Source: Sphingobacterium lactis (GTDB taxonomy: Bacteria; Bacteroidota; Bacteroidia; Sphingobacteriales; Sphingobacteriaceae). Taken from it: a stretch of DNA of 64,000 bases. The stretch is taken from positions 1,674,001 to 1,738,000 of the forward strand of contig NZ_CP049246.1 in the NCBI RefSeq assembly GCF_011046555.1, given 5' to 3'. The position numbers were made by a program, and so were the translations under genes. Below, piece by piece: positions 1 through 64,000 of the stretch. The notes beneath the pieces were generated by a model. That model did not search any database, was not told the DNA's origin, and saw nothing but the letters and a program-made list of their open reading frames with translations. Position 1 is the stretch's first letter. Each line of letters opens with the position of its first letter.

Positions 1-1349
1 AGGGGATCCGCTTGACGCTGATCGACGAGCGTGAGATCCTGGAGAATGGCGAGTTCAAGTCCAATACGTTCTTCTCCGAGGGCGGATTGCAGGAATTCGT
101 GAAATTTCTGGATGGAAACAGGACTTCCCTGATTCCCGATCCGATCTATGTGGAAGGCATAAAGCAAGGTATCCCTGTGGAATTGGCCCTGCAGTACAAC
201 GATACCTATTCCGAGAACGTGCATTCGTATGTGAATAACATCAACACGATCGAAGGTGGATCGCACGTGGCAGGTTTCCGTAGGGGACTGACGCGTACGT
301 TGAAGAAATATGCCGATGATTCCGGTCTTTTGAAGAACCTGAAAGTGGACATCCAAGGGGATGACTTCCGTGAAGGATTGACAGCGGTAATCTCCGTTAA
401 GGTTGCAGAGCCACAATTCGAGGGACAGACCAAGACGAAATTGGGGAACTCCGAAGTAATGGGTGCCGTGGATGTTGCCGTAGGGGAGATCCTGAGCATG
501 TACCTAGAGGAAAACCCGAAGGAAGCGAAGCAGATCGTGCAGAAGGTAGTTATTGCGGCACAGGCACGTGCGGCAGCGCGTAAGGCGCGGGAGCTCGTGC
601 AGCGCAAGACGGTGATGGGCGGATCAGGCCTTCCCGGAAAATTGGCCGACTGTTCGGACCGCGATCCGCAAAAATGTGAGATCTTCTTCGTCGAGGGTGA
701 CTCGGCGGGTGGTACCGCAAAACAAGGCCGTGACCGTGCTACACAGGCCATCATGCCGTTGCGGGGTAAGATCCTCAACGTAGAGAAGGCCATGGAACAT
801 AAGATCTATGAGAATGAAGAGATCAAGAACATGTTCACCGCATTGGGCGTGAGCATCGGTACAGCGGAAGATTCCAAAGCGCTGAACATCGAAAAACTTC
901 GTTACCACAAGATCATCATCATGACGGATGCCGATGTCGACGGTTCGCACATTGCGACGCTACTGTTGACATTCTACTTCCGTTACATGAAAGAACTGAT
1001 CGAACGTGGATATGTCTATATCGCAACACCGCCGCTTTACTTGGTGAAGAAAGGTAAGGATTTCGAATATGCATGGACGGAAGATCAGCGCCTTGCAGCA
1101 ATCCAGCGCCTGAAAGGTGCCGGAAAAGAAGACAGTGTACATGTACAGCGCTATAAAGGTCTTGGTGAGATGAACGCGGAACAGCTATGGGAAACCACCA
1201 TGGATCCGGAAAGACGTACACTTCGTCAAGTAACCATTGAAAATGCAGCAGAATGTGACCGTGTATTCTCCATGTTGATGGGCGATGAGGTGGCTCCACG
1301 CCGCGAGTTCATCGAGCAGAATGCGCGCTATGCGAAAATTGATATTTAA
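1..1349 (+). CDS. gyrB: DNA gyrase subunit B, 3' part (5' end outside window)
   Basis: This is the C-terminal part of the ATPase subunit of DNA gyrase, which works with GyrA to introduce negative supercoils. The frame is open from the first complete codon (base 3) and reads [10 protein letters not shown], so the true start lies upstream. Visible parts are the end of the transducer domain, the Toprim motif [14 protein letters not shown], the metal-binding DADVDGSHI motif and the C-terminal [15 protein letters not shown] block that contacts GyrA. The protein ends about 50 residues after that block, as in gyrases without the long enterobacterial insert. ParE is the main alternative, but the [10 protein letters not shown] block and the TLRQV ending favour GyrB. 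A strong hairpin terminator follows. Confidence 0.95.
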
Positions 1350-1370
1350 GAGCATTTTCCATGCTTTCGA

Positions 1371-1402
1371 AAAGGAGTTGGCCAACTGGTCAACTCCTTT
1401 TT
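1371..1402 (+). terminator. Rho-independent terminator of gyrB
   Basis: Ten-base arms AAAGGAGTTG and CAACTCCTTT pair around a 10-base loop, followed by a short T run. It lies 21 bases after the gyrB stop codon. Confidence 0.8.
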
Positions 1403-1525
1403 GTTTGCTATGCGGAATGATTTAATATGCGATTCCGTTCCCTTATTAATCTCTTCAACTATTCCTAATGTTCCCTTTACAATGCCTACCTAGATTAGCA
1501 ATGGCAGAGCATCTGTATTTGGAAC

Positions 1526-3577
1526 ATGGATATGATATGTGTAAAATTTCTTGGTGTGGCGTGCCTTATTGGGCAGGTGGGCCTGGCATGTGCACAGACG
1601 GGAGCTGAAAACATCGATGAATTGATCGCTGGACAGGTAGGGGATGAAGCGGCTATGACGCTTGATTTTGTCGAACAGGCCGAACAGCTGGAGCAGCTGT
1701 TGCGCAAGCCCATTGATCTCAATTCTGGAACGGAAAAAGACTTTGCAGCCCTATTTTTCCTGAGCCCATACCAACAGTCCATGCTGCTGGCGCACCGGCA
1801 ACAGAGTGGACCCTTCCAGTCCGTCCTGGAATTGCAGGCCATTCCCGGATTCAATCTGGAAACTGTGGAGCGGATGATGCCCTATGTCCATGTAGGCCGT
1901 ATTTCTGACTTGACGTTTAAATCTTTGCCGGCAGTCCGTTCCTGGCGCGGTTCCTGGATGAGCACCTATGGCCGGCCCTTCCAACTGCAGCGTGGCTATC
2001 GAATTACCGACTCCGACCGATCCCGCTATTTGGGCACTGCAGATCGCTTGGTGAACCGTTTCCGGTTGCACTACCTCCAAACACTGTCCATGCACCTCAA
2101 TATGAAAAAGGATGCGGGAGAACCGTACTTCAGCGACCGTCAGCAATATGGTTTCGACCATTATTCCGGGAGCATCCAGATCCGTGATCCATTTGGGTTG
2201 GATAAGATGATCCTGGGCGATTATCAACTTCAATTCGGACAAGGGTTAGTTATGTGGAATGGCGGTATCTTTGGCAAGGGTGCAGCCGCAGCTCAGGTTA
2301 TGCAGCAGGCGGGAGGATTGCGCCCACATACCGGGCTTATGGAAACGGGCTTTCAGCGTGGCATTGCGGCGGAGTACAGCGTGCGCCATTTTCGTATAAC
2401 ACCTTTCGCATCCATCAATCGGCTCTCATCGACAGGAAAGATGAACAGAGGCATGGAGGTGGTGACCTCCATCAACAACTCCGGTTTACACCGAACACCA
2501 ACGGAGCTCAGGAATAGAAAAAATCTTAGCCAGTATGTGTATGGAGCCAATATGACCTATCAAAAAAGCAATTTTGCCATGGGTGGAACCTATGTAATTA
2601 CGCAGTTCAATCGGTATCTCAAGTTGAATAATCAGGCCTATAGCCGATACCGTTTCGAAGGGCATGTCCTTCAGAATATGGGTTTGCATTACCAATATAC
2701 CTGGCGCAATCTGCTTTTCTTTGGCGAGTCCGCACTAAGTTTCCCTGGGGGCATGGCCCATAACCACGGCATGCTTGCCGGCTTGGGCCCCAAACTGTCC
2801 GCCTCTTTTAGCTTCCGCGATTACCAAAGGAACTACCGGCATTTCTTTGCTCGGTCTTTTCAGGATCAGTCCACCCTGGGAAATGAGCGTGGCCTCCATT
2901 TTACCCTGGTCTACCACCCCACCAGGAAATTGGAATGGGCCAGTTCGGTCGATCTTATGGCTTTCCCGTGGTTGAAATTCCGAACGCGCGAACCAAGCCG
3001 TGCGCTACAGGTACAGTCGCAATGGAGCAATATATGGTACAAAAAGGGTCACCTGCGCCTGCGTTACCAATACCGCTATTTCCAGGAGAATTACCCAGCG
3101 GTACTCAACGTGCAAGAAGGCATTGCCGACGTCGCCCGGCAACAGTTGCGGCTGCAGTTTCAATATGCCGTGCATCCTCGCTGGCAGATCGGCAATGCTG
3201 TAGAAGGCAAACTTTTCCAGAAGACCGGACATGAAGAGGATATTGGCTTTATGGTCCTGCAGGATCTCGCCTGGAAGGACTTGCCTAAATCCGTTTCTGG
3301 AAATTTGAGATTGGCCTATTTCCGGGTAGATAGTTACGAAGCCCGCATCTTTACCTTCGAAAGAGATGTACTCTATGGGTTTGGATTCCCGTCCTTCTAT
3401 CGACATGGATTCCGCTTCTACCTGAATAAAAAAATTAAACTTTCCAAAGGTCTGGACGCATGGGCGCGCTACGCCCATACCACCTATTTCGGGGAAGAAA
3501 AGATCGGTTCGGGACTCACAGAGATCCGTGGTAACCAACGGAGTGATTTTAAGATTCAGGTGCGCTATTCGTGGTAA
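1526..3577 (+). CDS. Secreted helix-hairpin-helix (ComEA-like) protein with outer-membrane beta-barrel
   Basis: The 683-residue protein starts with a signal peptide (residues 1 to about 24, ending ACAQ). Residues about 60-124 form a tandem helix-hairpin-helix region like ComEA: IDLNSGTEKDF, then GPFQSVLELQAIPGF. ComEA proteins bind double-stranded DNA during transformation. The remaining 550 or so residues are rich in aromatic, Arg and Gly residues in alternating patterns (for example GDYQLQFGQGLVMWNGG) and end in FKIQVRYSW, the pattern of an outer-membrane beta-barrel. The stop codon overlaps the comEC start in TAATG, so the two are probably translationally coupled. Family knowledge: HhH proteins of this size occur in Bacteroidota. 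A role in bringing DNA across the outer membrane is inference. An ATG two codons in (MICVKF) is another possible start. Confidence 0.75.
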   Translation: MDMICVKFLGVACLIGQVGLACAQTGAENIDELIAGQVGDEAAMTLDFVEQAEQLEQLLRKPIDLNSGTEKDFAALFFLSPYQQSMLLAHRQQSGPFQSVLELQAIPGFNLETVERMMPYVHVGRISDLTFKSLPAVRSWRGSWMSTYGRPFQLQRGYRITDSDRSRYLGTADRLVNRFRLHYLQTLSMHLNMKKDAGEPYFSDRQQYGFDHYSGSIQIRDPFGLDKMILGDYQLQFGQGLVMWNGGIFGKGAAAAQVMQQAGGLRPHTGLMETGFQRGIAAEYSVRHFRITPFASINRLSSTGKMNRGMEVVTSINNSGLHRTPTELRNRKNLSQYVYGANMTYQKSNFAMGGTYVITQFNRYLKLNNQAYSRYRFEGHVLQNMGLHYQYTWRNLLFFGESALSFPGGMAHNHGMLAGLGPKLSASFSFRDYQRNYRHFFARSFQDQSTLGNERGLHFTLVYHPTRKLEWASSVDLMAFPWLKFRTREPSRALQVQSQWSNIWYKKGHLRLRYQYRYFQENYPAVLNVQEGIADVARQQLRLQFQYAVHPRWQIGNAVEGKLFQKTGHEEDIGFMVLQDLAWKDLPKSVSGNLRLAYFRVDSYEARIFTFERDVLYGFGFPSFYRHGFRFYLNKKIKLSKGLDAWARYAHTTYFGEEKIGSGLTEIRGNQRSDFKIQVRYSW

Positions 3578-5616
3578 TGGAAAACCTGAAGAATAGCTCT
3601 TTTCAACATGTACCATTCCTGCGGATCACCCTCTTTTTTGGACTCGGCATCACGACGGCATCCGTAGGTGAAGAAGGGTGTGAGTTGCTGCCCGTTGTAG
3701 GGATCTTCCTGCTGGTTTTATCTCTGTTTATTTGGCTATTATTTTATCTTGGTTATCAGCGGGTTGGCACAATGCTCATGTATGCCACCTTATTTATAGC
3801 AGGGTTTTATCATTATGCAATGTATGTAAAGCATCCTGATTTTCAGATCGATCGCCCACAAACCTTTGTGGCGCGGATTACCGAAGAACCTCGTGTGTCT
3901 GAAGGTGCTGTCCGCACCTCCCTGCGTTTGATGGCCTGGAAAAAGGAAACCGACTGGTTGCCAACGGAATTGCCAATTGTCGCAAGTTTCTGGCGGAATG
4001 ATAGCTTAGCGACCCTACAGCTAGGGGATACCATTGCATTCCGAGGGGCTATAAAGATGTTGGAACCCCCGCTCAATCCCGAGCAGTTTGATTATGCCAG
4101 GTACTTAAAGAGCAAAGGGATTTTTTATGATGCATTCGTTCCACTGGATGCGGTAAAGGTGCTGGGCAGTGCTGAAAAAGGAAAGAGGGTGTTGCATACA
4201 ATGCGAATGTCCCTACACCGAAAATTCAGTACCTATATTCCGGACAGCGAAGCGCATCAGATTGCTGCTGCCATTGGTTTTGGCTACCGGGCAAACCTCT
4301 CGCAGGACGTATTGGAAGCCTTTGCCAATACAGGGACCATCCATGTGCTCAGTGTTTCCGGGTTTCATGTCAGCTTGATGTTCCTGCTGGTGACGATGTT
4401 ATTCAAACCGATGGACAGGATTCCGTATGGGCGTTCCTTTCGTTTTGTCCTTGTCCTGCTCCTTATTTGGCTCTATGCTGCAATCTGTGGTTTTGAACCT
4501 GCAGTACTGCGTGCAACGGTCATGTTCAGTATTTTCCTGATCGGTTATTGGCATACGCGAACGGTATTGTCGCTCAATACGTTGTTTCTATCCATGTTCA
4601 TTCTCATTGTGATCGATCCTTTTATGCTGTTCGATGTCGGATTTCAATTGTCCTATCTAGCCGTGCTGGGCATTTTGCTGTTCTATCCCATATTGCAGGC
4701 AATGTATCTGCCCAAGCGCCGGAAACTACAGCATCTGGTTAATCTCTGTTATGTATCCATTGCAGCGCAGCTGACCACCACAAGTTTGGCACTATTCTAT
4801 TTTCACCAGTTCCCCACATATTTCCTGCCCGCAAACCTGTTGCTGACCTTCCCCTCAACGGCCATTCTCTACCTGGGATTTTTCCTTATGCTATGTCCGG
4901 TTGATGTGCTTAACTCCTGGGTTGGCTATTTGCTGGAGAAATTGATCCTCTACAGTTTTCAGCTGTTGCAATGGATCGATTCACTGCCTTTTGCCAGTTT
5001 ACAGGGATTGCCATCCTCTTTGTGGGCCCTGCTGTTGAGTTATGGTGTTCTCCTGCTCCTCATACTGGCGATTCGTAGGCATGCTAAAGCAGCTTTAATG
5101 GTGGCAGGGGTACTGTTTATTGGTCTATTGCAAGCGCTGTTCTGGCAGCGTTGGCAGGAGCAGGGATTTCGTGGGGTAAAAATCTACCAAATGCATAAGC
5201 AGATCGCCATTGCCCTGATCGATCGAGGTGCCGTGACGCTGATCAGCACCTTGGATTCCCTGAACCATGCCCACCTGCGGTTTGCAGTCCATCCCGATCT
5301 TAAGCGGTATGCTGCATTGGAACATATCCAATTCGAACACCTGGTTGTGGATAGTACGGATTATTTTATTTCCTGGCAAGATACGTTCCACATACAGGTG
5401 AAGAACATGTCTGGACCAACGAATAGTAATGCAGATCTGACACTGGTCCGAAAAAATGTGAAAATCTCCCCAACCGATGCGCGTGGTCTTGTGATTTTTG
5501 ATGCTTCCAATTCTCAAACCTACTTGGATCAAGTACAGGTGGAATTGGCGGGAGGAAAGCTGCCCTATTATATTTTAAAGGATAATTTTGCGTATGTTTG
5601 GCGTTGGGAGTTATGA
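3577..5616 (+). CDS. comEC: ComEC/Rec2 family DNA-uptake channel, without metallo-beta-lactamase domain
   Basis: ComEC is the inner-membrane channel that moves single-stranded DNA into the cytoplasm during natural transformation. The N-terminus has several membrane helices followed by a soluble domain (about residues 85-200). The competence core begins near residue 235 and contains GTIHVLSVSGFHVSL, matching the family GTxHxLxxSGxH signature, followed by many membrane helices to about residue 520. The C-terminal 150 residues lack the HxHxDH motif of the beta-lactamase-like nuclease domain found in longer ComECs. The start is taken at the ATG sharing an A with the upstream stop (TAATG); a GTG two codons earlier is less likely. 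The end overlaps recQ. Length is 679 residues. Confidence 0.9.
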   Translation: MENLKNSSFQHVPFLRITLFFGLGITTASVGEEGCELLPVVGIFLLVLSLFIWLLFYLGYQRVGTMLMYATLFIAGFYHYAMYVKHPDFQIDRPQTFVARITEEPRVSEGAVRTSLRLMAWKKETDWLPTELPIVASFWRNDSLATLQLGDTIAFRGAIKMLEPPLNPEQFDYARYLKSKGIFYDAFVPLDAVKVLGSAEKGKRVLHTMRMSLHRKFSTYIPDSEAHQIAAAIGFGYRANLSQDVLEAFANTGTIHVLSVSGFHVSLMFLLVTMLFKPMDRIPYGRSFRFVLVLLLIWLYAAICGFEPAVLRATVMFSIFLIGYWHTRTVLSLNTLFLSMFILIVIDPFMLFDVGFQLSYLAVLGILLFYPILQAMYLPKRRKLQHLVNLCYVSIAAQLTTTSLALFYFHQFPTYFLPANLLLTFPSTAILYLGFFLMLCPVDVLNSWVGYLLEKLILYSFQLLQWIDSLPFASLQGLPSSLWALLLSYGVLLLLILAIRRHAKAALMVAGVLFIGLLQALFWQRWQEQGFRGVKIYQMHKQIAIALIDRGAVTLISTLDSLNHAHLRFAVHPDLKRYAALEHIQFEHLVVDSTDYFISWQDTFHIQVKNMSGPTNSNADLTLVRKNVKISPTDARGLVIFDASNSQTYLDQVQVELAGGKLPYYILKDNFAYVWRWEL

Positions 5617-7514
5617 TGGAAAAAACAAGTTTATCCATATTGAAAACATATTGGGGGTATGATCGATTCCGGCCTTTGCAGGAAGAGATTATCCATGATA
5701 TTCTATTGGGTAAAGATACCTTGGCCCTGATGCCCACGGGGGGTGGTAAGTCCTTGTGTTTTCAGGTTCCAGCCATGATGCAGGATGGAATCTGCATTGT
5801 GGTGAGCCCATTGATTGCCCTGATGAAGGACCAGGTGGAGAACCTCCGTAAGCGGAACATCAAGGCCATCGCCATTTATTCGGGTATGTCCCATCGGGAG
5901 GTGGACATTGCTTTGGATAACTGCATTTTTGGGGACATCAAATTCCTATACCTTGCACCCGAACGACTGTATAATGACATGGTGCAGGAGCGTATCAAGC
6001 ACATGCCGGTCAACCTCTTCGCCATTGATGAGGCCCATTGTATTTCCCAATGGGGTTACGACTTTCGACCTTCTTATCTTGAATTGAGCCATCTGCGGTC
6101 CCTAAAGCCCAATGTGCCCTTTCTTGCCCTGACAGCAACCGCCACGCCACGTGTGGTGACCGATATACAGGAAAAATTGGGATTCAGATCCGAGAATGTG
6201 CTATCCAAGAGTTTCCGTCGGGAAAATTTGGCCTATATGGTCCTGCCGGAAGAAAATAAGATGGGCCGCATGCTGAAGGTGATCACCAAGATCGGCGGGA
6301 CAGGAATAGTGTATGTCCGCAATAGACGGGAAACCCAAGAAGTTGCTCGATACCTGCTAAATCATGGGATATCTGCCGATTTCTACCACGCCGGTCTGGA
6401 TATGCAGACCCGTTCCAAGAAACAGGATGCTTGGACAAATAACCAGACCCGTGTGATCGTGGCGACCAATGCCTTTGGGATGGGTATCGATAAAGCGGAG
6501 GTCCGCTTTGTGATCCACCTGGATATTCCCGATTTCCTGGAGGCCTATTATCAGGAGGCGGGACGTGCAGGCCGTGATGGCAAGAAGGCCTATCCTGTAT
6601 TGCTCTACCAACAGGCGGATCGAGACGAACTGTGGGAGAGCATTGACCAGAATTTTCCGGATTTTCAATATATCCAACAGGTTTACCACCATGTCTGCAA
6701 TTATTTTCAGATCGCCTACGGCGCCGGACAGGGCATGACCTATGACTTCGATGTCGTGGACTTCGCGAAGAAGTATAAACTGGAGGTCATCAAGTGCCTC
6801 AGTGCATTCAAGTTTCTGGAAAGGGATAAATGGTTGTCGCTCAGCGAATCCGTTTATTTACCGTCTAGGTTTAAGTTTGAGGTGGACTTCCAGGAACTGT
6901 ATAAATTTCAGGTGCAGAGCGTACATTTTGACCCCTTGATAAAAGCCATTCTGCGCATTTACGGCGGTGTCTTTGATTTCTATGTGGCCATCAATGAATT
7001 CGAATTGGCAAAGAAGATCGGCAAGCCCTCTGAGGAGGTGGTCCGGATGTTGAACCTGATGCAGAAACAGGAAATCGCTTCCTATATCGCAAAAACCGAT
7101 TCCCCGCAGATGCAGTTCCTACAAGCCCGTGTGGATTACAAGAACCTGTACATCGATACCCAGTTCATTGCCGTGCGCAAAAGCCATAAAGAAGAACAGG
7201 TAAAAGCCATTTATGGCTACTTGGATGAAAAAGTATGCCGCAGTTTAGCCCTCCAGCGCTATTTCGGTGAGGAGGTGGAAGAACCTTGTGGTGCATGTGA
7301 CCTCTGTTTGGTGAAAGCGCATAAAGCAGGTCTCGATGAATCCATCGGCAAGAAGATCCAATACCTGTTATTGGATTCTCCACGTACCCTGCACGCACTT
7401 ATCGACGCCATCGATATGGGGAGTGAGGATGATCGATTGCGCGTTTTCCGCCAATTACTGGATGCAGGAACCATTCTCCTGAAAGAGGAGACATACCATT
7501 GGAATGCATTGTAG
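5613..7514 (+). CDS. recQ: ATP-dependent DNA helicase RecQ
   Basis: RecQ is a 3'-5' superfamily 2 helicase that unwinds recombination and stalled-fork structures. Walker A PTGGGKS lies at residues 41-47. Motif II is IDEAHCISQWGYDFRPSY, with the RecQ-specific aromatic-rich loop after it. The second RecA-like domain ends with QEAGRAGRDG, and the zinc-binding RQC part shows CGACDLC near residue 560. Length is 633 residues, close to E. coli RecQ (about 610); no clear HRDC domain is visible at the C-terminus. Two ATGs (5613, 5616) overlap or abut the comEC stop, so translation is probably coupled. Its place behind comEC suggests handling of incoming or recombining DNA, which is inference. Confidence 0.95.
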   Translation: MMEKTSLSILKTYWGYDRFRPLQEEIIHDILLGKDTLALMPTGGGKSLCFQVPAMMQDGICIVVSPLIALMKDQVENLRKRNIKAIAIYSGMSHREVDIALDNCIFGDIKFLYLAPERLYNDMVQERIKHMPVNLFAIDEAHCISQWGYDFRPSYLELSHLRSLKPNVPFLALTATATPRVVTDIQEKLGFRSENVLSKSFRRENLAYMVLPEENKMGRMLKVITKIGGTGIVYVRNRRETQEVARYLLNHGISADFYHAGLDMQTRSKKQDAWTNNQTRVIVATNAFGMGIDKAEVRFVIHLDIPDFLEAYYQEAGRAGRDGKKAYPVLLYQQADRDELWESIDQNFPDFQYIQQVYHHVCNYFQIAYGAGQGMTYDFDVVDFAKKYKLEVIKCLSAFKFLERDKWLSLSESVYLPSRFKFEVDFQELYKFQVQSVHFDPLIKAILRIYGGVFDFYVAINEFELAKKIGKPSEEVVRMLNLMQKQEIASYIAKTDSPQMQFLQARVDYKNLYIDTQFIAVRKSHKEEQVKAIYGYLDEKVCRSLALQRYFGEEVEEPCGACDLCLVKAHKAGLDESIGKKIQYLLLDSPRTLHALIDAIDMGSEDDRLRVFRQLLDAGTILLKEETYHWNAL

Positions 7515-7633
7515 CACGATAAATTTCACGGCAATTTCACCCTAATCTAGAGGCTAATTGATTTGTTTCCATTAGTTTGTGTGCTCTATTGATAAAAAAT
7601 CCTATCTTTAATAGTAACCAAATAAACTTTTGT

Positions 7634-9886
7634 ATGGAACATTTTATCATCTATTTACCTGCAGCTCTCGCGCTGTTGGGTCTACTGTTCATGTTTGTAA
7701 AGGCGGGTTGGGTTGGCAAACAGGATGCCGGGGAGGACCGGATGCAATTTATTTCCAAAAGTATCAAAGAGGGAGCTATGGCATTCCTCAAGGCGGAATA
7801 TAAGATTCTCTTTATTTTCGTCATCATTGCGGCCATTGCCCTTTTCGTGGTGTCCACGCTGGTGGAAACAACGCATTGGATTATTGTTGTTGCGTTCATC
7901 TTCGGTGCTTTCTTTTCTGCGCTTGCAGGGAATATCGGGATGCGCATTGCGACCAGTGCCAATGTACGGACCACCCAGGCAGCCCGAACGAGCTTGCCTC
8001 AGGCCTTGAAGGTTTCCTTTTCAGGCGGAACGGTTATGGGCCTTGGTGTTGCGGGATTGGCGGTGTTGGGCCTCAGTATCTTCTTTCTGCTTTTCTTGCG
8101 GATGTTCCTTACGGAAGGCGGTAATTTCTATCAGGAGATGACCGTTGTGTTGGAAGCCTTAGCGGGCTTTTCCCTAGGTGCTGAATCCATTGCACTTTTT
8201 GCACGTGTTGGTGGCGGTATCTATACCAAAGCGGCCGATGTGGGTGCGGATTTGGTGGGTAAGGTGGAAGCGGGCATTCCCGAGGACGATCCGCGCAACC
8301 CAGCAACCATTGCGGATAATGTGGGTGATAACGTTGGGGATGTCGCTGGAATGGGAGCCGATCTGTTCGGGTCTTATGTCGCAACGGTATTGGCCTCGAT
8401 GGTGCTCGGAAATTACATCATCAAGGATATGTCCGAAGTAAATGGTGCACCGTTCACAGATGCCTTCATGGGCATGGGTCCCATCCTATTGCCGATCGTG
8501 ATCGCTGGCGTAGGGATCTTGGCTTCCATCATCGGAACTTTCTTGGTGAAGGTGTCCAGCAATGATGCCAAGGAGAATCAGGTGCAGAAGGCCCTGAATA
8601 CCGGAAACTGGACTTCGATAATCCTGACGGTCATTGCCTGTTATTTCTTGATTCAATATATGCTTCCCGAAGTGATCCAGATGAAATTCTTCGGTGAAGG
8701 CTACATCGATATTCCCCGGATGAATGTGTTCTATTCGACCATCGTCGGGCTGGCTGTTGGCGGATTGATTTCCGCTTTCACGGAATTCTATACCGGCTTG
8801 GGAAAAAAACCGGTATTGAATATCGTACAGAATTCGTCAACAGGTGCAGCGACGAATATCATCGCTGGTTTGGCAACGGGAATGAAGTCTACAGCGTCTT
8901 CTGTAATTCTATTTGCTGCTGCCATTTGGGGGTCCTATGAATTGGCGGGATTCTATGGTGTGGCCATTGCAGCATCGGCCATGATGGCAACAACAGCGAT
9001 GCAGTTGGCTATTGACGCCTTCGGTCCGATTGCCGATAATGCCGGCGGTATTGCCGAGATGAGCGAACTCCCAAAAGAGGTACGCCAGCGTACCGATGTG
9101 TTGGATTCGGTAGGTAATACAACGGCGGCGGTAGGGAAGGGCTTTGCCATTGCATCGGCAGCATTGACCGCATTGGCACTCTTTGCGGCCTATGTCACCT
9201 TTACGGGAATTGATGGAATCAATATCTTTAAGGCGGATGTGTTGGCCGCGCTATTCATTGGGGGCATGATCCCTGTTGTGTTCTCGGCTTTAGCGATGCA
9301 ATCCGTTGGTAAGGCCGCCATGGATATGGTAAACGAAGTGCGCCGTCAGTTCCGGGAAATTCCAGGGATTCTGGAAGGCACAGGTAAACCTGACTACGGC
9401 AAGTGTGTGGATATATCCACCAAAGCCGCCCTTCGGGAAATGATGCTGCCGGGAGCCATTACCATTATCACACCGATCATCGTCGGTTTTGTGATGGGAG
9501 CAGAGGCATTGGGCGCTTATATGGCCGGTGTAGCGGTATCCGGAGTGATGTGGGCAATCTTTCAGAACAATGCCGGTGGTGCATGGGATAATGCCAAAAA
9601 ATCCTTTGAGGCCGGAGTGATGATCAATGGGGAAATGACCTACAAAGGTTCCGAAGCGCATAAGGCTGCGGTTACTGGAGATACCGTAGGGGATCCATTC
9701 AAGGATACCTCGGGGCCTTCCATGAATATCCTCATCAAATTGACTTGTCTGGTAGGTTTGGTAATCGCACCGATTCTGGGTGGACATACCGTGTCGGAGC
9801 AAGTGAAAAAGGACAAACCTCAGATTGAAAAGGTGGTTGTGTTGAAGAAAGAACCTGTAAAGCAGGTGGAGACCATAAATAGATAA
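7634..9886 (+). CDS. hppA: Membrane-bound ion-translocating pyrophosphatase (K+-dependent type)
   Basis: This is an integral membrane pyrophosphatase that couples hydrolysis of inorganic pyrophosphate to pumping of H+ and/or Na+. The start is placed at [15 protein letters not shown], because the upstream in-frame extension is AT-rich and unlike the family; length is 750 residues with about 16 membrane helices. Substrate-site motifs are [11 protein letters not shown] and [20 protein letters not shown]. The motif [10 protein letters not shown] has Ala where K+-independent enzymes have Lys, so by family knowledge this is a K+-dependent enzyme. A Glu in [10 protein letters not shown] is a candidate ion-coupling residue, but ion choice cannot be settled by eye. 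A lysine-rich tail of about 25 residues follows the last helix. Confidence 0.95.
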
Positions 9887-9910
9887 ATAAGAAATTGCAA
9901 TAAAATTGAA

Positions 9911-9942
9911 AAGGCCGATAAGATGACTTATCGGCCTTTTTT
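9911..9942. terminator. Bidirectional terminator between hppA and the macroglobulin gene
   Basis: A perfect 12-bp stem (AAGGCCGATAAG / CTTATCGGCCTT) has an ATGA loop. T residues follow on the plus strand and A residues precede it, so it can end both hppA and the convergent macroglobulin gene. Confidence 0.9.
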
Positions 9943-9958
9943 ATTGCTTGTTGAAATT

Positions 9959-12900
9959 TTATTCCACGATTCGCAGCTGTATATTTCCTGACCGGGCATT
10001 GGTGGTCGGGTCGTACATGCCCTCGATCTGGGTTATCCCCGAATTGAATGCACCGATGTTATTGGCCTTCACTTCGTAGGTAAAGGTGCGCTTTCCTTTC
10101 GGAAGATAATCGAAGAAATAATTTGTGGAGGCATCCTTCAGTGTGAAGTAATATCCCTCGCGCCAATGGTAACCGGAGCTGCGGAATACCGGTTCTACGC
10201 CTGATGGACGGCTATCTTTCAGGTGGACATACTGCAGGTCCTCATCGTTGATGACCGTCAGGACAACCCTGATCTTTTCGCCTATCTTAGCCTCCTTGCT
10301 CTCCAACCATTCGCCCTTGCGTTCCACTTGGTAGACCTTGCTGACCTTCAAGCCTTTTGTCGATGCCTCCACCTGATCCAGGGGAAGGAAGAATTGATGG
10401 ATCAAACCACCATAAACCGTGCGATCGTTGTTGTTCTTAATCTCAATGTGGGTATCGGTCTGCAGTTCCTGTGGTGTAAAGGTTTTGGATGTCTGTCCCA
10501 ATATTACTGAATCCATCGCTACGGCTTGTCGATCGACCAAAACCTGGACATTGTTTTCCATTCGGAAGTCCTGCGGATTATTGGTCAATAGCAAGCTATA
10601 GATGGCATCTACGGTCATCCAGGTACTGCGCCAATAGTTCGCTTCCTTTTTATAGAAGATCCATTGGCTGATGGCATTGAGCTTGGTCGGATCGTACAGT
10701 TTATAGGCCTCCAGCAGATAACTGTGCAGGCTGATGTCGTTGTAGTGGTTGCTATTGGATTCCCAGTACATGCCACGGTTTTCATCGTAGATCACTTCCT
10801 GCATGATCCTGTTCTTGAGTTCATTGGCCTCCTTTCCAGCACCGAAGAGCTGGTTGACGATCCATGCCTTGGCGGCTATTCCCGCTGGACTACCAGCCGT
10901 GTGGAGTGGTGCCTTGGCTATTCGAGCCTGTAGCGTTTGCTTGGCCTTCGCCGGAACAGGAACTACGCCATGCCAGAAGTGACGTGCATAGAGGTAATCC
11001 AAAGCGATGGATGCTGATGCTTTCTCACCAAAAATGGCCGGGTCAGCGTCCAGGTTCTGGATCAGTTTTTTCATCGATCCCTGCATTTTTGAGCCAATGG
11101 AGCTTGGTTTTAACTGAAGTGCCTTTCCTGCAACTTCCAGAATGCGGATTGAGATAACTGTATTTGCACTTCCACCTTCAAACCATGGGAATGCTCCGTT
11201 ATCCAGTTGGGCTTTTTGCAGCTTGTTTTCCAATTGCTGTAGTTCGCTATGGATATTGCTGTTGAACAGCTCCGCCAAAGCAGCTAATTTCTTTTCATCG
11301 GCCTGCATGTCGCGGATCCAAGGCATCTCTTGTGCACTGAGCGAAGCCAATGCGCTGTTATCCGCTAAGCGCCCTTTTGTTTCCCTTTCGGTAATCGCTT
11401 TAAAATAATTCGCGATTGCTGGATATTCGGAACCGATGTATTCCACCATCTTCAATGCAAACCATCGGCTGGTTTGTTGCTCGGTGCAATCATACGGGTA
11501 ATTATTAAGGTAGTCCAATGCGGAAATAATTTCCAATATCGGATTGCTCTGTACCTGCACCTTTGCCGTGAGGTTTTCCTTGCCGGCAGATTCAAGGATT
11601 AGCTCTTGCTGCTGCTGCGGCTTGAGGGTGAGTTTTTGGGTTTCGGATATAAGGATTGAATTGTTCAAAACGGCCAATTCCTGCACTTCACCATCAGAAT
11701 AGCTATCTGAAGCGGCAACTATTTTTACCTGTACCGTTGGATAGCCAGCCGGTACCTTGATCTTCCAGGATACCGTTTGATTAGCACCCTGTTTCACGTC
11801 AAAGGATACGGATTCAGAATCGATAACAAAGTCTTTGGTTACCTCTGCATGATCAACGAGATTGATGAACGCTATCTTAGCCTGACCTTTTTGTTGTCCA
11901 TCGCTAAGGTTTTGGACCTGCGCCTTTAAAATCATTTCATCATTTTCGCGGAAATAACGCGGCAGGTTCGGTTGGACCATCAGTTGCTTCTGGGTCTGGG
12001 CATAGTGCATGGCCTCGCCAACTTCCAATTTTTTGCCGTGGGCAAATAATTGCAGTTTCCATTTGGTCAGTGCTTCCGGTGTCGTAAAATCGAAACTGAT
12101 AAGACCGTCCTTATCGGTGGTAAGATTGGGGTAAAAGAATGCGGTTTCCTTCAGATTTGTTCTCGGTACGACCTGATCAATTGCGCCGGATCCATCTTTT
12201 ATGGCCTCCTTTTCCTGCCGAAGAGGAGCGTCATGCAAGTCATCATATGCAGTAGGTTCGAAAGATGCAACCGATAGGCCGGCTACTTTTCCAGCCATGC
12301 CTATTACTGCAACTTCATTTAACACAGCATCGGATTCTATAGCGCTCGCGCTGTAGTCTACCCTAGAGAAACCGTGAATGATCGTCCTATTATAGTTTTC
12401 CCAATCCAAATTTCTCCATAAGCCATAGTTCATGAACATGGGAATGCGTGAACCTAACGGTGTCACCATCTGTATTGGATTAATGACCGCAATGGATTGT
12501 GGGTAATTGCTCCAGTAGAATAGGTCGACCAGCTCTCTTTTCGATTGATAATTATGCGGAAAGTCGGTCTCAAAGTAACCACGGATATAATTTACCTGGA
12601 ATTCGTCCAATGATGCATCATACATCGTAGCTAATACTTCAGCAGGAATGACTTTTCCGTCCTGGCGAATCTCAAAACTCCAGGTTTCCTGCGTTCCAGG
12701 AAGAATCTTGTCTCGAAAGGTTTTGGTCCTGATTTGCAATTTTTTCGATGCATCTGCAGCTGGAATCTGGAGGTCTATGTTTTCAGCCAAATTATTGACG
12801 ATCAACAAGGCGGATACGTTGAAATCCAGAGCGATATGTTCCCTGGTTACAGGAAAGGAATACTCGGACTTACCGTTCTGGAAGGGTAAAATCTGAATTT

Positions 12901-15730
12901 CTTCCTCAGAAAAACTATTTGAGGTGTATAGATACAGGTATTTCGCCTCTTTGACATCCGAATAAAAGGTGATTTTTGCTCGATCGCCCTCTTTATACTG
13001 TGTTTTATCAAAGTTAGCCACCAAGAAGTCCTTATCTGTGATTTTATGGGTTTCCGCGGCATACAGTTCCACGGTTCTTGTGGAGGTGACAGTATCCTTG
13101 CCCTGCATGCTGATCGCTTCCACAAGGTATGCGCCTCGATCGAAGAGTTCGGCATCCAACTTGACCAGGGATGTGTCGTTGGTATCAAAGGTGTAGCTTT
13201 TTACCAATGTCTTCTTGGGATCCTTTAACCTGGTATCGTCATAGATCAAAGGAAAATATTCCTTATAGGCTTTCTTATCCAAAATATGGAAATTAGCATC
13301 CTTAAATTGAAAGGTCTGCGGGGGCAAGGCCACTTCAGGTTCCTGGAATTTATAGATATTGACTTTCCCGGCAAATTTTAGGGGTTGGCCATTCTGGTTT
13401 TTGGTATCGATATGGAGTGTTGCCCATTTCTTTTCCTCCGCTCTATCCTCGGTCAAAATATTGATGCGCCATGGTTTTTCGTCAAACTGATAAAAGGCAA
13501 CAGCTTGTTGCATCTCTCCAGTTTGATTGACCACCTCTGCAGTTACCTGGATCGAGAACGACTTCAGCTTGGTCAGTGCTGTGTCGGTTAGGGGGATACG
13601 AATGTTGAATCTTCCATCCTCTGCAACGGTGACCGTACTGTCCTGCAATTGAAATTGCCTATATATGGATCCGTAGCTCGTGATATTTACCTTGTAGTTC
13701 ACGGTTGCTCCCGAGAGATTGACGCCTGAAAAAGTTTCGACCTTTCCCGAAAATACTGCCGTATCGGTTCGGGTATATGTTTCCTCGTTGGTATCAAAAA
13801 GGACTTTAAAAGTCGGTCTTTTGTATTCCTCTACACGGAAGAAGTGTGCATTGATCTGCTCCTTGCCCCGGTAGATTTCAATTCGCATGCCGCCGTTCAA
13901 GGTCAATTTTGGAATGTGCAGTTCGCCATGGATGGAACCGAAGCTGTTACTGGTTAGGGTAAGGGAATCAACATGCTGTCCATTTCCATCGACGAGTTTA
14001 GCCGTGATCTTCTGTCCTTCCAATACCTTTCCCGATAGAAAATCGCTAGTGTAAATGATCGATTTAAAATAGACGGTCTGACCAGGTCTATAGATTGCAC
14101 GGTCTGAAATTGTCCTAGCCCGGATATTTTCCTTGTCGTCTACATAATCCTGGAAATAGTTGTAACGGGCGGATTGCCTGTTCAATGGAACCAATTGTTT
14201 TTCGTCTTCGAGGTATAGTAAGAAATCACCGTTCGCGAAAGCGTCATCGCTTTCTTTTGGCTTAAAAATGAGCAGACCTTGCTTATTGGTCGTTGCTGTT
14301 TTTGACACCTGAATGGTTGAATCGGTGGTGTTGTGGAAGATTTGAATTTTCCGTTGGGCATAAGGCTGCCCATCGTTTCTGTTGATCAGCTGAACCAAAA
14401 GCGATTCATTGTCTTCTTTATCGGTCCGATTTTCTAGATAGCTGAATTGGTCGGTGATGATTATCGGATTTTTTGCCACGGTATGGAAAAGCCCATCATG
14501 GATAAAATCTTTATTATTGGAAACCAATACCATATAATTTCCAGCTTTTAGCGGATTTAGCTTATAAATGGTCTTATGTTCTTTGAAATCCTCCTCCCGG
14601 TCCAAATCGACCCGTTCCTCGTATGTAAGGGCAGCTGTTGTTGTTACCTTGCGGCTTGCGCTATCCTGTTCAAAGGTGAATTTCTGAAAGTTTTCGGGTG
14701 TATTGGTGATATTGTAGACACGGATGTACAAGTCTTTTGTATTCCTGAAATTGATAAAGAAGGGTACATATGTTTGCGTTGGTTGTTCATATTTGAACTC
14801 GACCCCCAAGGATGGCATCTTGATGATATTTTCTAAAAACTCTATATCTTTCAGCCATGGTGAATTTGCATAATCTTGTTTTGCTTGCTCCAGCATCGCT
14901 AGGGCTTCAACATATTTTTCCCTTGCGGCCAATAGCTCGGCAACCTTGCTAAGAAGAAAAGCATTAAAGTCACTTTTGTATGTTTCGACCTGTTGCAGCA
15001 GAGCCTTTTGTAGGTTATTTGATGGCTTCAACATTAGTTTTCGGTAAGCCAGATAAGCTTCAGCATTGGCATAACCTGCTGATCGATTCAGTGTACTGAT
15101 CTCATCAGCGAGCTGCTGAATCTTGGGCTCCGACTTTTTCCCCATATTCGGCAAGAAGTTGATGTATTGGAGACCGATCTGATGGAAAAGGGTTGGTGTC
15201 AAAGATTGATTCGTACTATCAGTAAGTAGATACTGCCAATTGGTAAGCCCCTCTTTCTTCAGCAGCTGTTTATTTTCCAATGCCTGTTGAAAAATGGAAT
15301 CGATGATTTTGTTCTTTGTAGAATCATTACCTGCAACAAACGGATGATCACTCTGACTTCTGAATCGTCTTTCACTGTTCAGAAACTCGGCATAAAAGAA
15401 TTGAAGCAGGCTCTTTACTACAGGTTTGGCGGTGCTGATTTCCTGTTGAAAATGCTGATCTATTTTTAGGAAAAATTGATCTTCCGTAACGTTAACCAGA
15501 AGCAACCTATTCTCTGCCAGAAAGGCCCGCAATACCATGGGGTCATTGCCAGTGCGCTTGGCATAGGCTTTTATGTCGCTTAGGATGGGTTTGGCCTCTT
15601 CGTAATTATGGATCGAGATTAACCTTTCCACTTCCTTCCATTTTTCCTGAATGGAGGGGTCGCCAGCATTTCCCTGGCCAAAAGAAAGAATAGGTAGTAG
15701 CATGCAGATCAAAATAAATAGCTGTTTCAT
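9959..15730 (-). CDS. Large alpha-2-macroglobulin family protein with thioester motif
   Basis: Bacterial alpha-2-macroglobulins are secreted or periplasmic protease traps. The start is at MKQLFILICMLLPILSFGQ, a clear signal peptide; six extra in-frame codons upstream are probably untranslated. Length is 1923 residues, longer than the E. coli YfhM type (about 1650). The N-terminal 300 residues are helical and Tyr/Leu-rich. MG-type beta domains follow, including the MG2 signature region RAIYRPGQTVYFKS. The variable bait-like stretch lies around residues 1040-1180. The thioester motif PYDCTEQ is intact (Cys1415), followed by a helical toroid domain and C-terminal beta domains. Near residue 1140 there is LNEVAVIGMAGK, reminiscent of the start of a TonB-type plug. 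No penicillin-binding protein 1C gene is adjacent, unlike many proteobacterial cases. Confidence 0.92.
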   Translation of the reverse strand: MKQLFILICMLLPILSFGQGNAGDPSIQEKWKEVERLISIHNYEEAKPILSDIKAYAKRTGNDPMVLRAFLAENRLLLVNVTEDQFFLKIDQHFQQEISTAKPVVKSLLQFFYAEFLNSERRFRSQSDHPFVAGNDSTKNKIIDSIFQQALENKQLLKKEGLTNWQYLLTDSTNQSLTPTLFHQIGLQYINFLPNMGKKSEPKIQQLADEISTLNRSAGYANAEAYLAYRKLMLKPSNNLQKALLQQVETYKSDFNAFLLSKVAELLAAREKYVEALAMLEQAKQDYANSPWLKDIEFLENIIKMPSLGVEFKYEQPTQTYVPFFINFRNTKDLYIRVYNITNTPENFQKFTFEQDSASRKVTTTAALTYEERVDLDREEDFKEHKTIYKLNPLKAGNYMVLVSNNKDFIHDGLFHTVAKNPIIITDQFSYLENRTDKEDNESLLVQLINRNDGQPYAQRKIQIFHNTTDSTIQVSKTATTNKQGLLIFKPKESDDAFANGDFLLYLEDEKQLVPLNRQSARYNYFQDYVDDKENIRARTISDRAIYRPGQTVYFKSIIYTSDFLSGKVLEGQKITAKLVDGNGQHVDSLTLTSNSFGSIHGELHIPKLTLNGGMRIEIYRGKEQINAHFFRVEEYKRPTFKVLFDTNEETYTRTDTAVFSGKVETFSGVNLSGATVNYKVNITSYGSIYRQFQLQDSTVTVAEDGRFNIRIPLTDTALTKLKSFSIQVTAEVVNQTGEMQQAVAFYQFDEKPWRINILTEDRAEEKKWATLHIDTKNQNGQPLKFAGKVNIYKFQEPEVALPPQTFQFKDANFHILDKKAYKEYFPLIYDDTRLKDPKKTLVKSYTFDTNDTSLVKLDAELFDRGAYLVEAISMQGKDTVTSTRTVELYAAETHKITDKDFLVANFDKTQYKEGDRAKITFYSDVKEAKYLYLYTSNSFSEEEIQILPFQNGKSEYSFPVTREHIALDFNVSALLIVNNLAENIDLQIPAADASKKLQIRTKTFRDKILPGTQETWSFEIRQDGKVIPAEVLATMYDASLDEFQVNYIRGYFETDFPHNYQSKRELVDLFYWSNYPQSIAVINPIQMVTPLGSRIPMFMNYGLWRNLDWENYNRTIIHGFSRVDYSASAIESDAVLNEVAVIGMAGKVAGLSVASFEPTAYDDLHDAPLRQEKEAIKDGSGAIDQVVPRTNLKETAFFYPNLTTDKDGLISFDFTTPEALTKWKLQLFAHGKKLEVGEAMHYAQTQKQLMVQPNLPRYFRENDEMILKAQVQNLSDGQQKGQAKIAFINLVDHAEVTKDFVIDSESVSFDVKQGANQTVSWKIKVPAGYPTVQVKIVAASDSYSDGEVQELAVLNNSILISETQKLTLKPQQQQELILESAGKENLTAKVQVQSNPILEIISALDYLNNYPYDCTEQQTSRWFALKMVEYIGSEYPAIANYFKAITERETKGRLADNSALASLSAQEMPWIRDMQADEKKLAALAELFNSNIHSELQQLENKLQKAQLDNGAFPWFEGGSANTVISIRILEVAGKALQLKPSSIGSKMQGSMKKLIQNLDADPAIFGEKASASIALDYLYARHFWHGVVPVPAKAKQTLQARIAKAPLHTAGSPAGIAAKAWIVNQLFGAGKEANELKNRIMQEVIYDENRGMYWESNSNHYNDISLHSYLLEAYKLYDPTKLNAISQWIFYKKEANYWRSTWMTVDAIYSLLLTNNPQDFRMENNVQVLVDRQAVAMDSVILGQTSKTFTPQELQTDTHIEIKNNNDRTVYGGLIHQFFLPLDQVEASTKGLKVSKVYQVERKGEWLESKEAKIGEKIRVVLTVINDEDLQYVHLKDSRPSGVEPVFRSSGYHWREGYYFTLKDASTNYFFDYLPKGKRTFTYEVKANNIGAFNSGITQIEGMYDPTTNARSGNIQLRIVE

Positions 15731-15918
15731 AACCTTGTGAATCATCAAAATTGAAATTTTCCCAAGTGATGCAATAATCGTTTGGTTTCCATAAAGCTAA
15801 GGAAAAAAACGCCTATTTTTTTTAAGGATACTTGATGGAGAGCTAATTAATTTTCATTTTTTTTAATGCTTTTAAGCGAGTTGATACAACAGAATTGATT
15901 CCTAAATGATATTTAGCA

Positions 15919-16818
15919 TTATGTTTTAATATTCTTGAATTGATTGACAATTTCCAGCATTAGCGGAATTCCAGGGTTTCGATTTTGTTTATTCCAGACC
16001 AAGGATAATGTAGTTCGTTGGGGTAGGTGCTGCAATTCCAAAAAATCCACATGGGTGTGGTATCCTTTTTTCAGGGAGGATGGCACAATAGCTACGCCCA
16101 GACCCTGGCTGACCAAGTTGAAAATACTGAGAGCATTCACGGTTTTCAGCGTTACATGTGGAACGAAATCATGGTCTTCAAAAATACTCATCACCAATTC
16201 GTAATAAGAGTTGCTGTATTCCTTGGAGAATAGAATGAACGACTCCTGCTTAAAATCCTGCAAATTAACTTTCCCTTTTGTCGGAAATCGATTCTTGGGT
16301 ACCACCAAGGAGAAATGTTCGGTGAGTATGGGTAACGACTCCATACCTATCGGCGTTTCCTTTATCCGCACAAATCCAAAATCTAGTTCCTTTTTGCTCA
16401 GCATTTCCAATTGGACTTCATTGGTGAGTTCATTGAGCGTAATGTCGATCAATGGCTGCTGTTTTTTCAATTCCACCAACAATTGAGGCAAAATGGCCTG
16501 AACTGCGGATCCGATAAACCCTAATTTTAAGGAGGTAATCTTCCCCTCTGTTATTTTCTCGATATGTTCCTTGACCGTTCCCAATTGATTGAACAACAGA
16601 TCCACTTCCTTTTGGAGATAGCTGCCAGCCTCCGTCAGGGCGACATTCCGCTTATCCCGAATAAAAAGAGGGGTACCATAATAGTCTTCCAATTGCTTGA
16701 TCTGTCGGGACAATCCCGGTTGGGCAATAAAAAGGCGCTCAGCTGCTCTTCGGAAGTGTAGTTCCTCTGCAACAACCTTAAAGTAATGTAAATGTCTTAG
16801 TTCTATTTGATAACTCAT
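15919..16818 (-). CDS. LysR family transcriptional regulator, candidate regulator of the hut operon
   Basis: The 299-residue protein begins with a winged-helix DNA-binding domain (residues 1-60: LRHLHYFKVVAEELHFRRAAERL, then QPGLSRQIKQLE, the recognition helix). A linker helix and a two-lobed effector domain (about residues 90-295) follow. The ATG at 16818 is chosen over a TTG three codons upstream because LysR proteins normally begin just before the ELRHLHYF helix. It is divergent from hutH, with 77 bases between start codons. By the usual LysR arrangement it would control the hut genes in response to histidine or urocanate. That role is inferred from position only; hut operons elsewhere more often use HutC or HutP. 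Confidence 0.9.
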   Translation of the reverse strand: MSYQIELRHLHYFKVVAEELHFRRAAERLFIAQPGLSRQIKQLEDYYGTPLFIRDKRNVALTEAGSYLQKEVDLLFNQLGTVKEHIEKITEGKITSLKLGFIGSAVQAILPQLLVELKKQQPLIDITLNELTNEVQLEMLSKKELDFGFVRIKETPIGMESLPILTEHFSLVVPKNRFPTKGKVNLQDFKQESFILFSKEYSNSYYELVMSIFEDHDFVPHVTLKTVNALSIFNLVSQGLGVAIVPSSLKKGYHTHVDFLELQHLPQRTTLSLVWNKQNRNPGIPLMLEIVNQFKNIKT

Positions 16819-16840
16819 AGGTATCAATTTATATAAAAAA

Positions 16841-16851
16841 TGGTATTACCA
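16841..16851. promoter_or_regulatory. Candidate LysR operator (TGGTATTACCA)
   Basis: An 11-base perfect dyad with TGGTA/TACCA arms around one base sits in the 77-bp space between the divergent regulator and hutH. It ends 18 bases upstream of a TAAATTTG -7 box, the usual place for a LysR activator site. Confidence 0.5.
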
Positions 16852-16869
16852 ATTATCAAATATAGCAGG

Positions 16870-16877
16870 TAAATTTG
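16870..16877 (+). promoter_or_regulatory. Candidate hutH -7 promoter element (TAAATTTG)
   Basis: This is an exact match to the Bacteroidota -7 consensus TAnnTTTG, 18 bases before the hutH ATG. No TTG is seen at the -33 position, consistent with an activator-dependent promoter. Confidence 0.5.
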
Positions 16878-16895
16878 GATATAGACAGGTTAATT

Positions 16896-18464
16896 ATGAA
16901 TACATTTAAATACGGAGAAGATTATTTAAGCAGTTCCATTGCTGTGGCAATTGCCAAAGGTGCGCAGCACGGGGTATTATCATCGGATACGATCGACAAG
17001 ATCAACCAGAGTGCGCAGTATGTGCAGGATATCGTGGATTCGGGCAAAGTGGTTTACGGGATCAATACGGGTTTTGGCCCTTTATGTACTACTTTGATCA
17101 GTCCGCAGGACACTAAGAAATTGCAGGAGAATATCTTGAAGAGCCATGCCGTTGGCGTAGGAGAACCCATCGATAAGGAATTGAGCAAATTGATGCTCAT
17201 CCTTAAAGTGCACGCATTGGCGAAGGGTTTTTCGGGTGTGCAATTAAGCACTGTAGAACGCATCATTTGGCATATTCAGGAAGATGTGATTCCAGTTGTA
17301 CCTAAGCAAGGTTCTGTGGGTGCATCTGGTGACTTGGCTCCACTATCGCATCTGTTCCTTCCCTTGATCGGTCTTGGTAAGGTGTGGAAAGATGGGCAAG
17401 TCGTGTCCACCTCATCCGTTTTGCAAGAGAAGGGCTTGGAGCCTATCCACCTCGGTGCAAAAGAGGGGCTGGCGCTGATCAATGGAACGCAGTTCATGGC
17501 GGCTCATGGTGTAAAAGCAGTCGTGGAAATGAACCGATTAATGAACAATGCAGACCTGATCGCAACCTTGATGATCGAAGGGTTGAACGGTTCCATTAAA
17601 CCGTTCTATGCGGAATTGCACCAATTGCGTCCATACCAAGGAAACAGTTTCGTGGCTTCCACCATCCATAACCTCTTAAAGGGTTCGGCAATTTTGGAAT
17701 CTCATAAGAATTGTTCACGCGTACAAGATCCATATTCGCTACGGTGCATTCCACAGGTGCATGGCGCTTCCCGCAATGCCTGGTTGCATTTTCGGGATAC
17801 CATCGAGCTAGAAATAAACTCGGTAACCGATAATCCAATCATTATCAATAATGAGCTTACCATCAGCGGCGGTTCTTTCCACGGTCAACCGATTGCCCTG
17901 CCTTTGGATTATGCAACATTGGCGGTGTCGGAACTGGGGAATATTTCAGACCGAAGAGTATACCTATCCCTGGAAGGTGAAACCAATGGGGTGCCGAAAT
18001 TGTTAATGAAGACAACAGGATTAAATTCTGGATTTATGATCTTGCAGTACAGTACTGCGGCCATTGCCAGTGAAAATAAAGGGTTATGTTTCCCGGCCAG
18101 TGCAGATAGCATTCCGACCTCTCTAGGGCAGGAAGACCATGTCAGCATGGGTTCCATCTCGGGCAGAAAGTTACTCCAGGTGTTGGATAACGTAGATAAG
18201 ATCTTAAGCATTGAGATGCTTTGTGCTGCCCAAGCGAAAGATTTCCACAACCCCTTGGCGTCGACTGCCGTGATCGAGGCGATACACCAACATATCCGGA
18301 AGACCATCCCGCACATCGAGGAAGATCAACCGATGCAGGAAATCCTGGACAACGCCTTAGCGATCATCAAATCTGGCGAATTGATCGAAGTCGCTAAACA
18401 AGCTGCTGCGGAACATCAAGTTGCCTATTTCGGAAAAGGTGAGGATTACTTTGAAAACTTTTAA
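16896..18464 (+). CDS. hutH: Histidine ammonia-lyase
   Basis: HutH removes ammonia from L-histidine to give urocanate, the first step of histidine breakdown. The Ala-Ser-Gly triplet at residues 143-145, in GSVGASGDLAPLSH, forms the MIO electrophilic cofactor by self-cyclisation. Other conserved parts are GINTGFGPL near the N-terminus and QDPYSLRCIPQVHG after the middle. Length is 522 residues, close to the usual 500-510. The ATG at 16896 is preferred to an in-frame TTG seven codons upstream, which would overlap the -7 box. It is the first gene of hutH-hutI-hutU-hutG and is followed two bases later by hutI. Confidence 0.97.
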   Translation: MNTFKYGEDYLSSSIAVAIAKGAQHGVLSSDTIDKINQSAQYVQDIVDSGKVVYGINTGFGPLCTTLISPQDTKKLQENILKSHAVGVGEPIDKELSKLMLILKVHALAKGFSGVQLSTVERIIWHIQEDVIPVVPKQGSVGASGDLAPLSHLFLPLIGLGKVWKDGQVVSTSSVLQEKGLEPIHLGAKEGLALINGTQFMAAHGVKAVVEMNRLMNNADLIATLMIEGLNGSIKPFYAELHQLRPYQGNSFVASTIHNLLKGSAILESHKNCSRVQDPYSLRCIPQVHGASRNAWLHFRDTIELEINSVTDNPIIINNELTISGGSFHGQPIALPLDYATLAVSELGNISDRRVYLSLEGETNGVPKLLMKTTGLNSGFMILQYSTAAIASENKGLCFPASADSIPTSLGQEDHVSMGSISGRKLLQVLDNVDKILSIEMLCAAQAKDFHNPLASTAVIEAIHQHIRKTIPHIEEDQPMQEILDNALAIIKSGELIEVAKQAAAEHQVAYFGKGEDYFENF

Positions 18465-18466
18465 GC

Positions 18467-19729
18467 ATGAATGTACAGGAAAAATTAATTGGTCCGTTCA
18501 AGCAGTTGCTCACCATGCAGCATCTGCCTGTCAAGGGGGCTTTACAGGATAAGGATTTAGAGATCATTGCCGATGCAGGTATACATATCAAGGATGGCAA
18601 AGTGCAGACTGTAGGCAATTTTAAAGGCTTACAGGAGGCTTTAGGTGATTCAGTGGAACTGATAGAGCTGACGGGCGAATATGTGGCCCTACCGGGGTAT
18701 ATCGACTGCCATACACATATTGCCTTCGGCGGGAACCGTGCCAATGATTTTGCCATGCGCAATGCAGGAAGTTCCTACCTGGAAATTGCTGAAGCAGGTG
18801 GCGGAATTTGGAGTACAGTGAAGCATACCCGGGAATGTACGGAAGAAGAGCTGAAAAAGCTGACGCTGCAACGCGCTGATGACCTTTTTAAGCAGGGAGT
18901 AACGACTATTGAAGTGAAAAGTGGGTATGGACTGCGTGTAGACGAAGAATTGAAAACCCTTCGTGCGATTAAACAGGCCAATCTTTCCAGCTTTGCAGAT
19001 TTGGTGCCAACCTGTTTAGCCGCACATATGCTACCCAAAGATTTTGAAGGCACAGCAGCAGAATACTTAACATTGATGGCGAATGAACTTTTTCCCGTAT
19101 TGCAAGGCGAAGAGCTGACCAATCGGGTGGATGCCTTTGTGGAAAAGAGTGCCTTTTCAGCTGAGGAAATCGTACCGTATTATCAGCGCGCTAAGGAAAT
19201 GGGTTTTGATATCACTGTCCATGCCGATCAGTTCAGCACATCGGGTTCCCACCTGGCTGTCGAACTTGGCGCGGTCTCCGCTGATCACCTGGAGGCATCA
19301 ACAGCCAATGAGATTGACCTATTGGCCGATTCGGATGTGGTTGCCGTCGCGCTTCCAGCCGCGTCGCTTGGTATTGGATGCGCCTTTACACCGGCGAGAA
19401 AACTATTGGATGCAGGAGCCAGCTTGGCCATAGCTACCGATTGGAACCCAGGTTCCGCACCAATGGGCAAATTGATCGAGAGTGCTAGTATTCTGGCGAC
19501 CATGGAAAAGTTGAGCAATGCCGAGATTCTTGCGGCGATTACCTTCAGGGCAGCAAAGGCCCTCAACCTTTCAGACCGCGGTCGACTCGTAGAAGGTCAA
19601 TTGGCTGATTTTAATATTTACAGTACCGATAACTACCAAAACATTACCTATCAACAGGGGCGATTGCAACCTGTGGCCGTTTGGAAAAATGGCATGGAGG
19701 TCTATGTGCATACCGAAAAAATGAACTAA
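18467..19729 (+). CDS. hutI: Imidazolonepropionase
   Basis: HutI hydrolyses 4-imidazolone-5-propanoate to N-formimino-L-glutamate, step three of the pathway. It belongs to the amidohydrolase superfamily. The metal-site motif PGYIDCHTHIAFGG lies near residue 77, HADQF in the middle, and ATDWNPGSAPMG holds the conserved metal-site Asp. The C-terminal sheet has the usual GQLADFNIY motif. Length is 420 residues, as expected. It sits two bases after hutH and one base before hutU, so all are one transcription unit. Gene order H-I-U-G differs from the enzyme order of the pathway (H, U, I, G). Confidence 0.96.
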   Translation: MNVQEKLIGPFKQLLTMQHLPVKGALQDKDLEIIADAGIHIKDGKVQTVGNFKGLQEALGDSVELIELTGEYVALPGYIDCHTHIAFGGNRANDFAMRNAGSSYLEIAEAGGGIWSTVKHTRECTEEELKKLTLQRADDLFKQGVTTIEVKSGYGLRVDEELKTLRAIKQANLSSFADLVPTCLAAHMLPKDFEGTAAEYLTLMANELFPVLQGEELTNRVDAFVEKSAFSAEEIVPYYQRAKEMGFDITVHADQFSTSGSHLAVELGAVSADHLEASTANEIDLLADSDVVAVALPAASLGIGCAFTPARKLLDAGASLAIATDWNPGSAPMGKLIESASILATMEKLSNAEILAAITFRAAKALNLSDRGRLVEGQLADFNIYSTDNYQNITYQQGRLQPVAVWKNGMEVYVHTEKMN

Positions 19730-19730
19730 C

Positions 19731-21752
19731 ATGACTTTAGAAAATTTTCAGGCGGCAATCAAACAGGGGATTCCTTCTGAACTCCCAGCCGCAGTGGAAC
19801 TCGATCATACCGTCAGCCATGCGCCAAAGCGCAAAGCTATCCTGACCAAGGAGGAAGAGAAGTTGGCCATCAGAAATGCGTTGCGCTATTTCCCACAGGA
19901 ATGGCATGCTGAACTGGCAAAGGAATTTCTAAACGAATTACGCACCTATGGTCGGATTTATATGTACCGCTTTCGCCCAAGCTATGCCATGCATGCGCGT
20001 CCGATATCGGATTATCCGGCAAAGAGTCAGCAAGCGGCAGCGATTATGTTGATGATCCAGAACAACCTGGATCCAGCGGTTGCCCAACATCCACATGAGT
20101 TGATCACGTATGGCGGAAACGGTGGGGTTTTTCAGAACTGGGCGCAATACCTGGTTACCATGAAATACCTTTCGGAAATGGATAACCAGCAGACGCTGCA
20201 CATGTATTCAGGCCATCCTATGGGGTTGTTTCCATCTTCGGAACAGGCACCGCGGGTGGTGGTAACCAATGGCATGATGATTCCTAACTATTCAAAACCG
20301 GATGATTGGGAACGGTTCAACGCATTGGGCGTAACTCAATATGGACAGATGACCGCAGGATCCTATATGTATATTGGTCCGCAGGGTATTGTCCATGGTA
20401 CGACGATAACTGTAATGAACGCTTTCCGGAAACAATTGCCGAAAGGGGAAGAAGTTGCAGGAAAGATATTTGTCACTTCCGGTTTGGGCGGCATGAGCGG
20501 TGCGCAGCCAAAGGCCGGCAATATCGCCGGTTGCATTACGGTCTGCGCAGAGGTGAACCCTGCTGCAGCGCGGAAACGCCACGAACAGGGTTGGGTAGAT
20601 GTGCTGGTGGAAGATATGGAAGCCCTGATTGCAACGGTTAAGCAGGCCGTTGAGGATAAACGTGTGGTCTCCATTGCCTATATTGGTAATATCGTTGATG
20701 TTTGGGAGGCGTTTGACCGTGAAGATATCCGGATTACCGTTGGTTCTGATCAGACATCGCTGCACAATCCTTGGTCCGGCGGCTACTATCCGGTGGATTT
20801 GACATTTGAAGAATCGAATGCACTGATTGCGAATGATCCGGAGCAATTTAAAAAAGAAGTACAGCGCACCTTAATTCGCCACGCTGCTGCCATCAATAAC
20901 CACGTTGCCAAAGGCACATATTTCTTTGATTACGGCAATGCCTTCCTCTTGGAAGCGAGTCGTGCCGGCGCAGATATCATGGCAGAAGATGGGATCAATT
21001 TCAAGTATCCTTCGTATGTCCAGGATATTTTGGGGCCGATGTGTTTCGATTATGGCTTTGGCCCATTCCGTTGGGTATGTACATCCGGAAAACCGGAGGA
21101 CCTCCGGTTAACGGATCAGCTTGCGCTCGAAGTCATGCAAGAGCTTCAGCAAGCGGCATCTGAGGAAATCTATCAGCAGATGGAAGATAACATCCGCTGG
21201 ATCCAGGAAGCCGAGAAGAATAGGTTGGTGGTCGGGTCACAGGCACGTATTCTATATGCGGACGCGTTGGGACGCATGCGGATTGCCAAAGCGTTCAATG
21301 ATGCCGTACAGGATGGCCGATTATCGGCTCCAGTCGTATTGGGTAGGGATCACCATGATGTCAGTGGTACGGACTCGCCATACCGCGAGACCAGCAATAT
21401 CTACGATGGTAGCAAGTTTACGGCTGATATGGCCATTCACAATGTCATTGGCGATAGCTTCCGTGGAGCGACCTGGGTTTCCATCCACAACGGTGGCGGT
21501 GTTGGTTGGGGCGAGGTGATCAACGGTGGTTTTGGCATGGTGCTGGATGGTTCAGCTGCCAGTGAAGCGAAACTGAAACAGATGCTCTTCTTCGATGTGA
21601 ATAACGGTATTGCACGACGTGCTTGGGCACGAAATAAAGAAGCCATGTCGGCCATTGAGACGGAATTGAATAGGACCCCAGAATTGCAGGTCACCAAGGC
21701 TGCGGTGGTTGCCGATGAACTTATCGACGGACTTTTTAATGCATCGAAATAA
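19731..21752 (+). CDS. hutU: Urocanate hydratase, long form
   Basis: Urocanase converts urocanate to imidazolonepropionate using NAD+ as an electrophilic cofactor. Recognisable parts are YGGNGGVFQNWAQY, GQMTAGSYMYIGPQGIVHG, the dinucleotide-binding GLGGMSGAQPKAGNIAGC and the C-terminal HNGGGVGWGEVINGGFG. Length is 673 residues, clearly above the 550-560 of the Pseudomonas and Bacillus enzymes and close to the vertebrate enzyme (about 676). The extra residues lie at the N-terminus and within the second half. The reading frame is intact. It is third in the hut operon, one base after hutI. Confidence 0.97.
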   Translation: MTLENFQAAIKQGIPSELPAAVELDHTVSHAPKRKAILTKEEEKLAIRNALRYFPQEWHAELAKEFLNELRTYGRIYMYRFRPSYAMHARPISDYPAKSQQAAAIMLMIQNNLDPAVAQHPHELITYGGNGGVFQNWAQYLVTMKYLSEMDNQQTLHMYSGHPMGLFPSSEQAPRVVVTNGMMIPNYSKPDDWERFNALGVTQYGQMTAGSYMYIGPQGIVHGTTITVMNAFRKQLPKGEEVAGKIFVTSGLGGMSGAQPKAGNIAGCITVCAEVNPAAARKRHEQGWVDVLVEDMEALIATVKQAVEDKRVVSIAYIGNIVDVWEAFDREDIRITVGSDQTSLHNPWSGGYYPVDLTFEESNALIANDPEQFKKEVQRTLIRHAAAINNHVAKGTYFFDYGNAFLLEASRAGADIMAEDGINFKYPSYVQDILGPMCFDYGFGPFRWVCTSGKPEDLRLTDQLALEVMQELQQAASEEIYQQMEDNIRWIQEAEKNRLVVGSQARILYADALGRMRIAKAFNDAVQDGRLSAPVVLGRDHHDVSGTDSPYRETSNIYDGSKFTADMAIHNVIGDSFRGATWVSIHNGGGVGWGEVINGGFGMVLDGSAASEAKLKQMLFFDVNNGIARRAWARNKEAMSAIETELNRTPELQVTKAAVVADELIDGLFNASK

Positions 21753-21759
21753 TTTACAT

Positions 21760-22731
21760 ATGCACGATAAACAATATCAACCCGGAGATCGGGCTGCATG
21801 GACGGGCAGGGTCGATGGTGCGGATGCCAACTTCAGAAGGTGGCATCAGCGGATCGAAATGCTCAATCTGGATACACAGAAAATCGAATTCGATACCAGT
21901 TTTGTCCTTTTGGGATTCTGCTGTGACGAAGGGGTCCGTCGGAACCTGGGTCGGGTGGGGGCGAAGGATGGTCCTGCGACCGTGCGTAAGGTATTGGCAA
22001 ATTTACCGGACCATATTCCTTCTTCTCAGGTTCTCATGGATGCCGGAGACGTTGTTTGCATCGGCGAGGATATGGAATCCGCCCAGCAGGAATTGGCCAA
22101 GCGGGTCGGACAGGTACTGGAGCAGGGAGGATTTACCATTGTGATCGGTGGTGGACATGAAATCACCTATGGCCATTACCAAGGAGTGAAGCAGGCAAAA
22201 GCAGGGAAGAAGATCGGAATCATCAATCTGGATGCACATTTCGACGCACGTCAAACTCAGGGTGGCCGCGGTAATTCCGGAACAGGATTCTACCAGATCC
22301 TGGAGGAAGCGAAAGCTGAAGGCATTGAAGTAGGCTACCTCGCCCTGGGCATACAGGAAATCAGCAATACATTGGGTTTATTCAGGTATGCCGATCAGAA
22401 CGGAGTCCGGTATATCCTACGCAATGAACTTACCCCTTGGAACTTGGAAAAGATATTGGAACAGATTGAGGATTTTGCTAATGGGGTAGACGCCATTTAT
22501 GTGACCGTCGATATGGATTTCTTCGCTGCACCGTATGCGCCAGGAGTCAGTTCTCCGGCGTTCAATGGGGTGGTTCCAGATAGCATGTATTATGCATTAT
22601 TCAATTTTATTACCACCTTGCCGAAGGTGTGCACCATTGATTTTGCAGAGATCAATCCCCAATATGATATTGACAGTAGAACGACAAAATTAGCTGCGGA
22701 AATGATTTTTCGGCTAGTCAATAACGGCTAA
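21760..22731 (+). CDS. hutG: Formimidoylglutamase, arginase family
   Basis: HutG hydrolyses N-formimino-L-glutamate to L-glutamate and formamide, completing the four-step route. It is a ureohydrolase with a two-metal (Mn2+) centre: GGGHEITYGHY, NLDAHFDAR and TVDMDFFAAPYAPGVSSP supply the His and Asp ligands. The start is set at MHDKQYQPGD, seven bases after the hutU stop; longer in-frame starts lie inside hutU and are rejected. Length is 323 residues. Other arginase-family members such as agmatinase are possible by fold, but the hut context makes the call firm. Confidence 0.93.
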   Translation: MHDKQYQPGDRAAWTGRVDGADANFRRWHQRIEMLNLDTQKIEFDTSFVLLGFCCDEGVRRNLGRVGAKDGPATVRKVLANLPDHIPSSQVLMDAGDVVCIGEDMESAQQELAKRVGQVLEQGGFTIVIGGGHEITYGHYQGVKQAKAGKKIGIINLDAHFDARQTQGGRGNSGTGFYQILEEAKAEGIEVGYLALGIQEISNTLGLFRYADQNGVRYILRNELTPWNLEKILEQIEDFANGVDAIYVTVDMDFFAAPYAPGVSSPAFNGVVPDSMYYALFNFITTLPKVCTIDFAEINPQYDIDSRTTKLAAEMIFRLVNNG

Positions 22732-22775
22732 TATTCCTTAACTTTAAGGATAAATTATACAAATTAAGGAGTTTT

Positions 22776-23654
22776 ATGTCGAATATCGATTTCATTAAAG
22801 AAGAAACCGCCGCAGATATCGGGAACTTTTTGGTGGGAAGGTTATTGCCTTTCCGTCAGAAAAGATCCATTGGCCCATTTGTGTTTATTGACCATATGGG
22901 ACCAGCATGCCTCGCTGACCATGAGAATCTGGATGTCGGACCACATCCGCATATCGGCTTATCGACCCTGACCTATCTTTTCGATGGTGCTATTTTCCAT
23001 CGAGATAGCCTGGGTACGGCTATGGAGATCAAACCGGGTGCCGTCAACTGGATGACTGCCGGAAAGGGCGTTGTCCATTCGGAACGAACACCGGAGTATT
23101 TGAGGCAACAGGATAAATATCTTCATGGCTTGCAGATTTGGGTGGCGCTGCCTAAGGAACTTGAGTTTATGGAACCTGAATTCCATCATATCGAAGCCAA
23201 CGATATCCCAGCGTGGGAAGACGATGGCATCTCCTATAAGCTTATCGCAGGAGACGCATTTGACAAGAAATCTCCGGTTCCGGTTTACAGCAAGTTGTAC
23301 ATGATCGAGGTAAAAGCCTCAAAAGATGCATTGATTGATATCAAGGGTGAATTGTACGGCGAGAGCGGATTGTATATCCTGGAAGGCGAAATCTCCAGCA
23401 ATGGCTTTACCTATGGACCTAAACAGATCTTGATTACATTGGATGCCCATCTGTGTACCTTTGAGATGAAGGCAGGGACTACCGTTTATATCTTCGGTGG
23501 AGAACCTTTCCCAGAAGAGCGGTTTATCTCGTGGAATTTTGTTGCCAGCAGCAAGGAGACCATTGATGAAGCTAAACAGAAATGGATCGACCATGAATTT
23601 CCGAAGGTACCTGGCGATGATGGCTATGTGCCTTTGCCAAGTCCACGAAAATAA
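22776..23654 (+). CDS. Pirin family protein
   Basis: Pirins are bicupin proteins; bacterial members such as YhhW have quercetin 2,3-dioxygenase activity, and others act as regulatory partners. The N-terminal cupin keeps the metal-site pattern: GPHPHIGLSTLTY supplies two His and AGKGVVHSE the third His and the Glu. The C-terminal cupin is less conserved, as usual. Length is 292 residues. It starts 44 bases after hutG with no terminator between, so it may be carried on the hut transcript. A link to histidine metabolism is not known and is not claimed. Confidence 0.92.
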   Translation: MSNIDFIKEETAADIGNFLVGRLLPFRQKRSIGPFVFIDHMGPACLADHENLDVGPHPHIGLSTLTYLFDGAIFHRDSLGTAMEIKPGAVNWMTAGKGVVHSERTPEYLRQQDKYLHGLQIWVALPKELEFMEPEFHHIEANDIPAWEDDGISYKLIAGDAFDKKSPVPVYSKLYMIEVKASKDALIDIKGELYGESGLYILEGEISSNGFTYGPKQILITLDAHLCTFEMKAGTTVYIFGGEPFPEERFISWNFVASSKETIDEAKQKWIDHEFPKVPGDDGYVPLPSPRK

Positions 23655-23663
23655 TATTGTTCA

Positions 23664-23689
23664 GGGTGTCCATGAGGACACCCTTTTTT
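23664..23689 (+). terminator. Terminator of the hut/pirin unit
   Basis: An 8-bp stem (GGGTGTCC / GGACACCC) with an ATGA loop is followed by six T. The T run overlaps the stop codon of the convergent sulfurtransferase gene. Confidence 0.88.
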
Positions 23690-24524
23690 AATCCTTTTGT
23701 ATAGGAAGCGATGGATCGGCACCCCATTCGCTCCAGGAGCCATCATATAGGCTGATCTGGTCCAGACCTACCTCATGTGCCGCTAGTGCAATGATGGCGG
23801 CAGAAATGCCCGATCCGCACGTGAAGATTAATCTTTTACTGTTATCCGCTTTCCCTTCAAATACACCACGTAGTTCTTCCTCATCCTTGAGGTATTGTTC
23901 GTCCAGCACTTGGTCAAAGGGAATGTTCTTTGCACCAGGCATATGTCCGGAACGGAGTCCTTCCCGCGGTTCGGCTGCTGTGCCATGGAAACGTGCCGGG
24001 GAGCGAGCATCGAGCACCTGCACGTGGTCATTATCTAAGTTCTGTAGTAATTCTTCTTTACTGGTCAACCACTCTGCTTGCGGTTTGGCGATGAAGACTC
24101 CGTTTGTTTCAGCTTCACCATGTTCATGGACGATGGGCAAGCCAGCCGCTTTCCATGCTGGCGATCCGCCATTCAATACATACACTTTATCAAAGCCCAT
24201 ATACCGGAACATCCACCAAGCTCGTGGACTTGAGTACACCCCCCACCGATCATAAACAATAACGGTTGAATCGTTGTCTATGCCTAGTTTTTGGGCCTCC
24301 CTGCTGAACGTGTCTGCATCCACCATGGTATGCGGCAATCCGGAGCTATGGTCTGAAAATACACCTTCAATATCAAAGAATAGGGAATTCGGCAGGAGAT
24401 CTACCTGCTGGGGGTCCAGCTTTTGATTGACCTTGTCAATACTGGCATCCAGGACAACACACTTTTCCTCATTGATAAGCCGAAGGGCATGGTCGGTTGA
24501 TATTAGGGCGGATTGATTCATCAT
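23688..24524 (-). CDS. sseA: Sulfurtransferase (3-mercaptopyruvate/thiosulfate type)
   Basis: This is a two-domain rhodanese. The inactive N-terminal domain (residues 1-145) contains VVYDRWGVYSSPRAWW. The catalytic C-terminal domain carries the persulfide cysteine Cys236 in CGSGISA. By family rule, CGSGV/IT-like loops favour 3-mercaptopyruvate over thiosulfate (CRxGxT). It would transfer sulfur from mercaptopyruvate to cyanide or thiols in the cytoplasm. Length is 278 residues, as expected for SseA. Two consecutive Met codons make the start ambiguous by one residue. It is convergent with the pirin gene. Confidence 0.9.
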   Translation of the reverse strand: MMNQSALISTDHALRLINEEKCVVLDASIDKVNQKLDPQQVDLLPNSLFFDIEGVFSDHSSGLPHTMVDADTFSREAQKLGIDNDSTVIVYDRWGVYSSPRAWWMFRYMGFDKVYVLNGGSPAWKAAGLPIVHEHGEAETNGVFIAKPQAEWLTSKEELLQNLDNDHVQVLDARSPARFHGTAAEPREGLRSGHMPGAKNIPFDQVLDEQYLKDEEELRGVFEGKADNSKRLIFTCGSGISAAIIALAAHEVGLDQISLYDGSWSEWGADPSLPIQKD

Positions 24525-24670
24525 AAAACGGCTTTGTTTCGCTGAATGAAGTTAAGGATAATTTTTTGGAAAGGGGAAAGCTAGATGGAGGGAAGAGCAA
24601 AAATTGGGTAGGCTTGATGTTGGCCTTGCATCCTACCGTTACAAAGAAGGGAGGATGTACGGCACAAAAA

Positions 24671-24696
24671 AAGCCCCGGTTCATGAACCGGGGCTT
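24671..24696 (-). terminator. Terminator of rpsA
   Basis: A perfect 13-bp inverted repeat (AAGCCCCGGTTCA / TGAACCGGGGCTT) has an A tract on its left, which is a T tract on the minus strand. It lies 24 bases downstream of the rpsA stop. Confidence 0.88.
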
Positions 24697-24720
24697 CGAA
24701 GTATGTAGAGCAATCTAAAC

Positions 24721-26655
24721 TTATTTAGATTTTTTCTCGTTGTCTTCCATTTGCTCTTTCAATTGAGCTAGAACGTCAAGATCACCTAAAGTAGATTTTT
24801 CAACTGAATCTTTAACTTTCTTCACTGCAGATGAAGCTGCTTTAGCTTCTTTCTTGCGGTTGTTGAAGTCTTCGATACGCGCTTCTGCTTTTTGGTCTTC
24901 CCAAATACGAGAGTGAGAGATCACTAGACGTTTGTTTTCTTTGTTGAATTCAATGATTTTGAACTCAGCAACTTCGTCAACTTTCAATGCTGAACCGTCT
25001 TCTTTTACAGAGTGTTTGTTCGGGCAGAAGCCTTCAACACCGTACTGTAGCGCAACGATATCACCTTTGTCACCAACTTTGATTACTGTACCTTCGTGAA
25101 CAGAACCTTCAGTGAAGATTGTTTCGAAAGTATCCCAAGGGTTTTCTTCTAATTGTTTGTGACCTAGAGAAAGTTTACGGTTTTCTTCGTCAAGTTCAAG
25201 AACCACAACATCTAAACGCTCACCAACTTTAGTGAATTCGTTAGGGTGGTTAACTTTCTTAGACCAAGAAAGGTCAGAGATGTGGATCAAACCATCGATT
25301 CCGTCTTCTAATTCAACGAATACACCGAAGTTAGTCATGTTTTTAACAACTGCTGATTGTTTAGAACCTACTGGGTAACGCTCAGTGATGTTTTGCCATG
25401 GATCTTGAGTCAATTGTTTGATACCTAAGCTCATCTTGCGCTCTTCACGGTCAAGTGTTAAGATTTCAGCTTCGATTTCGTCGCCTACTTTCAAGAACTC
25501 TTGTGGAGAACGTAAGTTTTGAGACCAAGACATTTCTGATACGTGGATCAAACCTTCAACACCAGGGATGATTTCTAAGAACGCACCGTAGTCAGCTACA
25601 GTAACGATTTTACCTTTTACTTTAGAACCTACTTCTAGGTTTTTGTCTAAAGATTCCCAAGGGTGCTCAGAAAGTTGTTTCAAACCTAGTGCGATACGTT
25701 TTTTCTCGTCATCAAAGTCAAGAACTACAACGTTGATTGTTTGGTCTAATGCCAATACCTCTTTTGGATGCTCGATACGGCCCCAAGAGATGTCTGTAAT
25801 GTGAAGTAATCCGTCAACACCACCCAAGTCGATGAACACACCGAAGTCAGTGATATTTTTAACAGTACCTTCCAATACTTGACCTTTTTCCAATTTCGCA
25901 ACGATTTCTGATTTTTGGTTTTCTAAATCGTCCTCGATCAATACTTTGTGAGAAACTACTACGTTTTTGAACTCGTGGTTGATCTTAACAACCTTGAATT
26001 CCATAGTTTTTCCTACGTAGATATCGTAGTCACGGATTGGCTTAATATCAATTTGAGATCCTGGTAAGAAAGCCTCAACACCTTTGATGTCTACGATTAA
26101 ACCACCTTTAGTACGTGATTTAACGAAACCATCGATAACTTTGTCATTTTCTAAAGCTTCGTTGATCTCTTCCCAAGATTTTTGAGTTTTCGCACGTTTG
26201 CGAGATAATACCAACTGACCGTTTGCATCCTCTTGTGATTCAACAAATACATCAACAGTATCACCTACTTTTAAGTCAGGTAAGTCACGGAACTCAGATA
26301 ATGCTACCAGACCGTCTGATTTGAAACCGATGTTTAAAACAACATCTTTGTTATTGATCGATACAACTGTACCTTCAATAATCTCGCCTTGATTGATTTG
26401 GTTGAATGTGCCTGCGTATTGCTCTTCTAATTGCGTACGCTCTGCATCACTGTAGTTCCCAAATGCTTTTTCATCAAGATCCCAGTCGAAGTCTCCAGAT
26501 GGAGTACTCCATGTGTTTGATTTAATCTCATCGATTAAATTTGAATCTGCTTCAGACTCAATCTGTTCAGTGTCCTTCACAACTTTTGTGTCAGCACCTT
26601 GTAGCTCTGCGTTTTTCGCCGCTAACTCTTTTTCTGCTTCTTGTTTTTTTGCCAT
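24721..26655 (-). CDS. rpsA: 30S ribosomal protein S1
   Basis: S1 is the RNA-binding ribosomal protein that helps position mRNAs, which matters most where Shine-Dalgarno sites are rare, as in Bacteroidota. Six S1 (OB-fold) repeats can be read, starting at GEIIEGTVVSI, KVIDGFVKSR, GQVLEGTVKNI, GSKVKGKIVTV, GSKQSAVVKNM and GSVHEGTVIKV. The N-terminus carries about 80 extra charged, probably disordered residues before the first repeat. Length is 644 residues, against about 560 in E. coli. Codon choice differs from its neighbours, favouring A/T-ending codons (GTA, ACT, AAA), as expected for a very highly expressed gene. A hairpin and an unusual Shine-Dalgarno-like GGAG precede the start. Confidence 0.97.
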   Translation of the reverse strand: MAKKQEAEKELAAKNAELQGADTKVVKDTEQIESEADSNLIDEIKSNTWSTPSGDFDWDLDEKAFGNYSDAERTQLEEQYAGTFNQINQGEIIEGTVVSINNKDVVLNIGFKSDGLVALSEFRDLPDLKVGDTVDVFVESQEDANGQLVLSRKRAKTQKSWEEINEALENDKVIDGFVKSRTKGGLIVDIKGVEAFLPGSQIDIKPIRDYDIYVGKTMEFKVVKINHEFKNVVVSHKVLIEDDLENQKSEIVAKLEKGQVLEGTVKNITDFGVFIDLGGVDGLLHITDISWGRIEHPKEVLALDQTINVVVLDFDDEKKRIALGLKQLSEHPWESLDKNLEVGSKVKGKIVTVADYGAFLEIIPGVEGLIHVSEMSWSQNLRSPQEFLKVGDEIEAEILTLDREERKMSLGIKQLTQDPWQNITERYPVGSKQSAVVKNMTNFGVFVELEDGIDGLIHISDLSWSKKVNHPNEFTKVGERLDVVVLELDEENRKLSLGHKQLEENPWDTFETIFTEGSVHEGTVIKVGDKGDIVALQYGVEGFCPNKHSVKEDGSALKVDEVAEFKIIEFNKENKRLVISHSRIWEDQKAEARIEDFNNRKKEAKAASSAVKKVKDSVEKSTLGDLDVLAQLKEQMEDNEKKSK

Positions 26656-26661
26656 TAATTA

Positions 26662-26689
26662 ATAATCTCCTTTTCCCTACTGTGTAGGG
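26662..26689 (-). promoter_or_regulatory. rpsA leader hairpin and Shine-Dalgarno-like site
   Basis: On the minus strand the leader contains a perfect 6-bp hairpin CCCTAC-ACA-GTAGGG, then AAAAGGAGATTATT before the ATG. The hairpin starts about 5 bases after the -7 box, so it would form the very 5' end of the mRNA. GGAG lies 11 bases before the start, unusual in a phylum that mostly lacks such sites. Confidence 0.55.
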
Positions 26690-26693
26690 ATTG

Positions 26694-26721
26694 CAAAGAT
26701 ACTAAAAACTTTTATTTACAA
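26694..26721 (-). promoter_or_regulatory. Candidate rpsA promoter
   Basis: On the minus strand, TATCTTTG is an exact match to the -7 consensus TAnnTTTG. A TTG lies 17 bases upstream, two short of the ideal 19. Confidence 0.6.
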
Positions 26722-26759
26722 GAGTTTAGATGAAAAAAAGAAAAAAAAGTTTTGAACAA

Positions 26760-28922
26760 TTAGGGTTTTTCGGACATCGCCTCACCATCCTCAAAGATCG
26801 GGTAAATGGTTTTCAAGATCGTTTCTGTCAACTTCCGCTCGTTGAACGGCTTGATCAAAATACCATCAAAACTAACCTTTCTGACCTTTTCTAGTTTTTT
26901 AACTTGCTCATTATCAGAGGATGTGGCTATTATTTTAATATTATCCCACGCGCGGTTCGCACGAACGTTCGCCAATAACTCGTCACCCGTCATTACCGGC
27001 ATGTTAATATCCGTAACAATCACATCGATAGGGACATTGCGGAGCACCTCCAGGGCCTCTTTTCCGTTGATCGCTGTGTTCACATGGTTGTGTAACGAGA
27101 AAAATTGCTTCAAATAGAGTAAGTTCAAGGCATTATCATCGACAATTAGCCAATTCAAGTCCTTCGGAAGGTCGTTCACTTTCTGCACATTCAGGGTTGT
27201 CTTCCTTCGCTGTTTTGGCTTAGGAATAGGAACCTCTACCTTAAAAATGGTTCCCAATCCCGCATTGGTCTTAAAGTTGATCTTCCCGTTCAACATGTTC
27301 ACGATGTTCTTGGTGATGTAAAGTCCCAAGCCTACGCCACCTTCAATCTTATTGTTGCTGTTGACGGTATAGTATTTCTTGAAGATATTCTTCTTCAGCG
27401 CATCTGGAATTCCTTGCCCTTGATCCGACACGGTAATGATCAAGTTGCTTTGGCTATCGACATCCATGCTCGCCTTCACGGTGCCATGGGTGGAATATTT
27501 GATCGCATTGCTCACCAAATTACTGATGACCTGTTTCAGCTTGACTTCATCCGAAAAGATTATGGTCGGCTTATCCCTGTCATTTTCAAATTCCAGTTTA
27601 ATATTCTTCAGGTCCGCTTGGTTTTTATGCGCCTCCATGACTTCGGCAAGGAGATCCATATAGTCGAAGTGACTGGACTCCAGTACATCGTGCTGATCGA
27701 TCTTGCTGAGGTTAAGAATGTCATTGATCGTCTTGGAGGTCGCGGTTATATTCGAATAGGCAGATTCCAACAGCAGAATGTCCTTAGGTTGATACAAGTC
27801 CTTTCGGCTTTTCAAAAGATCCACAATACCGATCAGGGAATTGATTGGAGTCCGGATTTCATGGGTGATCTCTGCAAGGATATCGGTTTTCTGCTCAGCA
27901 AGTTTAGATGCATACACTTTCTCGTCCATCAGCTTCTGTTCATAGTAGCTCGTGAAAAATTGATAGTATACCAATATACAGATGACGATAAAGACAAAGG
28001 TCAACGAAATAATGATCTGCCACTTAAAGGTGTCAGTCTTGGCGATCAGCGTGCTGAGTTCATGATCTGTATTTTCCCGTTGGATCTGAATCCGTTGTTC
28101 ATGGATTATCCGGATCAACTGGTTTGCACTGTGCAAGAGCGTGAAGTTGTCTGCCAAAAGTGCCCGTTCGTTTTTGCGCAATTTGCCAAGCGTTTGCTTC
28201 AGTTCTTCAAGCTTTTCCTGGGCCTTGATGTTGTTTTCATGAATGATCTTCTGGAGATTGTTGTTCTCCTGAATAATTTTTTCCGTGTGTTGGATACTGA
28301 TATTATCTACGGTAACCGTATCATCTGTTCTTTGGAATATGCGCTTTAGCAAGGGTTTCCGCTTAACAACAATTTTCTTGGGATCCACCTCTGTCACCGT
28401 TTCTGTGGGCTGATGGATGGGAGACAACTCAAAAAGTTCGCTGTTGGAGTATTCCGTCCGGAGGATGTTGAGGTCCTTGGATGCCGTCAACATGGAGTCC
28501 AGCATACTGTTCAACTTGTCGTATTGGGGCAGCAGGTCATTTACAGATCTGCCCTTATAATCGCTGTTGGGTTTTTGCAGGGAGGAGTCTTCCTTAGCAT
28601 ATTTGAGGGAGTCTACAGCATCTTTGAGTTTCACTAATCGCGAACGGTAACTCGTATAGTCTTCCATGTTATAGGTGATGGAGAAAATACGGAAATGGTC
28701 CTCCGCCTCATTGAATAGCTTCAATAAGTCCGAGAAGTTATTCTGATCACTGTTAACGGAGGTATAGATATTCTGTATCCGTTGCTGTATGCTTTTGTAC
28801 TGTATGTAGGAAAATATGAAAAATACAACGAAAGTAACAAACAGAACAATAATTGAGGTTAACAATATGTTCCTTACGTTTTTGTTTCGCCGACTCCTTT
28901 TTAACAGCTCTTTGTCTTCCAT
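26760..28922 (-). CDS. Membrane-bound hybrid histidine kinase with receiver domain
   Basis: The 720-residue protein has an N-terminal membrane helix (about residues 18-40), an extracytoplasmic helical region with long coiled coils (about 40-305), and a second helix (about 308-330). HisKA follows with phospho-acceptor His354 in EITHEIRTPINS, then HATPase (N box SNLVSNAIKYS, G boxes VSDQGQGIP and GGVGLGLYITK). A C-terminal receiver has Asp638 in VTDINMPVMTGDE. No output DNA-binding domain is present, so the phosphate should pass to an HPt protein; one is encoded alone at 48603-48959. The input signal is unknown; the periplasmic part resembles four-helix sensor regions rather than a ligand-binding PAS or Cache fold. 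Confidence 0.92.
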   Translation of the reverse strand: MEDKELLKRSRRNKNVRNILLTSIIVLFVTFVVFFIFSYIQYKSIQQRIQNIYTSVNSDQNNFSDLLKLFNEAEDHFRIFSITYNMEDYTSYRSRLVKLKDAVDSLKYAKEDSSLQKPNSDYKGRSVNDLLPQYDKLNSMLDSMLTASKDLNILRTEYSNSELFELSPIHQPTETVTEVDPKKIVVKRKPLLKRIFQRTDDTVTVDNISIQHTEKIIQENNNLQKIIHENNIKAQEKLEELKQTLGKLRKNERALLADNFTLLHSANQLIRIIHEQRIQIQRENTDHELSTLIAKTDTFKWQIIISLTFVFIVICILVYYQFFTSYYEQKLMDEKVYASKLAEQKTDILAEITHEIRTPINSLIGIVDLLKSRKDLYQPKDILLLESAYSNITATSKTINDILNLSKIDQHDVLESSHFDYMDLLAEVMEAHKNQADLKNIKLEFENDRDKPTIIFSDEVKLKQVISNLVSNAIKYSTHGTVKASMDVDSQSNLIITVSDQGQGIPDALKKNIFKKYYTVNSNNKIEGGVGLGLYITKNIVNMLNGKINFKTNAGLGTIFKVEVPIPKPKQRRKTTLNVQKVNDLPKDLNWLIVDDNALNLLYLKQFFSLHNHVNTAINGKEALEVLRNVPIDVIVTDINMPVMTGDELLANVRANRAWDNIKIIATSSDNEQVKKLEKVRKVSFDGILIKPFNERKLTETILKTIYPIFEDGEAMSEKP

Positions 28923-29006
28923 CCGCGTGGCTATATTATCTGTTTTTCATTCAGGTGACCGGGTGCGGCCACTTTCAGTGTACAAGTATAATAAATTTGT
29001 GTTAAA

Positions 29007-29978
29007 TTAAATTTTGTTCGGTTTAAAAGAATTATAAACTCTAGGTTTTACAATTTTAATGCTTTGTTTGGAAAGGGCAATGCTGGCATTCAATTCGAAG
29101 CCAATAATTAGTATTAACGCATTGATATACATCCAAATCATGATGACGATTAGCGTACCGATGGATCCGTAAAGTTTATTGTATGCGCCGAAATTATTGA
29201 TGTAAAATGTAAAGAGGGAAAATGAAAGCATGGCCAATAAAGTGGCCAAGGTTGCCCCCGGGGTGAATAATTTCCACTTTTTGGTGGAACTCGGACCGAA
29301 CTTATAGATCAAACTCACTGTAAAAAAATAAATACTGAACAAGATTAACCATTGCGCAGTCTTAATTAAGAAGGCCCACAGCCATTTCAGGTCATAGTCG
29401 ATATGTGTTTTCAAGTAGTTGATCAGGTAGTTGGATCCTGCATATAGGGAAATTCCTACGGCAAGTGCAAGAACAATAGCGATGGACAGGGCCAAGGCCA
29501 CCATGCGCCGCTGAAACCACGTACGCGACTCCCGCGAGAGAGAGGCCTTGTTAAAGCTCATCATCAGCGTTGTCATCCCGTTGGTGGCAAAAAAGGTGCA
29601 TAGCACAAAACCCGCAGAAAGTAAACCGCCGTTCTGTCGGTTGATGATATCCTCAAGGGTAGTCTCCAAAATGGAATAAGCATTGTCGGGAAGAGCCAAT
29701 TGAATCAACTCCATCAATTGCTTTTGGAAATTGTCAATCGGGATGTAGGGAATGAGGGTAAAGAGAAAGATAATCCCTGGAAATACAGCCAACATAAAGT
29801 TGTAGGCTAGGGAAGAAGCTTTATTGATGATGGATTCACGGGCGATTTCCTGGAAGAAGAAGACCATTACGGTGTATAGGGGTAATTTCCCAAAACCGGG
29901 CAATGTTGCTGTTTTTGTCCACTCGATGAATCGGTCATAAATGCCGACATGCAGTAGCCTTTGGTGAATCTTTTTCAT
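29007..29978 (-). CDS. YihY/BrkB family inner-membrane protein
   Basis: The 323-residue protein has about six membrane helices. It shows family hallmarks: the N-terminal ASSLAYNFMLAVFPGIIFLF segment and, near the end, FTFYINNFGAYNKLYGSIGTLIVIM. The family was once called ribonuclease BN in error; its true role is unclear, with transport-like roles proposed for some members. Its start abuts the stop of the upstream thioesterase gene (TAA then ATG on the minus strand), so the genes are co-translated. Confidence 0.93.
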   Translation of the reverse strand: MKKIHQRLLHVGIYDRFIEWTKTATLPGFGKLPLYTVMVFFFQEIARESIINKASSLAYNFMLAVFPGIIFLFTLIPYIPIDNFQKQLMELIQLALPDNAYSILETTLEDIINRQNGGLLSAGFVLCTFFATNGMTTLMMSFNKASLSRESRTWFQRRMVALALSIAIVLALAVGISLYAGSNYLINYLKTHIDYDLKWLWAFLIKTAQWLILFSIYFFTVSLIYKFGPSSTKKWKLFTPGATLATLLAMLSFSLFTFYINNFGAYNKLYGSIGTLIVIMIWMYINALILIIGFELNASIALSKQSIKIVKPRVYNSFKPNKI

Positions 29979-30389
29979 TTACTCTCCAAAAAATGGAGCC
30001 ATCTTGTCCATAAAGACCTGAGGTGGTTTGCAGGGCCTGTTCCTTTTCATATCTACAAAAACCAGTTGGGTATACCCTGTGTTCAATAATTCCCCAGCTT
30101 CGTTAAATAGCTCATATTCAAATTTAATCCGTATTCCTGGCTTTTCCCGAATATAGGTATTTATCGTTATTAAATCGTCATACTTGGCGGCTTTAATGAA
30201 TTTACAGTTCAAGTCTGTAACAGGCAGCATCACACCCATATCTTCCAGCTCCCGGTAGGAGATGCCCGTGCTGCGTAGCATCTCGGTCCGCGCCACCTCA
30301 TAAAAGGCAGCGTAGTTTCCGTAGTACACATAGCCCATGTTATCTGTCTCCGCGTAACGGACCCTGACTTGATGCTGAAAAGTGAACAT
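29979..30389 (-). CDS. Acyl-CoA thioesterase, YbgC/4-hydroxybenzoyl-CoA thioesterase type
   Basis: The 136-residue single hotdog domain has RYAETDNMGYVYYGNY near the N-terminus; Asp16 matches the catalytic Asp of the YbgC/FadM group. The helix AAFYEVARTEMLRSTG follows, as in that family. It hydrolyses acyl-CoA thioesters; the natural substrate cannot be told. It lies two bases from mltG and directly abuts the yihY-type gene, in a leftward operon from the PASTA gene. Confidence 0.9.
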   Translation of the reverse strand: MFTFQHQVRVRYAETDNMGYVYYGNYAAFYEVARTEMLRSTGISYRELEDMGVMLPVTDLNCKFIKAAKYDDLITINTYIREKPGIRIKFEYELFNEAGELLNTGYTQLVFVDMKRNRPCKPPQVFMDKMAPFFGE

Positions 30390-30391
30390 AG

Positions 30392-31435
30392 CTATTTCTT
30401 GATATTGCGTGCGTCAAGTGCCCGCTGGAATTTACGAGCATTCACCAAGTGTTCTGCAACGGTTTCTGCAAATAAATGATAACCGGAGAAGTCGTCCTTA
30501 GCGCACATGTAAATGTAATTGTGTTGATTGAAGTTCAAAACGGCGTCGATGGAAGCAATGCTCGGCATCATGATCGGTCCTGGAGGCAATCCTTTGTAAC
30601 GGTAGGTGTTGTAGGGATTGTCAATCGCCAAATGCCTGTTCAACACCCTGCGGATGGTGAAATCATTGTTGGCAAAGATCACGGTTGGATCCGCCTGTAG
30701 CAACATACCCTTTTTCAACCTGTTCAAGTAGAGACCAGCGATCTTCGGCATCTCGTCCACATGCAGGGCTTCCCCTTTCACGATGGAAGCCAAGGTGCTC
30801 ACTTCCTGCGTGGTCAGATTCAAGGCTTCGGCCTTCGCTTTGCGCTCAGCAGTCCAGAACTTTTCATATTCTTTCCCAAAGCGGTCGATGATTTCCTTAG
30901 GTTGTGTATTCCAATAGATTTCGTATGTGTTCGGAATGAACATGGAAAAGAAATTATCCTTCGTAAAGCCATAGGATTTCGCCAATGCTTCGTCGTTCAA
31001 TAAGTTTAGAAACGCCAAGGAGTCCGCTTCGAATGATTTACCCAAAAGACCGGCAAAGTCCTCTTTCAGGCGGATGTTCTGGAACCTGAACTTAACGGCA
31101 TCCTGATAGCCACCACGGAGGTTGCCAATCAAGCGCCTGTTGGTGAGGTCTTTCGATAGTTTATAGCGACCCGGTTTGATACCGGCACTCTGCAGGTCCA
31201 TGGCTTTTGCCACGTAGCTGAAGTAGGTGAAGTTCTTCACTACGCCTTCATCCTCGATGCGTTTGATGACGCTTTCGTAGGGTTCATCCGTTTTCACGTA
31301 AAAGTATTCTGCATCCGTTGCAATGCTCGGAGCCATAAATGCTTGGTACCCAATGAAGGCTGCCACAAGCGCCACAATCAGGACAATGATCAAAACAATG
31401 CCTAATCCTCTTCTATTCTTTCTGTTTTCCGCCAT
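30392..31435 (-). CDS. mltG: Endolytic murein transglycosylase MltG
   Basis: MltG cleaves nascent peptidoglycan strands near the inner membrane and is thought to set glycan length. Residues 9-30 form a single membrane helix. The YceG catalytic domain contains ASIVKGEA, whose Glu aligns with the catalytic Glu218 of E. coli MltG, followed by LYLNRLKKGMLLQADPTVIF. The C-terminal part has NTYRYKGLPPGPIMMPS, also characteristic. Length is 347 residues (E. coli 340). It follows the PASTA gene by one base; together with the facing ddl gene it suggests a cell-wall cluster. Confidence 0.95.
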   Translation of the reverse strand: MAENRKNRRGLGIVLIIVLIVALVAAFIGYQAFMAPSIATDAEYFYVKTDEPYESVIKRIEDEGVVKNFTYFSYVAKAMDLQSAGIKPGRYKLSKDLTNRRLIGNLRGGYQDAVKFRFQNIRLKEDFAGLLGKSFEADSLAFLNLLNDEALAKSYGFTKDNFFSMFIPNTYEIYWNTQPKEIIDRFGKEYEKFWTAERKAKAEALNLTTQEVSTLASIVKGEALHVDEMPKIAGLYLNRLKKGMLLQADPTVIFANNDFTIRRVLNRHLAIDNPYNTYRYKGLPPGPIMMPSIASIDAVLNFNQHNYIYMCAKDDFSGYHLFAETVAEHLVNARKFQRALDARNIKK

Positions 31436-31436
31436 G

Positions 31437-32237
31437 TTATGGGTTTTGTGTTGTTGGCTCCGGAGTTACCGGTGCCGGTGCTTGCTTACCTAGGGTGACA
31501 TGGATGGCACTACCGATTGAAATAATCTTAGCAGCCGTATCCGGTGATTGTTTAACAACCACGGAACCCAAACTATCGGTTGTCGTTCCATCAAAATCCA
31601 CAGATCCCAATACCAGACCTAAGCCAGCAAGGGCAAACTTCGCCTCATCGATATTGAAACCAACTAGGTTAGGGATATTGACTTCACTGTCGCCACGCCC
31701 ATTACCGAGCACCAAGGAGATCTTCGATCCCTTCGGCACCATACGGCCCTGGCGGATGGGTTGCCCAGCAAACTTAACATCCAATACCACATCTCTCGCA
31801 ATATCGTTCATATATACCGTATCCGCGATCTTCAAAGAATGGTTCTTTAAAATCGCTGAAGCCTCAATATAAGTCTTGTCCACGATGTCAGGGAAGGCGA
31901 TCTCCGGTGCTGACTGCGTAATGATCGTCAGATAGATGGTCCTGCCGCTCTTTACATGCGCCTTTGGATCCGGATCCTGGTCGATCACCAAACCTGGTTT
32001 CGCATCCATTTGGTAGATGGAATCAATCTCCACTTCCAAACCGGCGCGATCAATGATATCCAAGGCCTCGCTCACATGGAGCCCCTTTAGTAATGGTACC
32101 TCCTGCGAATCGCCATGTTTCGTGTACATCTTCAAACCAAGGTACACGACAATAAATAATACGACTATGAAAATAAGTCCCGCGATCAGGTTCTTCCTGA
32201 AGGAACTCGTTCTCAAGTATAAAAAGAACTTAGACAT
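31437..32237 (-). CDS. Membrane-anchored PASTA domain protein
   Basis: The 266-residue protein has a short cytoplasmic start, a membrane helix at about residues 15-36, then three PASTA-like repeats (begin near EVPLLKGLHVSEALDII, FPDIVDKTYIEASAIL and IPNLVGFNIDEAKFAL) and a proline-rich tail. PASTA domains bind peptidoglycan or lipid II fragments in other bacteria. No kinase or transpeptidase domain is attached, so this is a stand-alone binder. It heads the leftward operon PASTA-mltG-thioesterase-yihY. The 5' side faces an AT-rich patch, so its promoter probably lies between about 32238 and 32400. Confidence 0.92.
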   Translation of the reverse strand: MSKFFLYLRTSSFRKNLIAGLIFIVVLFIVVYLGLKMYTKHGDSQEVPLLKGLHVSEALDIIDRAGLEVEIDSIYQMDAKPGLVIDQDPDPKAHVKSGRTIYLTIITQSAPEIAFPDIVDKTYIEASAILKNHSLKIADTVYMNDIARDVVLDVKFAGQPIRQGRMVPKGSKISLVLGNGRGDSEVNIPNLVGFNIDEAKFALAGLGLVLGSVDFDGTTTDSLGSVVVKQSPDTAAKIISIGSAIHVTLGKQAPAPVTPEPTTQNP

Positions 32238-32884
32238 CTATGATTTTTGTTTTTTGAATATCTTATTAACAATATTAATTCCAATTTTTGGGGTTTCCAA
32301 TTCTGGAAGCGAATTATAGGGAAAATATAATCGTTGTGAATTATACGTTCTGGTCATCAAGTAGCCAATTTCAAGATCCGATTGTAATATACCTCGGTCT
32401 TTTCTTAACGGCATTATTATCTATTGTAAAATAAATAGCCCGCCAAATATAACACGCAAACATATGATAAAGAACGTATGATCCCAACAAATTTACAAAT
32501 GCTGTAATTTGGGTTTATAATCCCTCGGCAAAAATAATAAATGATATACAAAAAGAGCACTAGAAAATGTTATTGAAATTTACGTAAAATTATGTGATAT
32601 TTATTTTTAGGTTGATCCTGGATGTTTCTTGTTTAAAATTTAAATATCGTAGATCCAATTTTTGAAGGGAAGATGAAAACGTTAAGTGAATTTAGGTATT
32701 GAAAGTAGTGGTTTGAGCTAAAGCTTGGTTTAAACAAAAAATCAAAATAGGGATAAATGGACTGTGTTAAGATAGTGATTGCATATTGTTTACGGATGTC
32801 ATTGGATTTCAAGTATATATGTTAAATTTTGCTTTGGTTTTTATTAATAAATGTGTAGATTTACTTTAAAATAATTAATAGGTC
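32238..32884. other. AT-rich gene-free stretch
   Basis: About 650 bases without a believable gene on either strand; the few ORFs are short and lack recognisable features. Base composition is visibly more AT-rich than in the flanking genes. It should hold the promoter of the PASTA gene on the left and of the small operon on the right. Confidence 0.7.
32834..32863 (+). promoter_or_regulatory. Candidate promoter of the small AT-rich operon
   Basis: TTG (32834-32836) is followed after exactly 19 bases by TAGATTTA, seven of eight matches to TAnnTTTG. It ends 21 bases before the first ATG. Confidence 0.5.
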
Positions 32885-33097
32885 ATGAATATGTTTAAAG
32901 TTATCAAGAAGTGGTTTAAAAAAGATGATGGTACTGACTTGAAGAGAGTTCGGGTTACTTCTTCCGGAGCTTTCTATATGAAGAGTGAGGATTTATTTCA
33001 TGATAGCAAGAAGACACTTGAATTGATTGAAAAATTAGATAAATCAATTGCCAATTATATGAAGAGAAAATCTAGAAATCTTGACAGTGCTGTCTAA
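32885..33097 (+). CDS. Small lysine-rich hypothetical protein
   Basis: Seventy residues; not recognised. The N-terminus is strongly basic (KVIKKWFKKDD), the middle reads VRVTSSGAFYMKSEDLF, and the C-terminal half looks like an amphipathic helix (TLELIEKLDKSIANYMKRK). No membrane segment or signal peptide is visible. Its stop overlaps the next start in TAATG, and a near-consensus promoter lies just upstream; both support a real gene despite its size. Codons are strongly AT-biased, unlike the surrounding housekeeping genes, which suggests acquisition. Function unknown; it may bind nucleic acid or assist the membrane protein encoded next. Confidence 0.6.
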   Translation: MNMFKVIKKWFKKDDGTDLKRVRVTSSGAFYMKSEDLFHDSKKTLELIEKLDKSIANYMKRKSRNLDSAV

Positions 33098-33897
33098 TGC
33101 CACGGTTAGACCTCATAATTTTGCCATTATTAGCAGGATACCTCTTTCTAACCAATTTTAATCTCACAAAATATTATAATATTAGAGTCGATAGACAACG
33201 ATTAGTTTTTAATTCGCTAATCTGTTCTGTCATATTATCTATACTTTCTTTTTTGCTTGATCATTTTATCCTTAAATCAGCACTATTTTCTGTTTTTAGA
33301 AATTGGGGAAATGTTTTAATAAATAACATTGTAGGCAAGGAGCACATCGAATTCGGATTTAAACACGCCCTACTGATGTTAGTAATTGCCTATCCTCTGG
33401 CTCTTTTATTAAATTTGATGGTTTGAAGAAAGTTCGCTTTCGGGTATACAATAATAAGGTTCGGTTCCCAATTGGATAGGCTTTTTTGGTTTTCACTTAC
33501 ACAAAAAAAAGATGAAGACAAATTATTAATGATAACTACTAAGGGTAATAAGGTCTATATTGGTTATGTAAATAAAATATCTGAGCCATTGGGCGAGCAT
33601 TATATAACCATAATTCCTCAATATAGTGGATTTAGAGATAAAGAGAAGCTTAATCTTGCGATAACAACAAGGTATACTGATGTCATAAAACACTATGTTC
33701 AAATAGGTAAAAAAGAAGAAATTGGTAAAAAATTAGGTATAATTCTTCCATTATCTGAAATACTGATAGTTTCAAAATTTGACATGGAAATTTTTGGTAG
33801 ATTCAATCCGAACGGTAATACGGATGAAATACAGCAATCAAAATCAAAAATAATCTGCAAAAACCTGTCAAATCTTTTAAATGATCTATCAAAATAA
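33097..33897 (+). pseudogene. Two-helix membrane protein gene interrupted by one in-frame TGA
   Basis: The frame runs open for 266 codons except for a single TGA at 33424-33426. The first 109 codons encode a membrane helix (LIILPLLAGYLFL), a second hydrophobic stretch (LICSVILSILSFLL) and a third (ALLMLVIAYPLALLLNL). Past the TGA the same frame continues RKFAFGYT and DRLFWFSL into a soluble beta-rich domain with KGNKVYIGYVNKISEP and IIPQYSGFRDKEKL. The second half has no ATG before 33526, so it is not an obvious gene of its own. The layout (N-terminal helices plus a small KG.K.YIGYV beta domain) recalls unknown-function families such as DUF6338; that match is from memory and weak. TGG-to-TGA mutation, sequencing error or read-through are all possible. 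Confidence 0.6.
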
Positions 33898-34047
33898 AGC
33901 CTTTAAGAAATAAACCCATTTATTTCTTAAAAATATGATTTGATACTCCGAAGGTTGTTTTGGAACTCATTCTTGAAATTTTTAAAAATAGATTGTTGAT
34001 TTTAAAATTACATGTGAATAATATTCGTTTTTCCTCGTATCGCAAAT

Positions 34048-34055
34048 TATATTTG
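34048..34055 (+). promoter_or_regulatory. Candidate ddl -7 promoter element (TATATTTG)
   Basis: Exact match to TAnnTTTG, 17 bases before the ddl ATG; no clear TTG at -33. Confidence 0.4.
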
Positions 34056-34072
34056 TTACTCGAATAATACAT

Positions 34073-35080
34073 ATGAAAACTAAAGTAGCTTTAATTACCG
34101 GCGGTTATACTGGAGAATCGGAGATCTCCTATAAAAGTTCCGCCTTTGTTTACTCCCAAATCGATAAGGAAAAGTATGATGTCTATGTCATCGATATCAC
34201 GGTAGCTGATTGGACCTATACCGATGATGCCGGCCAGAAACATACTATTAATCGCGAGGATTTCTCGCTTTCGATCCAAGGGGAGCAGGTCAAGTTCGAT
34301 GTTGCCTTTATCATCCTGCACGGTACTCCGGGCGAGGATGGTCGTTTACAGGGTTATTTCGATATGATCGGAGTGCCATACACATCCTGTGGCGCATTGA
34401 CATCCGCACTGACCATGAACAAAGGGTATACAAAAGCTATTATCCAGGACATTCCCAACTTAAACGTTGCGCAGTCCGTATTGTTATTTGATGTCGATCG
34501 CGCCAATGGGGAGGATATCGTGCAGCAAAAGCTGAAACTTCCTTTATTTGTCAAGCCGAATGCAGGCGGCAGCAGTATAGGTATGAATAAAGTGAATGCA
34601 TGGTCCGAATTGGGCAAGGCATTGGACGAAGCCTATGATGCAGAAGGAACAGGACAGCAGGTACTTGTCGAGGAATTCGTGAGTGGCCGTGAATTTTCGC
34701 AGGGGATCTACCGCGATGCCCAGGGCCTACTGCAGGTGCTACCAGCTACCGAAGTGATCACCACCCGTGAATTCTTTGATTACATTGCCAAATATACACC
34801 GGGTTTAACCCAGGAAATAACACCTGCGGATCTGCGGCCTGAACAAAAAGAGCAAGCCGATGCGCTGGTTCGGGAGATTTATATCCGTCTGAACTGTAAA
34901 GGTATGGTCCGTGTGGACTTCTTCATCCAGAAGGAAACGGAAGACTTCTATTTTATTGAGATCAATACCATTCCGGGGCAAACAGCACAGAGCTTTATTC
35001 CACAGCAGGTCCGTGCTTCCGGGCGTACGGAAACTGCGTTCTATGGTGAATTGATTGAAGCGGCACTGCTAAAGCGCTAA
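34073..35080 (+). CDS. ddl: D-alanine--D-alanine ligase
   Basis: Ddl joins two D-alanines with ATP to make the dipeptide at the end of the peptidoglycan stem. It is an ATP-grasp enzyme: the N-terminal domain has ALITGGYTGESEISYKS and ILHGTPGEDGRLQGYFDMIGVPYTSCG (the Ddl motif HG..GEDG). The central ATP-binding part contains FVKPNAGGSSIGMNKV, and the C-terminal metal-binding part has VRVDFFIQ and FIEINTIPGQT. Length is 335 residues, as usual. It faces away from the PASTA/mltG operon across the AT-rich patch, and a hairpin terminator follows the stop. Confidence 0.96.
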   Translation: MKTKVALITGGYTGESEISYKSSAFVYSQIDKEKYDVYVIDITVADWTYTDDAGQKHTINREDFSLSIQGEQVKFDVAFIILHGTPGEDGRLQGYFDMIGVPYTSCGALTSALTMNKGYTKAIIQDIPNLNVAQSVLLFDVDRANGEDIVQQKLKLPLFVKPNAGGSSIGMNKVNAWSELGKALDEAYDAEGTGQQVLVEEFVSGREFSQGIYRDAQGLLQVLPATEVITTREFFDYIAKYTPGLTQEITPADLRPEQKEQADALVREIYIRLNCKGMVRVDFFIQKETEDFYFIEINTIPGQTAQSFIPQQVRASGRTETAFYGELIEAALLKR

Positions 35081-35112
35081 CCGCATAGGATACATAAAAA
35101 AACATAAAAGTA

Positions 35113-35138
35113 GGGGCTGACCATTTATGGTCAGCCCC
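35113..35138. terminator. Hairpin between ddl and the M14 peptidase gene
   Basis: Perfect arms GGGGCTGACCAT / ATGGTCAGCCCC. An A tract lies on the left, giving T residues in the minus direction; it can serve the convergent peptidase gene and probably ddl as well. Confidence 0.75.
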
Positions 35139-35176
35139 AGTTGTTTAGTTGGTTTGGTAAAGATATTGGATTCAGC

Positions 35177-37837
35177 TTAATGGAGCTGGTTGAAAAGCAA
35201 TTTAAACGTACCGTGTGTCTGTGCCCTAAAGGTTATATCGTTACCAAAGGTAATCAACCTCCCTTTTCCGACAGGCGCATCGAATGCCAATACTGCATCC
35301 TTTAAGTAGTGTTGGCCCCAGGACCAACCGCTTTTCAGCACGTTTGCCGAATTGAACCACAACAATGGTTTGATTTCCGTGTCGGTGATGCGGAACAGGT
35401 TGTCATTGCTGTAATACACATCGACCTGATCCTGATAGCCCCATGTACCGGGATGGTCCCGGTTAACTTGGGCGGTGAGTACGGAGCCAGGGGTATAGAA
35501 TTGCGTGCGCTGTAGCGGTTTCTTGGATTCGTCCACCAAATGGCTCTCAATCCCCAATTGCAGGTGTTGCGCCAGGTCGCTGCTGTTGCCGATCGTGATG
35601 ATCTTTCCCCCCGATTTTATGAACTGCCGAAGGACAGGAATACTCTTTTCTACAGTCAAACGACCCCATTTTGCCTGATGTTCGGCAGGGATATTCGCGG
35701 GCATCGCCGTATTGGATTGCCCCTGATAGCGGGAATTGCCCAATGGTGCGAGGCGCGGAATGGAATTGCCGGGGAGGATTAAGATGTCGTATTGTTCTGC
35801 AAGCGTTCCTTTGTCGATATCTCCGGGATAAACAACATCAAATGCATAACCATGGCGCTCCAATAAAAGACGTAGCCAGCCCGATGGCATGCTCCCGCCA
35901 TAGGTATCCCATAAGGCAATTCGCTTCGGCTGGAGTGGTTTGCTGCCCTTTGGTAAATTGCGCATTCCGATACCGGATTGTGTCAGTACCAGATCATTTG
36001 CATTCTCTAGAATAAAATGCCCGCTTTCCTGATCCCGCCAAACCTTTTTGCCCTTTTTTAACTGTTCGTTGACCATGGTATAGCTATCGTTAACCGAAAC
36101 CGGGAGCTGCACGAACTTGGCCTTGGGACTTTCGATCACCGCTTTTTCAATGGTCTGACCGATCGGTAATTTCTGGAACGGGCCAGGTAGCTCGTCCATG
36201 ATCCGATCGAACTTGATGTCCATCAGATAGGCCAGTGTCCAGCCTGCAGCATCATATGGAGGGATTGGGGGACCACCGGGGTATTGGAAGTCATCCGGGT
36301 GATCCTGCGGTTCGAACATATCCAAAATATGCGGGCGGAAAGCTTGATCGGTTTTGATGACGTACGTCTTGGCCGGATATCGCTTGCCTGCGGCTGAAAA
36401 ACTTGCGGTCGCCTGTTGTACTTCGATCCCGTTCTGGATCAGGGCATTCAGGAATGTGATGGCCTTGCCGTAATCCTCTTGGTCGGGAGCGATGATATAG
36501 GCGCGCGGGTCGCGAAGGTCTTTATTCTGGAAAACTTTATCCAAGAGTGCCCTTTCCTGTTCCCTTTTCAAGGGCGTCCGTTCATCTTTTCTGCGGGCTT
36601 GCTGCAAAGCGCTGTCGATGATGGCTACCTTGCTCGGCGACAATGGCCAAAAATCTTTTGAGCCACGGTCAATGGAGTTTCTGCCCATGCGATAGATGTT
36701 CATCAATACCTCGTCCTTATGGCGGCTCGCATAATTCAGAACTGCATAGTTCAGCGAAAGGGAATAGTCTATGGATTGTTGGAAATGCCAAACTTGTGGC
36801 AATACCGGATTCTGGGTGTCGTTGTTTGGGATTAGCCGCGCTGGTACCAACGGGATTTCGAATGGGGTGGGGTTTCCGATAATCTCTGTTAGGAGTCCGG
36901 TCATGTTATGAAAATAGGTCGTCGTCCGTAATCCGCCATTGTACCAGGTGGAAAACACGGAGCCATCCTTGGCGGTATAGCCAGGTTTTCCTTCCGCATT
37001 CAGGCGTGAAGCCATTGCTGCACCAAGGGCATCTATACCTGACATCAGGAGCGGGTCGAATACATAGTTGAAAGGGTCGCGGTAGGGCGCACCGGCAACC
37101 ACAGCACCGGCAGGTGCCGTTTGGTGATGGTTATACATGATCTGCGGAATCCACTCCACGAACAGTTGTCGAGCCATATTCTGTGATTCCTTCAGGTTCA
37201 GCATAAAGAAATCCCGGTTGTTGTCATGGCCTGCATATTTCTGGTACAGAACAGGGACAAAACTGGTGGATCTTTTCTCAGGTTGTTTCTCCCGCATGTA
37301 CCAATTGCTTACCAATTCTTGACCGTCCGGGTTGGCATGAACCAAAAGGATGATGGTATTCTGGAGGATATGTTGTGTCTCTGCGTCTATCTTTGACGCC
37401 AAAACATGGGCTGTCTGAATCAATTGATGCATGCCCACAACCTCATTGGAATGCAGACCGCCATCAATCCAGACTACGGCTTTTCCCTGCTCTGCCAATG
37501 CCTGGGCTTCTGCCTCAGGGATCTCCGCACGCGCCATCTTTCGGGAAATGTCTTGGTAGGTATCCAGTTTTGCGAGGTTTTCAGGAGAACTGATGATCAG
37601 CATGCATTGGTCGCGACCTTCCTCTGTTTTTCCGATGCTATGGTACTGAATGCGGTCAGACTGTTCGGCAATTTTCTTGAAATAACGTTCTGTTTCCGTG
37701 AAGTTGGCCAAGTGGTAATCGTCGCCAATCTGAAAACCGAAATGTTCCTTGGGGGTTGTGATCTGTTGTGCACAGGTCGGCTGCACCAACAGGCACAAAA
37801 GAATCAATAGGCCCAGGAGACCATATATTTTTTTCAT
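35177..37837 (-). CDS. Secreted M14-family zinc carboxypeptidase-like protein
   Basis: The 886-residue protein starts with a signal peptide (residues 1-23, ending TCAQQ). The carboxypeptidase domain (about residues 40-380) carries zinc ligands His129 and Glu132 in GLHSNEVVGMHQ, then HANPDGQE, GHDNNRDFF and MYNHHQTAPAG with the third ligand. LLTEIIGNP is the likely catalytic Glu region. The C-terminal third contains a class I amidotransferase-like segment (ALWDTYGGSMPSGW, then YDILILPGNS) of unknown purpose, common in this Bacteroidota subgroup. It should act in the periplasm or at the surface on peptides; the substrate is unknown. Single-gene unit, convergent with ddl. Confidence 0.92.
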   Translation of the reverse strand: MKKIYGLLGLLILLCLLVQPTCAQQITTPKEHFGFQIGDDYHLANFTETERYFKKIAEQSDRIQYHSIGKTEEGRDQCMLIISSPENLAKLDTYQDISRKMARAEIPEAEAQALAEQGKAVVWIDGGLHSNEVVGMHQLIQTAHVLASKIDAETQHILQNTIILLVHANPDGQELVSNWYMREKQPEKRSTSFVPVLYQKYAGHDNNRDFFMLNLKESQNMARQLFVEWIPQIMYNHHQTAPAGAVVAGAPYRDPFNYVFDPLLMSGIDALGAAMASRLNAEGKPGYTAKDGSVFSTWYNGGLRTTTYFHNMTGLLTEIIGNPTPFEIPLVPARLIPNNDTQNPVLPQVWHFQQSIDYSLSLNYAVLNYASRHKDEVLMNIYRMGRNSIDRGSKDFWPLSPSKVAIIDSALQQARRKDERTPLKREQERALLDKVFQNKDLRDPRAYIIAPDQEDYGKAITFLNALIQNGIEVQQATASFSAAGKRYPAKTYVIKTDQAFRPHILDMFEPQDHPDDFQYPGGPPIPPYDAAGWTLAYLMDIKFDRIMDELPGPFQKLPIGQTIEKAVIESPKAKFVQLPVSVNDSYTMVNEQLKKGKKVWRDQESGHFILENANDLVLTQSGIGMRNLPKGSKPLQPKRIALWDTYGGSMPSGWLRLLLERHGYAFDVVYPGDIDKGTLAEQYDILILPGNSIPRLAPLGNSRYQGQSNTAMPANIPAEHQAKWGRLTVEKSIPVLRQFIKSGGKIITIGNSSDLAQHLQLGIESHLVDESKKPLQRTQFYTPGSVLTAQVNRDHPGTWGYQDQVDVYYSNDNLFRITDTEIKPLLWFNSANVLKSGWSWGQHYLKDAVLAFDAPVGKGRLITFGNDITFRAQTHGTFKLLFNQLH

Positions 37838-38052
37838 AATTATCGGTTAGTTATCCCTATAAAGATAGGAAAGGGCATGCATTCCTAGGGAAGTCGGTTT
37901 CGCAATTCACGTATCTTCACAAGAATATTACAAAGCAGGGTCGGCGGAATATCCTGAAAATTGTTCTAGCTTGGAGAGCGGCGTCCCATTTTCTGCACCT
38001 TTGATTTTCGAGGTTCCGGAAAGCATACCTTATTCTTAGCCGTATTTTTTTG

Positions 38053-38060
38053 TATATTTG
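38053..38060 (+). promoter_or_regulatory. Candidate -7 promoter element (TATATTTG) of the kinase gene
   Basis: Exact match to TAnnTTTG, 18 bases before the ATG at 38079. The -33 region reads TATTCT rather than a clear TTG. Confidence 0.4.
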
Positions 38061-38078
38061 AGATGATATTTAGTACAT

Positions 38079-38939
38079 ATGATTTTAGTTGCAGATAGCG
38101 GGTCCTCACGATCTGATTGGATGCTCCATCTTCCAGATAGTAAACCATTACGATTCAGTACCAAGGGCCTTAATCCATTTTTTGTCTCAGAGAAGGAAAT
38201 TGCGACCATCTTGACCGAGGTTCCGGAAATCATTCCCTATACCAAGGAGGTCAAGGAGGTGTATTTCTTTGGCGCCGGGTGTTCCACGCCGGACCGTCGG
38301 GAGATCGTTTCCAACGCGTTGACACAGATTTTTCCGGCATCGTTCATTTCTGTGGAAAGTGACCTGTTGGGCTCAGCCTATGCGACCTTCGGATTGGAGA
38401 AGGGGCTAATTTCCAATATCGGTACCGGTTCGGATATCAGTTTTTACGATGGCGAGATGCTGTCGCCAAGCTTGCATGGCAATGGCTATGTTCTTGGTGA
38501 TGAAGGATCGGGTGCCTGGTTCGGAAAGCAACTGATAACCGCCTACCTATATGAAACCATGCCGCGCGACCTGATGCGCAAGTTCAAAGAGGTGCACCCC
38601 ATAACCAAGGATATCATCATCCGCCACGTCTATCAAAAGGACCGCCCGAATGCTTATTTGGCTTCCTTCGCGGAATTTATGTCCGCCAATATATCCCACC
38701 CCTATATCGATAACCTATTGCGGAACGGATTCGATGAGTTCGTCCGGACCAATATCATGACCTATCCCGAATTTTGGGAACATGAATGTCATTTTGTGGG
38801 CGGAATTGCCTATTACTTCGATCTCCATTTAAGAGAGGTATGTAATTTGCATGGAGTAAGAATCGGGAAGATCCTTAAGAACCCTATAGAGGAGCTCTTC
38901 CATTTTGTGGTCGATAGGGAATTGAAAATTAATATTTAA
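38079..38939 (+). CDS. BadF/BadG-type sugar kinase (N-acetylglucosamine/N-acetylmuramic acid kinase-like), copy 1
   Basis: The 286-residue protein has the ASKHA ATPase fold. The phosphate-1 loop is ADSGSSRSDW, the phosphate-2 region NIGTGSDISFYDG, and GYVLGDEGSGAWFGK is the conserved adenosine/sugar-site motif of NagK-like kinases. It is the same length as, and clearly homologous to, the kinase at 43224-44084. Family knowledge: BadF-type kinases of this size phosphorylate GlcNAc or MurNAc (MurK) during cell-wall recycling. Which sugar is used cannot be told. The P-loop differs from copy 2 (SGSSRSDW against GGSTKTNW), so the two probably differ in substrate. A peroxidase gene follows 10 bases later. 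Confidence 0.85.
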   Translation: MILVADSGSSRSDWMLHLPDSKPLRFSTKGLNPFFVSEKEIATILTEVPEIIPYTKEVKEVYFFGAGCSTPDRREIVSNALTQIFPASFISVESDLLGSAYATFGLEKGLISNIGTGSDISFYDGEMLSPSLHGNGYVLGDEGSGAWFGKQLITAYLYETMPRDLMRKFKEVHPITKDIIIRHVYQKDRPNAYLASFAEFMSANISHPYIDNLLRNGFDEFVRTNIMTYPEFWEHECHFVGGIAYYFDLHLREVCNLHGVRIGKILKNPIEELFHFVVDRELKINI

Positions 38940-38949
38940 AATTTAAGCT

Positions 38950-39462
38950 ATGGTAGTTAGCATGATTATGTTCTTTACGATGCTGTTCCAGCAGCCTACG
39001 GTGTATGATTTCTCCTTTACCTCGCTGGATGGGAAGCAAGTCAACCTTGCTGATTTCAAGGGTAAGCAACTGCTGATCGTGAACACTGCGTCCAAATGCG
39101 GATTCACAAAGCAATACAAGGAATTACAGGAACTGCACGAACAGTACGGTGATAAATTGGTGGTAATCGGTTTCCCTTCCGATAATTTCGGAGGTCAGGA
39201 ATTTGCGGATAACCAAGCCATTGCGGAATTCTGCGAAAAGAATTTTGGCGTAAATTTCATCCTTGCGGAGAAATCCGATGTAAAAGGGGAGCATATCAGT
39301 CCGTTGTTCAAATACCTGACTTCTGCTGAAAATCCAGATTTCAAAGGCGACATCAAATGGAACTTTGAGAAATTTTTGATCGGTAAAGATGGTAAATTGG
39401 TGCATCGATACCGCTCCAAGACAAATCCTATGGATGCCGAGATTACAAAGCAGATCATATAA
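38950..39462 (+). CDS. Cysteine-type glutathione peroxidase family protein
   Basis: A 170-residue thioredoxin-fold peroxidase reducing hydroperoxides, probably at the expense of thioredoxin. The peroxidatic Cys50 lies in NTASKCGFTKQY. A Cys in AEFCEKNFG is placed like the resolving Cys of thioredoxin-dependent members, and the WNF motif (KWNFEKFL) supplies the Trp and Asn of the catalytic tetrad. The Gln of that tetrad (FPCNQF in classical members) is replaced: here FPSDNFGGQE. The first 15 residues are hydrophobic (MVVSMIMFFTMLFQQ) and may be a short signal peptide, or translation may start at an internal Met (residue 5 or 7). Confidence 0.9.
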   Translation: MVVSMIMFFTMLFQQPTVYDFSFTSLDGKQVNLADFKGKQLLIVNTASKCGFTKQYKELQELHEQYGDKLVVIGFPSDNFGGQEFADNQAIAEFCEKNFGVNFILAEKSDVKGEHISPLFKYLTSAENPDFKGDIKWNFEKFLIGKDGKLVHRYRSKTNPMDAEITKQII

Positions 39463-39490
39463 AGAAATTCGCCATGACGGTGATAATTCA

Positions 39491-39522
39491 AAAAGCGCAA
39501 GAGATCCCTCTTGCGCTTTTTA
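39491..39522. terminator. Bidirectional terminator between the peroxidase and tdk
   Basis: Thirteen-base perfect arms (AAAAGCGCAAGAG / CTCTTGCGCTTTT) with an ATCC loop; T and A tracts are on both sides, serving two convergent genes. Confidence 0.88.
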
Positions 39523-39557
39523 TATTTTCATCATATTTTCAACGATCTTGATTTCGC

Positions 39558-40145
39558 TTATCGTTCGTTCAGTTTGTAATAACAGCTTCTGCACCGGGGT
39601 TCATAACTTTCCTTTTCACCGAGAAGGACACGGGCATCGCTATCCTGTAAGCGATAGGAATAGTTTGCAGGAGCGCCGCACTGCATGCATACGGCATGCA
39701 CCTTGGTGACATCTTCGGCAATGGCCATGATCGCAGGAATGGGTCCGAATGGTTTTCCGAGGTAGTCCATGTCCAATCCGGCAACTATCACGCGTATCCC
39801 GCGGTTGGCCAGCTCAACACATACATTGGGCAGTTCTTCATCAAAGAACTGGGCTTCATCGATTCCGACAACTTTGGTGTCGGCACTCAGCAGAAGGATC
39901 GCAGATGAATTGCTCACCGGTGTGGATGGAATGGAATTGCTATCATGCGATACCACTTCATTGACACCATAGCGGACATCGATCTCCGGCTTGAAAATCT
40001 CCACCGGCAGCTTGGCAAATTGCGCCCTTTTCAAGCGGCGGATCAGCTCCTCTGTTTTTCCAGAAAACATAGATCCACAGATAACCTCGATGCTGCCAAC
40101 TCGGCCGCGACGATCATGGAAATTATGTTCAGAAAACAGCATCAT
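39558..40145 (-). CDS. tdk: Thymidine kinase
   Basis: Type II thymidine kinase (salvage of thymidine to dTMP). The P-loop is [11 protein letters not shown], the Walker B region [13 protein letters not shown], and two CxxC pairs (CMQC, CRSC) make the structural zinc site. The lasso region near SYRLQDSD binds the nucleoside. Length is 195 residues, typical. The first two codons are both Met; a slightly later start at the [13 protein letters not shown] region cannot be excluded. Convergent with the peroxidase gene. Confidence 0.95.
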
Positions 40146-40352
40146 ATTTGAAAAAATTTAACGTAATTATCGTTTTTGGACACGATTTTTGCTATAAAAA
40201 TCTTACCTGATATTGCCTACGAATATCGAAATTTAATCTTATTTTTGATTTAAGGAATCATTTAAAAAAAGAAAAGCTGTAGCAATCAGGCTATTTATTT
40301 TTTATTTGTCGCAATATAAAAACGGAATTACACACAAATCTATAGAAAACAC

Positions 40353-41480
40353 ATGGCTTATACTGATCAAGATATTTTAGGGAAAATTGGCGATCTTTTG
40401 GTAGAGATAAACGAGCAATATGCTGGTTTGGAAAAAGACAAGTTGGGCGAACGCCGGGCGGAGGTATTATTACTGGCCGCGCAGGCGAAATATCTGGCAG
40501 CACATATTGAGGTTCTGGCTTCCATTCAAGAAAAATCGGCAGCACCTGTTGCTGGCGCTACTGCGGTAGAGGAAGTTGAGGAAACAACGTTTACACCAGC
40601 ATTGGAACATCACGAGGCGCAAGCCGATGAACAACCTGTTTTGGAGGAAATCAAAGAAGTCGAACCCGTTGAAAACGCTTTCGTTGAAGAATATGATGAA
40701 GAGGAGCCTGAAACATCTACCTATGGCGAGGCTTCCAATATAGCCGATGAGCAAGTTCGCGAGCAAGAGCAGGAGGAATTGGAAGTTGAGGCTGCGGACA
40801 ACCAAGTGGAAGAAGTAGAAGAGTTGATAGAAGACGAACAAACCCCTGAGGAGATCGACGAGGTGGAAGAAGTGTCCAGTTTTAAGGATTTCAATGTTTC
40901 CAATAGTCCTGTCCACACGTCCGAATCAGACTATACTGCGGTAAAGCCTGCGCATGAGGTTGAAGAACAGCAAAGCAAGGACGAAAAAGAAGAAGATAAC
41001 GTGCAGGAAGAGGTGAAAGTGGAGCCTGTCGTGAACGAGGTGGTGATTGAGCCTAAAGAGGTGTCCATTCCACAGGAGCCAAAAGAAGAGGAAGTGACCC
41101 TGAATGACCTGGCAAAGCAGGCTGAAATCAGACCGAGCCGTCCTTTGACCCTGAACGAATTGATCCAGCAACAGAAAAAAGCAGGACTGACCAATGCCAA
41201 CCAGTTCAATACATCTTCAGCCTCTGCAGATCGTGGCGGAGAACGGATTTCCGACCTGAAAACGGCAGTAAGCCTTAACGATAAACTGTTATTCATCAAA
41301 GACCTGTTCAATGGCTATAGCTTGGCTTATTCAGAAGCTATAGAGTTATTGAATCGCTTTGATAACTTCGCAGAAGCAGACGCCTTCCTGCAGACAAATT
41401 ATGCCCTGAAAAACAATTGGGCGGCAAAATCAGGAACAGTGGATAAGCTGTATGCCATTTTGCGCAAGAAATTTATATAG
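40353..41480 (+). CDS. Bacteroidota-type acidic protein with long disordered centre
   Basis: 375 residues, function not recognised. Three zones are visible. The N-terminal helix bundle (1-60) has [22 protein letters not shown] very acidic, low-complexity centre (about 65-245) is rich in Glu and Val. The helical C-terminal domain (about 290-375) begins [23 protein letters not shown], then [18 protein letters not shown]. From memory, that C-terminal domain (starting near 'I..KF.FI..LFNGD...F...I..L') recurs in many Bacteroidota proteins of unknown role. No signal peptide or membrane helix. Single-gene unit with its own terminator. Confidence 0.75.
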
Positions 41481-41491
41481 TCATGCCTACA

Positions 41492-41527
41492 AAAAAAAGA
41501 GACCATACGAAAATGGTCTCTTTTTTT
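41492..41527. terminator. Bidirectional terminator after the acidic protein gene
   Basis: Fifteen-base arms (7-8 A plus GAGACCAT / ATGGTCTC plus 7 T) flank an ACGAAA loop. It separates two convergent genes. Confidence 0.88.
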
Positions 41528-41544
41528 ATGGCTTTAATTTCCTT

Positions 41545-42036
41545 TTATAGAGCGAAACGAATCCATTGTTCGCCTTCATGTCCGTAGACAAAATACTTGG
41601 ATTGAACGATCTCTGCCGATATTTCGGTATCAGGTAGGAGGTTGTCTTCCTGCAGACCGAAATCTGGTTTCAGGATAATGAAGATATTGTTGTCCTGCAC
41701 GGCCTTGTAATCCCCGTACTCGGCATTGATCAATTCCGGAAGGGTACTCAGGAAATTCATGGAATCGGCCTTAAAGATAAGGATATCGATATGTTCAGGG
41801 CTATTTGCTAGGGGATTGATCTGTGCTCCTGCAATCTCCAGGATTTCCTCCAAGTATTCCCTATCGATCAGGTCAGCGGTCCGGTTCACGAACTCCACCT
41901 GTGGTCTGGCTTCCAAAGGAATGAACTTCAGTTTATGGATGATGATATTGATCTCCTCTTCCAAGACTTCATGTTTTTCTGGTGCTGATTGCTGCAATCG
42001 GTCGGCCAAAGCCGTATAATGTTTGAGTTGATGCAT
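41545..42036 (-). CDS. Conserved hypothetical protein
   Basis: 163 residues; not recognised with confidence. No signal peptide or membrane helix. The N-terminus is helical (MHQLKHYTALADRLQQ). The middle, RPQVEFVNRTADLIDREYLEEILEIAG followed by INPLANSPEHIDILIF, has the alternating rhythm of an alpha/beta ligand-binding lobe. It loosely recalls one half of a cobalamin/iron-siderophore binding protein (BtuF type), but it is too short and lacks a signal peptide. Single gene between two terminator-bounded units; divergent from ybaB. Confidence 0.6.
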   Translation of the reverse strand: MHQLKHYTALADRLQQSAPEKHEVLEEEINIIIHKLKFIPLEARPQVEFVNRTADLIDREYLEEILEIAGAQINPLANSPEHIDILIFKADSMNFLSTLPELINAEYGDYKAVQDNNIFIILKPDFGLQEDNLLPDTEISAEIVQSKYFVYGHEGEQWIRFAL

Positions 42037-42144
42037 GGGGGTACTGTTTGGTGCAAAGGTAATGAAGCTCGTTAAAAGAACCTAAGGGATGGAGCAGTTT
42101 CCTAAATAATTCGTATTTTGGAAGCTGATTAAATCGAGAAGGAT

Positions 42145-42462
42145 ATGTTTGATAAATTATTTGAAGCGCAGAAACAAGCGGAGGAAATTAAAATGAGGTT
42201 AGACCATATCTCTGTTTCGGGTGAAGCAGAAGGTGGCAAGGTACGGGTGATTGCCTCGGCCAATAAAGAGATCCGAGAAGTGGTTATCGACCCTGAATTC
42301 TTGAAGGAAGCGGATAAGGAAGAGTTGGAGGAAATCTTGGTGGTTGCCTTGAACAAGGCCCTTACACAGGCGGAAAGCATCAGCCAGGCCGAGATGCAAG
42401 CAGCATCCCAGAGTTTATTGGGTGGCCTCGGTGGATTGGGTAACTTATTTGGAAATAAATAA
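42145..42462 (+). CDS. YbaB/EbfC family nucleoid-associated protein
   Basis: 105 residues with the family pattern: an N-terminal helix FDKLFEAQKQAEEIKMRLD, the central sheet GGKVRVIASANKEIREVVIDPEFL, then a C-terminal helix. The protein forms tweezer-like dimers that bind DNA. The usual neighbours dnaX and recR are absent. The Gly/Leu-rich end (LGGLGGLGNLFG) is normal for the family. The next gene begins five bases downstream. Confidence 0.92.
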   Translation: MFDKLFEAQKQAEEIKMRLDHISVSGEAEGGKVRVIASANKEIREVVIDPEFLKEADKEELEEILVVALNKALTQAESISQAEMQAASQSLLGGLGGLGNLFGNK

Positions 42463-42467
42463 CGAAC

Positions 42468-43154
42468 ATGATGAAAGTAACTTATTACGGACAGTCCTGT
42501 GTGGAATTTGATTTTGATGGTACGAAGGTTCTTTTGGATCCATTCGTAACGTATAATCCATTGGCCAAGGATGTTAAATTGGCGGATATCAAACCCGATT
42601 ATATCTTTTTGAGCCATGGTCACCAAGATCATGTTGCGGATATGTTGGCTGTTCAGCAACAGAGCGGAGCTACTGTTGCGGCGGTGGTTGAAACGGCAGC
42701 ATGGGTACGCCGTCAGGGGGTGGAAGAAGATAAAGTCATCGAATATAACCTAGGTGGAACATTGGACCTGCCCTTCGGCAAGGTGAAAATGGTCTATGCA
42801 GCGCACACCAACAGCACGCCAGATGGTGAATACGGTGGGTTTCCTGTGGGATATGTATTCTTTCTGAAGGGAAAGACCATTTATTTTGCCGGTGATACCG
42901 CCCTGACCATGGAAATGAAACTGCTGGAACGCCACAATATCGATTGGGCATTCTTGCCCATCGGCGGACATTATACCATGGATGCAGGGGATGCCATTAT
43001 TGCGGCGGAATTCGTGAACTGCGATAAGGTGTTCGGGATTCATTACGATTCTTTCCCTCCGATCAAGATCGATAAGCAACAGGTTGAAAAGCAATTTGCG
43101 GAAGCCGGAATATCCCTGTCGCTTCCAAAAATTGGCGAAACGATAAACTTATAA
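42468..43154 (+). CDS. UPF0173-type metal-dependent hydrolase (metallo-beta-lactamase fold)
   Basis: 228 residues. The metal-binding HxHxDH motif is SHGHQDHVADM; further ligands come from AAHTNS, AGDTALT and the late GIHYDSF. The short, single-domain form with MKVTYYGQSCVEF at its start is the UPF0173 (YtkL/UlaG-like) group; substrate unknown. It lies in one operon with ybaB and ends with its own terminator. Confidence 0.9.
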   Translation: MMKVTYYGQSCVEFDFDGTKVLLDPFVTYNPLAKDVKLADIKPDYIFLSHGHQDHVADMLAVQQQSGATVAAVVETAAWVRRQGVEEDKVIEYNLGGTLDLPFGKVKMVYAAHTNSTPDGEYGGFPVGYVFFLKGKTIYFAGDTALTMEMKLLERHNIDWAFLPIGGHYTMDAGDAIIAAEFVNCDKVFGIHYDSFPPIKIDKQQVEKQFAEAGISLSLPKIGETINL

Positions 43155-43174
43155 GAGCAATTTGATAATGCATA

Positions 43175-43206
43175 AAAAAGCCACATGTTTCGCATGTGGC
43201 TTTTTC
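43175..43206. terminator. Bidirectional terminator
   Basis: Thirteen-base arms AAAAAGCCACATG / CATGTGGCTTTTT with a TTTCG loop, between the UPF0173 gene and the convergent kinase gene. Confidence 0.88.
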
Positions 43207-43223
43207 TATGGAGTCGTTGCGGA

Positions 43224-44084
43224 TTAGGCAACTGTTTTAGATCTGTTGATATGGAACTGTACCAAATCATCGATCGGAGAACGTAGGATCTTGCCTACTT
43301 TCATGCCGTACTGACTGGCTTTATCTTCCAATACATTTCTGAAGTTGTAACCTACAGAACCGATACAGTTAAATGTGTAAGACTGGTAATCTGGGTATTG
43401 ACTCACCAAGTTCTTGAAGAAAGCTTCGAAAGCATCTTCAACAATCTGACGTGTATATTGGATATTCACGTTGTTATCATATACAAATTTGCTGAAGCTC
43501 GCACAGAAACGGTTTGCCAAAGGCTTGGTGTACACATTGTCCATGATTTCATCAGGAGTAAGCTTGTATGTTTCATAGAACACATCGGCAACATCTTTCG
43601 GCATCAAACCACGGATGAAATCAACCAATAGTTTCTTACCGATATAGCTACCGGATCCTTCGTCACCCAAGATATAAGCCGCTGAATCGATGTTGTGCGT
43701 GATGTCTTTACCATCATAGATACACGTATTCGTACCGGTACCCAGAATCGCAGCAAATCCAGCATTCGTACCCAAAAGTGCACGTGCAGCCGCTAATAAA
43801 TCGTGACCAACTTCAACTTTAGAATTCGGGAAAACAGCTTGAATAGCGTCCTCCACAATCTTTGCCTTTTCTTCGTTATGCACGCCCGCTCCGTAATAAT
43901 TTACTTCCGTAATCTTATCGTAAGGGATATCCTGAGGTAGTCCTTTCTTTAGGGATGCAATAATGTACTCGCTATCTACAAAATAAGGGTTGTATCCCTC
44001 GGTGTTGAAGTAGATTTTCTTGTTGTTATCATCTAACAAACACCAGTTTGTTTTTGTAGACCCTCCATCTGCAATGATTATCAT
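43224..44084 (-). CDS. BadF/BadG-type sugar kinase (N-acetylglucosamine kinase-like), copy 2
   Basis: 286 residues with ADGGSTKTNW (phosphate 1), ILGTGTNTCIYDG (phosphate 2) and YILGDEGSGSYIGK. These match canonical NagK/MurK-type kinases more closely than copy 1. It is paralogous to the gene at 38079-38939, about 4.3 kb away in opposite orientation; both end in a KVGKILRSPIDDL- or KNPIEEL-like segment. A FucP-type sugar transporter gene lies next upstream on the same strand, so transport then phosphorylation of an amino sugar is a reasonable inference. The gene has a lower GC content than copy 1. Confidence 0.88.
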   Translation of the reverse strand: MIIIADGGSTKTNWCLLDDNNKKIYFNTEGYNPYFVDSEYIIASLKKGLPQDIPYDKITEVNYYGAGVHNEEKAKIVEDAIQAVFPNSKVEVGHDLLAAARALLGTNAGFAAILGTGTNTCIYDGKDITHNIDSAAYILGDEGSGSYIGKKLLVDFIRGLMPKDVADVFYETYKLTPDEIMDNVYTKPLANRFCASFSKFVYDNNVNIQYTRQIVEDAFEAFFKNLVSQYPDYQSYTFNCIGSVGYNFRNVLEDKASQYGMKVGKILRSPIDDLVQFHINRSKTVA

Positions 44085-44241
44085 TATTTATAAAGTTTAG
44101 TTTTAAAGTAAGTTGTTTTTACGTTTTACAATGGTATTTTATTTTGTATAAAATCCAAAATACGGTATTTATAAATAAAAATAAGAATTTTTATTCGATA
44201 TATTGAAATTATTACCCCGATGGATGTGCATAAATAAAACA

Positions 44242-44275
44242 AAAACTCTCGTAATTTATTGATTACGAGAGTTTT
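44242..44275 (-). terminator. Terminator of the sugar transporter gene
   Basis: Thirteen-base arms AAAACTCTCGTAA / TTACGAGAGTTTT with an 8-base loop and T residues in the minus direction, 54 bases after the stop. Confidence 0.82.
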
Positions 44276-44329
44276 ATGATGTTAAAAATTTATTAACTAC
44301 TTAGTGTAGTTTTTACAATTAGTAAAGGC

Positions 44330-46045
44330 TTAATGGCCGCCTTCGGCTTCGATACCGTCAATGTCAATGCCTTGTTTTGTAAGGAATTTACGAACCATAA
44401 TGGCAAAAACAATAATGTAAAGGAATCCGATTACAGGAACGATATAGGAGTTGTGAATACCGATAATATCGGATAATTTACCTTGGATAGGAGGGATGAT
44501 ACCGCCGCCCAAGATCATCATGACCAAGAATCCCGAACCCTGTTCGGTGTATTTTCCCAATCCTACGATCGACAAACTGAAGATGGAACCCCACATGATG
44601 GAACACGCCAGACCGCCCGCTAGGAACGAATAGATGGCAATCGTGCCGGAGGTCAGTAAACCTGTAATCATCGCCAATAAACCGAACGTTCCGAAAATGA
44701 TCAGTGTGCGAACCGGTTTATCCTTACTGATAAAGAACGCTAGGATTTGTAATGCCACGCACACAATGAAATAATACAATACCGACATGTCGAATCCGGC
44801 AAGGGAGTTGACACCAATAATAATGGTAAAGGCAATCAAAGGAACGATAATGGTTAAGATCTTCTTTTTTGAAGTCGAGAAATCGAATGCTGCAATGGCT
44901 CCTGCCCAACGGCCGATCATCATACCGCCCCAGTACATGGAGACATACGGCGTAATCTGAGAGGATTGCAGGTTGCCGAATTCATCCAGGGTCAACAATT
45001 CCCCAAGGTTACTACCGATGGCCACCTCAATACCCACATAGACGAACAGGGCAAGCATACCCAATACCAACTGAGGATATTTAAGGGCTCCCCATCCTTC
45101 AGGTTTCTTGCTCGCACTCTTGTATGCGAATAGTAATCCACCAACAACCACGGCCAAGGCACCCAATAACCAGAACATACGCTTGATCTCCAAGCCATGC
45201 GTCAATTCCTTGATCTGCGCAAGCAGACCTTGGTCATTGCTCAATGCTGCCTGTTCTTTCAGGTCCAAAATATGCAATGCCGTTTCAGACTTGTACGACG
45301 TGAAAACGGGAATGAAAGCACATAATAAAAGGATGGTCATGGTGATCAACGTGGTGCGCGCCTTGTTGGCTGGCTCCATATCTTCCAAATTGTAGCCCGG
45401 TGGCACTTTCTTCGAAAAGTGAAAAAGACCAGCGGCCAAGATGAACAGGAGTCCCACACCGATGTAAAGGTAAACAACCTTGTTTAAAGGAAGATTGGCA
45501 ATTTCCGCATCGGAAATGGTTTCAAACGTTCCAAATAGGGCAAAGCCAACGATCAGTGGACCAATGGTTGTTCCCAACGAGTTGATACCCCCGCCCAAGT
45601 TTACGCGTGAAGCGCCTGTTTTCGGGTCACCCAATAGGACTGCAAAGGAATTGGCAGCTGTTTGTTGCAGGGAGAAGCCCAGGGCAACAATAAAGAGGCC
45701 GATCAGCATGCCTGTATAGACATTGACCTCAACGGCAACGATCATGGCCGCAGCTCCCAGTGCAGAGAAGAGCAATCCGTACACAATACTTCTTTTGTAA
45801 CCCCACTTGCCGACCAGGTCCTTGCCACCGATGGTGCCGAAGATAAATAGCAGAAGGGCCCCAATGTAATATGCCGAGTAGAAGGCGAAATCGATCAGTT
45901 GGGACTGAAATTGGTCCAAGTGAAAGTAATTCTTACAAAAGGGGATGAACACACTGTTTCCTGCGGCGATGAACCCCCAGAAAAAGAACACCACAATTAA
46001 GGTGTACAGTGCGGGATAATTTGTTTGAGTTTGTTGGTTATTCAT
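44330..46045 (-). CDS. Sugar MFS transporter, FucP/NagP type with central insertion
   Basis: The major facilitator sugar:H+ symporter has [19 protein letters not shown] at the start of helix 1 (the FucP family has FFLWGF) and [22 protein letters not shown] (helix 2-3 loop). Length is 571 residues, against about 430 for FucP. The extra residues lie in the middle (about 225-315): a hydrophobic segment [16 protein letters not shown], a hydrophilic stretch of about 45 residues ([14 protein letters not shown] to [10 protein letters not shown]) and another hydrophobic segment, suggesting two added membrane helices. It is adjacent to a NagK-type kinase, so N-acetylglucosamine or a related sugar is a likely but unproven substrate. 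Confidence 0.9.
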
Positions 46046-46378
46046 AAAATATGGATCTTACTTTGCAGATTTAATCGTGCAATTAAAGAATTTTTTTTCG
46101 ATTTATAAATATTTTGCTGAGTTGCTAAATCATTTTATCAATAAAAATTGTTAAATTAATTATAGTAAGTAGAAAAAAAATCTTAAATTTCTTTTGAATT
46201 TACAATAGTTCTTTTTTTCTTTGTGACGGTTCTTAAATTGTCTTTCGGAACGGTAAAAAGAAAAATCTCTTAAAAGATTAACAGTTGCCCCCACAAAACA
46301 TAGAATTACCTTTGTTTTACTGAGAGATACATTTTCATAAAAAAGTAAAATCCTTAAAGAAATCATATTTTAATATTA
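46046..46378. other. AT-rich intergenic region between the transporter and rho
   Basis: 333 bases with no credible ORF. It holds the rho promoter on the right and must hold the transporter promoter on the left, though no clear CAAAnnTA (minus-strand -7) box was found. Confidence 0.6.
46285..46314 (+). promoter_or_regulatory. rho promoter (TTG-N19-TACCTTTG)
   Basis: TTG at 46285-46287, exactly 19 bases, then TACCTTTG, a full match to the Bacteroidota consensus. The predicted leader is roughly 55-60 bases. Confidence 0.75.
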
Positions 46379-47872
46379 ATGGATATTAATGAATTGAATA
46401 CGAAACTCGTGTCTGAATTGCGCGAGATTGCGAAAGTTTTAGGCATTGCAGATGCTGAAAAGCTTAGAAAACAAGAGTTAATTGATCGTATTTCTGACAT
46501 TGCCAAAGAAGCTCAACAGGGCGAACCTGTTGCGGTAGGTGGTGAAGAAGACGAGCAAGCGAACACCGAGCGTCCGCGTAAGCGTGTCCGTACGGTAAAG
46601 GCTGCGGAGCCTGTGGCTGTCGGAAGAAACAGAAGCCAAGAAGAAGAGCAACCGAAAATCGACTTCCCAAGTAAGCCTGCTGCCGAGCCAGCAACTCCCG
46701 AATCGCCCGCAACCCCATCCCCAGAACCCACCGCTAAAGCATCATCCCAAACAGATTTCGATAATGTTATTGTTAACGAAGGTGTCCTTGAGATCATGGC
46801 CGATGGTTACGGGTTTTTGAGATCATCAGATTATAACTACCTGACATCCCCGGATGATATCTATGTTTCCCAATCGCAGATAAAATTGTTCGGATTGAAA
46901 ACAGGTGATAACGTGCGTGGTTGTATCCGTCCGCCGAAAGAAGGCGAGAAATATTTCCCATTGGTACGTGTGGAAGCCATCAATGGTCAGGATCCTGCTG
47001 AAGTTCGCGACCGCGTTCCTTTCGACTACCTGACACCATTGTTCCCGGATGAGAAATTGAACCTGGACCTTGGTCCCGGAAATTACTCTACTCGCATCAT
47101 GGACCTGTTCACACCGATTGGTAAGGGACAGCGTGGTCTGATCGTTGCGCAGCCGAAAACCGGTAAGACCAATCTATTGAAGGAAGTGGCGAACGCCATT
47201 GCTAAGAATCACCCAGAGGTTTATTTGATCATCTTATTGATCGATGAACGTCCGGAAGAGGTGACCGATATGGCAAGAAGCGTACGCGCGGAAGTGGTGT
47301 CTTCCACCTTCGATGAGCCTGCCGATCGCCATGTGAAAATTGCCAACATCGTTCTGGAAAAAGCAAAACGTATGGTAGAATGTGGCCATGACGTGGTGAT
47401 CTTATTGGATTCCATCACACGCTTGGCACGTGCCTACAACACGGTAGCTCCAGCGTCCGGTAAGATCCTTTCCGGTGGTGTGGATGCAAATGCATTGCAT
47501 AAACCGAAACGTTTCTTCGGTGCGGCACGTAATATCGAGAATGGTGGTTCCCTGACGATACTGGCAACAGCATTGACAGAAACCGGTTCTAAAATGGATG
47601 AAGTAATCTTCGAAGAATTCAAAGGTACGGGTAACATGGAACTCCAGTTGGATCGCAAGCTTTCCAACAAGCGGATCTTCCCGGCTATCGACCTGACGGC
47701 ATCCAGCACAAGACGCGACGATCTATTGGTAGATCGCGACGAATTGCAACGCCTATGGGTATTGCGAAACCACTTGGCCGATATGAATTCCCAGGAAGCT
47801 ATGGAGTTCTTATTGACGCAAATGCGTGGAACCAAATCAAATTCGGAATTTTTAATTAGCATGAATGGCTAA
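46379..47872 (+). CDS. rho: Transcription termination factor Rho with disordered insert
   Basis: Rho is the hexameric RNA-dependent ATPase that ends transcription. The N-terminal helical domain (1-45: [18 protein letters not shown]) is followed by a Pro/Glu/Arg-rich insert (about 50-125), then the RNA-binding cold-shock-like domain ([21 protein letters not shown]). The ATPase domain has Walker [14 protein letters not shown] and Walker [18 protein letters not shown]; the secondary RNA-binding Q/R loops follow. Length is 497 residues against 419 in E. coli, the difference being the insert. Inserted disordered regions in Rho are known in Bacteroidota and have been linked to phase separation in a gut relative; whether this shorter one does the same is unknown. 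Confidence 0.96.
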
Positions 47873-47898
47873 AAAGCTGTGCTAAATTGATATTTTTG

Positions 47899-47928
47899 AG
47901 CCATCTTTGTATAAAGATGGCTTTTTTT
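47899..47928 (+). terminator. Terminator of rho, directly abutting the pssA start
   Basis: A 10-bp stem (AGCCATCTTT / AAAGATGGCT) with a GTAT loop and six T; the next base is the A of the pssA ATG. Confidence 0.82.
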
Positions 47929-48621
47929 ATGAAGAAATATATCCCAAATACCATTACCTCCTTGAACCTGTTCAGTGGATGCATCGGTACCGTAATGGTG
48001 CTGAATCAGGAATTTACCATGGCATTCTATTGTGTACTGGCTTCGGGTATATTTGATTTCTTCGATGGTATGTCCGCCCGTGCACTGCACGTGAAATCCC
48101 TCATCGGTAAGGAATTGGACTCCCTGGCCGATGTTGTTAGCTTTGGATTTCTTCCCGGTGCGATCCTGTTCATGATGCTCAAGGAAACTACGGCACACCC
48201 TTATTTGCCGTACCTCGGGTTTATCATCACCGTTTTTTCAGCATTGCGCCTCGCCAAGTTCAATATCGATACCCGGCAGACCACCGATTTTATCGGTGTG
48301 AATACCCCAATGAATACTTTCGTGATTATATCGCTACCGTTTATAGCTCAGGATTATCCTGCCATCTATTCCACTTGGTTGCTGTTGGCGATTGCGCTAG
48401 TGAGTAGTCTATTGTTGGTGTCGGAGATTAAATTGTTCTCCATGAAGTTGAGTAGCCTGAGCTGGCAGGTCAATAGATTCAAATACCTCTTTCTGATCGT
48501 CAGTGTGGTCCTGCTTTTCTTGCTGAAATTTATGGCCCTGCCGATTATTTTGATCCTTTATATTGTCTTTTCCAAGATTCACTTTGCCAATGAAGTGACA
48601 GATCAGACCAAGGTTGCCTGA
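47929..48621 (+). CDS. pssA: CDP-diacylglycerol--serine O-phosphatidyltransferase
   Basis: Makes phosphatidylserine, the precursor of phosphatidylethanolamine, in the inner membrane. The CDP-alcohol phosphotransferase signature DGx2ARx8Gx3Dx3D is perfect: DGMSAR, eight residues, then GKELDSLAD. About 6-8 membrane helices. The start is placed at MKKYIPNTITSLNLFSG (230 residues); longer in-frame starts lie inside the rho terminator. Its 3' end overlaps the convergent HPt gene by 19 bases. Confidence 0.94.
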   Translation: MKKYIPNTITSLNLFSGCIGTVMVLNQEFTMAFYCVLASGIFDFFDGMSARALHVKSLIGKELDSLADVVSFGFLPGAILFMMLKETTAHPYLPYLGFIITVFSALRLAKFNIDTRQTTDFIGVNTPMNTFVIISLPFIAQDYPAIYSTWLLLAIALVSSLLLVSEIKLFSMKLSSLSWQVNRFKYLFLIVSVVLLFLLKFMALPIILILYIVFSKIHFANEVTDQTKVA

Positions 48622-48959
48622 TAGGATGTCAATTCCTGCATCGCCAGTCCGAAATCCTCTTCAATCTCGCTAAATAAAGTCCGTATGGTGGCTAAATCTG
48701 CCCCTTCTTGGCTCAAATTTTCCAGTTCTTGGAATTTCAGACGTAGCGCAGTGGCCCCTAAATATTCCATCGTCGGTTTAATATGGTGTGCCTTGGCCTT
48801 AATTTCGGCTAAATCTTCCTTGTGAACGGCATCAACCAATGCCTGAAAATCGTCCTGTCCCTGACCCAGGTACATCGGGATCATTTGTTTGACCACATCA
48901 ATGTTGCCCATCATGCTCGCTAACATCGTGGTCGGGTTGATTATCTGGTATGTGCTCAT
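48603..48959 (-). CDS. Stand-alone HPt (histidine phosphotransfer) protein
   Basis: 118 residues forming a four-helix HPt domain. The phospho-acceptor site AHHIKPTMEYLG fits AHxLKGxxxxxG with His58. It would carry phosphate from a hybrid kinase receiver to a response regulator. The only hybrid kinase in the window is at 26760-28922; pairing is inference. The start overlaps the folK stop by four bases (ATGA), so the genes are coupled; the 3' end overlaps pssA on the opposite strand. Confidence 0.85.
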   Translation of the reverse strand: MSTYQIINPTTMLASMMGNIDVVKQMIPMYLGQGQDDFQALVDAVHKEDLAEIKAKAHHIKPTMEYLGATALRLKFQELENLSQEGADLATIRTLFSEIEEDFGLAMQELTSYQATLV

Positions 48960-49441
48960 GGTTGTAGGATTTTTACGTTTAGGGGATCTGTCGATTCCTG
49001 CAATAGTTCAGTGTTACTTTTCTTAAAAATTGGATGGATGTAGTCCGCAGCGATTTCCACTAAGGGAATCAGGGTGAAATTGCGTTCCTGAATGTAGGGA
49101 TGTGGCACCTGCAGATCTTCCTCATGAACGATTTCCGAATTAAAATACAGGATATCGATGTCGATTATCCGCGATCCCCAACGTTGCCCCCTGATCCTTC
49201 CCAACAAGATTTCGATCTTCATGATATCCTGTAGCACCCGCTGTACGGTATGTTCGGTTTCCACTTGGATCACCTGGTTGAGAAAAATAGGCTGATCTTC
49301 CACACCCCAGGCTTCCGATTCATAGAGGCTCGAAGCCTGTATGATAGGACCGATTCGGTCTGTAATTTCTGCCCGGGCATCCTGTAACTGCTGTACCGGA
49401 TTTCCAATGTTTGCTCCTAATAATAGGTAAGCTGTATTCAT
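48956..49441 (-). CDS. folK: 2-amino-4-hydroxy-6-hydroxymethyldihydropteridine diphosphokinase
   Basis: HPPK transfers pyrophosphate from ATP to the pterin in folate synthesis. The N-terminal AYLLLGANIGNPVQQLQDA, the central EAWGVEDQPIFLNQV and the signature RWGSRIIDIDILYF with PHPYIQERNF are all present. Length is 161 residues, typical. It is divergent from sppA with 68 bases between starts, and translationally coupled to the HPt gene downstream. Confidence 0.95.
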   Translation of the reverse strand: MNTAYLLLGANIGNPVQQLQDARAEITDRIGPIIQASSLYESEAWGVEDQPIFLNQVIQVETEHTVQRVLQDIMKIEILLGRIRGQRWGSRIIDIDILYFNSEIVHEEDLQVPHPYIQERNFTLIPLVEIAADYIHPIFKKSNTELLQESTDPLNVKILQP

Positions 49442-49509
49442 GGGTTTAATATAGGAATTGTTTATGAAAATCGGAATATTAGCTTAAATTTACGGACACG
49501 ACAAGAACT

Positions 49510-51279
49510 ATGAGATCATTTTTTAAATATGTATTGGCAACCATCACCGGGATCATTATCTCGACGGTTTTGCTGTTTATCATTTTTATCGGGATCATCA
49601 GCATGATGGTGAGTTCCGTAGGGAGCAGTACAGAAGCTGTTGTCCCGACAAATGCAGTCCTATTTATAGACCTGAACCACGAAATAACGGAAAAATCAGA
49701 GCCCAACCCATTTGAAAACATGGAGCTACCGGGGTTTGTGAGCACCAAAAGTATCGGTCTGAACGATATTGTTTCGAGGATCAAGGCCGCCAAGACGGAT
49801 GGCAATATCAAGGGGATTTACCTGAATGTCGCCGGCGCAGGAACAGGCTTCGCTACGCTGAAGGCAATTCGTGAAGCCTTGGTGGACTTCAAGACTTCCG
49901 ATAAATTTATCATTGCCTATAGCGATGGAATGACCCAAAAGGGATATTACCTGAATGCTGTGGCGGACGAGATTTACCTGCATCCGCAGGGATCACTGGA
50001 CTTCCGTGGCCTAGCAAGTTCGGTCATGTTCTTCAAGGAAGCATTGGATAAGGTAGGTGTAGAAATGCAGGTGCTGAAGGTTGGTACCTACAAGAGTGCC
50101 GTAGAGCCGTTTATCATGAATTCCATGAGTGATGCGAACCGCGAACAGGTAAACTCCTATTTAGGGAGTATTTATGGAACGTTCCTACAGGATATCTCCA
50201 CTTCCCGCAAGATTGCCGCGGACAGCCTGCGGTCTATCGCCAATGGATATCTGATCCGTGAAGCTTCCGATGCTAAGAAATACGGTTTTGTAAACGACCT
50301 ATTATATAAGGACCAGGTGATTGCCAAGATCAAGGCGAAATTGGGCTTGGATGATAAGAAAGATATTCCGACGGTTGCCCTGTTGGATTACAAGAAATCT
50401 GCAGATAAGGGCGAGGCCGGTGGAGATCGCGTTGCGGTTTTGTATGCTTATGGTGATATCGTGGATGGAGAAGGTGTTGAGGGGCAGATTGGCGGCGATA
50501 AACTATCGCGCGAATTGCGGGAGTTGCGGAGAGATGATAAGGTGAAGGCCATCGTCCTGCGCGTAAACTCACCGGGTGGGTCCGCTTTGGCGTCGGAATC
50601 CATCTGGCGGGAGGTCGATCTGACCAAGAAAACCAAGCCAATCGTTGTTTCAATGGGTGACTATGCGGCTTCCGGGGGCTATTACATCTCCGCCGCAGCG
50701 GATTCAATTTTCGCCGATCCGACCACCCTAACGGGATCCATCGGCGTTTTCGGTTTGGTGCCAAGCTTCCAGAAACTGTTCAATACCAATCTGGGGATAC
50801 ATTTCGAAGCGGTAAAGACTGCGAAATTCGCGGATATGGATGTCGATATGGACCGTCCACTGACCGAAGAGGAAAAGACCATTATCCAAGGTGGGGTCAA
50901 CAAGATCTATCAGGTGTTCATGAAGCGCGTGGCCGACGGACGTAAGATTTCCATTGCCGAAGTGGACAGTATCGGGCAGGGACGTGTTTGGACCGGTGAG
51001 CAGGCCGTAAAACTGAAGCTTGTGGACCGTGTCGCAACATTGGACCAAGCTATTGCAGCTGCTGCAAAGAAAGCCAAACTGGAAAACTACCGCGTGTCGG
51101 AATACCCAAGGGAAAAGGATCCTTTTGCCACAATTTGGTCAACTTCCAAGGATAAGATCAAAATGTGGATGTTGGAAGATGAACTCGGTGATTATGTAAA
51201 ATACCTAGCAGAAGTGAAGAAAATAACCCAAATGTCTGGGGTACAGGCGAGGATTCCTTACCTCGTAGAAATATATTAA
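49510..51279 (+). CDS. sppA: Signal peptide peptidase SppA, long (67K) type
   Basis: A membrane-bound serine protease that digests leftover signal peptides. One N-terminal membrane helix (about residues 5-32) is followed by two ClpP-like domains. The Ser-Lys dyad is split between domains: Lys195 in [11 protein letters not shown] and Ser388 in [11 protein letters not shown]. The flanking LTGSIGVFG is also conserved. Length is 589 residues, as in E. coli SppA (618), not the short Bacillus form. A terminator lies right after the stop. Confidence 0.95.
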
Positions 51280-51282
51280 TAG

Positions 51283-51324
51283 AAAAGGCGTTAAGAAGGA
51301 TTTCCTGATTAGCGCCTTTTTTTT
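51283..51324 (+). terminator. Terminator of sppA
   Basis: Arms AAAAGGCGTTAAGAAGGA and TCCTGATTAGCGCCTTTT pair with two mismatches and one G-U; eight or more T follow. Confidence 0.8.
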
Positions 51325-51361
51325 ATCTTTAAGCTCTAAATCAACCGGAAATAAAAACAAT

Positions 51362-52552
51362 ATGAAAACTATCGACGATTTGAATTTCTCAGGAAAAAAA
51401 GCATTAATCAGAGTTGATTTCAATGTCCCTCTTGATGACAACTTTAAAATTACTGACGACAACCGTATTCAAGGTGCATTGCCGACCATTAAAAAGATTT
51501 TAAAGGATGGTGGATCAGTGATTTTAATGTCACATTTGGGCAGACCGAAGGAAGGACCTACGGATAAATATTCCCTAAAGCATATCGTAAGCTACCTATC
51601 TGAAGTCTTGGGTGTAGAGGTGCAATTCGCTGATGACTGTATCGGTCAGGAGGCCATTGACAAGGCCAAGGCTTTGCAACCGGGGCAGGTATTGCTGTTG
51701 GAGAACCTACGTTTCTATAAAGAAGAGGAAAAAGGAGACCGTGATTTCGCTAAGAAATTGGCGGATCTGGGTGATGTGTATGTCAATGATGCCTTTGGTA
51801 CGGCACACCGTGCACATGCTTCTACAGCGGTTATTGCGGAATTCTTTCCGAATGACAAATATTTCGGCTACTTGATGGCGAAGGAAATCGAGAACGCAGA
51901 GAAGGTGATGAACAAGCCTGAGCGTCCGTTTACTGCCATTATGGGTGGGGCGAAAGTGTCCGACAAATTGGAGCTTATCGAAGCCCTATTGGATAAGGTA
52001 GATAACCTGATAATCGGCGGAGGTATGGCTTATACGTTCGTGAAAGCGCGTGGCGGAGAGATCGGAAAATCCCTAGTGGAGCTTGATAAATTGGATCTGG
52101 CGAATGAATTGGTGAAAAAGGCTGACGAAAAAGGCGTGAACCTGGTATTGCCTACCGATGCACAGATTGCAGATCGCTTTGCTAATGATGCGGAGGTTTA
52201 TGATGGTCCGAATGACGAAATCCCTGCGGATATGCAAGGTTTGGATATCGGTCCTGAATCATCCAGTCACTTCAAGGACGTGATTATGGCATCCAATACC
52301 CTTTTGTGGAATGGCCCTATGGGTGTATTTGAGATGGATACCTTTGCAAAGGGAACGAAAGCTGTTGCTGATGCGGTTGTGGCTGCTACGGAACGTGGCG
52401 CATTTTCGCTGATCGGTGGGGGAGACTCCGCGGCTGCAGTATCCAAATTCGGAATGACAGAGCATGTCAGCTATGTCAGTACAGGAGGTGGTGCCCTTTT
52501 GGAATATATGGAAGGTAAGACCCTACCAGGTGTGAAAGCAATCTTGGACTAA
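51362..52552 (+). CDS. pgk: Phosphoglycerate kinase
   Basis: Glycolytic enzyme converting 1,3-bisphosphoglycerate and ADP to 3-phosphoglycerate and ATP. The N-terminal substrate-site motif RVDFNVPLD, the SHLGRPKE loop, [16 protein letters not shown], and the nucleotide-site [13 protein letters not shown] near the C-terminus are all present. Length is 396 residues, normal for bacteria. Codons are favourable, consistent with high expression. It has its own terminator. A near-match to the -7 consensus (TATCTTTA, 51324-51331) lies between the sppA terminator and the start. Confidence 0.97.
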
Positions 52553-52573
52553 GGGTATTTAACACATAAAAGT

Positions 52574-52605
52574 AAAGGCCGGATTATCTTATTCCGGCCT
52601 TTTTT
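52574..52605. terminator. Terminator of pgk
   Basis: Ten-base perfect arms AAAGGCCGGA / TCCGGCCTTT with a 9-base loop and a T tract. Confidence 0.85.
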
Positions 52606-52674
52606 ATGTGTTAGCAGTAACCTTCCATGATCTGTCACACCCCTTACGTTCTCTTGTTCTTTACATCAAGGGTT

Positions 52675-55515
52675 TTAATACGTATAGCTCAAACTGAAGC
52701 TCGGGACCAGGTCGCCCTGTGCGCTGGGGTGGTTGATATAGGTCAGTTTTGCACCCACGCCGAAGTCCGGTAGTACATATTTGAACATATTAAAGTCTGC
52801 GGAAAGCCCCAATCCAAAGGAAACCGGTGCGCCATTGCTGTCCTGCAGGTTCTGGTAATCGGCAAAGAAATAGCCATGGAATCGCTTGATATAGGCCAGA
52901 TTTCCTACGGACCAGTCCGGGTAGGCAATAGGGAACCTGTAGTTCATCAATAGGGTGTTTTCCACTTTTGGTGAATCAAAGTGTGCGAATCCACTGACCA
53001 TGGGAATGTCATTGGAAGCCATGTACCGGCCGTCCTTATGCTGATAGGATAGGCGTGCCTGGAAGCCGTGATTCCGGAAGAAACCCGGAAAGTAGAAGTT
53101 GGTCCGTACGGCAAATAATGTCCCTTCCAGCGCCTTTTCAAAAGGCACATGCCGGTAGAGAATATTGATATTCTGGCCCCATTTCGGGATCAGATCCATT
53201 TGACTACGGCGCTGATTTCTGTTGAAATACACTTGATAATTGAGGGGAAAAGCTATTTCATCGATGAATCCCTGAAGGCTGGAAAGGCTGAGATCATATC
53301 TTTTCTGGTAGGATGTTCCGATATTCAGGCCGTAACTATAGTTCGTTTTTCCCCGATAGATGCTCATAGGGATCGCCATATCCAAGGTATAGACATGTTC
53401 CCGGAAGTCAAATTTGAGGTATTCATCCTGTGTATTGGCCTTGCGGGCATAGTCGATCTGGCCGCGATTGGTATAGGCCAACGTGAATTTCGGGTAGTAT
53501 TTCTGGTAGATCAATTCGGCCGAATAGCTGCTTTTTTCGATTTCTAGGTCGTACTCGTAGCCCAATTTCAGCTGCGAAGTATTCAGCAGATCGTTCGCCA
53601 ACCAGAAGATGCCAGGGCGATAATTGTCAAAACTTTCAAAGTTATTGCTGCTTAAACTCAAGCTGTGGAAGTTGAAAAAGTCACTCCAGGTACTGTATTT
53701 TTTGCTGGAAAACACCTGGGCTGCAGTATCCGGAAATGCCTCAGGAAGGGAATTTATGTTCCGATCGAGGGTCGGTTTTGCTTCGAAATCCGGTGAAATT
53801 GGGGTGCCTACAGCGCCGATTTTATCCAATACGGCTGCCTTATAGCCGTCAAATTGATAGTCGTTATACAGTATTTTGCCGCTCGAATCGGTGCTTGGGT
53901 AGAACGCGCCAAAGGCTGCATCCGTGATTTTATAGAGCTTGTTTTCCGCGGTTGCATAGCGAAATAGGTTGTCGATGTTGCCGAATTGCGCCTTGAAAAC
54001 AAGGTCATTTCCGTAGTAGATCGGGCGTTGATACTCTTGATTTTTCCATGGGAATAGGGCTTTCCACTGCTTGGTTTCCAAGTCAATTTCCAGAATATTG
54101 GTGCCTTTTGGACCAATGGCAATCGCTGTAAGGGCCCGCCCATCGGCCCGCAAACTCGGCTGTTGGATCAGGATTTGGTCCGGAAATTCGATGATTTTCT
54201 CCTGCTTTTTGGTAAAACGGTCGATATAGAAGAGGCTGGAGACGTTGTTTTCGTCGACATGGACCGCATATACCTTTTCGGAATTTGCGCTTATTATAGG
54301 GCTGTAAAACCGGGAATTCTTGGAAAGGTCCGTCGTTTTGCCTGTTTTTAGGTCCAAAATCCGGATGATATTATACGTTTGCTTTCCATATCGAGCATCT
54401 TTGCGGAGCTCGTCCCATACCAAAAATTGATCGTTTACATGGAAATATGGCGTCAATTGATAGCCGATTTTCACCAAGATTTCCTCCTTTCCGTTGTTGG
54501 TTTTTCGGATTTCCGGGATGAATTCCGGCGATGAAACAAGGGTAAAAAGGGCACCTGATGTGTTCGATTGAGGGAGGTAATCATGGGTCGGATACCGAGA
54601 TTTTCGCGCCAAAAGTAGGGTCGGTTCTTCTCCGATTTCCTCCTTTTTCCATTGTGATTTCAGGGAGTCCATCGTCGCAAGATAGAGCTTCCGAGCACGC
54701 AATTCCGTTGCTTTTTTTAATGCCCGATTGAAGGTGAATGGACGCACCAAATGGCGGCGCATGTCTTCCATGATTTGCTCTTTTACGGCGTATCCAAAAG
54801 CATTCGTCAGGTAGGTGTTCATGCTGTAACCTGTAGCATAGTAGGAGGGGGTAAGGTCCTTGAATGAACCCAAGATATTCTTGCTGAAACTGTAGTCTCT
54901 ACCCGAGAGGATGTTGGTCCGGAGCGGCATCAGAAAGGTACTGCTTCGGCCTCGTCCCCCTGTTGAATATTCCGTTTCAATGGAGACGGCATCACCCTCA
55001 AAGTACCAAGCTGGAAGGTGAAGACCATAGAGAGCAAGGGCCAATTGTTCGAAAAAAGGCCCCTTTATCTTGCCTGTCAATTTGTCAAATTGTGCCACAT
55101 GTCTGAGCTCATGTTGCACTAAGTTTGGTAACCACGCCACGTTATCACTGGCCGGCCCGGGCGTAGAAAATGCTTCAACTTTCCGAGGTGCCAACTGGGC
55201 AAATCCATTCTGTTCAATGTTATTTTCGTGAAGAATTATGGAAATCTTTCGTGGTTTAGATGCAAGCTGCGCTTTTGAAAAGACGATCATCTGATCGATC
55301 TGCTGGGCGAGGAGGGAGGCTGAACTTTCAAAGGATGATGGATAAATCAATTGGAAATTGGTCGTTGAAATCTGTCTCCATTGAATGGATGCAGGGGCCT
55401 GGTCGGTGTTAATTATCTGTGATTTTGTATGTTGTATATTTATTATTGATATAAAAACACATAAAATACTGATAAATAATTGTTTATGACGTGTAAAAAA
55501 CCTTAAAAACCTCAT
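52675..55515 (-). CDS. Outer-membrane protein: gluzincin-like protease domain, propeller-like region, beta-barrel
   Basis: 946 residues with a signal peptide (about 1-32, after the basic start MRFLRFFTRHKQ). Residues about 55-180 resemble the peptidase MA-like/gluzincin fold: HELRH (His135, Glu136, His139) and, 34 residues on, WYFEGDAVSIETE with Glu173 as likely third zinc ligand. The middle (about 300-600) has repeated beta motifs typical of a TolB-like propeller (LRADGRALTAIAIGPKGTNILEIDL). The last 300 residues are a beta-barrel ending in SFSLSYTY, with a terminal aromatic as in outer-membrane proteins. The substrate and which face of the membrane the protease is on are unknown. A stand-alone gene, convergent with pgk. 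Confidence 0.8.
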   Translation of the reverse strand: MRFLRFFTRHKQLFISILCVFISIINIQHTKSQIINTDQAPASIQWRQISTTNFQLIYPSSFESSASLLAQQIDQMIVFSKAQLASKPRKISIILHENNIEQNGFAQLAPRKVEAFSTPGPASDNVAWLPNLVQHELRHVAQFDKLTGKIKGPFFEQLALALYGLHLPAWYFEGDAVSIETEYSTGGRGRSSTFLMPLRTNILSGRDYSFSKNILGSFKDLTPSYYATGYSMNTYLTNAFGYAVKEQIMEDMRRHLVRPFTFNRALKKATELRARKLYLATMDSLKSQWKKEEIGEEPTLLLARKSRYPTHDYLPQSNTSGALFTLVSSPEFIPEIRKTNNGKEEILVKIGYQLTPYFHVNDQFLVWDELRKDARYGKQTYNIIRILDLKTGKTTDLSKNSRFYSPIISANSEKVYAVHVDENNVSSLFYIDRFTKKQEKIIEFPDQILIQQPSLRADGRALTAIAIGPKGTNILEIDLETKQWKALFPWKNQEYQRPIYYGNDLVFKAQFGNIDNLFRYATAENKLYKITDAAFGAFYPSTDSSGKILYNDYQFDGYKAAVLDKIGAVGTPISPDFEAKPTLDRNINSLPEAFPDTAAQVFSSKKYSTWSDFFNFHSLSLSSNNFESFDNYRPGIFWLANDLLNTSQLKLGYEYDLEIEKSSYSAELIYQKYYPKFTLAYTNRGQIDYARKANTQDEYLKFDFREHVYTLDMAIPMSIYRGKTNYSYGLNIGTSYQKRYDLSLSSLQGFIDEIAFPLNYQVYFNRNQRRSQMDLIPKWGQNINILYRHVPFEKALEGTLFAVRTNFYFPGFFRNHGFQARLSYQHKDGRYMASNDIPMVSGFAHFDSPKVENTLLMNYRFPIAYPDWSVGNLAYIKRFHGYFFADYQNLQDSNGAPVSFGLGLSADFNMFKYVLPDFGVGAKLTYINHPSAQGDLVPSFSLSYTY

Positions 55516-56124
55516 TTGCTAAATATTTTAGTAAAAATAGCGTATTTTTTGTGAATTTTAAATTCATTTATATTTTGTAAAATATTGAAAAATAGATTCA
55601 TATATTGTTTTATAAATTTGTTATTTTCTGTTGATTTTACGGTTAATATGCTTGTTTTATCCCGTGATTGTGAATAAAATAGCTGCTCTTGATTTGTGTT
55701 GTAAATGTATGTTAAATAGTTAGAATATACAAGATTTTTCTGTGTGGTGTAAGGGTCAGCGTTAACGGTGAATTGGAATTTTGAAAATAGCCTACTGAAT
55801 AGGTCGAATTAAATTACTGCAGCCTTGCCCAGATTTTGATTTTGGTGGCGCGGCAAAAAATTGGTCGGATTTTTCTTTTGTCGAATGGGATGTTCTGGGT
55901 TTTGTATTTCTTGACTCCAAATGAGGGAATGGACGTGGGTTTTGTGTTCGTTTATTTAGCTGTCATTGTGGCATGTTTTTCTTATTGGTTGCCGCTGTTG
56001 TTTTTGGTGTAGTCGTGGTGACCAAGGGGTCGTTAAAATTTAATTATATTATCCGGTTAAAAAAAACGACTTTTGCACAAACGATTTTCGGACCCATGTA
56101 GGATTACAAAAATAAAGGAGGCGT
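55516..56124. other. Long AT-rich intergenic region upstream of mgtE
   Basis: 609 bases; no credible ORF in any frame. The left part (to about 55700) is very AT-rich and should hold the promoter of the leftward surface protein. The rest carries the mgtE leader. No known Mg2+ riboswitch fold could be recognised by eye, though the length would allow one. Confidence 0.55.
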
Positions 56125-56127
56125 ATG
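56116..56127 (+). promoter_or_regulatory. Strong Shine-Dalgarno-like site of mgtE, close spacing
   Basis: AAAGGAGG is followed by CGT and the ATG. A full AGGAGG is unusual in Bacteroidota, and three bases is shorter than the usual 5-9. Confidence 0.55.
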
Positions 56128-57498
56128 GAAGAATTAGCAATGCTTGTTGCTCATGTAGAGCAGTTGATTGAACGTGGTGATCAGACCGAGCTTGCGGATT
56201 ATTTGAACGAACTGAATATTTCGGATGTCGAGGAATTGATCGATGAGTTACCCGAATACGGTCCTCTATTTTTAGAAACCTTAAGTCTCAAAAGAGCGGT
56301 TAATGTTTTCCGTATTTTGGACTTCCCCACCCAAGAAAGAATCTTCAAAAAATTACCGGCGAATTTAATCCGAGAGCTCTTGAATGAGATGCCTCCGGAT
56401 GACCGTACCTCCTTCTTCTCGGAGCTGACTGGTGATGTCGTAAAAAGGCTCATTATTCTCCTGACTCCGGAGGAGCGGAAAGAGGCACTTTCGCTGTTGG
56501 GCTATCCCGAAGATTCGGTCGGTCGTCTGATGACGCCCGACTACATCACCGTGAAAGAACACTGGACGATGCCAAGGGTGTTGGATCACATCCGTCGCTA
56601 TGGTTCGGCATCCGAGACGATCGATGTGCTCTATGTTATCGATGCCGATGGTAAGCTGATCGATGACGTTCGGATCAAGGACATCGTGATCGCGGATCCG
56701 GAGGCCGTGGTCTCCGACCTGATCGACAACCGGCTGATCTCTCTCCGCGCCAACGACCCGCAGGAGGAAGCGGTGAACATCTTCCGGATGAACAACCGTG
56801 TCGCGCTCCCGGTGGTGGACGAACAGGACATCATGTTGGGGATCGTGACGATCGATGATATCCTCTGGGTAGCCAACGAAGAGTATACCGAAGACATGCA
56901 GCGCTTCGGGGGTACAGAGGCCTTGGATGAGCCGTACCTGGATGTGTCGATTTTCCACCTCGTGAAAAAACGCGCCGGTTGGTTGATCGTCCTTTTCCTC
57001 GGACAGCTCTTGACCTTCAACGTGCTCCAACATTACGAAGCTCGCCTAACGACCATCCTTGTCCTGCTCATGCCGGTCATCATGTCCAGCGGGGGTAACT
57101 CCGGTTCGCAGGCATCGACCCTGATCATCCAGGCCATGGCCATGGGTGAGGTGACCCTGCGCGATTGGTGGTTGGTCATGCGACGTGAGTTTCTTTCCGG
57201 AACCTTGCTCGGAATTATCCTCGGGCTTCTTGGGTTCTTCCGGATCGGAGCTGAGGAAGCGATCCAATCGACCTACGGTGCCGACTGGCCGCTGTACGGT
57301 CTGGCGATCGGCTGCTCCCTGGTGGGAGTCGTGCTCTGGGGATCCTTGGTCGGCTCCATGCTGCCCTTCATCCTTCGGCGCTTCGGTGCGGACCCGGCAA
57401 GTTCATCTGCACCATTCGTATCCACATTGGTGGACGTAACAGGCTTAGTAATTTACTTCAGCTTCGCAACCTACATCCTCCAGGATATCATGTACTAA
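56125..57498 (+). CDS. mgtE: Magnesium transporter MgtE
   Basis: 457 residues. The N-terminal superhelical domain (1-130) includes LPANLIRELLNEMPPDDRTSFFSEL. Two CBS domains follow (about 135-255: GRLMTPDYITVKEHWT and the second, ending GIVTIDDILWVANEE). A membrane domain with five helices begins near 285, with the conserved PVIMSSGGNSGSQASTLIIQAMA pore region. By family knowledge the CBS and N domains sense cytoplasmic Mg2+ and gate the channel. The start codon follows AGGAGG by only three bases. The first third has ordinary composition; from about 56540 on, GC rises to around 60-67 percent, unlike most of the window. Confidence 0.95.
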   Translation: MEELAMLVAHVEQLIERGDQTELADYLNELNISDVEELIDELPEYGPLFLETLSLKRAVNVFRILDFPTQERIFKKLPANLIRELLNEMPPDDRTSFFSELTGDVVKRLIILLTPEERKEALSLLGYPEDSVGRLMTPDYITVKEHWTMPRVLDHIRRYGSASETIDVLYVIDADGKLIDDVRIKDIVIADPEAVVSDLIDNRLISLRANDPQEEAVNIFRMNNRVALPVVDEQDIMLGIVTIDDILWVANEEYTEDMQRFGGTEALDEPYLDVSIFHLVKKRAGWLIVLFLGQLLTFNVLQHYEARLTTILVLLMPVIMSSGGNSGSQASTLIIQAMAMGEVTLRDWWLVMRREFLSGTLLGIILGLLGFFRIGAEEAIQSTYGADWPLYGLAIGCSLVGVVLWGSLVGSMLPFILRRFGADPASSSAPFVSTLVDVTGLVIYFSFATYILQDIMY

Positions 57499-57608
57499 TT
57501 ATTCTAATTGGTTCTGAATAACTTGCGAAAAAACGCTTAAAAATATTTGCACTTCTCGGTGAATCTTCCGATAATTGCATCACCGAAAACGAAAGGGACG
57601 GTTTAAAC

Positions 57609-57682
57609 TCCTGAATAGCTCAGTTGGTTAGAGCATCTGACTGTTAATCAGAGGGTCGCTGGTTCGAGCCCAGCTTCAGGAG
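57609..57682 (+). tRNA. tRNA-Asn(GTT)
   Basis: A complete cloverleaf can be drawn: acceptor TCCTGAA/TTCAGGA, D arm GCTC-AGTTGGTTA-GAGC, anticodon arm TCTGA-CTGTTAA-TCAGA with anticodon GTT, and T arm GCTGG-TTCGAGC-CCAGC. The discriminator base is G, as in other tRNA-Asn. The 3' CCA is not encoded (CAA follows). Confidence 0.97.
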
Positions 57683-57686
57683 CAAC

Positions 57687-57716
57687 AAAAAGCTCAGCAT
57701 TACGCTGAGCTTTTTT
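57687..57716 (+). terminator. Terminator of tRNA-Asn
   Basis: Twelve-base perfect arms AAAAAGCTCAGC / GCTGAGCTTTTT with an ATTAC loop, four bases after the tRNA. Confidence 0.88.
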
Positions 57717-58068
57717 CTTTTTCAGCCCTTTTGTGACCCCGCTGGCCCGCGGCAATGCACCGCCAAGCACGATCTTTCTGAAAATTTACAGTAGTACGCG
57801 CGAAATGGAATTTCGGGTAGGAAACCGATATTTTATGGCGAATTTTTCTTGCATTTTTCGTCTTAAAATGCTTATATTTAACACGTTATCCTTGTTTTGG
57901 CGTCTTGGCCGAAATTTGCCAATATTCTAAATATTCCCCGATTTTCTTATCAAATACAAACCGCAGACACGCTCTTGCCATGCGATGTTTTTGTCGTTTG
58001 GTCCATATAGCTATGGATTTCATAACCTCCAAAACTCAGAATACTAAAATAAAAGACGGTTGGACCTT

Positions 58069-58193
58069 GTCTGAGGTGCATCCGAGATGCGGCCGCGCTG
58101 TTACCGTGGTGAGACCGTCCTATAGGCACGCTCTCACCACGCTCTCAGTACGCTCTCACCTCGGACTCATGTCGGACAAGGTACCAACGTTAT
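58069..58193. repeat. Inverted-repeat-bounded element with three ACGCTCTCA units
   Basis: The ends GGTTGGACCTTGTC and GACAAGGTACCAAC are near-perfect inverted repeats, followed inward by CCGAG / CTCGG. Inside are TGGTGAGA / TCTCACCA and three copies of ACGCTCTCA spaced 11 bases (58128, 58139, 58150). It could fold as one long RNA hairpin. Confidence 0.6.
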
Positions 58194-58356
58194 TATCGGG
58201 TTTTTAAATTTAATATTGTCTTAAGTGGTTGATAATGTGGTTTATATATGTGAATTTGTAAGTTTATTAAATTTGGCGTTTAAACGATTAATTAGGTGGT
58301 TTAGGTGGGGACTGCTGGATTTGCGGTTGTGCTGTCATATAATGGGTGATGTACTG

Positions 58357-58420
58357 GCGCATGCCTGAGCACAAGTGACCCACCGCTCATTGCCCCGCGC
58401 GGAACATTTGCGGTAGCGTG
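58357..58420 (+). repeat. 64-bp direct repeat, left copy
   Basis: Starts GCGCATGCCTGAGC and ends GCGGTAGCGTG. It matches the copy at 58853-58916 at roughly 84 percent of positions by hand alignment. The two copies bracket the palindrome block. Confidence 0.75.
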
Positions 58421-58423
58421 GGT

Positions 58424-58850
58424 TACACCCCTCTGGGGTTGTAGGGGTTGATTTTGGCTGGTTCTAAAATAGTGACACCCCTAGCGGGGTTGCATGGCGG
58501 ATATAATATGGATATTGCAGAACGGCTTTATATTATTGAGATTTAGGACTAAAAAATGTCATAGGCATCCGCAAATCCATTGTGCTGGCAAAACAAAAAA
58601 ATGAACTTTTATCACGCTATCCAACCCCGGAGGGGTGCAACTATTTTAGAGACACCCCTAGCGGGGTTACGTGGCGGATAGCAGACCGCTTATGGAGTGA
58701 GGATTTTGCACTAAAATTTCATAGGCATCCGCAAACCCATTGCGCCAGAAAAACAAAAAAAATGTTTATCACACTATCCAACCCCGGAGGGGTGCAACTA
58801 TTTTAGTACATAATCGGAGAGACCGTGCAACCCCAGAGGGGTGTAACTAT
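58424..58850. repeat. Block of six GC-rich palindromes, partly tandemly duplicated
   Basis: Six short CCCC-nnn-GGGG palindromes occur at about 58424, 58475, 58622, 58651, 58779 and 58827, in two alternating forms (ACACCCCTAGCGGGGTT and CAACCCCGGAGGGGTGCAAC). The segment from about 58474 to 58650 is repeated, with divergence, at 58651-58806. Both copies share TGGCGGATA, then ATAGGCATCCGCAAA, then the CAACCCCGGAGGGGTG palindrome and CTATTTTAG. The pattern resembles REP/BIME-type intergenic repeats. Confidence 0.75.
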
Positions 58851-58852
58851 AA

Positions 58853-58916
58853 GCGCATGCCTGAGCGCAAGTGACCCACTGCTAATTGCCCGGCGCACAA
58901 CACTTGCGCTAGCGTG
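58853..58916 (+). repeat. 64-bp direct repeat, right copy
   Basis: GCGCATGCCTGAGC to GCGCTAGCGTG, the counterpart of 58357-58420. Part of the same sequence (ATTGCCCCGCG to TTGCGCTAGC) appears a third time near 59094-59127. Confidence 0.75.
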
Positions 58917-58934
58917 TTTAGAATGTTGAATAAA

Positions 58935-58993
58935 GGTTGAGGTGAGGGAGGAAACGGCGCGCGATCTGCGCCGTTTCCTCCCTCACCTCAACC
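58935..58993. repeat. Perfect 26-bp inverted repeat (long hairpin)
   Basis: Arms begin GGTTGAGGTGAGGGAGG and end CCTCCCTCACCTCAACC, identical over 26 bases when reversed, with a 7-base loop GCGATCT. There is no T tract, so it is not an ordinary terminator. Confidence 0.85.
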
Positions 58994-59442
58994 GCCCCTG
59001 CAAAACATGCCGCTGGCGCCAGTCTTTTGTTGTGGCCTGAGCGGTGGCGGACTGGTGCCGAAAAACATGCCTTAGGCACAAAAGACTCAACACGCATTGC
59101 CCCGCGTACAACACTTGCGCTAGCATTGCCGGACTGGTTCCCCAAGAATTACCGTAGGCATTCGAATTCCACCGCTCCGGTGGTTCGCGCCACACCTCTC
59201 GCTAGCACATCTCACTATAACTTCATATTACCTCAATCGAACACATCTCCAAACCTCCATACCGGCACTTTTAATCCCCTCCGCTGCATCTTTTTCTCTT
59301 TAACGACCACTTCGGCGCCCCGCTCCTCAAAGTCGCTTAAAACGCCTTAAATCGCTCCGATCGATTTTCTTGTTTTTGTCTTTCCCCGACCACCTCTCCT
59401 CGGAAACAAACCATTGCGGTATTCGGTTGTTCAATAAACAGC

Positions 59443-61890
59443 ATGAAAAACTTGGAAGAATACAATCGGAAGCGAGATTTTTCGGAAACCCGAGAGCCCA
59501 AAGGCAAGAAGGTTGCCGGAAAGTCCACCGCACCCATATTTGTGGTGCAGCGGCATGAGGCACGCCGCCTGCACTATGATTTCCGGCTGGAGATCGATGG
59601 CGCATTGAAGAGTTGGGCCGTCCCCAAAGGACCGTCGCTCTACCCCAAGGATAAGCGCTTAGCGGTGCAGGTTGAAGACCATCCTATGGATTATGCCGGA
59701 TTTGAAGGGTCTATCCCCAAGGGGAATTACGGCGCCGGCGAGGTCATGATCTTTGATTCCGGGACGTTCAGCTATCTGGAGGATAAAGATGAGCGCGCCT
59801 TTTTGAAGTCCTGGGAGGAAGGCAATATCAAGTTTGTCCTGAACGGAACAATTTTGAAAGGCGAGTTTGCCCTGGTGCGCATGAAGGGAAAGGGGGATGA
59901 AAACTGGCTTCTCATCAAGCATGCCGATGCCTATAGCGTGGATAAGCCCTATGATGCGGAGGATCATCTCGGAAAAAAGTCCGTAAGGGAAGATGATCAG
60001 GATGAGGATGAACCAGATGCGGGTGGTTCGGCCAAGATGGAGGATAACCTTCTGCCCATGCTGGCCAAGCTCAGCAAAAATATTCCCGATACGGCAGATT
60101 GGATCTACGAAAAGAAGTTTGATGGCTTCCGCGCCCTTGCGGCCATCGATGGCGGGTCGGTGAAACTGGTGTCCAGGAACGGAAATTCGCTGAATGGCAA
60201 ATTTCCGAGCTTGGTGAAGGCGTTGAAAAAGATTCCGCACCAGTTGGTGCTGGATGGTGAGATCGTCATCGAGGACCAGCAGGAGCGGGCCCAATTCCAA
60301 TACCTGCAGTCTGGAGAACCAATCCCGATGAAATTCAATCTGCGGTACTACGTATTTGACCTGCTCTATATGGATGGTTCTCCGCTCCATACGTTTGCCC
60401 TGAACGAACGTAAGGAAGTGCTGACACTCCTCATGAAGAAATATGCCTCCGAATTCCTCAAGCCGGTAGCGGCCTTGGAAATGCCTCCTAATGAACTGTT
60501 GGATTTTGCAGCGAAGCACAGCTGGGAAGGGATCATAGCCAAATTGGCTTCAAGTACCTACAAGTTTGGGAAACGCAACGATAACTGGCTCAAGATAAAA
60601 TTGCGCAATGCCCAGGAAGCGATTATCTGTGGCTTTACAAAGCCTCAGGGCGGGCGCTCCTATTTCGGGGCGTTGGTACTGGGGGTCATGCTGGATGGGG
60701 AATTGCGCTATATCGGCAACTGCGGCACAGGTTTCACGGAAAGTAGCCTGAAAGAACTGCACGAGCGCATGGTCAAGCAGGTGCGCAAGACAAAGCCATT
60801 TTCGACGGATACGGTCGTGGCGAACGAACGTACCGTCACCTGGTTGGCGCCGACATTGGTGTGCGAGGTGTACTATTCCGAATGGACCATGGATCGCCAC
60901 CTGCGGCATCCCGTTTTCAAAACATTAAGAACCGATAAAGACATGAAGGACGTAAAGATTGAAGATACGGTAACGAAGGATTCCGGTGCAGAAAAGAAAA
61001 CCCTTACATTCGGTAAGAAAGAAGTGGCACTGACAAACCTCAACAAAGTGTACTGGCCCGATGGGAACATCACAAAAGGGGAAATGCTCGCCTATTACGA
61101 AGACATGGCGGACTATATCCTGCCTTACTTGAAAGATAAGCCGATATCGATGCGCCGATTTCCGGATGGCGTCGATGGGAAGAGTTTCTTCCATAAGGAC
61201 GTGGATACGGAAAAGATCCCCAGCTGGCTGAAAACCACATCCATTATTTCGCAGGAAGGCGAGAAGCAGGTGGATTACCTGATCTGCAACGATAAGGCAA
61301 CGTTGCTGTATATCGCCAACCTGGGTTCGATCGAGATCCATCCTTGGCTGTCGGATTTCAAGAAGATTGAACAGCCCGAATTTGGGGTATTGGATCTGGA
61401 TCCGAACGGAGCCTCCTGGGAAGAACTGATCGATGTCGCCAATACGGCGCGTGGCATTCTCGATGAGGCCAAGATCGATGCATTTATCAAGACATCGGGA
61501 TCTACAGGGCTCCATATATTCTTTTACGTGGGCAAGAAATTCGAGTATGAGATAGTGCGGAATTTCGTGCAGTTGATTGCAGAGTTTATCCATGCACAGC
61601 ACCCCGAAACGACAAGCTTGGTACGGGATACCAAGAAGCGAAAAGGACTGATCTATCTCGACTTCCTGCAGAATAGGAGGGGGCAGACCGTGGTGGCGCC
61701 CTATTCCCTACGGGCAAAAGCTGCGGCAACCGTCAGTACGCCCCTGGATTGGGAAGAGGTCACGCATGACCTCCGAATGGAAGATTTTACCATACAGACC
61801 ATCCAGGAGCGAATCGGTAAAGTTCCGGATCCCTGGGCCGATATCTGGGACAAGCCCGTGGATATCAAAAAGGTCATCCAGAGCTTCTAA
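59443..61890 (+). CDS. ligD: DNA ligase D (phosphoesterase, ligase and polymerase domains)
   Basis: LigD repairs double-strand breaks with Ku (non-homologous end joining). Domains in order: 3'-phosphoesterase (about residues 20-165: QRHEARRLHYDFRLE, then PKGNYGAGEVMIFDSG), ATP-dependent ligase (about 195-500; nucleotidyl Lys225 in EKKFDGFRA), and archaeo-eukaryotic primase-like polymerase (about 525-810: LTNLNKVYWPDGNITKGE, FVKTSGSTGLH-like segment, LDLDPNG with the catalytic acids). The order PE-Lig-Pol differs from Mycobacterium (Pol-PE-Lig) and matches Pseudomonas. Length is 815 residues. The ATG at 59443 gives a normal start (MKNLEEYNRKRDF). The 3' end overlaps convergent ku by four bases. 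Confidence 0.96.
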   Translation: MKNLEEYNRKRDFSETREPKGKKVAGKSTAPIFVVQRHEARRLHYDFRLEIDGALKSWAVPKGPSLYPKDKRLAVQVEDHPMDYAGFEGSIPKGNYGAGEVMIFDSGTFSYLEDKDERAFLKSWEEGNIKFVLNGTILKGEFALVRMKGKGDENWLLIKHADAYSVDKPYDAEDHLGKKSVREDDQDEDEPDAGGSAKMEDNLLPMLAKLSKNIPDTADWIYEKKFDGFRALAAIDGGSVKLVSRNGNSLNGKFPSLVKALKKIPHQLVLDGEIVIEDQQERAQFQYLQSGEPIPMKFNLRYYVFDLLYMDGSPLHTFALNERKEVLTLLMKKYASEFLKPVAALEMPPNELLDFAAKHSWEGIIAKLASSTYKFGKRNDNWLKIKLRNAQEAIICGFTKPQGGRSYFGALVLGVMLDGELRYIGNCGTGFTESSLKELHERMVKQVRKTKPFSTDTVVANERTVTWLAPTLVCEVYYSEWTMDRHLRHPVFKTLRTDKDMKDVKIEDTVTKDSGAEKKTLTFGKKEVALTNLNKVYWPDGNITKGEMLAYYEDMADYILPYLKDKPISMRRFPDGVDGKSFFHKDVDTEKIPSWLKTTSIISQEGEKQVDYLICNDKATLLYIANLGSIEIHPWLSDFKKIEQPEFGVLDLDPNGASWEELIDVANTARGILDEAKIDAFIKTSGSTGLHIFFYVGKKFEYEIVRNFVQLIAEFIHAQHPETTSLVRDTKKRKGLIYLDFLQNRRGQTVVAPYSLRAKAAATVSTPLDWEEVTHDLRMEDFTIQTIQERIGKVPDPWADIWDKPVDIKKVIQSF

Positions 61891-62642
61891 CCGAGGCTTG
61901 CCTTCAGTTTCTCCAACAGGTCCGTAGCCTTTGTGTTCTCCACCTTGATCTTGCGGATGGTGGCCCGTTTTCCCTTGCTCTTGGCCTTGATGATCTTGAG
62001 CAGCTCACTGCTGTATTCGTTCTTGAAGGCAGAAATGTCGAATTCCTTGCTGTTCATCTTGATCAATTGCATGGCCATGTCCATTTCGGCCTTACTGATC
62101 TTGATGCCGCTGACATTGATGGGGTCCTCCACCTCCCGAATTTCTTCCTGAAACCTGATCTTGTTGAGCACCAATACGTTATCGGATGGCTTGACAATGG
62201 CTAAATTCTCGGAACTGCGCATCACGAAGGTGCCCAATCCAGCCATCTTGCTCTTCTGTAGGGCTTTGTACAAGAGGGCATACGCTTTTTCGCCTGCTTT
62301 CTGAGGTAACAGGTAATAGGGGGTATCAAAGTAAATGCTATCGATTTCCTCCAATTTGACGAAGGTCTGCAGGTTGACCATTTTATTCTTCTCGGGCATG
62401 GCTTCCTCAAAATCGGCATCCTCCAGGACGACGTATTTGTCCTTCAGCATGTATCCTTTTACGATATTGTCCCACTCGACCTCCTTGCCACTCTCCTCAT
62501 TGACGCGCTTGTATTTGATGCGTGCGCCATCCTTGCGGTCCAACATATCGAGGTCCAGGCTGCTGCTCTGTGTAGCCGAATAGATTTTGATGGGAATATT
62601 CACCAGGCCAAAACCAATGGCCCCCGTCCAGATTGCTTTCAT
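61887..62642 (-). CDS. ku: DNA end-binding protein Ku
   Basis: Homodimeric ring that holds broken DNA ends and recruits LigD. The start is set at MKAIWTGAIGFGLVNIPIKIY, the conserved Ku beginning; 49 extra in-frame codons upstream are rejected as they do not resemble the family. The core beta-barrel/ring follows, with EVEWDNIVKGYMLKDKYVVL (Ku motif) and YYLLPQKAGEKAYALLYKAL. The C-terminus is lysine-rich (KAKSKGKRATIRKIK). Length is 251 residues. Convergent with ligD. Confidence 0.96.
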   Translation of the reverse strand: MKAIWTGAIGFGLVNIPIKIYSATQSSSLDLDMLDRKDGARIKYKRVNEESGKEVEWDNIVKGYMLKDKYVVLEDADFEEAMPEKNKMVNLQTFVKLEEIDSIYFDTPYYLLPQKAGEKAYALLYKALQKSKMAGLGTFVMRSSENLAIVKPSDNVLVLNKIRFQEEIREVEDPINVSGIKISKAEMDMAMQLIKMNSKEFDISAFKNEYSSELLKIIKAKSKGKRATIRKIKVENTKATDLLEKLKASLG

Positions 62643-62712
62643 AAGATTCTCCTTTCCCTTAAAACAGCTGAATTGGCATTTGGTTGTGCGCAAAAGGAAA
62701 AAGGATAAGAAA

Positions 62713-62734
62713 AGGGTGACCATTTGGTCACCCT
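62713..62734 (-). terminator. Terminator of the oxidoreductase gene
   Basis: Perfect arms AGGGTGACCA / TGGTCACCCT, with T residues in the minus direction, 31 bases beyond the stop codon. Confidence 0.75.
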
Positions 62735-62764
62735 GAGTTGAGTTTGTTTGTTTTAGTAGGTGTG

Positions 62765-64000
62765 TTAGACGGTATAATATTGTTCCCAACCTTTCGCCGG
62801 TGGAGGCCCTACGAGCATCTCGTTGGCAAAACGGTGGTTGGTGACCTGTTTGGTGTTCGGATCGAATTCCAGCTTGCAGTTCAGTTTTTGCGTGATCACA
62901 CCGAGGCAGAAAACTTGACTGAGCGGACCGGCGATGGCAAATGACGAACGTGCTTTCTCGGTACCGCGGCAGGCGTTCAGGAAGTTGGCGAAATGGTTCG
63001 ATGGGCTTGCCGGTACCTCCGGAAGTTTCGATGCCATATCCTTGGCTTTCTGTTCGGGGATGATCTGCAGCGTGCTGCCATGGGAACCGCCTTTGAAAAT
63101 GGTGTCCTTGGCATAGATGATCTTTCCGGGATTCAATTTTACGGCTTCCAGCTTACCCGTGCTCGGTGGCGGGATATTCGGGTCAAGTCCGGATACACCG
63201 TAGCCCTGTGGGATTTCCGGTAGATTGTCCAGTCCATCGTACCAATTGATGTCCACGGCCGGCATGTTCCGGCGTTTCGGAAAATGGAACTTCAGGGTGG
63301 AGGACATCGGGAAGAAGTAGGAGTTATGCCCATCCAGCTTTACGGCTTCCACAGTCGTTGGCAGCCCTAGGTCCAGGAACTCATGTGCGGTATCCAGAAT
63401 ATGCGCGCCCCAATCGCCCAAGGCACCCATGCCAAAGTCGAACCAACAGCGCCATTGCCCATTCACAAAATCCTTGTTGTAATCGTGTCCAAGGGTCTGC
63501 ATTTGCCATATCTCCCAATCCAGGGTCTCGGGAATGCGCTCAGGGTAAGGGAACCCCTTGATGTTGGGATCCCACCCATGCCAGCGTCGTGGGCTGTTCA
63601 TGTGTGCGTCGATGCGGGTGACGTCCTTGATGATACCGGCATCCTTCCAGGCCTTGAATTGGAAATAATTGGCCTCACTGTGGCCTTGGTTTCCCATTTG
63701 GGTGGCCAATTTGGGGTTCTTCGCGGCTTTCTGCATCATCAGGTCCACCTCGGTGAAGGTGCGTGCCATCGGTTTTTCCACATATACGTGTTTTCCAAGG
63801 TCCAGCGCGAGCATGGTGATGGCGAAGTGGGAGAAGTCGGGGGTACCGACCACTACTGCATCGATCTTATTCGCCATGGCGTCGAACATCTTCCGGAAAT
63901 CCTGGAAGCGTGGCACATCGGGGAACATCTTGATGATTTCCTGTGTCTGTTTGGCGCCCATGTCCACGTCGCACAGCGCGACGATGTTACACTGCCCCGT
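62765..64000 (-). CDS. Gfo/Idh/MocA family oxidoreductase, 5' end outside window
   Basis: The gene enters from the right edge; translation in frame to the last base reads NIVALCDVDMGAK, so the N-terminal Rossmann motif and any Tat signal lie outside. Visible are the NAD-binding part (DAVVVGTPDFSHF), the conserved EKPMARTFTEVD with catalytic-site Lys, and the C-terminal domain with GALGDWGAHILDTAHEF. These enzymes oxidise or rearrange sugars, many in the periplasm of Bacteroidota. The substrate is not deducible. A GTG at 63967 is in frame but is internal. Confidence 0.9.
   Translation of the reverse strand, partial: TGQCNIVALCDVDMGAKQTQEIIKMFPDVPRFQDFRKMFDAMANKIDAVVVGTPDFSHFAITMLALDLGKHVYVEKPMARTFTEVDLMMQKAAKNPKLATQMGNQGHSEANYFQFKAWKDAGIIKDVTRIDAHMNSPRRWHGWDPNIKGFPYPERIPETLDWEIWQMQTLGHDYNKDFVNGQWRCWFDFGMGALGDWGAHILDTAHEFLDLGLPTTVEAVKLDGHNSYFFPMSSTLKFHFPKRRNMPAVDINWYDGLDNLPEIPQGYGVSGLDPNIPPPSTGKLEAVKLNPGKIIYAKDTIFKGGSHGSTLQIIPEQKAKDMASKLPEVPASPSNHFANFLNACRGTEKARSSFAIAGPLSQVFCLGVITQKLNCKLEFDPNTKQVTNHRFANEMLVGPPPAKGWEQYYTV

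Follow-up and report, generated by a model that had tools for sequence, protein, structure and literature searches.

A protein encoded in the genomic segment analyzed here is strongly predicted, on the basis of structural models, to be an outer-membrane barrel that carries a ComEA-type helix-hairpin-helix (HhH) domain on its periplasmic side. Its gene is tightly coupled to comEC in several genera of the Sphingobacteriaceae type. We tentatively favor the reading that this protein serves DNA uptake as an outer-membrane channel docking on ComEA/ComEC, in genomes where a separate ComEA is also present. Passage of DNA across the outer membrane is stated to be unknown in the transformable Porphyromonas gingivalis (PMC11532111), which speaks for such a role, and no homologue of the customary outer-membrane uptake parts was identified in a Riemerella screen (PMC8459023). 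With its phylum-wide occurrence, its ComEA-type domain and, in one family, the translational coupling of its gene to comEC, the barrel offers a concrete candidate for the missing step at the outer membrane. Even as something other than a DNA channel, it would represent an outer-membrane family that is widespread, has not been described so far and carries an unusual docking domain.

Organization of the locus

The window, i.e., the whole stretch of 64,000 nucleotides that was analyzed, belongs to a genome assembled as a single contig of 4.03 Mb, and the closest named homologues are from Sphingobacterium. The three genes of interest are listed in Table 1, and the overlaps between them that had originally been read from the sequence are borne out by the coordinates. 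The ATG of comEC (3577-3579) shares one base with the stop codon TAA of the barrel gene (3575-3577), giving TAATG, and the ATG of recQ (5613-5615) and the comEC stop codon TGA (5614-5616) form a four-base overlap, ATGA. The gyrB gene is located directly upstream of the barrel gene. The comEC product matches the Competence domain with 200 bits and DUF4131 with 77 bits, and the domain search returned no match to Lactamase_B in this protein; the DUF4131-Competence profile has been reported for the majority of Bacteroidetes (PMC6299819). The recQ product scores 405 bits against TIGR00614, above the cut-off, and 492 bits against TIGR01389, below the cut-off of 640. Elsewhere in the window, the minus strand at 9959-15748 encodes a 1929-aa protein that resembles, as judged by eye only, an alpha-2-macroglobulin/MG2-type envelope protein.

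Table 1. Genes and protein features of the barrel-comEC-recQ locus, in window positions.
Feature	Position	Strand	Basis
HhH-barrel protein, 683 aa, C-terminus YSW	1526..3577	+	ORF, homologue family, AlphaFold2 model
Predicted signal peptide, about aa 1-24, putative cleavage site GLACA-Q	1526..1597	+	sequence and alignment
Acidic helical segment, aa 27-60	1604..1705	+	model helices 27-41 and 48-60
HHH_3 (ComEA-type) domain, aa 62-123, degenerate hairpins FFLS and PGFN	1709..1894	+	Pfam, structure match
Predicted outer-membrane beta-barrel, aa 139-683, about 24-26 strands	1940..3574	+	model, usher alignment
comEC, Competence and DUF4131 domains, without Lactamase_B	3577..5616	+	Pfam/NCBIfam matches
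recQ-type helicase	5613..7514	+	NCBIfam matches

Structure and family of the barrel protein

The AlphaFold2 model, built from a 71-sequence alignment, has a pLDDT of 89.9 and a pTM of 0.86 and shows 25 strand segments. For a barrel whose two termini lie in the periplasm, an even strand number is expected, and we therefore give the count as about 24-26. The FimD and PapC ushers align over residues 139-683 with a Z score of about 14 (360-374 residues, 3.8-5.5 A). AlgE and Wzi, which are polysaccharide-handling proteins, top the list of structural matches for the barrel, slightly above the ushers, with only partial coverage of the chain. The protein combines a predicted signal peptide, with Q24 nearly invariant in the family alignment, with a C-terminal aromatic residue (RYSW) of the kind typical for outer-membrane barrels and a barrel that is predicted to be closed, as judged from the usher alignment. 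The original prediction of an outer-membrane barrel is upheld by the AlphaFold2 model and by the full-length structural match to the 24-strand ushers. By strand number, the modeled barrel is wide enough to match these protein-passing ushers. The likeness to FimD and PapC is one of arrangement and not of demonstrated kinship, as identity is 8-12% and usher Pfam families are absent from the domain matches of all 71 family members.

The barrel itself is covered by neither a Pfam nor an NCBIfam model, and none of the solved structure chains match by sequence outside the HhH domain. A single-sequence search of the genome contigs gave no matches; the alignment-based search recovered the family, which counts no fewer than 561 related stretches among named genomes. 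Given how widespread the family is, its members are likely annotated as "helix-hairpin-helix domain-containing protein". In the open literature we found no paper describing the protein, no published mutant of its gene and no experiment on it. In the alignment, conservation of the long inter-strand loops equals or exceeds that of the strands themselves (e.g., 0.72 for residues 481-490 and 0.73 for residues 602-625, compared with about 0.5 for strands). Such loop conservation is unusual for an outer-membrane protein; it points to a specific binding partner or ligand and speaks against a general porin.

The HhH domain and its relation to ComEA

The HHH_3 match in the barrel protein is borderline (27.4 bits against a cut-off of 27), but 66 of the 71 homologues match as well, the best with an E-value of 2e-11, and the domain is therefore considered real. 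A profile of the N-terminal part matches ComEA structures at 8e-9 and 1e-6. Modeled alone, the domain reaches a pLDDT of 84.5, and the model of residues 26-136 superposes on Geobacillus ComEA (8dss) with a Z score of 11.8 and 1.1 A over 64 residues. By sequence and predicted fold, the domain is a true ComEA homologue. Other structural matches include Tex, TEFM, KIF22, PsbU and GspK. The last two, from photosystem II and type II secretion, respectively, resemble the present case in having an HhH-type fold within a membrane-associated complex and differ in belonging to unrelated systems and in having no barrel; their HhH-type domains serve protein contact.

HhH hairpins that contain glycines contact the DNA backbone. 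In the barrel family, the hairpin glycines are absent at residues 78, 80 and 110 in all 71 homologues and present at residue 108 in 61 of them, and a canonical hairpin pair was found in none of the 71. The mature N-terminal part (residues 26-124) carries a net charge of -10 in this protein and a median of -11 in the family, to which the HhH domain alone contributes a median of -3. The loss of hairpin glycines together with the acidic character of the region makes the role of a DNA receptor unlikely, and docking of another protein would fit these residues better. Of the proposed DNA-binding ComEA-type domain, the ComEA type is supported and the receptor function is not. Compared with ComEA itself (PF12836, 8dss), the domain has the same HHH_3 fold and the same predicted placement on the periplasmic side, but it is fused to a barrel, has lost its hairpin glycines and is acidic.

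We identified a separate ComEA in the same genome (G000:C1:3164338-3165246, minus strand), contrary to the original reading of an import line that lacks one. It has 303 aa, is anchored by a membrane segment at the N-terminus and contains three HhH units; a counterpart was found in 40 of 41 relatives. Its second unit has an intact GIGP hairpin, and the glycines of the GIG motif are kept in 18/18 and 17/18 homologues. At its start region the gene adjoins, and at its end it overlaps, an adenine phosphoribosyltransferase gene of the same orientation. In Riemerella anatipestifer, RA0C_RS02645 is described as having three HhH domains and is essential for transformation (PMC8459023). From that description it is probably the counterpart of the 303-aa ComEA; it shares with the barrel protein an origin in Bacteroidota, an HhH domain and an envelope location, and differs in its three HhH domains and in that no barrel is reported. 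In Porphyromonas gingivalis, PGN_0421 has a ComEA domain at residues 94-165 and its deletion abolishes competence (PMC11532111); its strong ComEA E-value favors a separate ComEA over a barrel-type protein.

Conservation of the genomic neighborhood

We inspected 38 named or Sphingobacteriaceae-type loci, one of which ends at a contig end and is left out of the counts. Among the remaining 37, comEC lies directly downstream of the barrel gene in 35, both exceptions being Parapedobacter. The coupled arrangement occurs in Sphingobacterium, Pedobacter, Parapedobacter soli, Arcticibacter, Desertivirga, Pelobium and Daejeonella, so the tight coupling originally noted in a single locus extends beyond the genus. 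In nearly all 35 coupled loci comEC starts between -12 and +9 bases from the barrel stop codon (exceptions are Pedobacter sp. BS3, with +45, and Desertivirga, which has no ATG candidate). This spacing is kept even though the barrels are only 31-52% identical to that of the window, which speaks for a role in DNA uptake. Outside the Sphingobacteriaceae-type group comEC is adjacent to the barrel gene in 0 of 42 loci, which speaks against it. Only Sphingobacterium, Parapedobacter soli and a few MAGs have recQ as the third gene; elsewhere it is unlinked, and its proposed place as a dedicated third part of an import line has to be given up.

A different neighbor is found outside the Sphingobacteriaceae, where a protein of about 275 aa of outer-membrane type is encoded immediately upstream of the barrel in 37 of 42 loci (e.g., L042:7208-8008). 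It shows weak matches only, to the FadL or PorP/SprF families. In many Sphingobacteriaceae loci the order is small protein, barrel, comEC. A profile search of the genome of the window for the small protein, run without a positive control, gave no match, and gyrB occupies its place there.

Distribution, loss and decay

In a set of 218 genomes of the phylum, the barrel was scored as present at E < 1e-20. By our count from the resulting table, 165 of the 218 have the barrel; comEC is present in 215, and some match to the ComEA profile is present in 215, although outside the class many of these matches are weak and may represent other HhH proteins. Barrel matches between about 1e-4 and 1e-18 were set aside: those re-examined were HhH-only matches, to ComEA or to frames the size of Tex, and the rest were assumed to be alike. 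Because comEC is near-universal, the observation that the barrel implies comEC is uninformative.

Fifty of the 215 comEC-positive genomes have no barrel. Among them are every one of the 22 genomes sampled from one family (f20) and, within the family of the window, all six from one genus (g19); both groups keep comEC and ComEA, and these absences argue against a role in DNA uptake. The refuting conditions set out with the original prediction come out divided: a barrel is predicted and the gene order does reach beyond the genus, yet many relatives with comEC and ComEA have no barrel. Conversely, four lineages, namely G001, G539, G413 and the three f51 genomes, have neither ComEA nor the barrel and are entirely or nearly without comEC (G413, a reduced genome, retains one comEC match below the cut-off), which argues for uptake. 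Two draft genomes (G288 and G431) are without comEC and keep ComEA and the barrel. The joint absence of barrel, comEC and ComEA is compatible with an accessory function in DNA uptake, and is weak evidence because the events are few and two of the genes are adjacent in G001, where their joint loss can be a single event. G001 (L149, L150), which belongs to the same genus as the window, is without comEC, the barrel and the ComEA gene, which is not linked to them, and has a recQ fragment behind ATP synthase genes.

In some Sphingobacterium (L151, L152, L153, L040, L026) the barrel gene is broken: its end is missing in G013, frameshifts are present in G007 and G002, L040 has an in-frame stop and L026 a late stop, any of which may reflect sequencing error. 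The comEC frames remain open in G013, G007 and L040 despite the broken barrel, which suggests that selection on comEC does not depend on the presence of the barrel and counts against the uptake reading.

Predicted role and alternative explanations

In the reading that we favor, transforming DNA would enter by passing through the barrel in the outer membrane. The degenerate HhH domain would not grip DNA; it would act as a docking module, with either ComEC or, in the separate membrane-anchored ComEA, the degenerate HhH units as its probable partner. ComEA, with its intact GIGP hairpin, would act as the actual periplasmic DNA receptor, from which DNA would be handed over to ComEC, the inner-membrane channel. 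RecQ would be a repair helicase of general function, added to the transcript in a single lineage. Besides the evidence from spacing and loss, this role is favored by the true ComEA homology of the HhH domain and by a predicted strand number that matches protein-passing ushers. A more specific version, in which the HhH-barrel is the DNA entry channel of a Bacteroidota route without a type IV pilus secretin and its HhH domain docks ComEA beneath the pore, seems to us rather doubtful. Other outer-membrane proteins, RA0C_RS04915 and RS04920, are essential in Riemerella transformation (PMC8459023), which also weighs against the uptake role. RA0C_RS04915, which has a carboxypeptidase-regulatory domain, is similar to the barrel protein as a predicted outer-membrane component of Bacteroidota DNA uptake, but it has another N-terminal domain and no HhH domain is reported for it.

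It is almost as probable that the protein is an outer-membrane channel or exporter for cargo other than DNA, in which the HhH domain docks a periplasmic partner, the linkage to comEC is a lineage-specific operon without shared function and the ancestral partner is the small upstream outer-membrane-type protein. The frequency of that small protein outside the Sphingobacteriaceae and in many loci inside the group agrees with this, as do the degenerate hairpins in an acidic region, the structural resemblance of the HhH domain to PsbU and GspK, the leading position of AlgE and Wzi among the partially covering barrel matches, and the many comEC-positive genomes that have no barrel. However, an overlap or near-overlap with comEC that is kept in 35 of 37 diverged loci from several genera is hard to explain without selection, and the domain is specifically of the ComEA type.

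The same coupling across genera makes it improbable that three unrelated housekeeping and envelope genes came together here by chance, even though the recQ and gyrB neighbors differ between genera and recQ lies behind ATP synthase genes in G001. Least probable of all, in our estimate, is the original version, in which the barrel's own HhH domain takes over from ComEA as the periplasmic DNA receptor: membership in HHH_3 and the close superposition on ComEA would suit it, but three hairpin glycines are missing throughout the family, the domain and linker are acidic, and the genome encodes a separate ComEA whose GIGP hairpin is intact.
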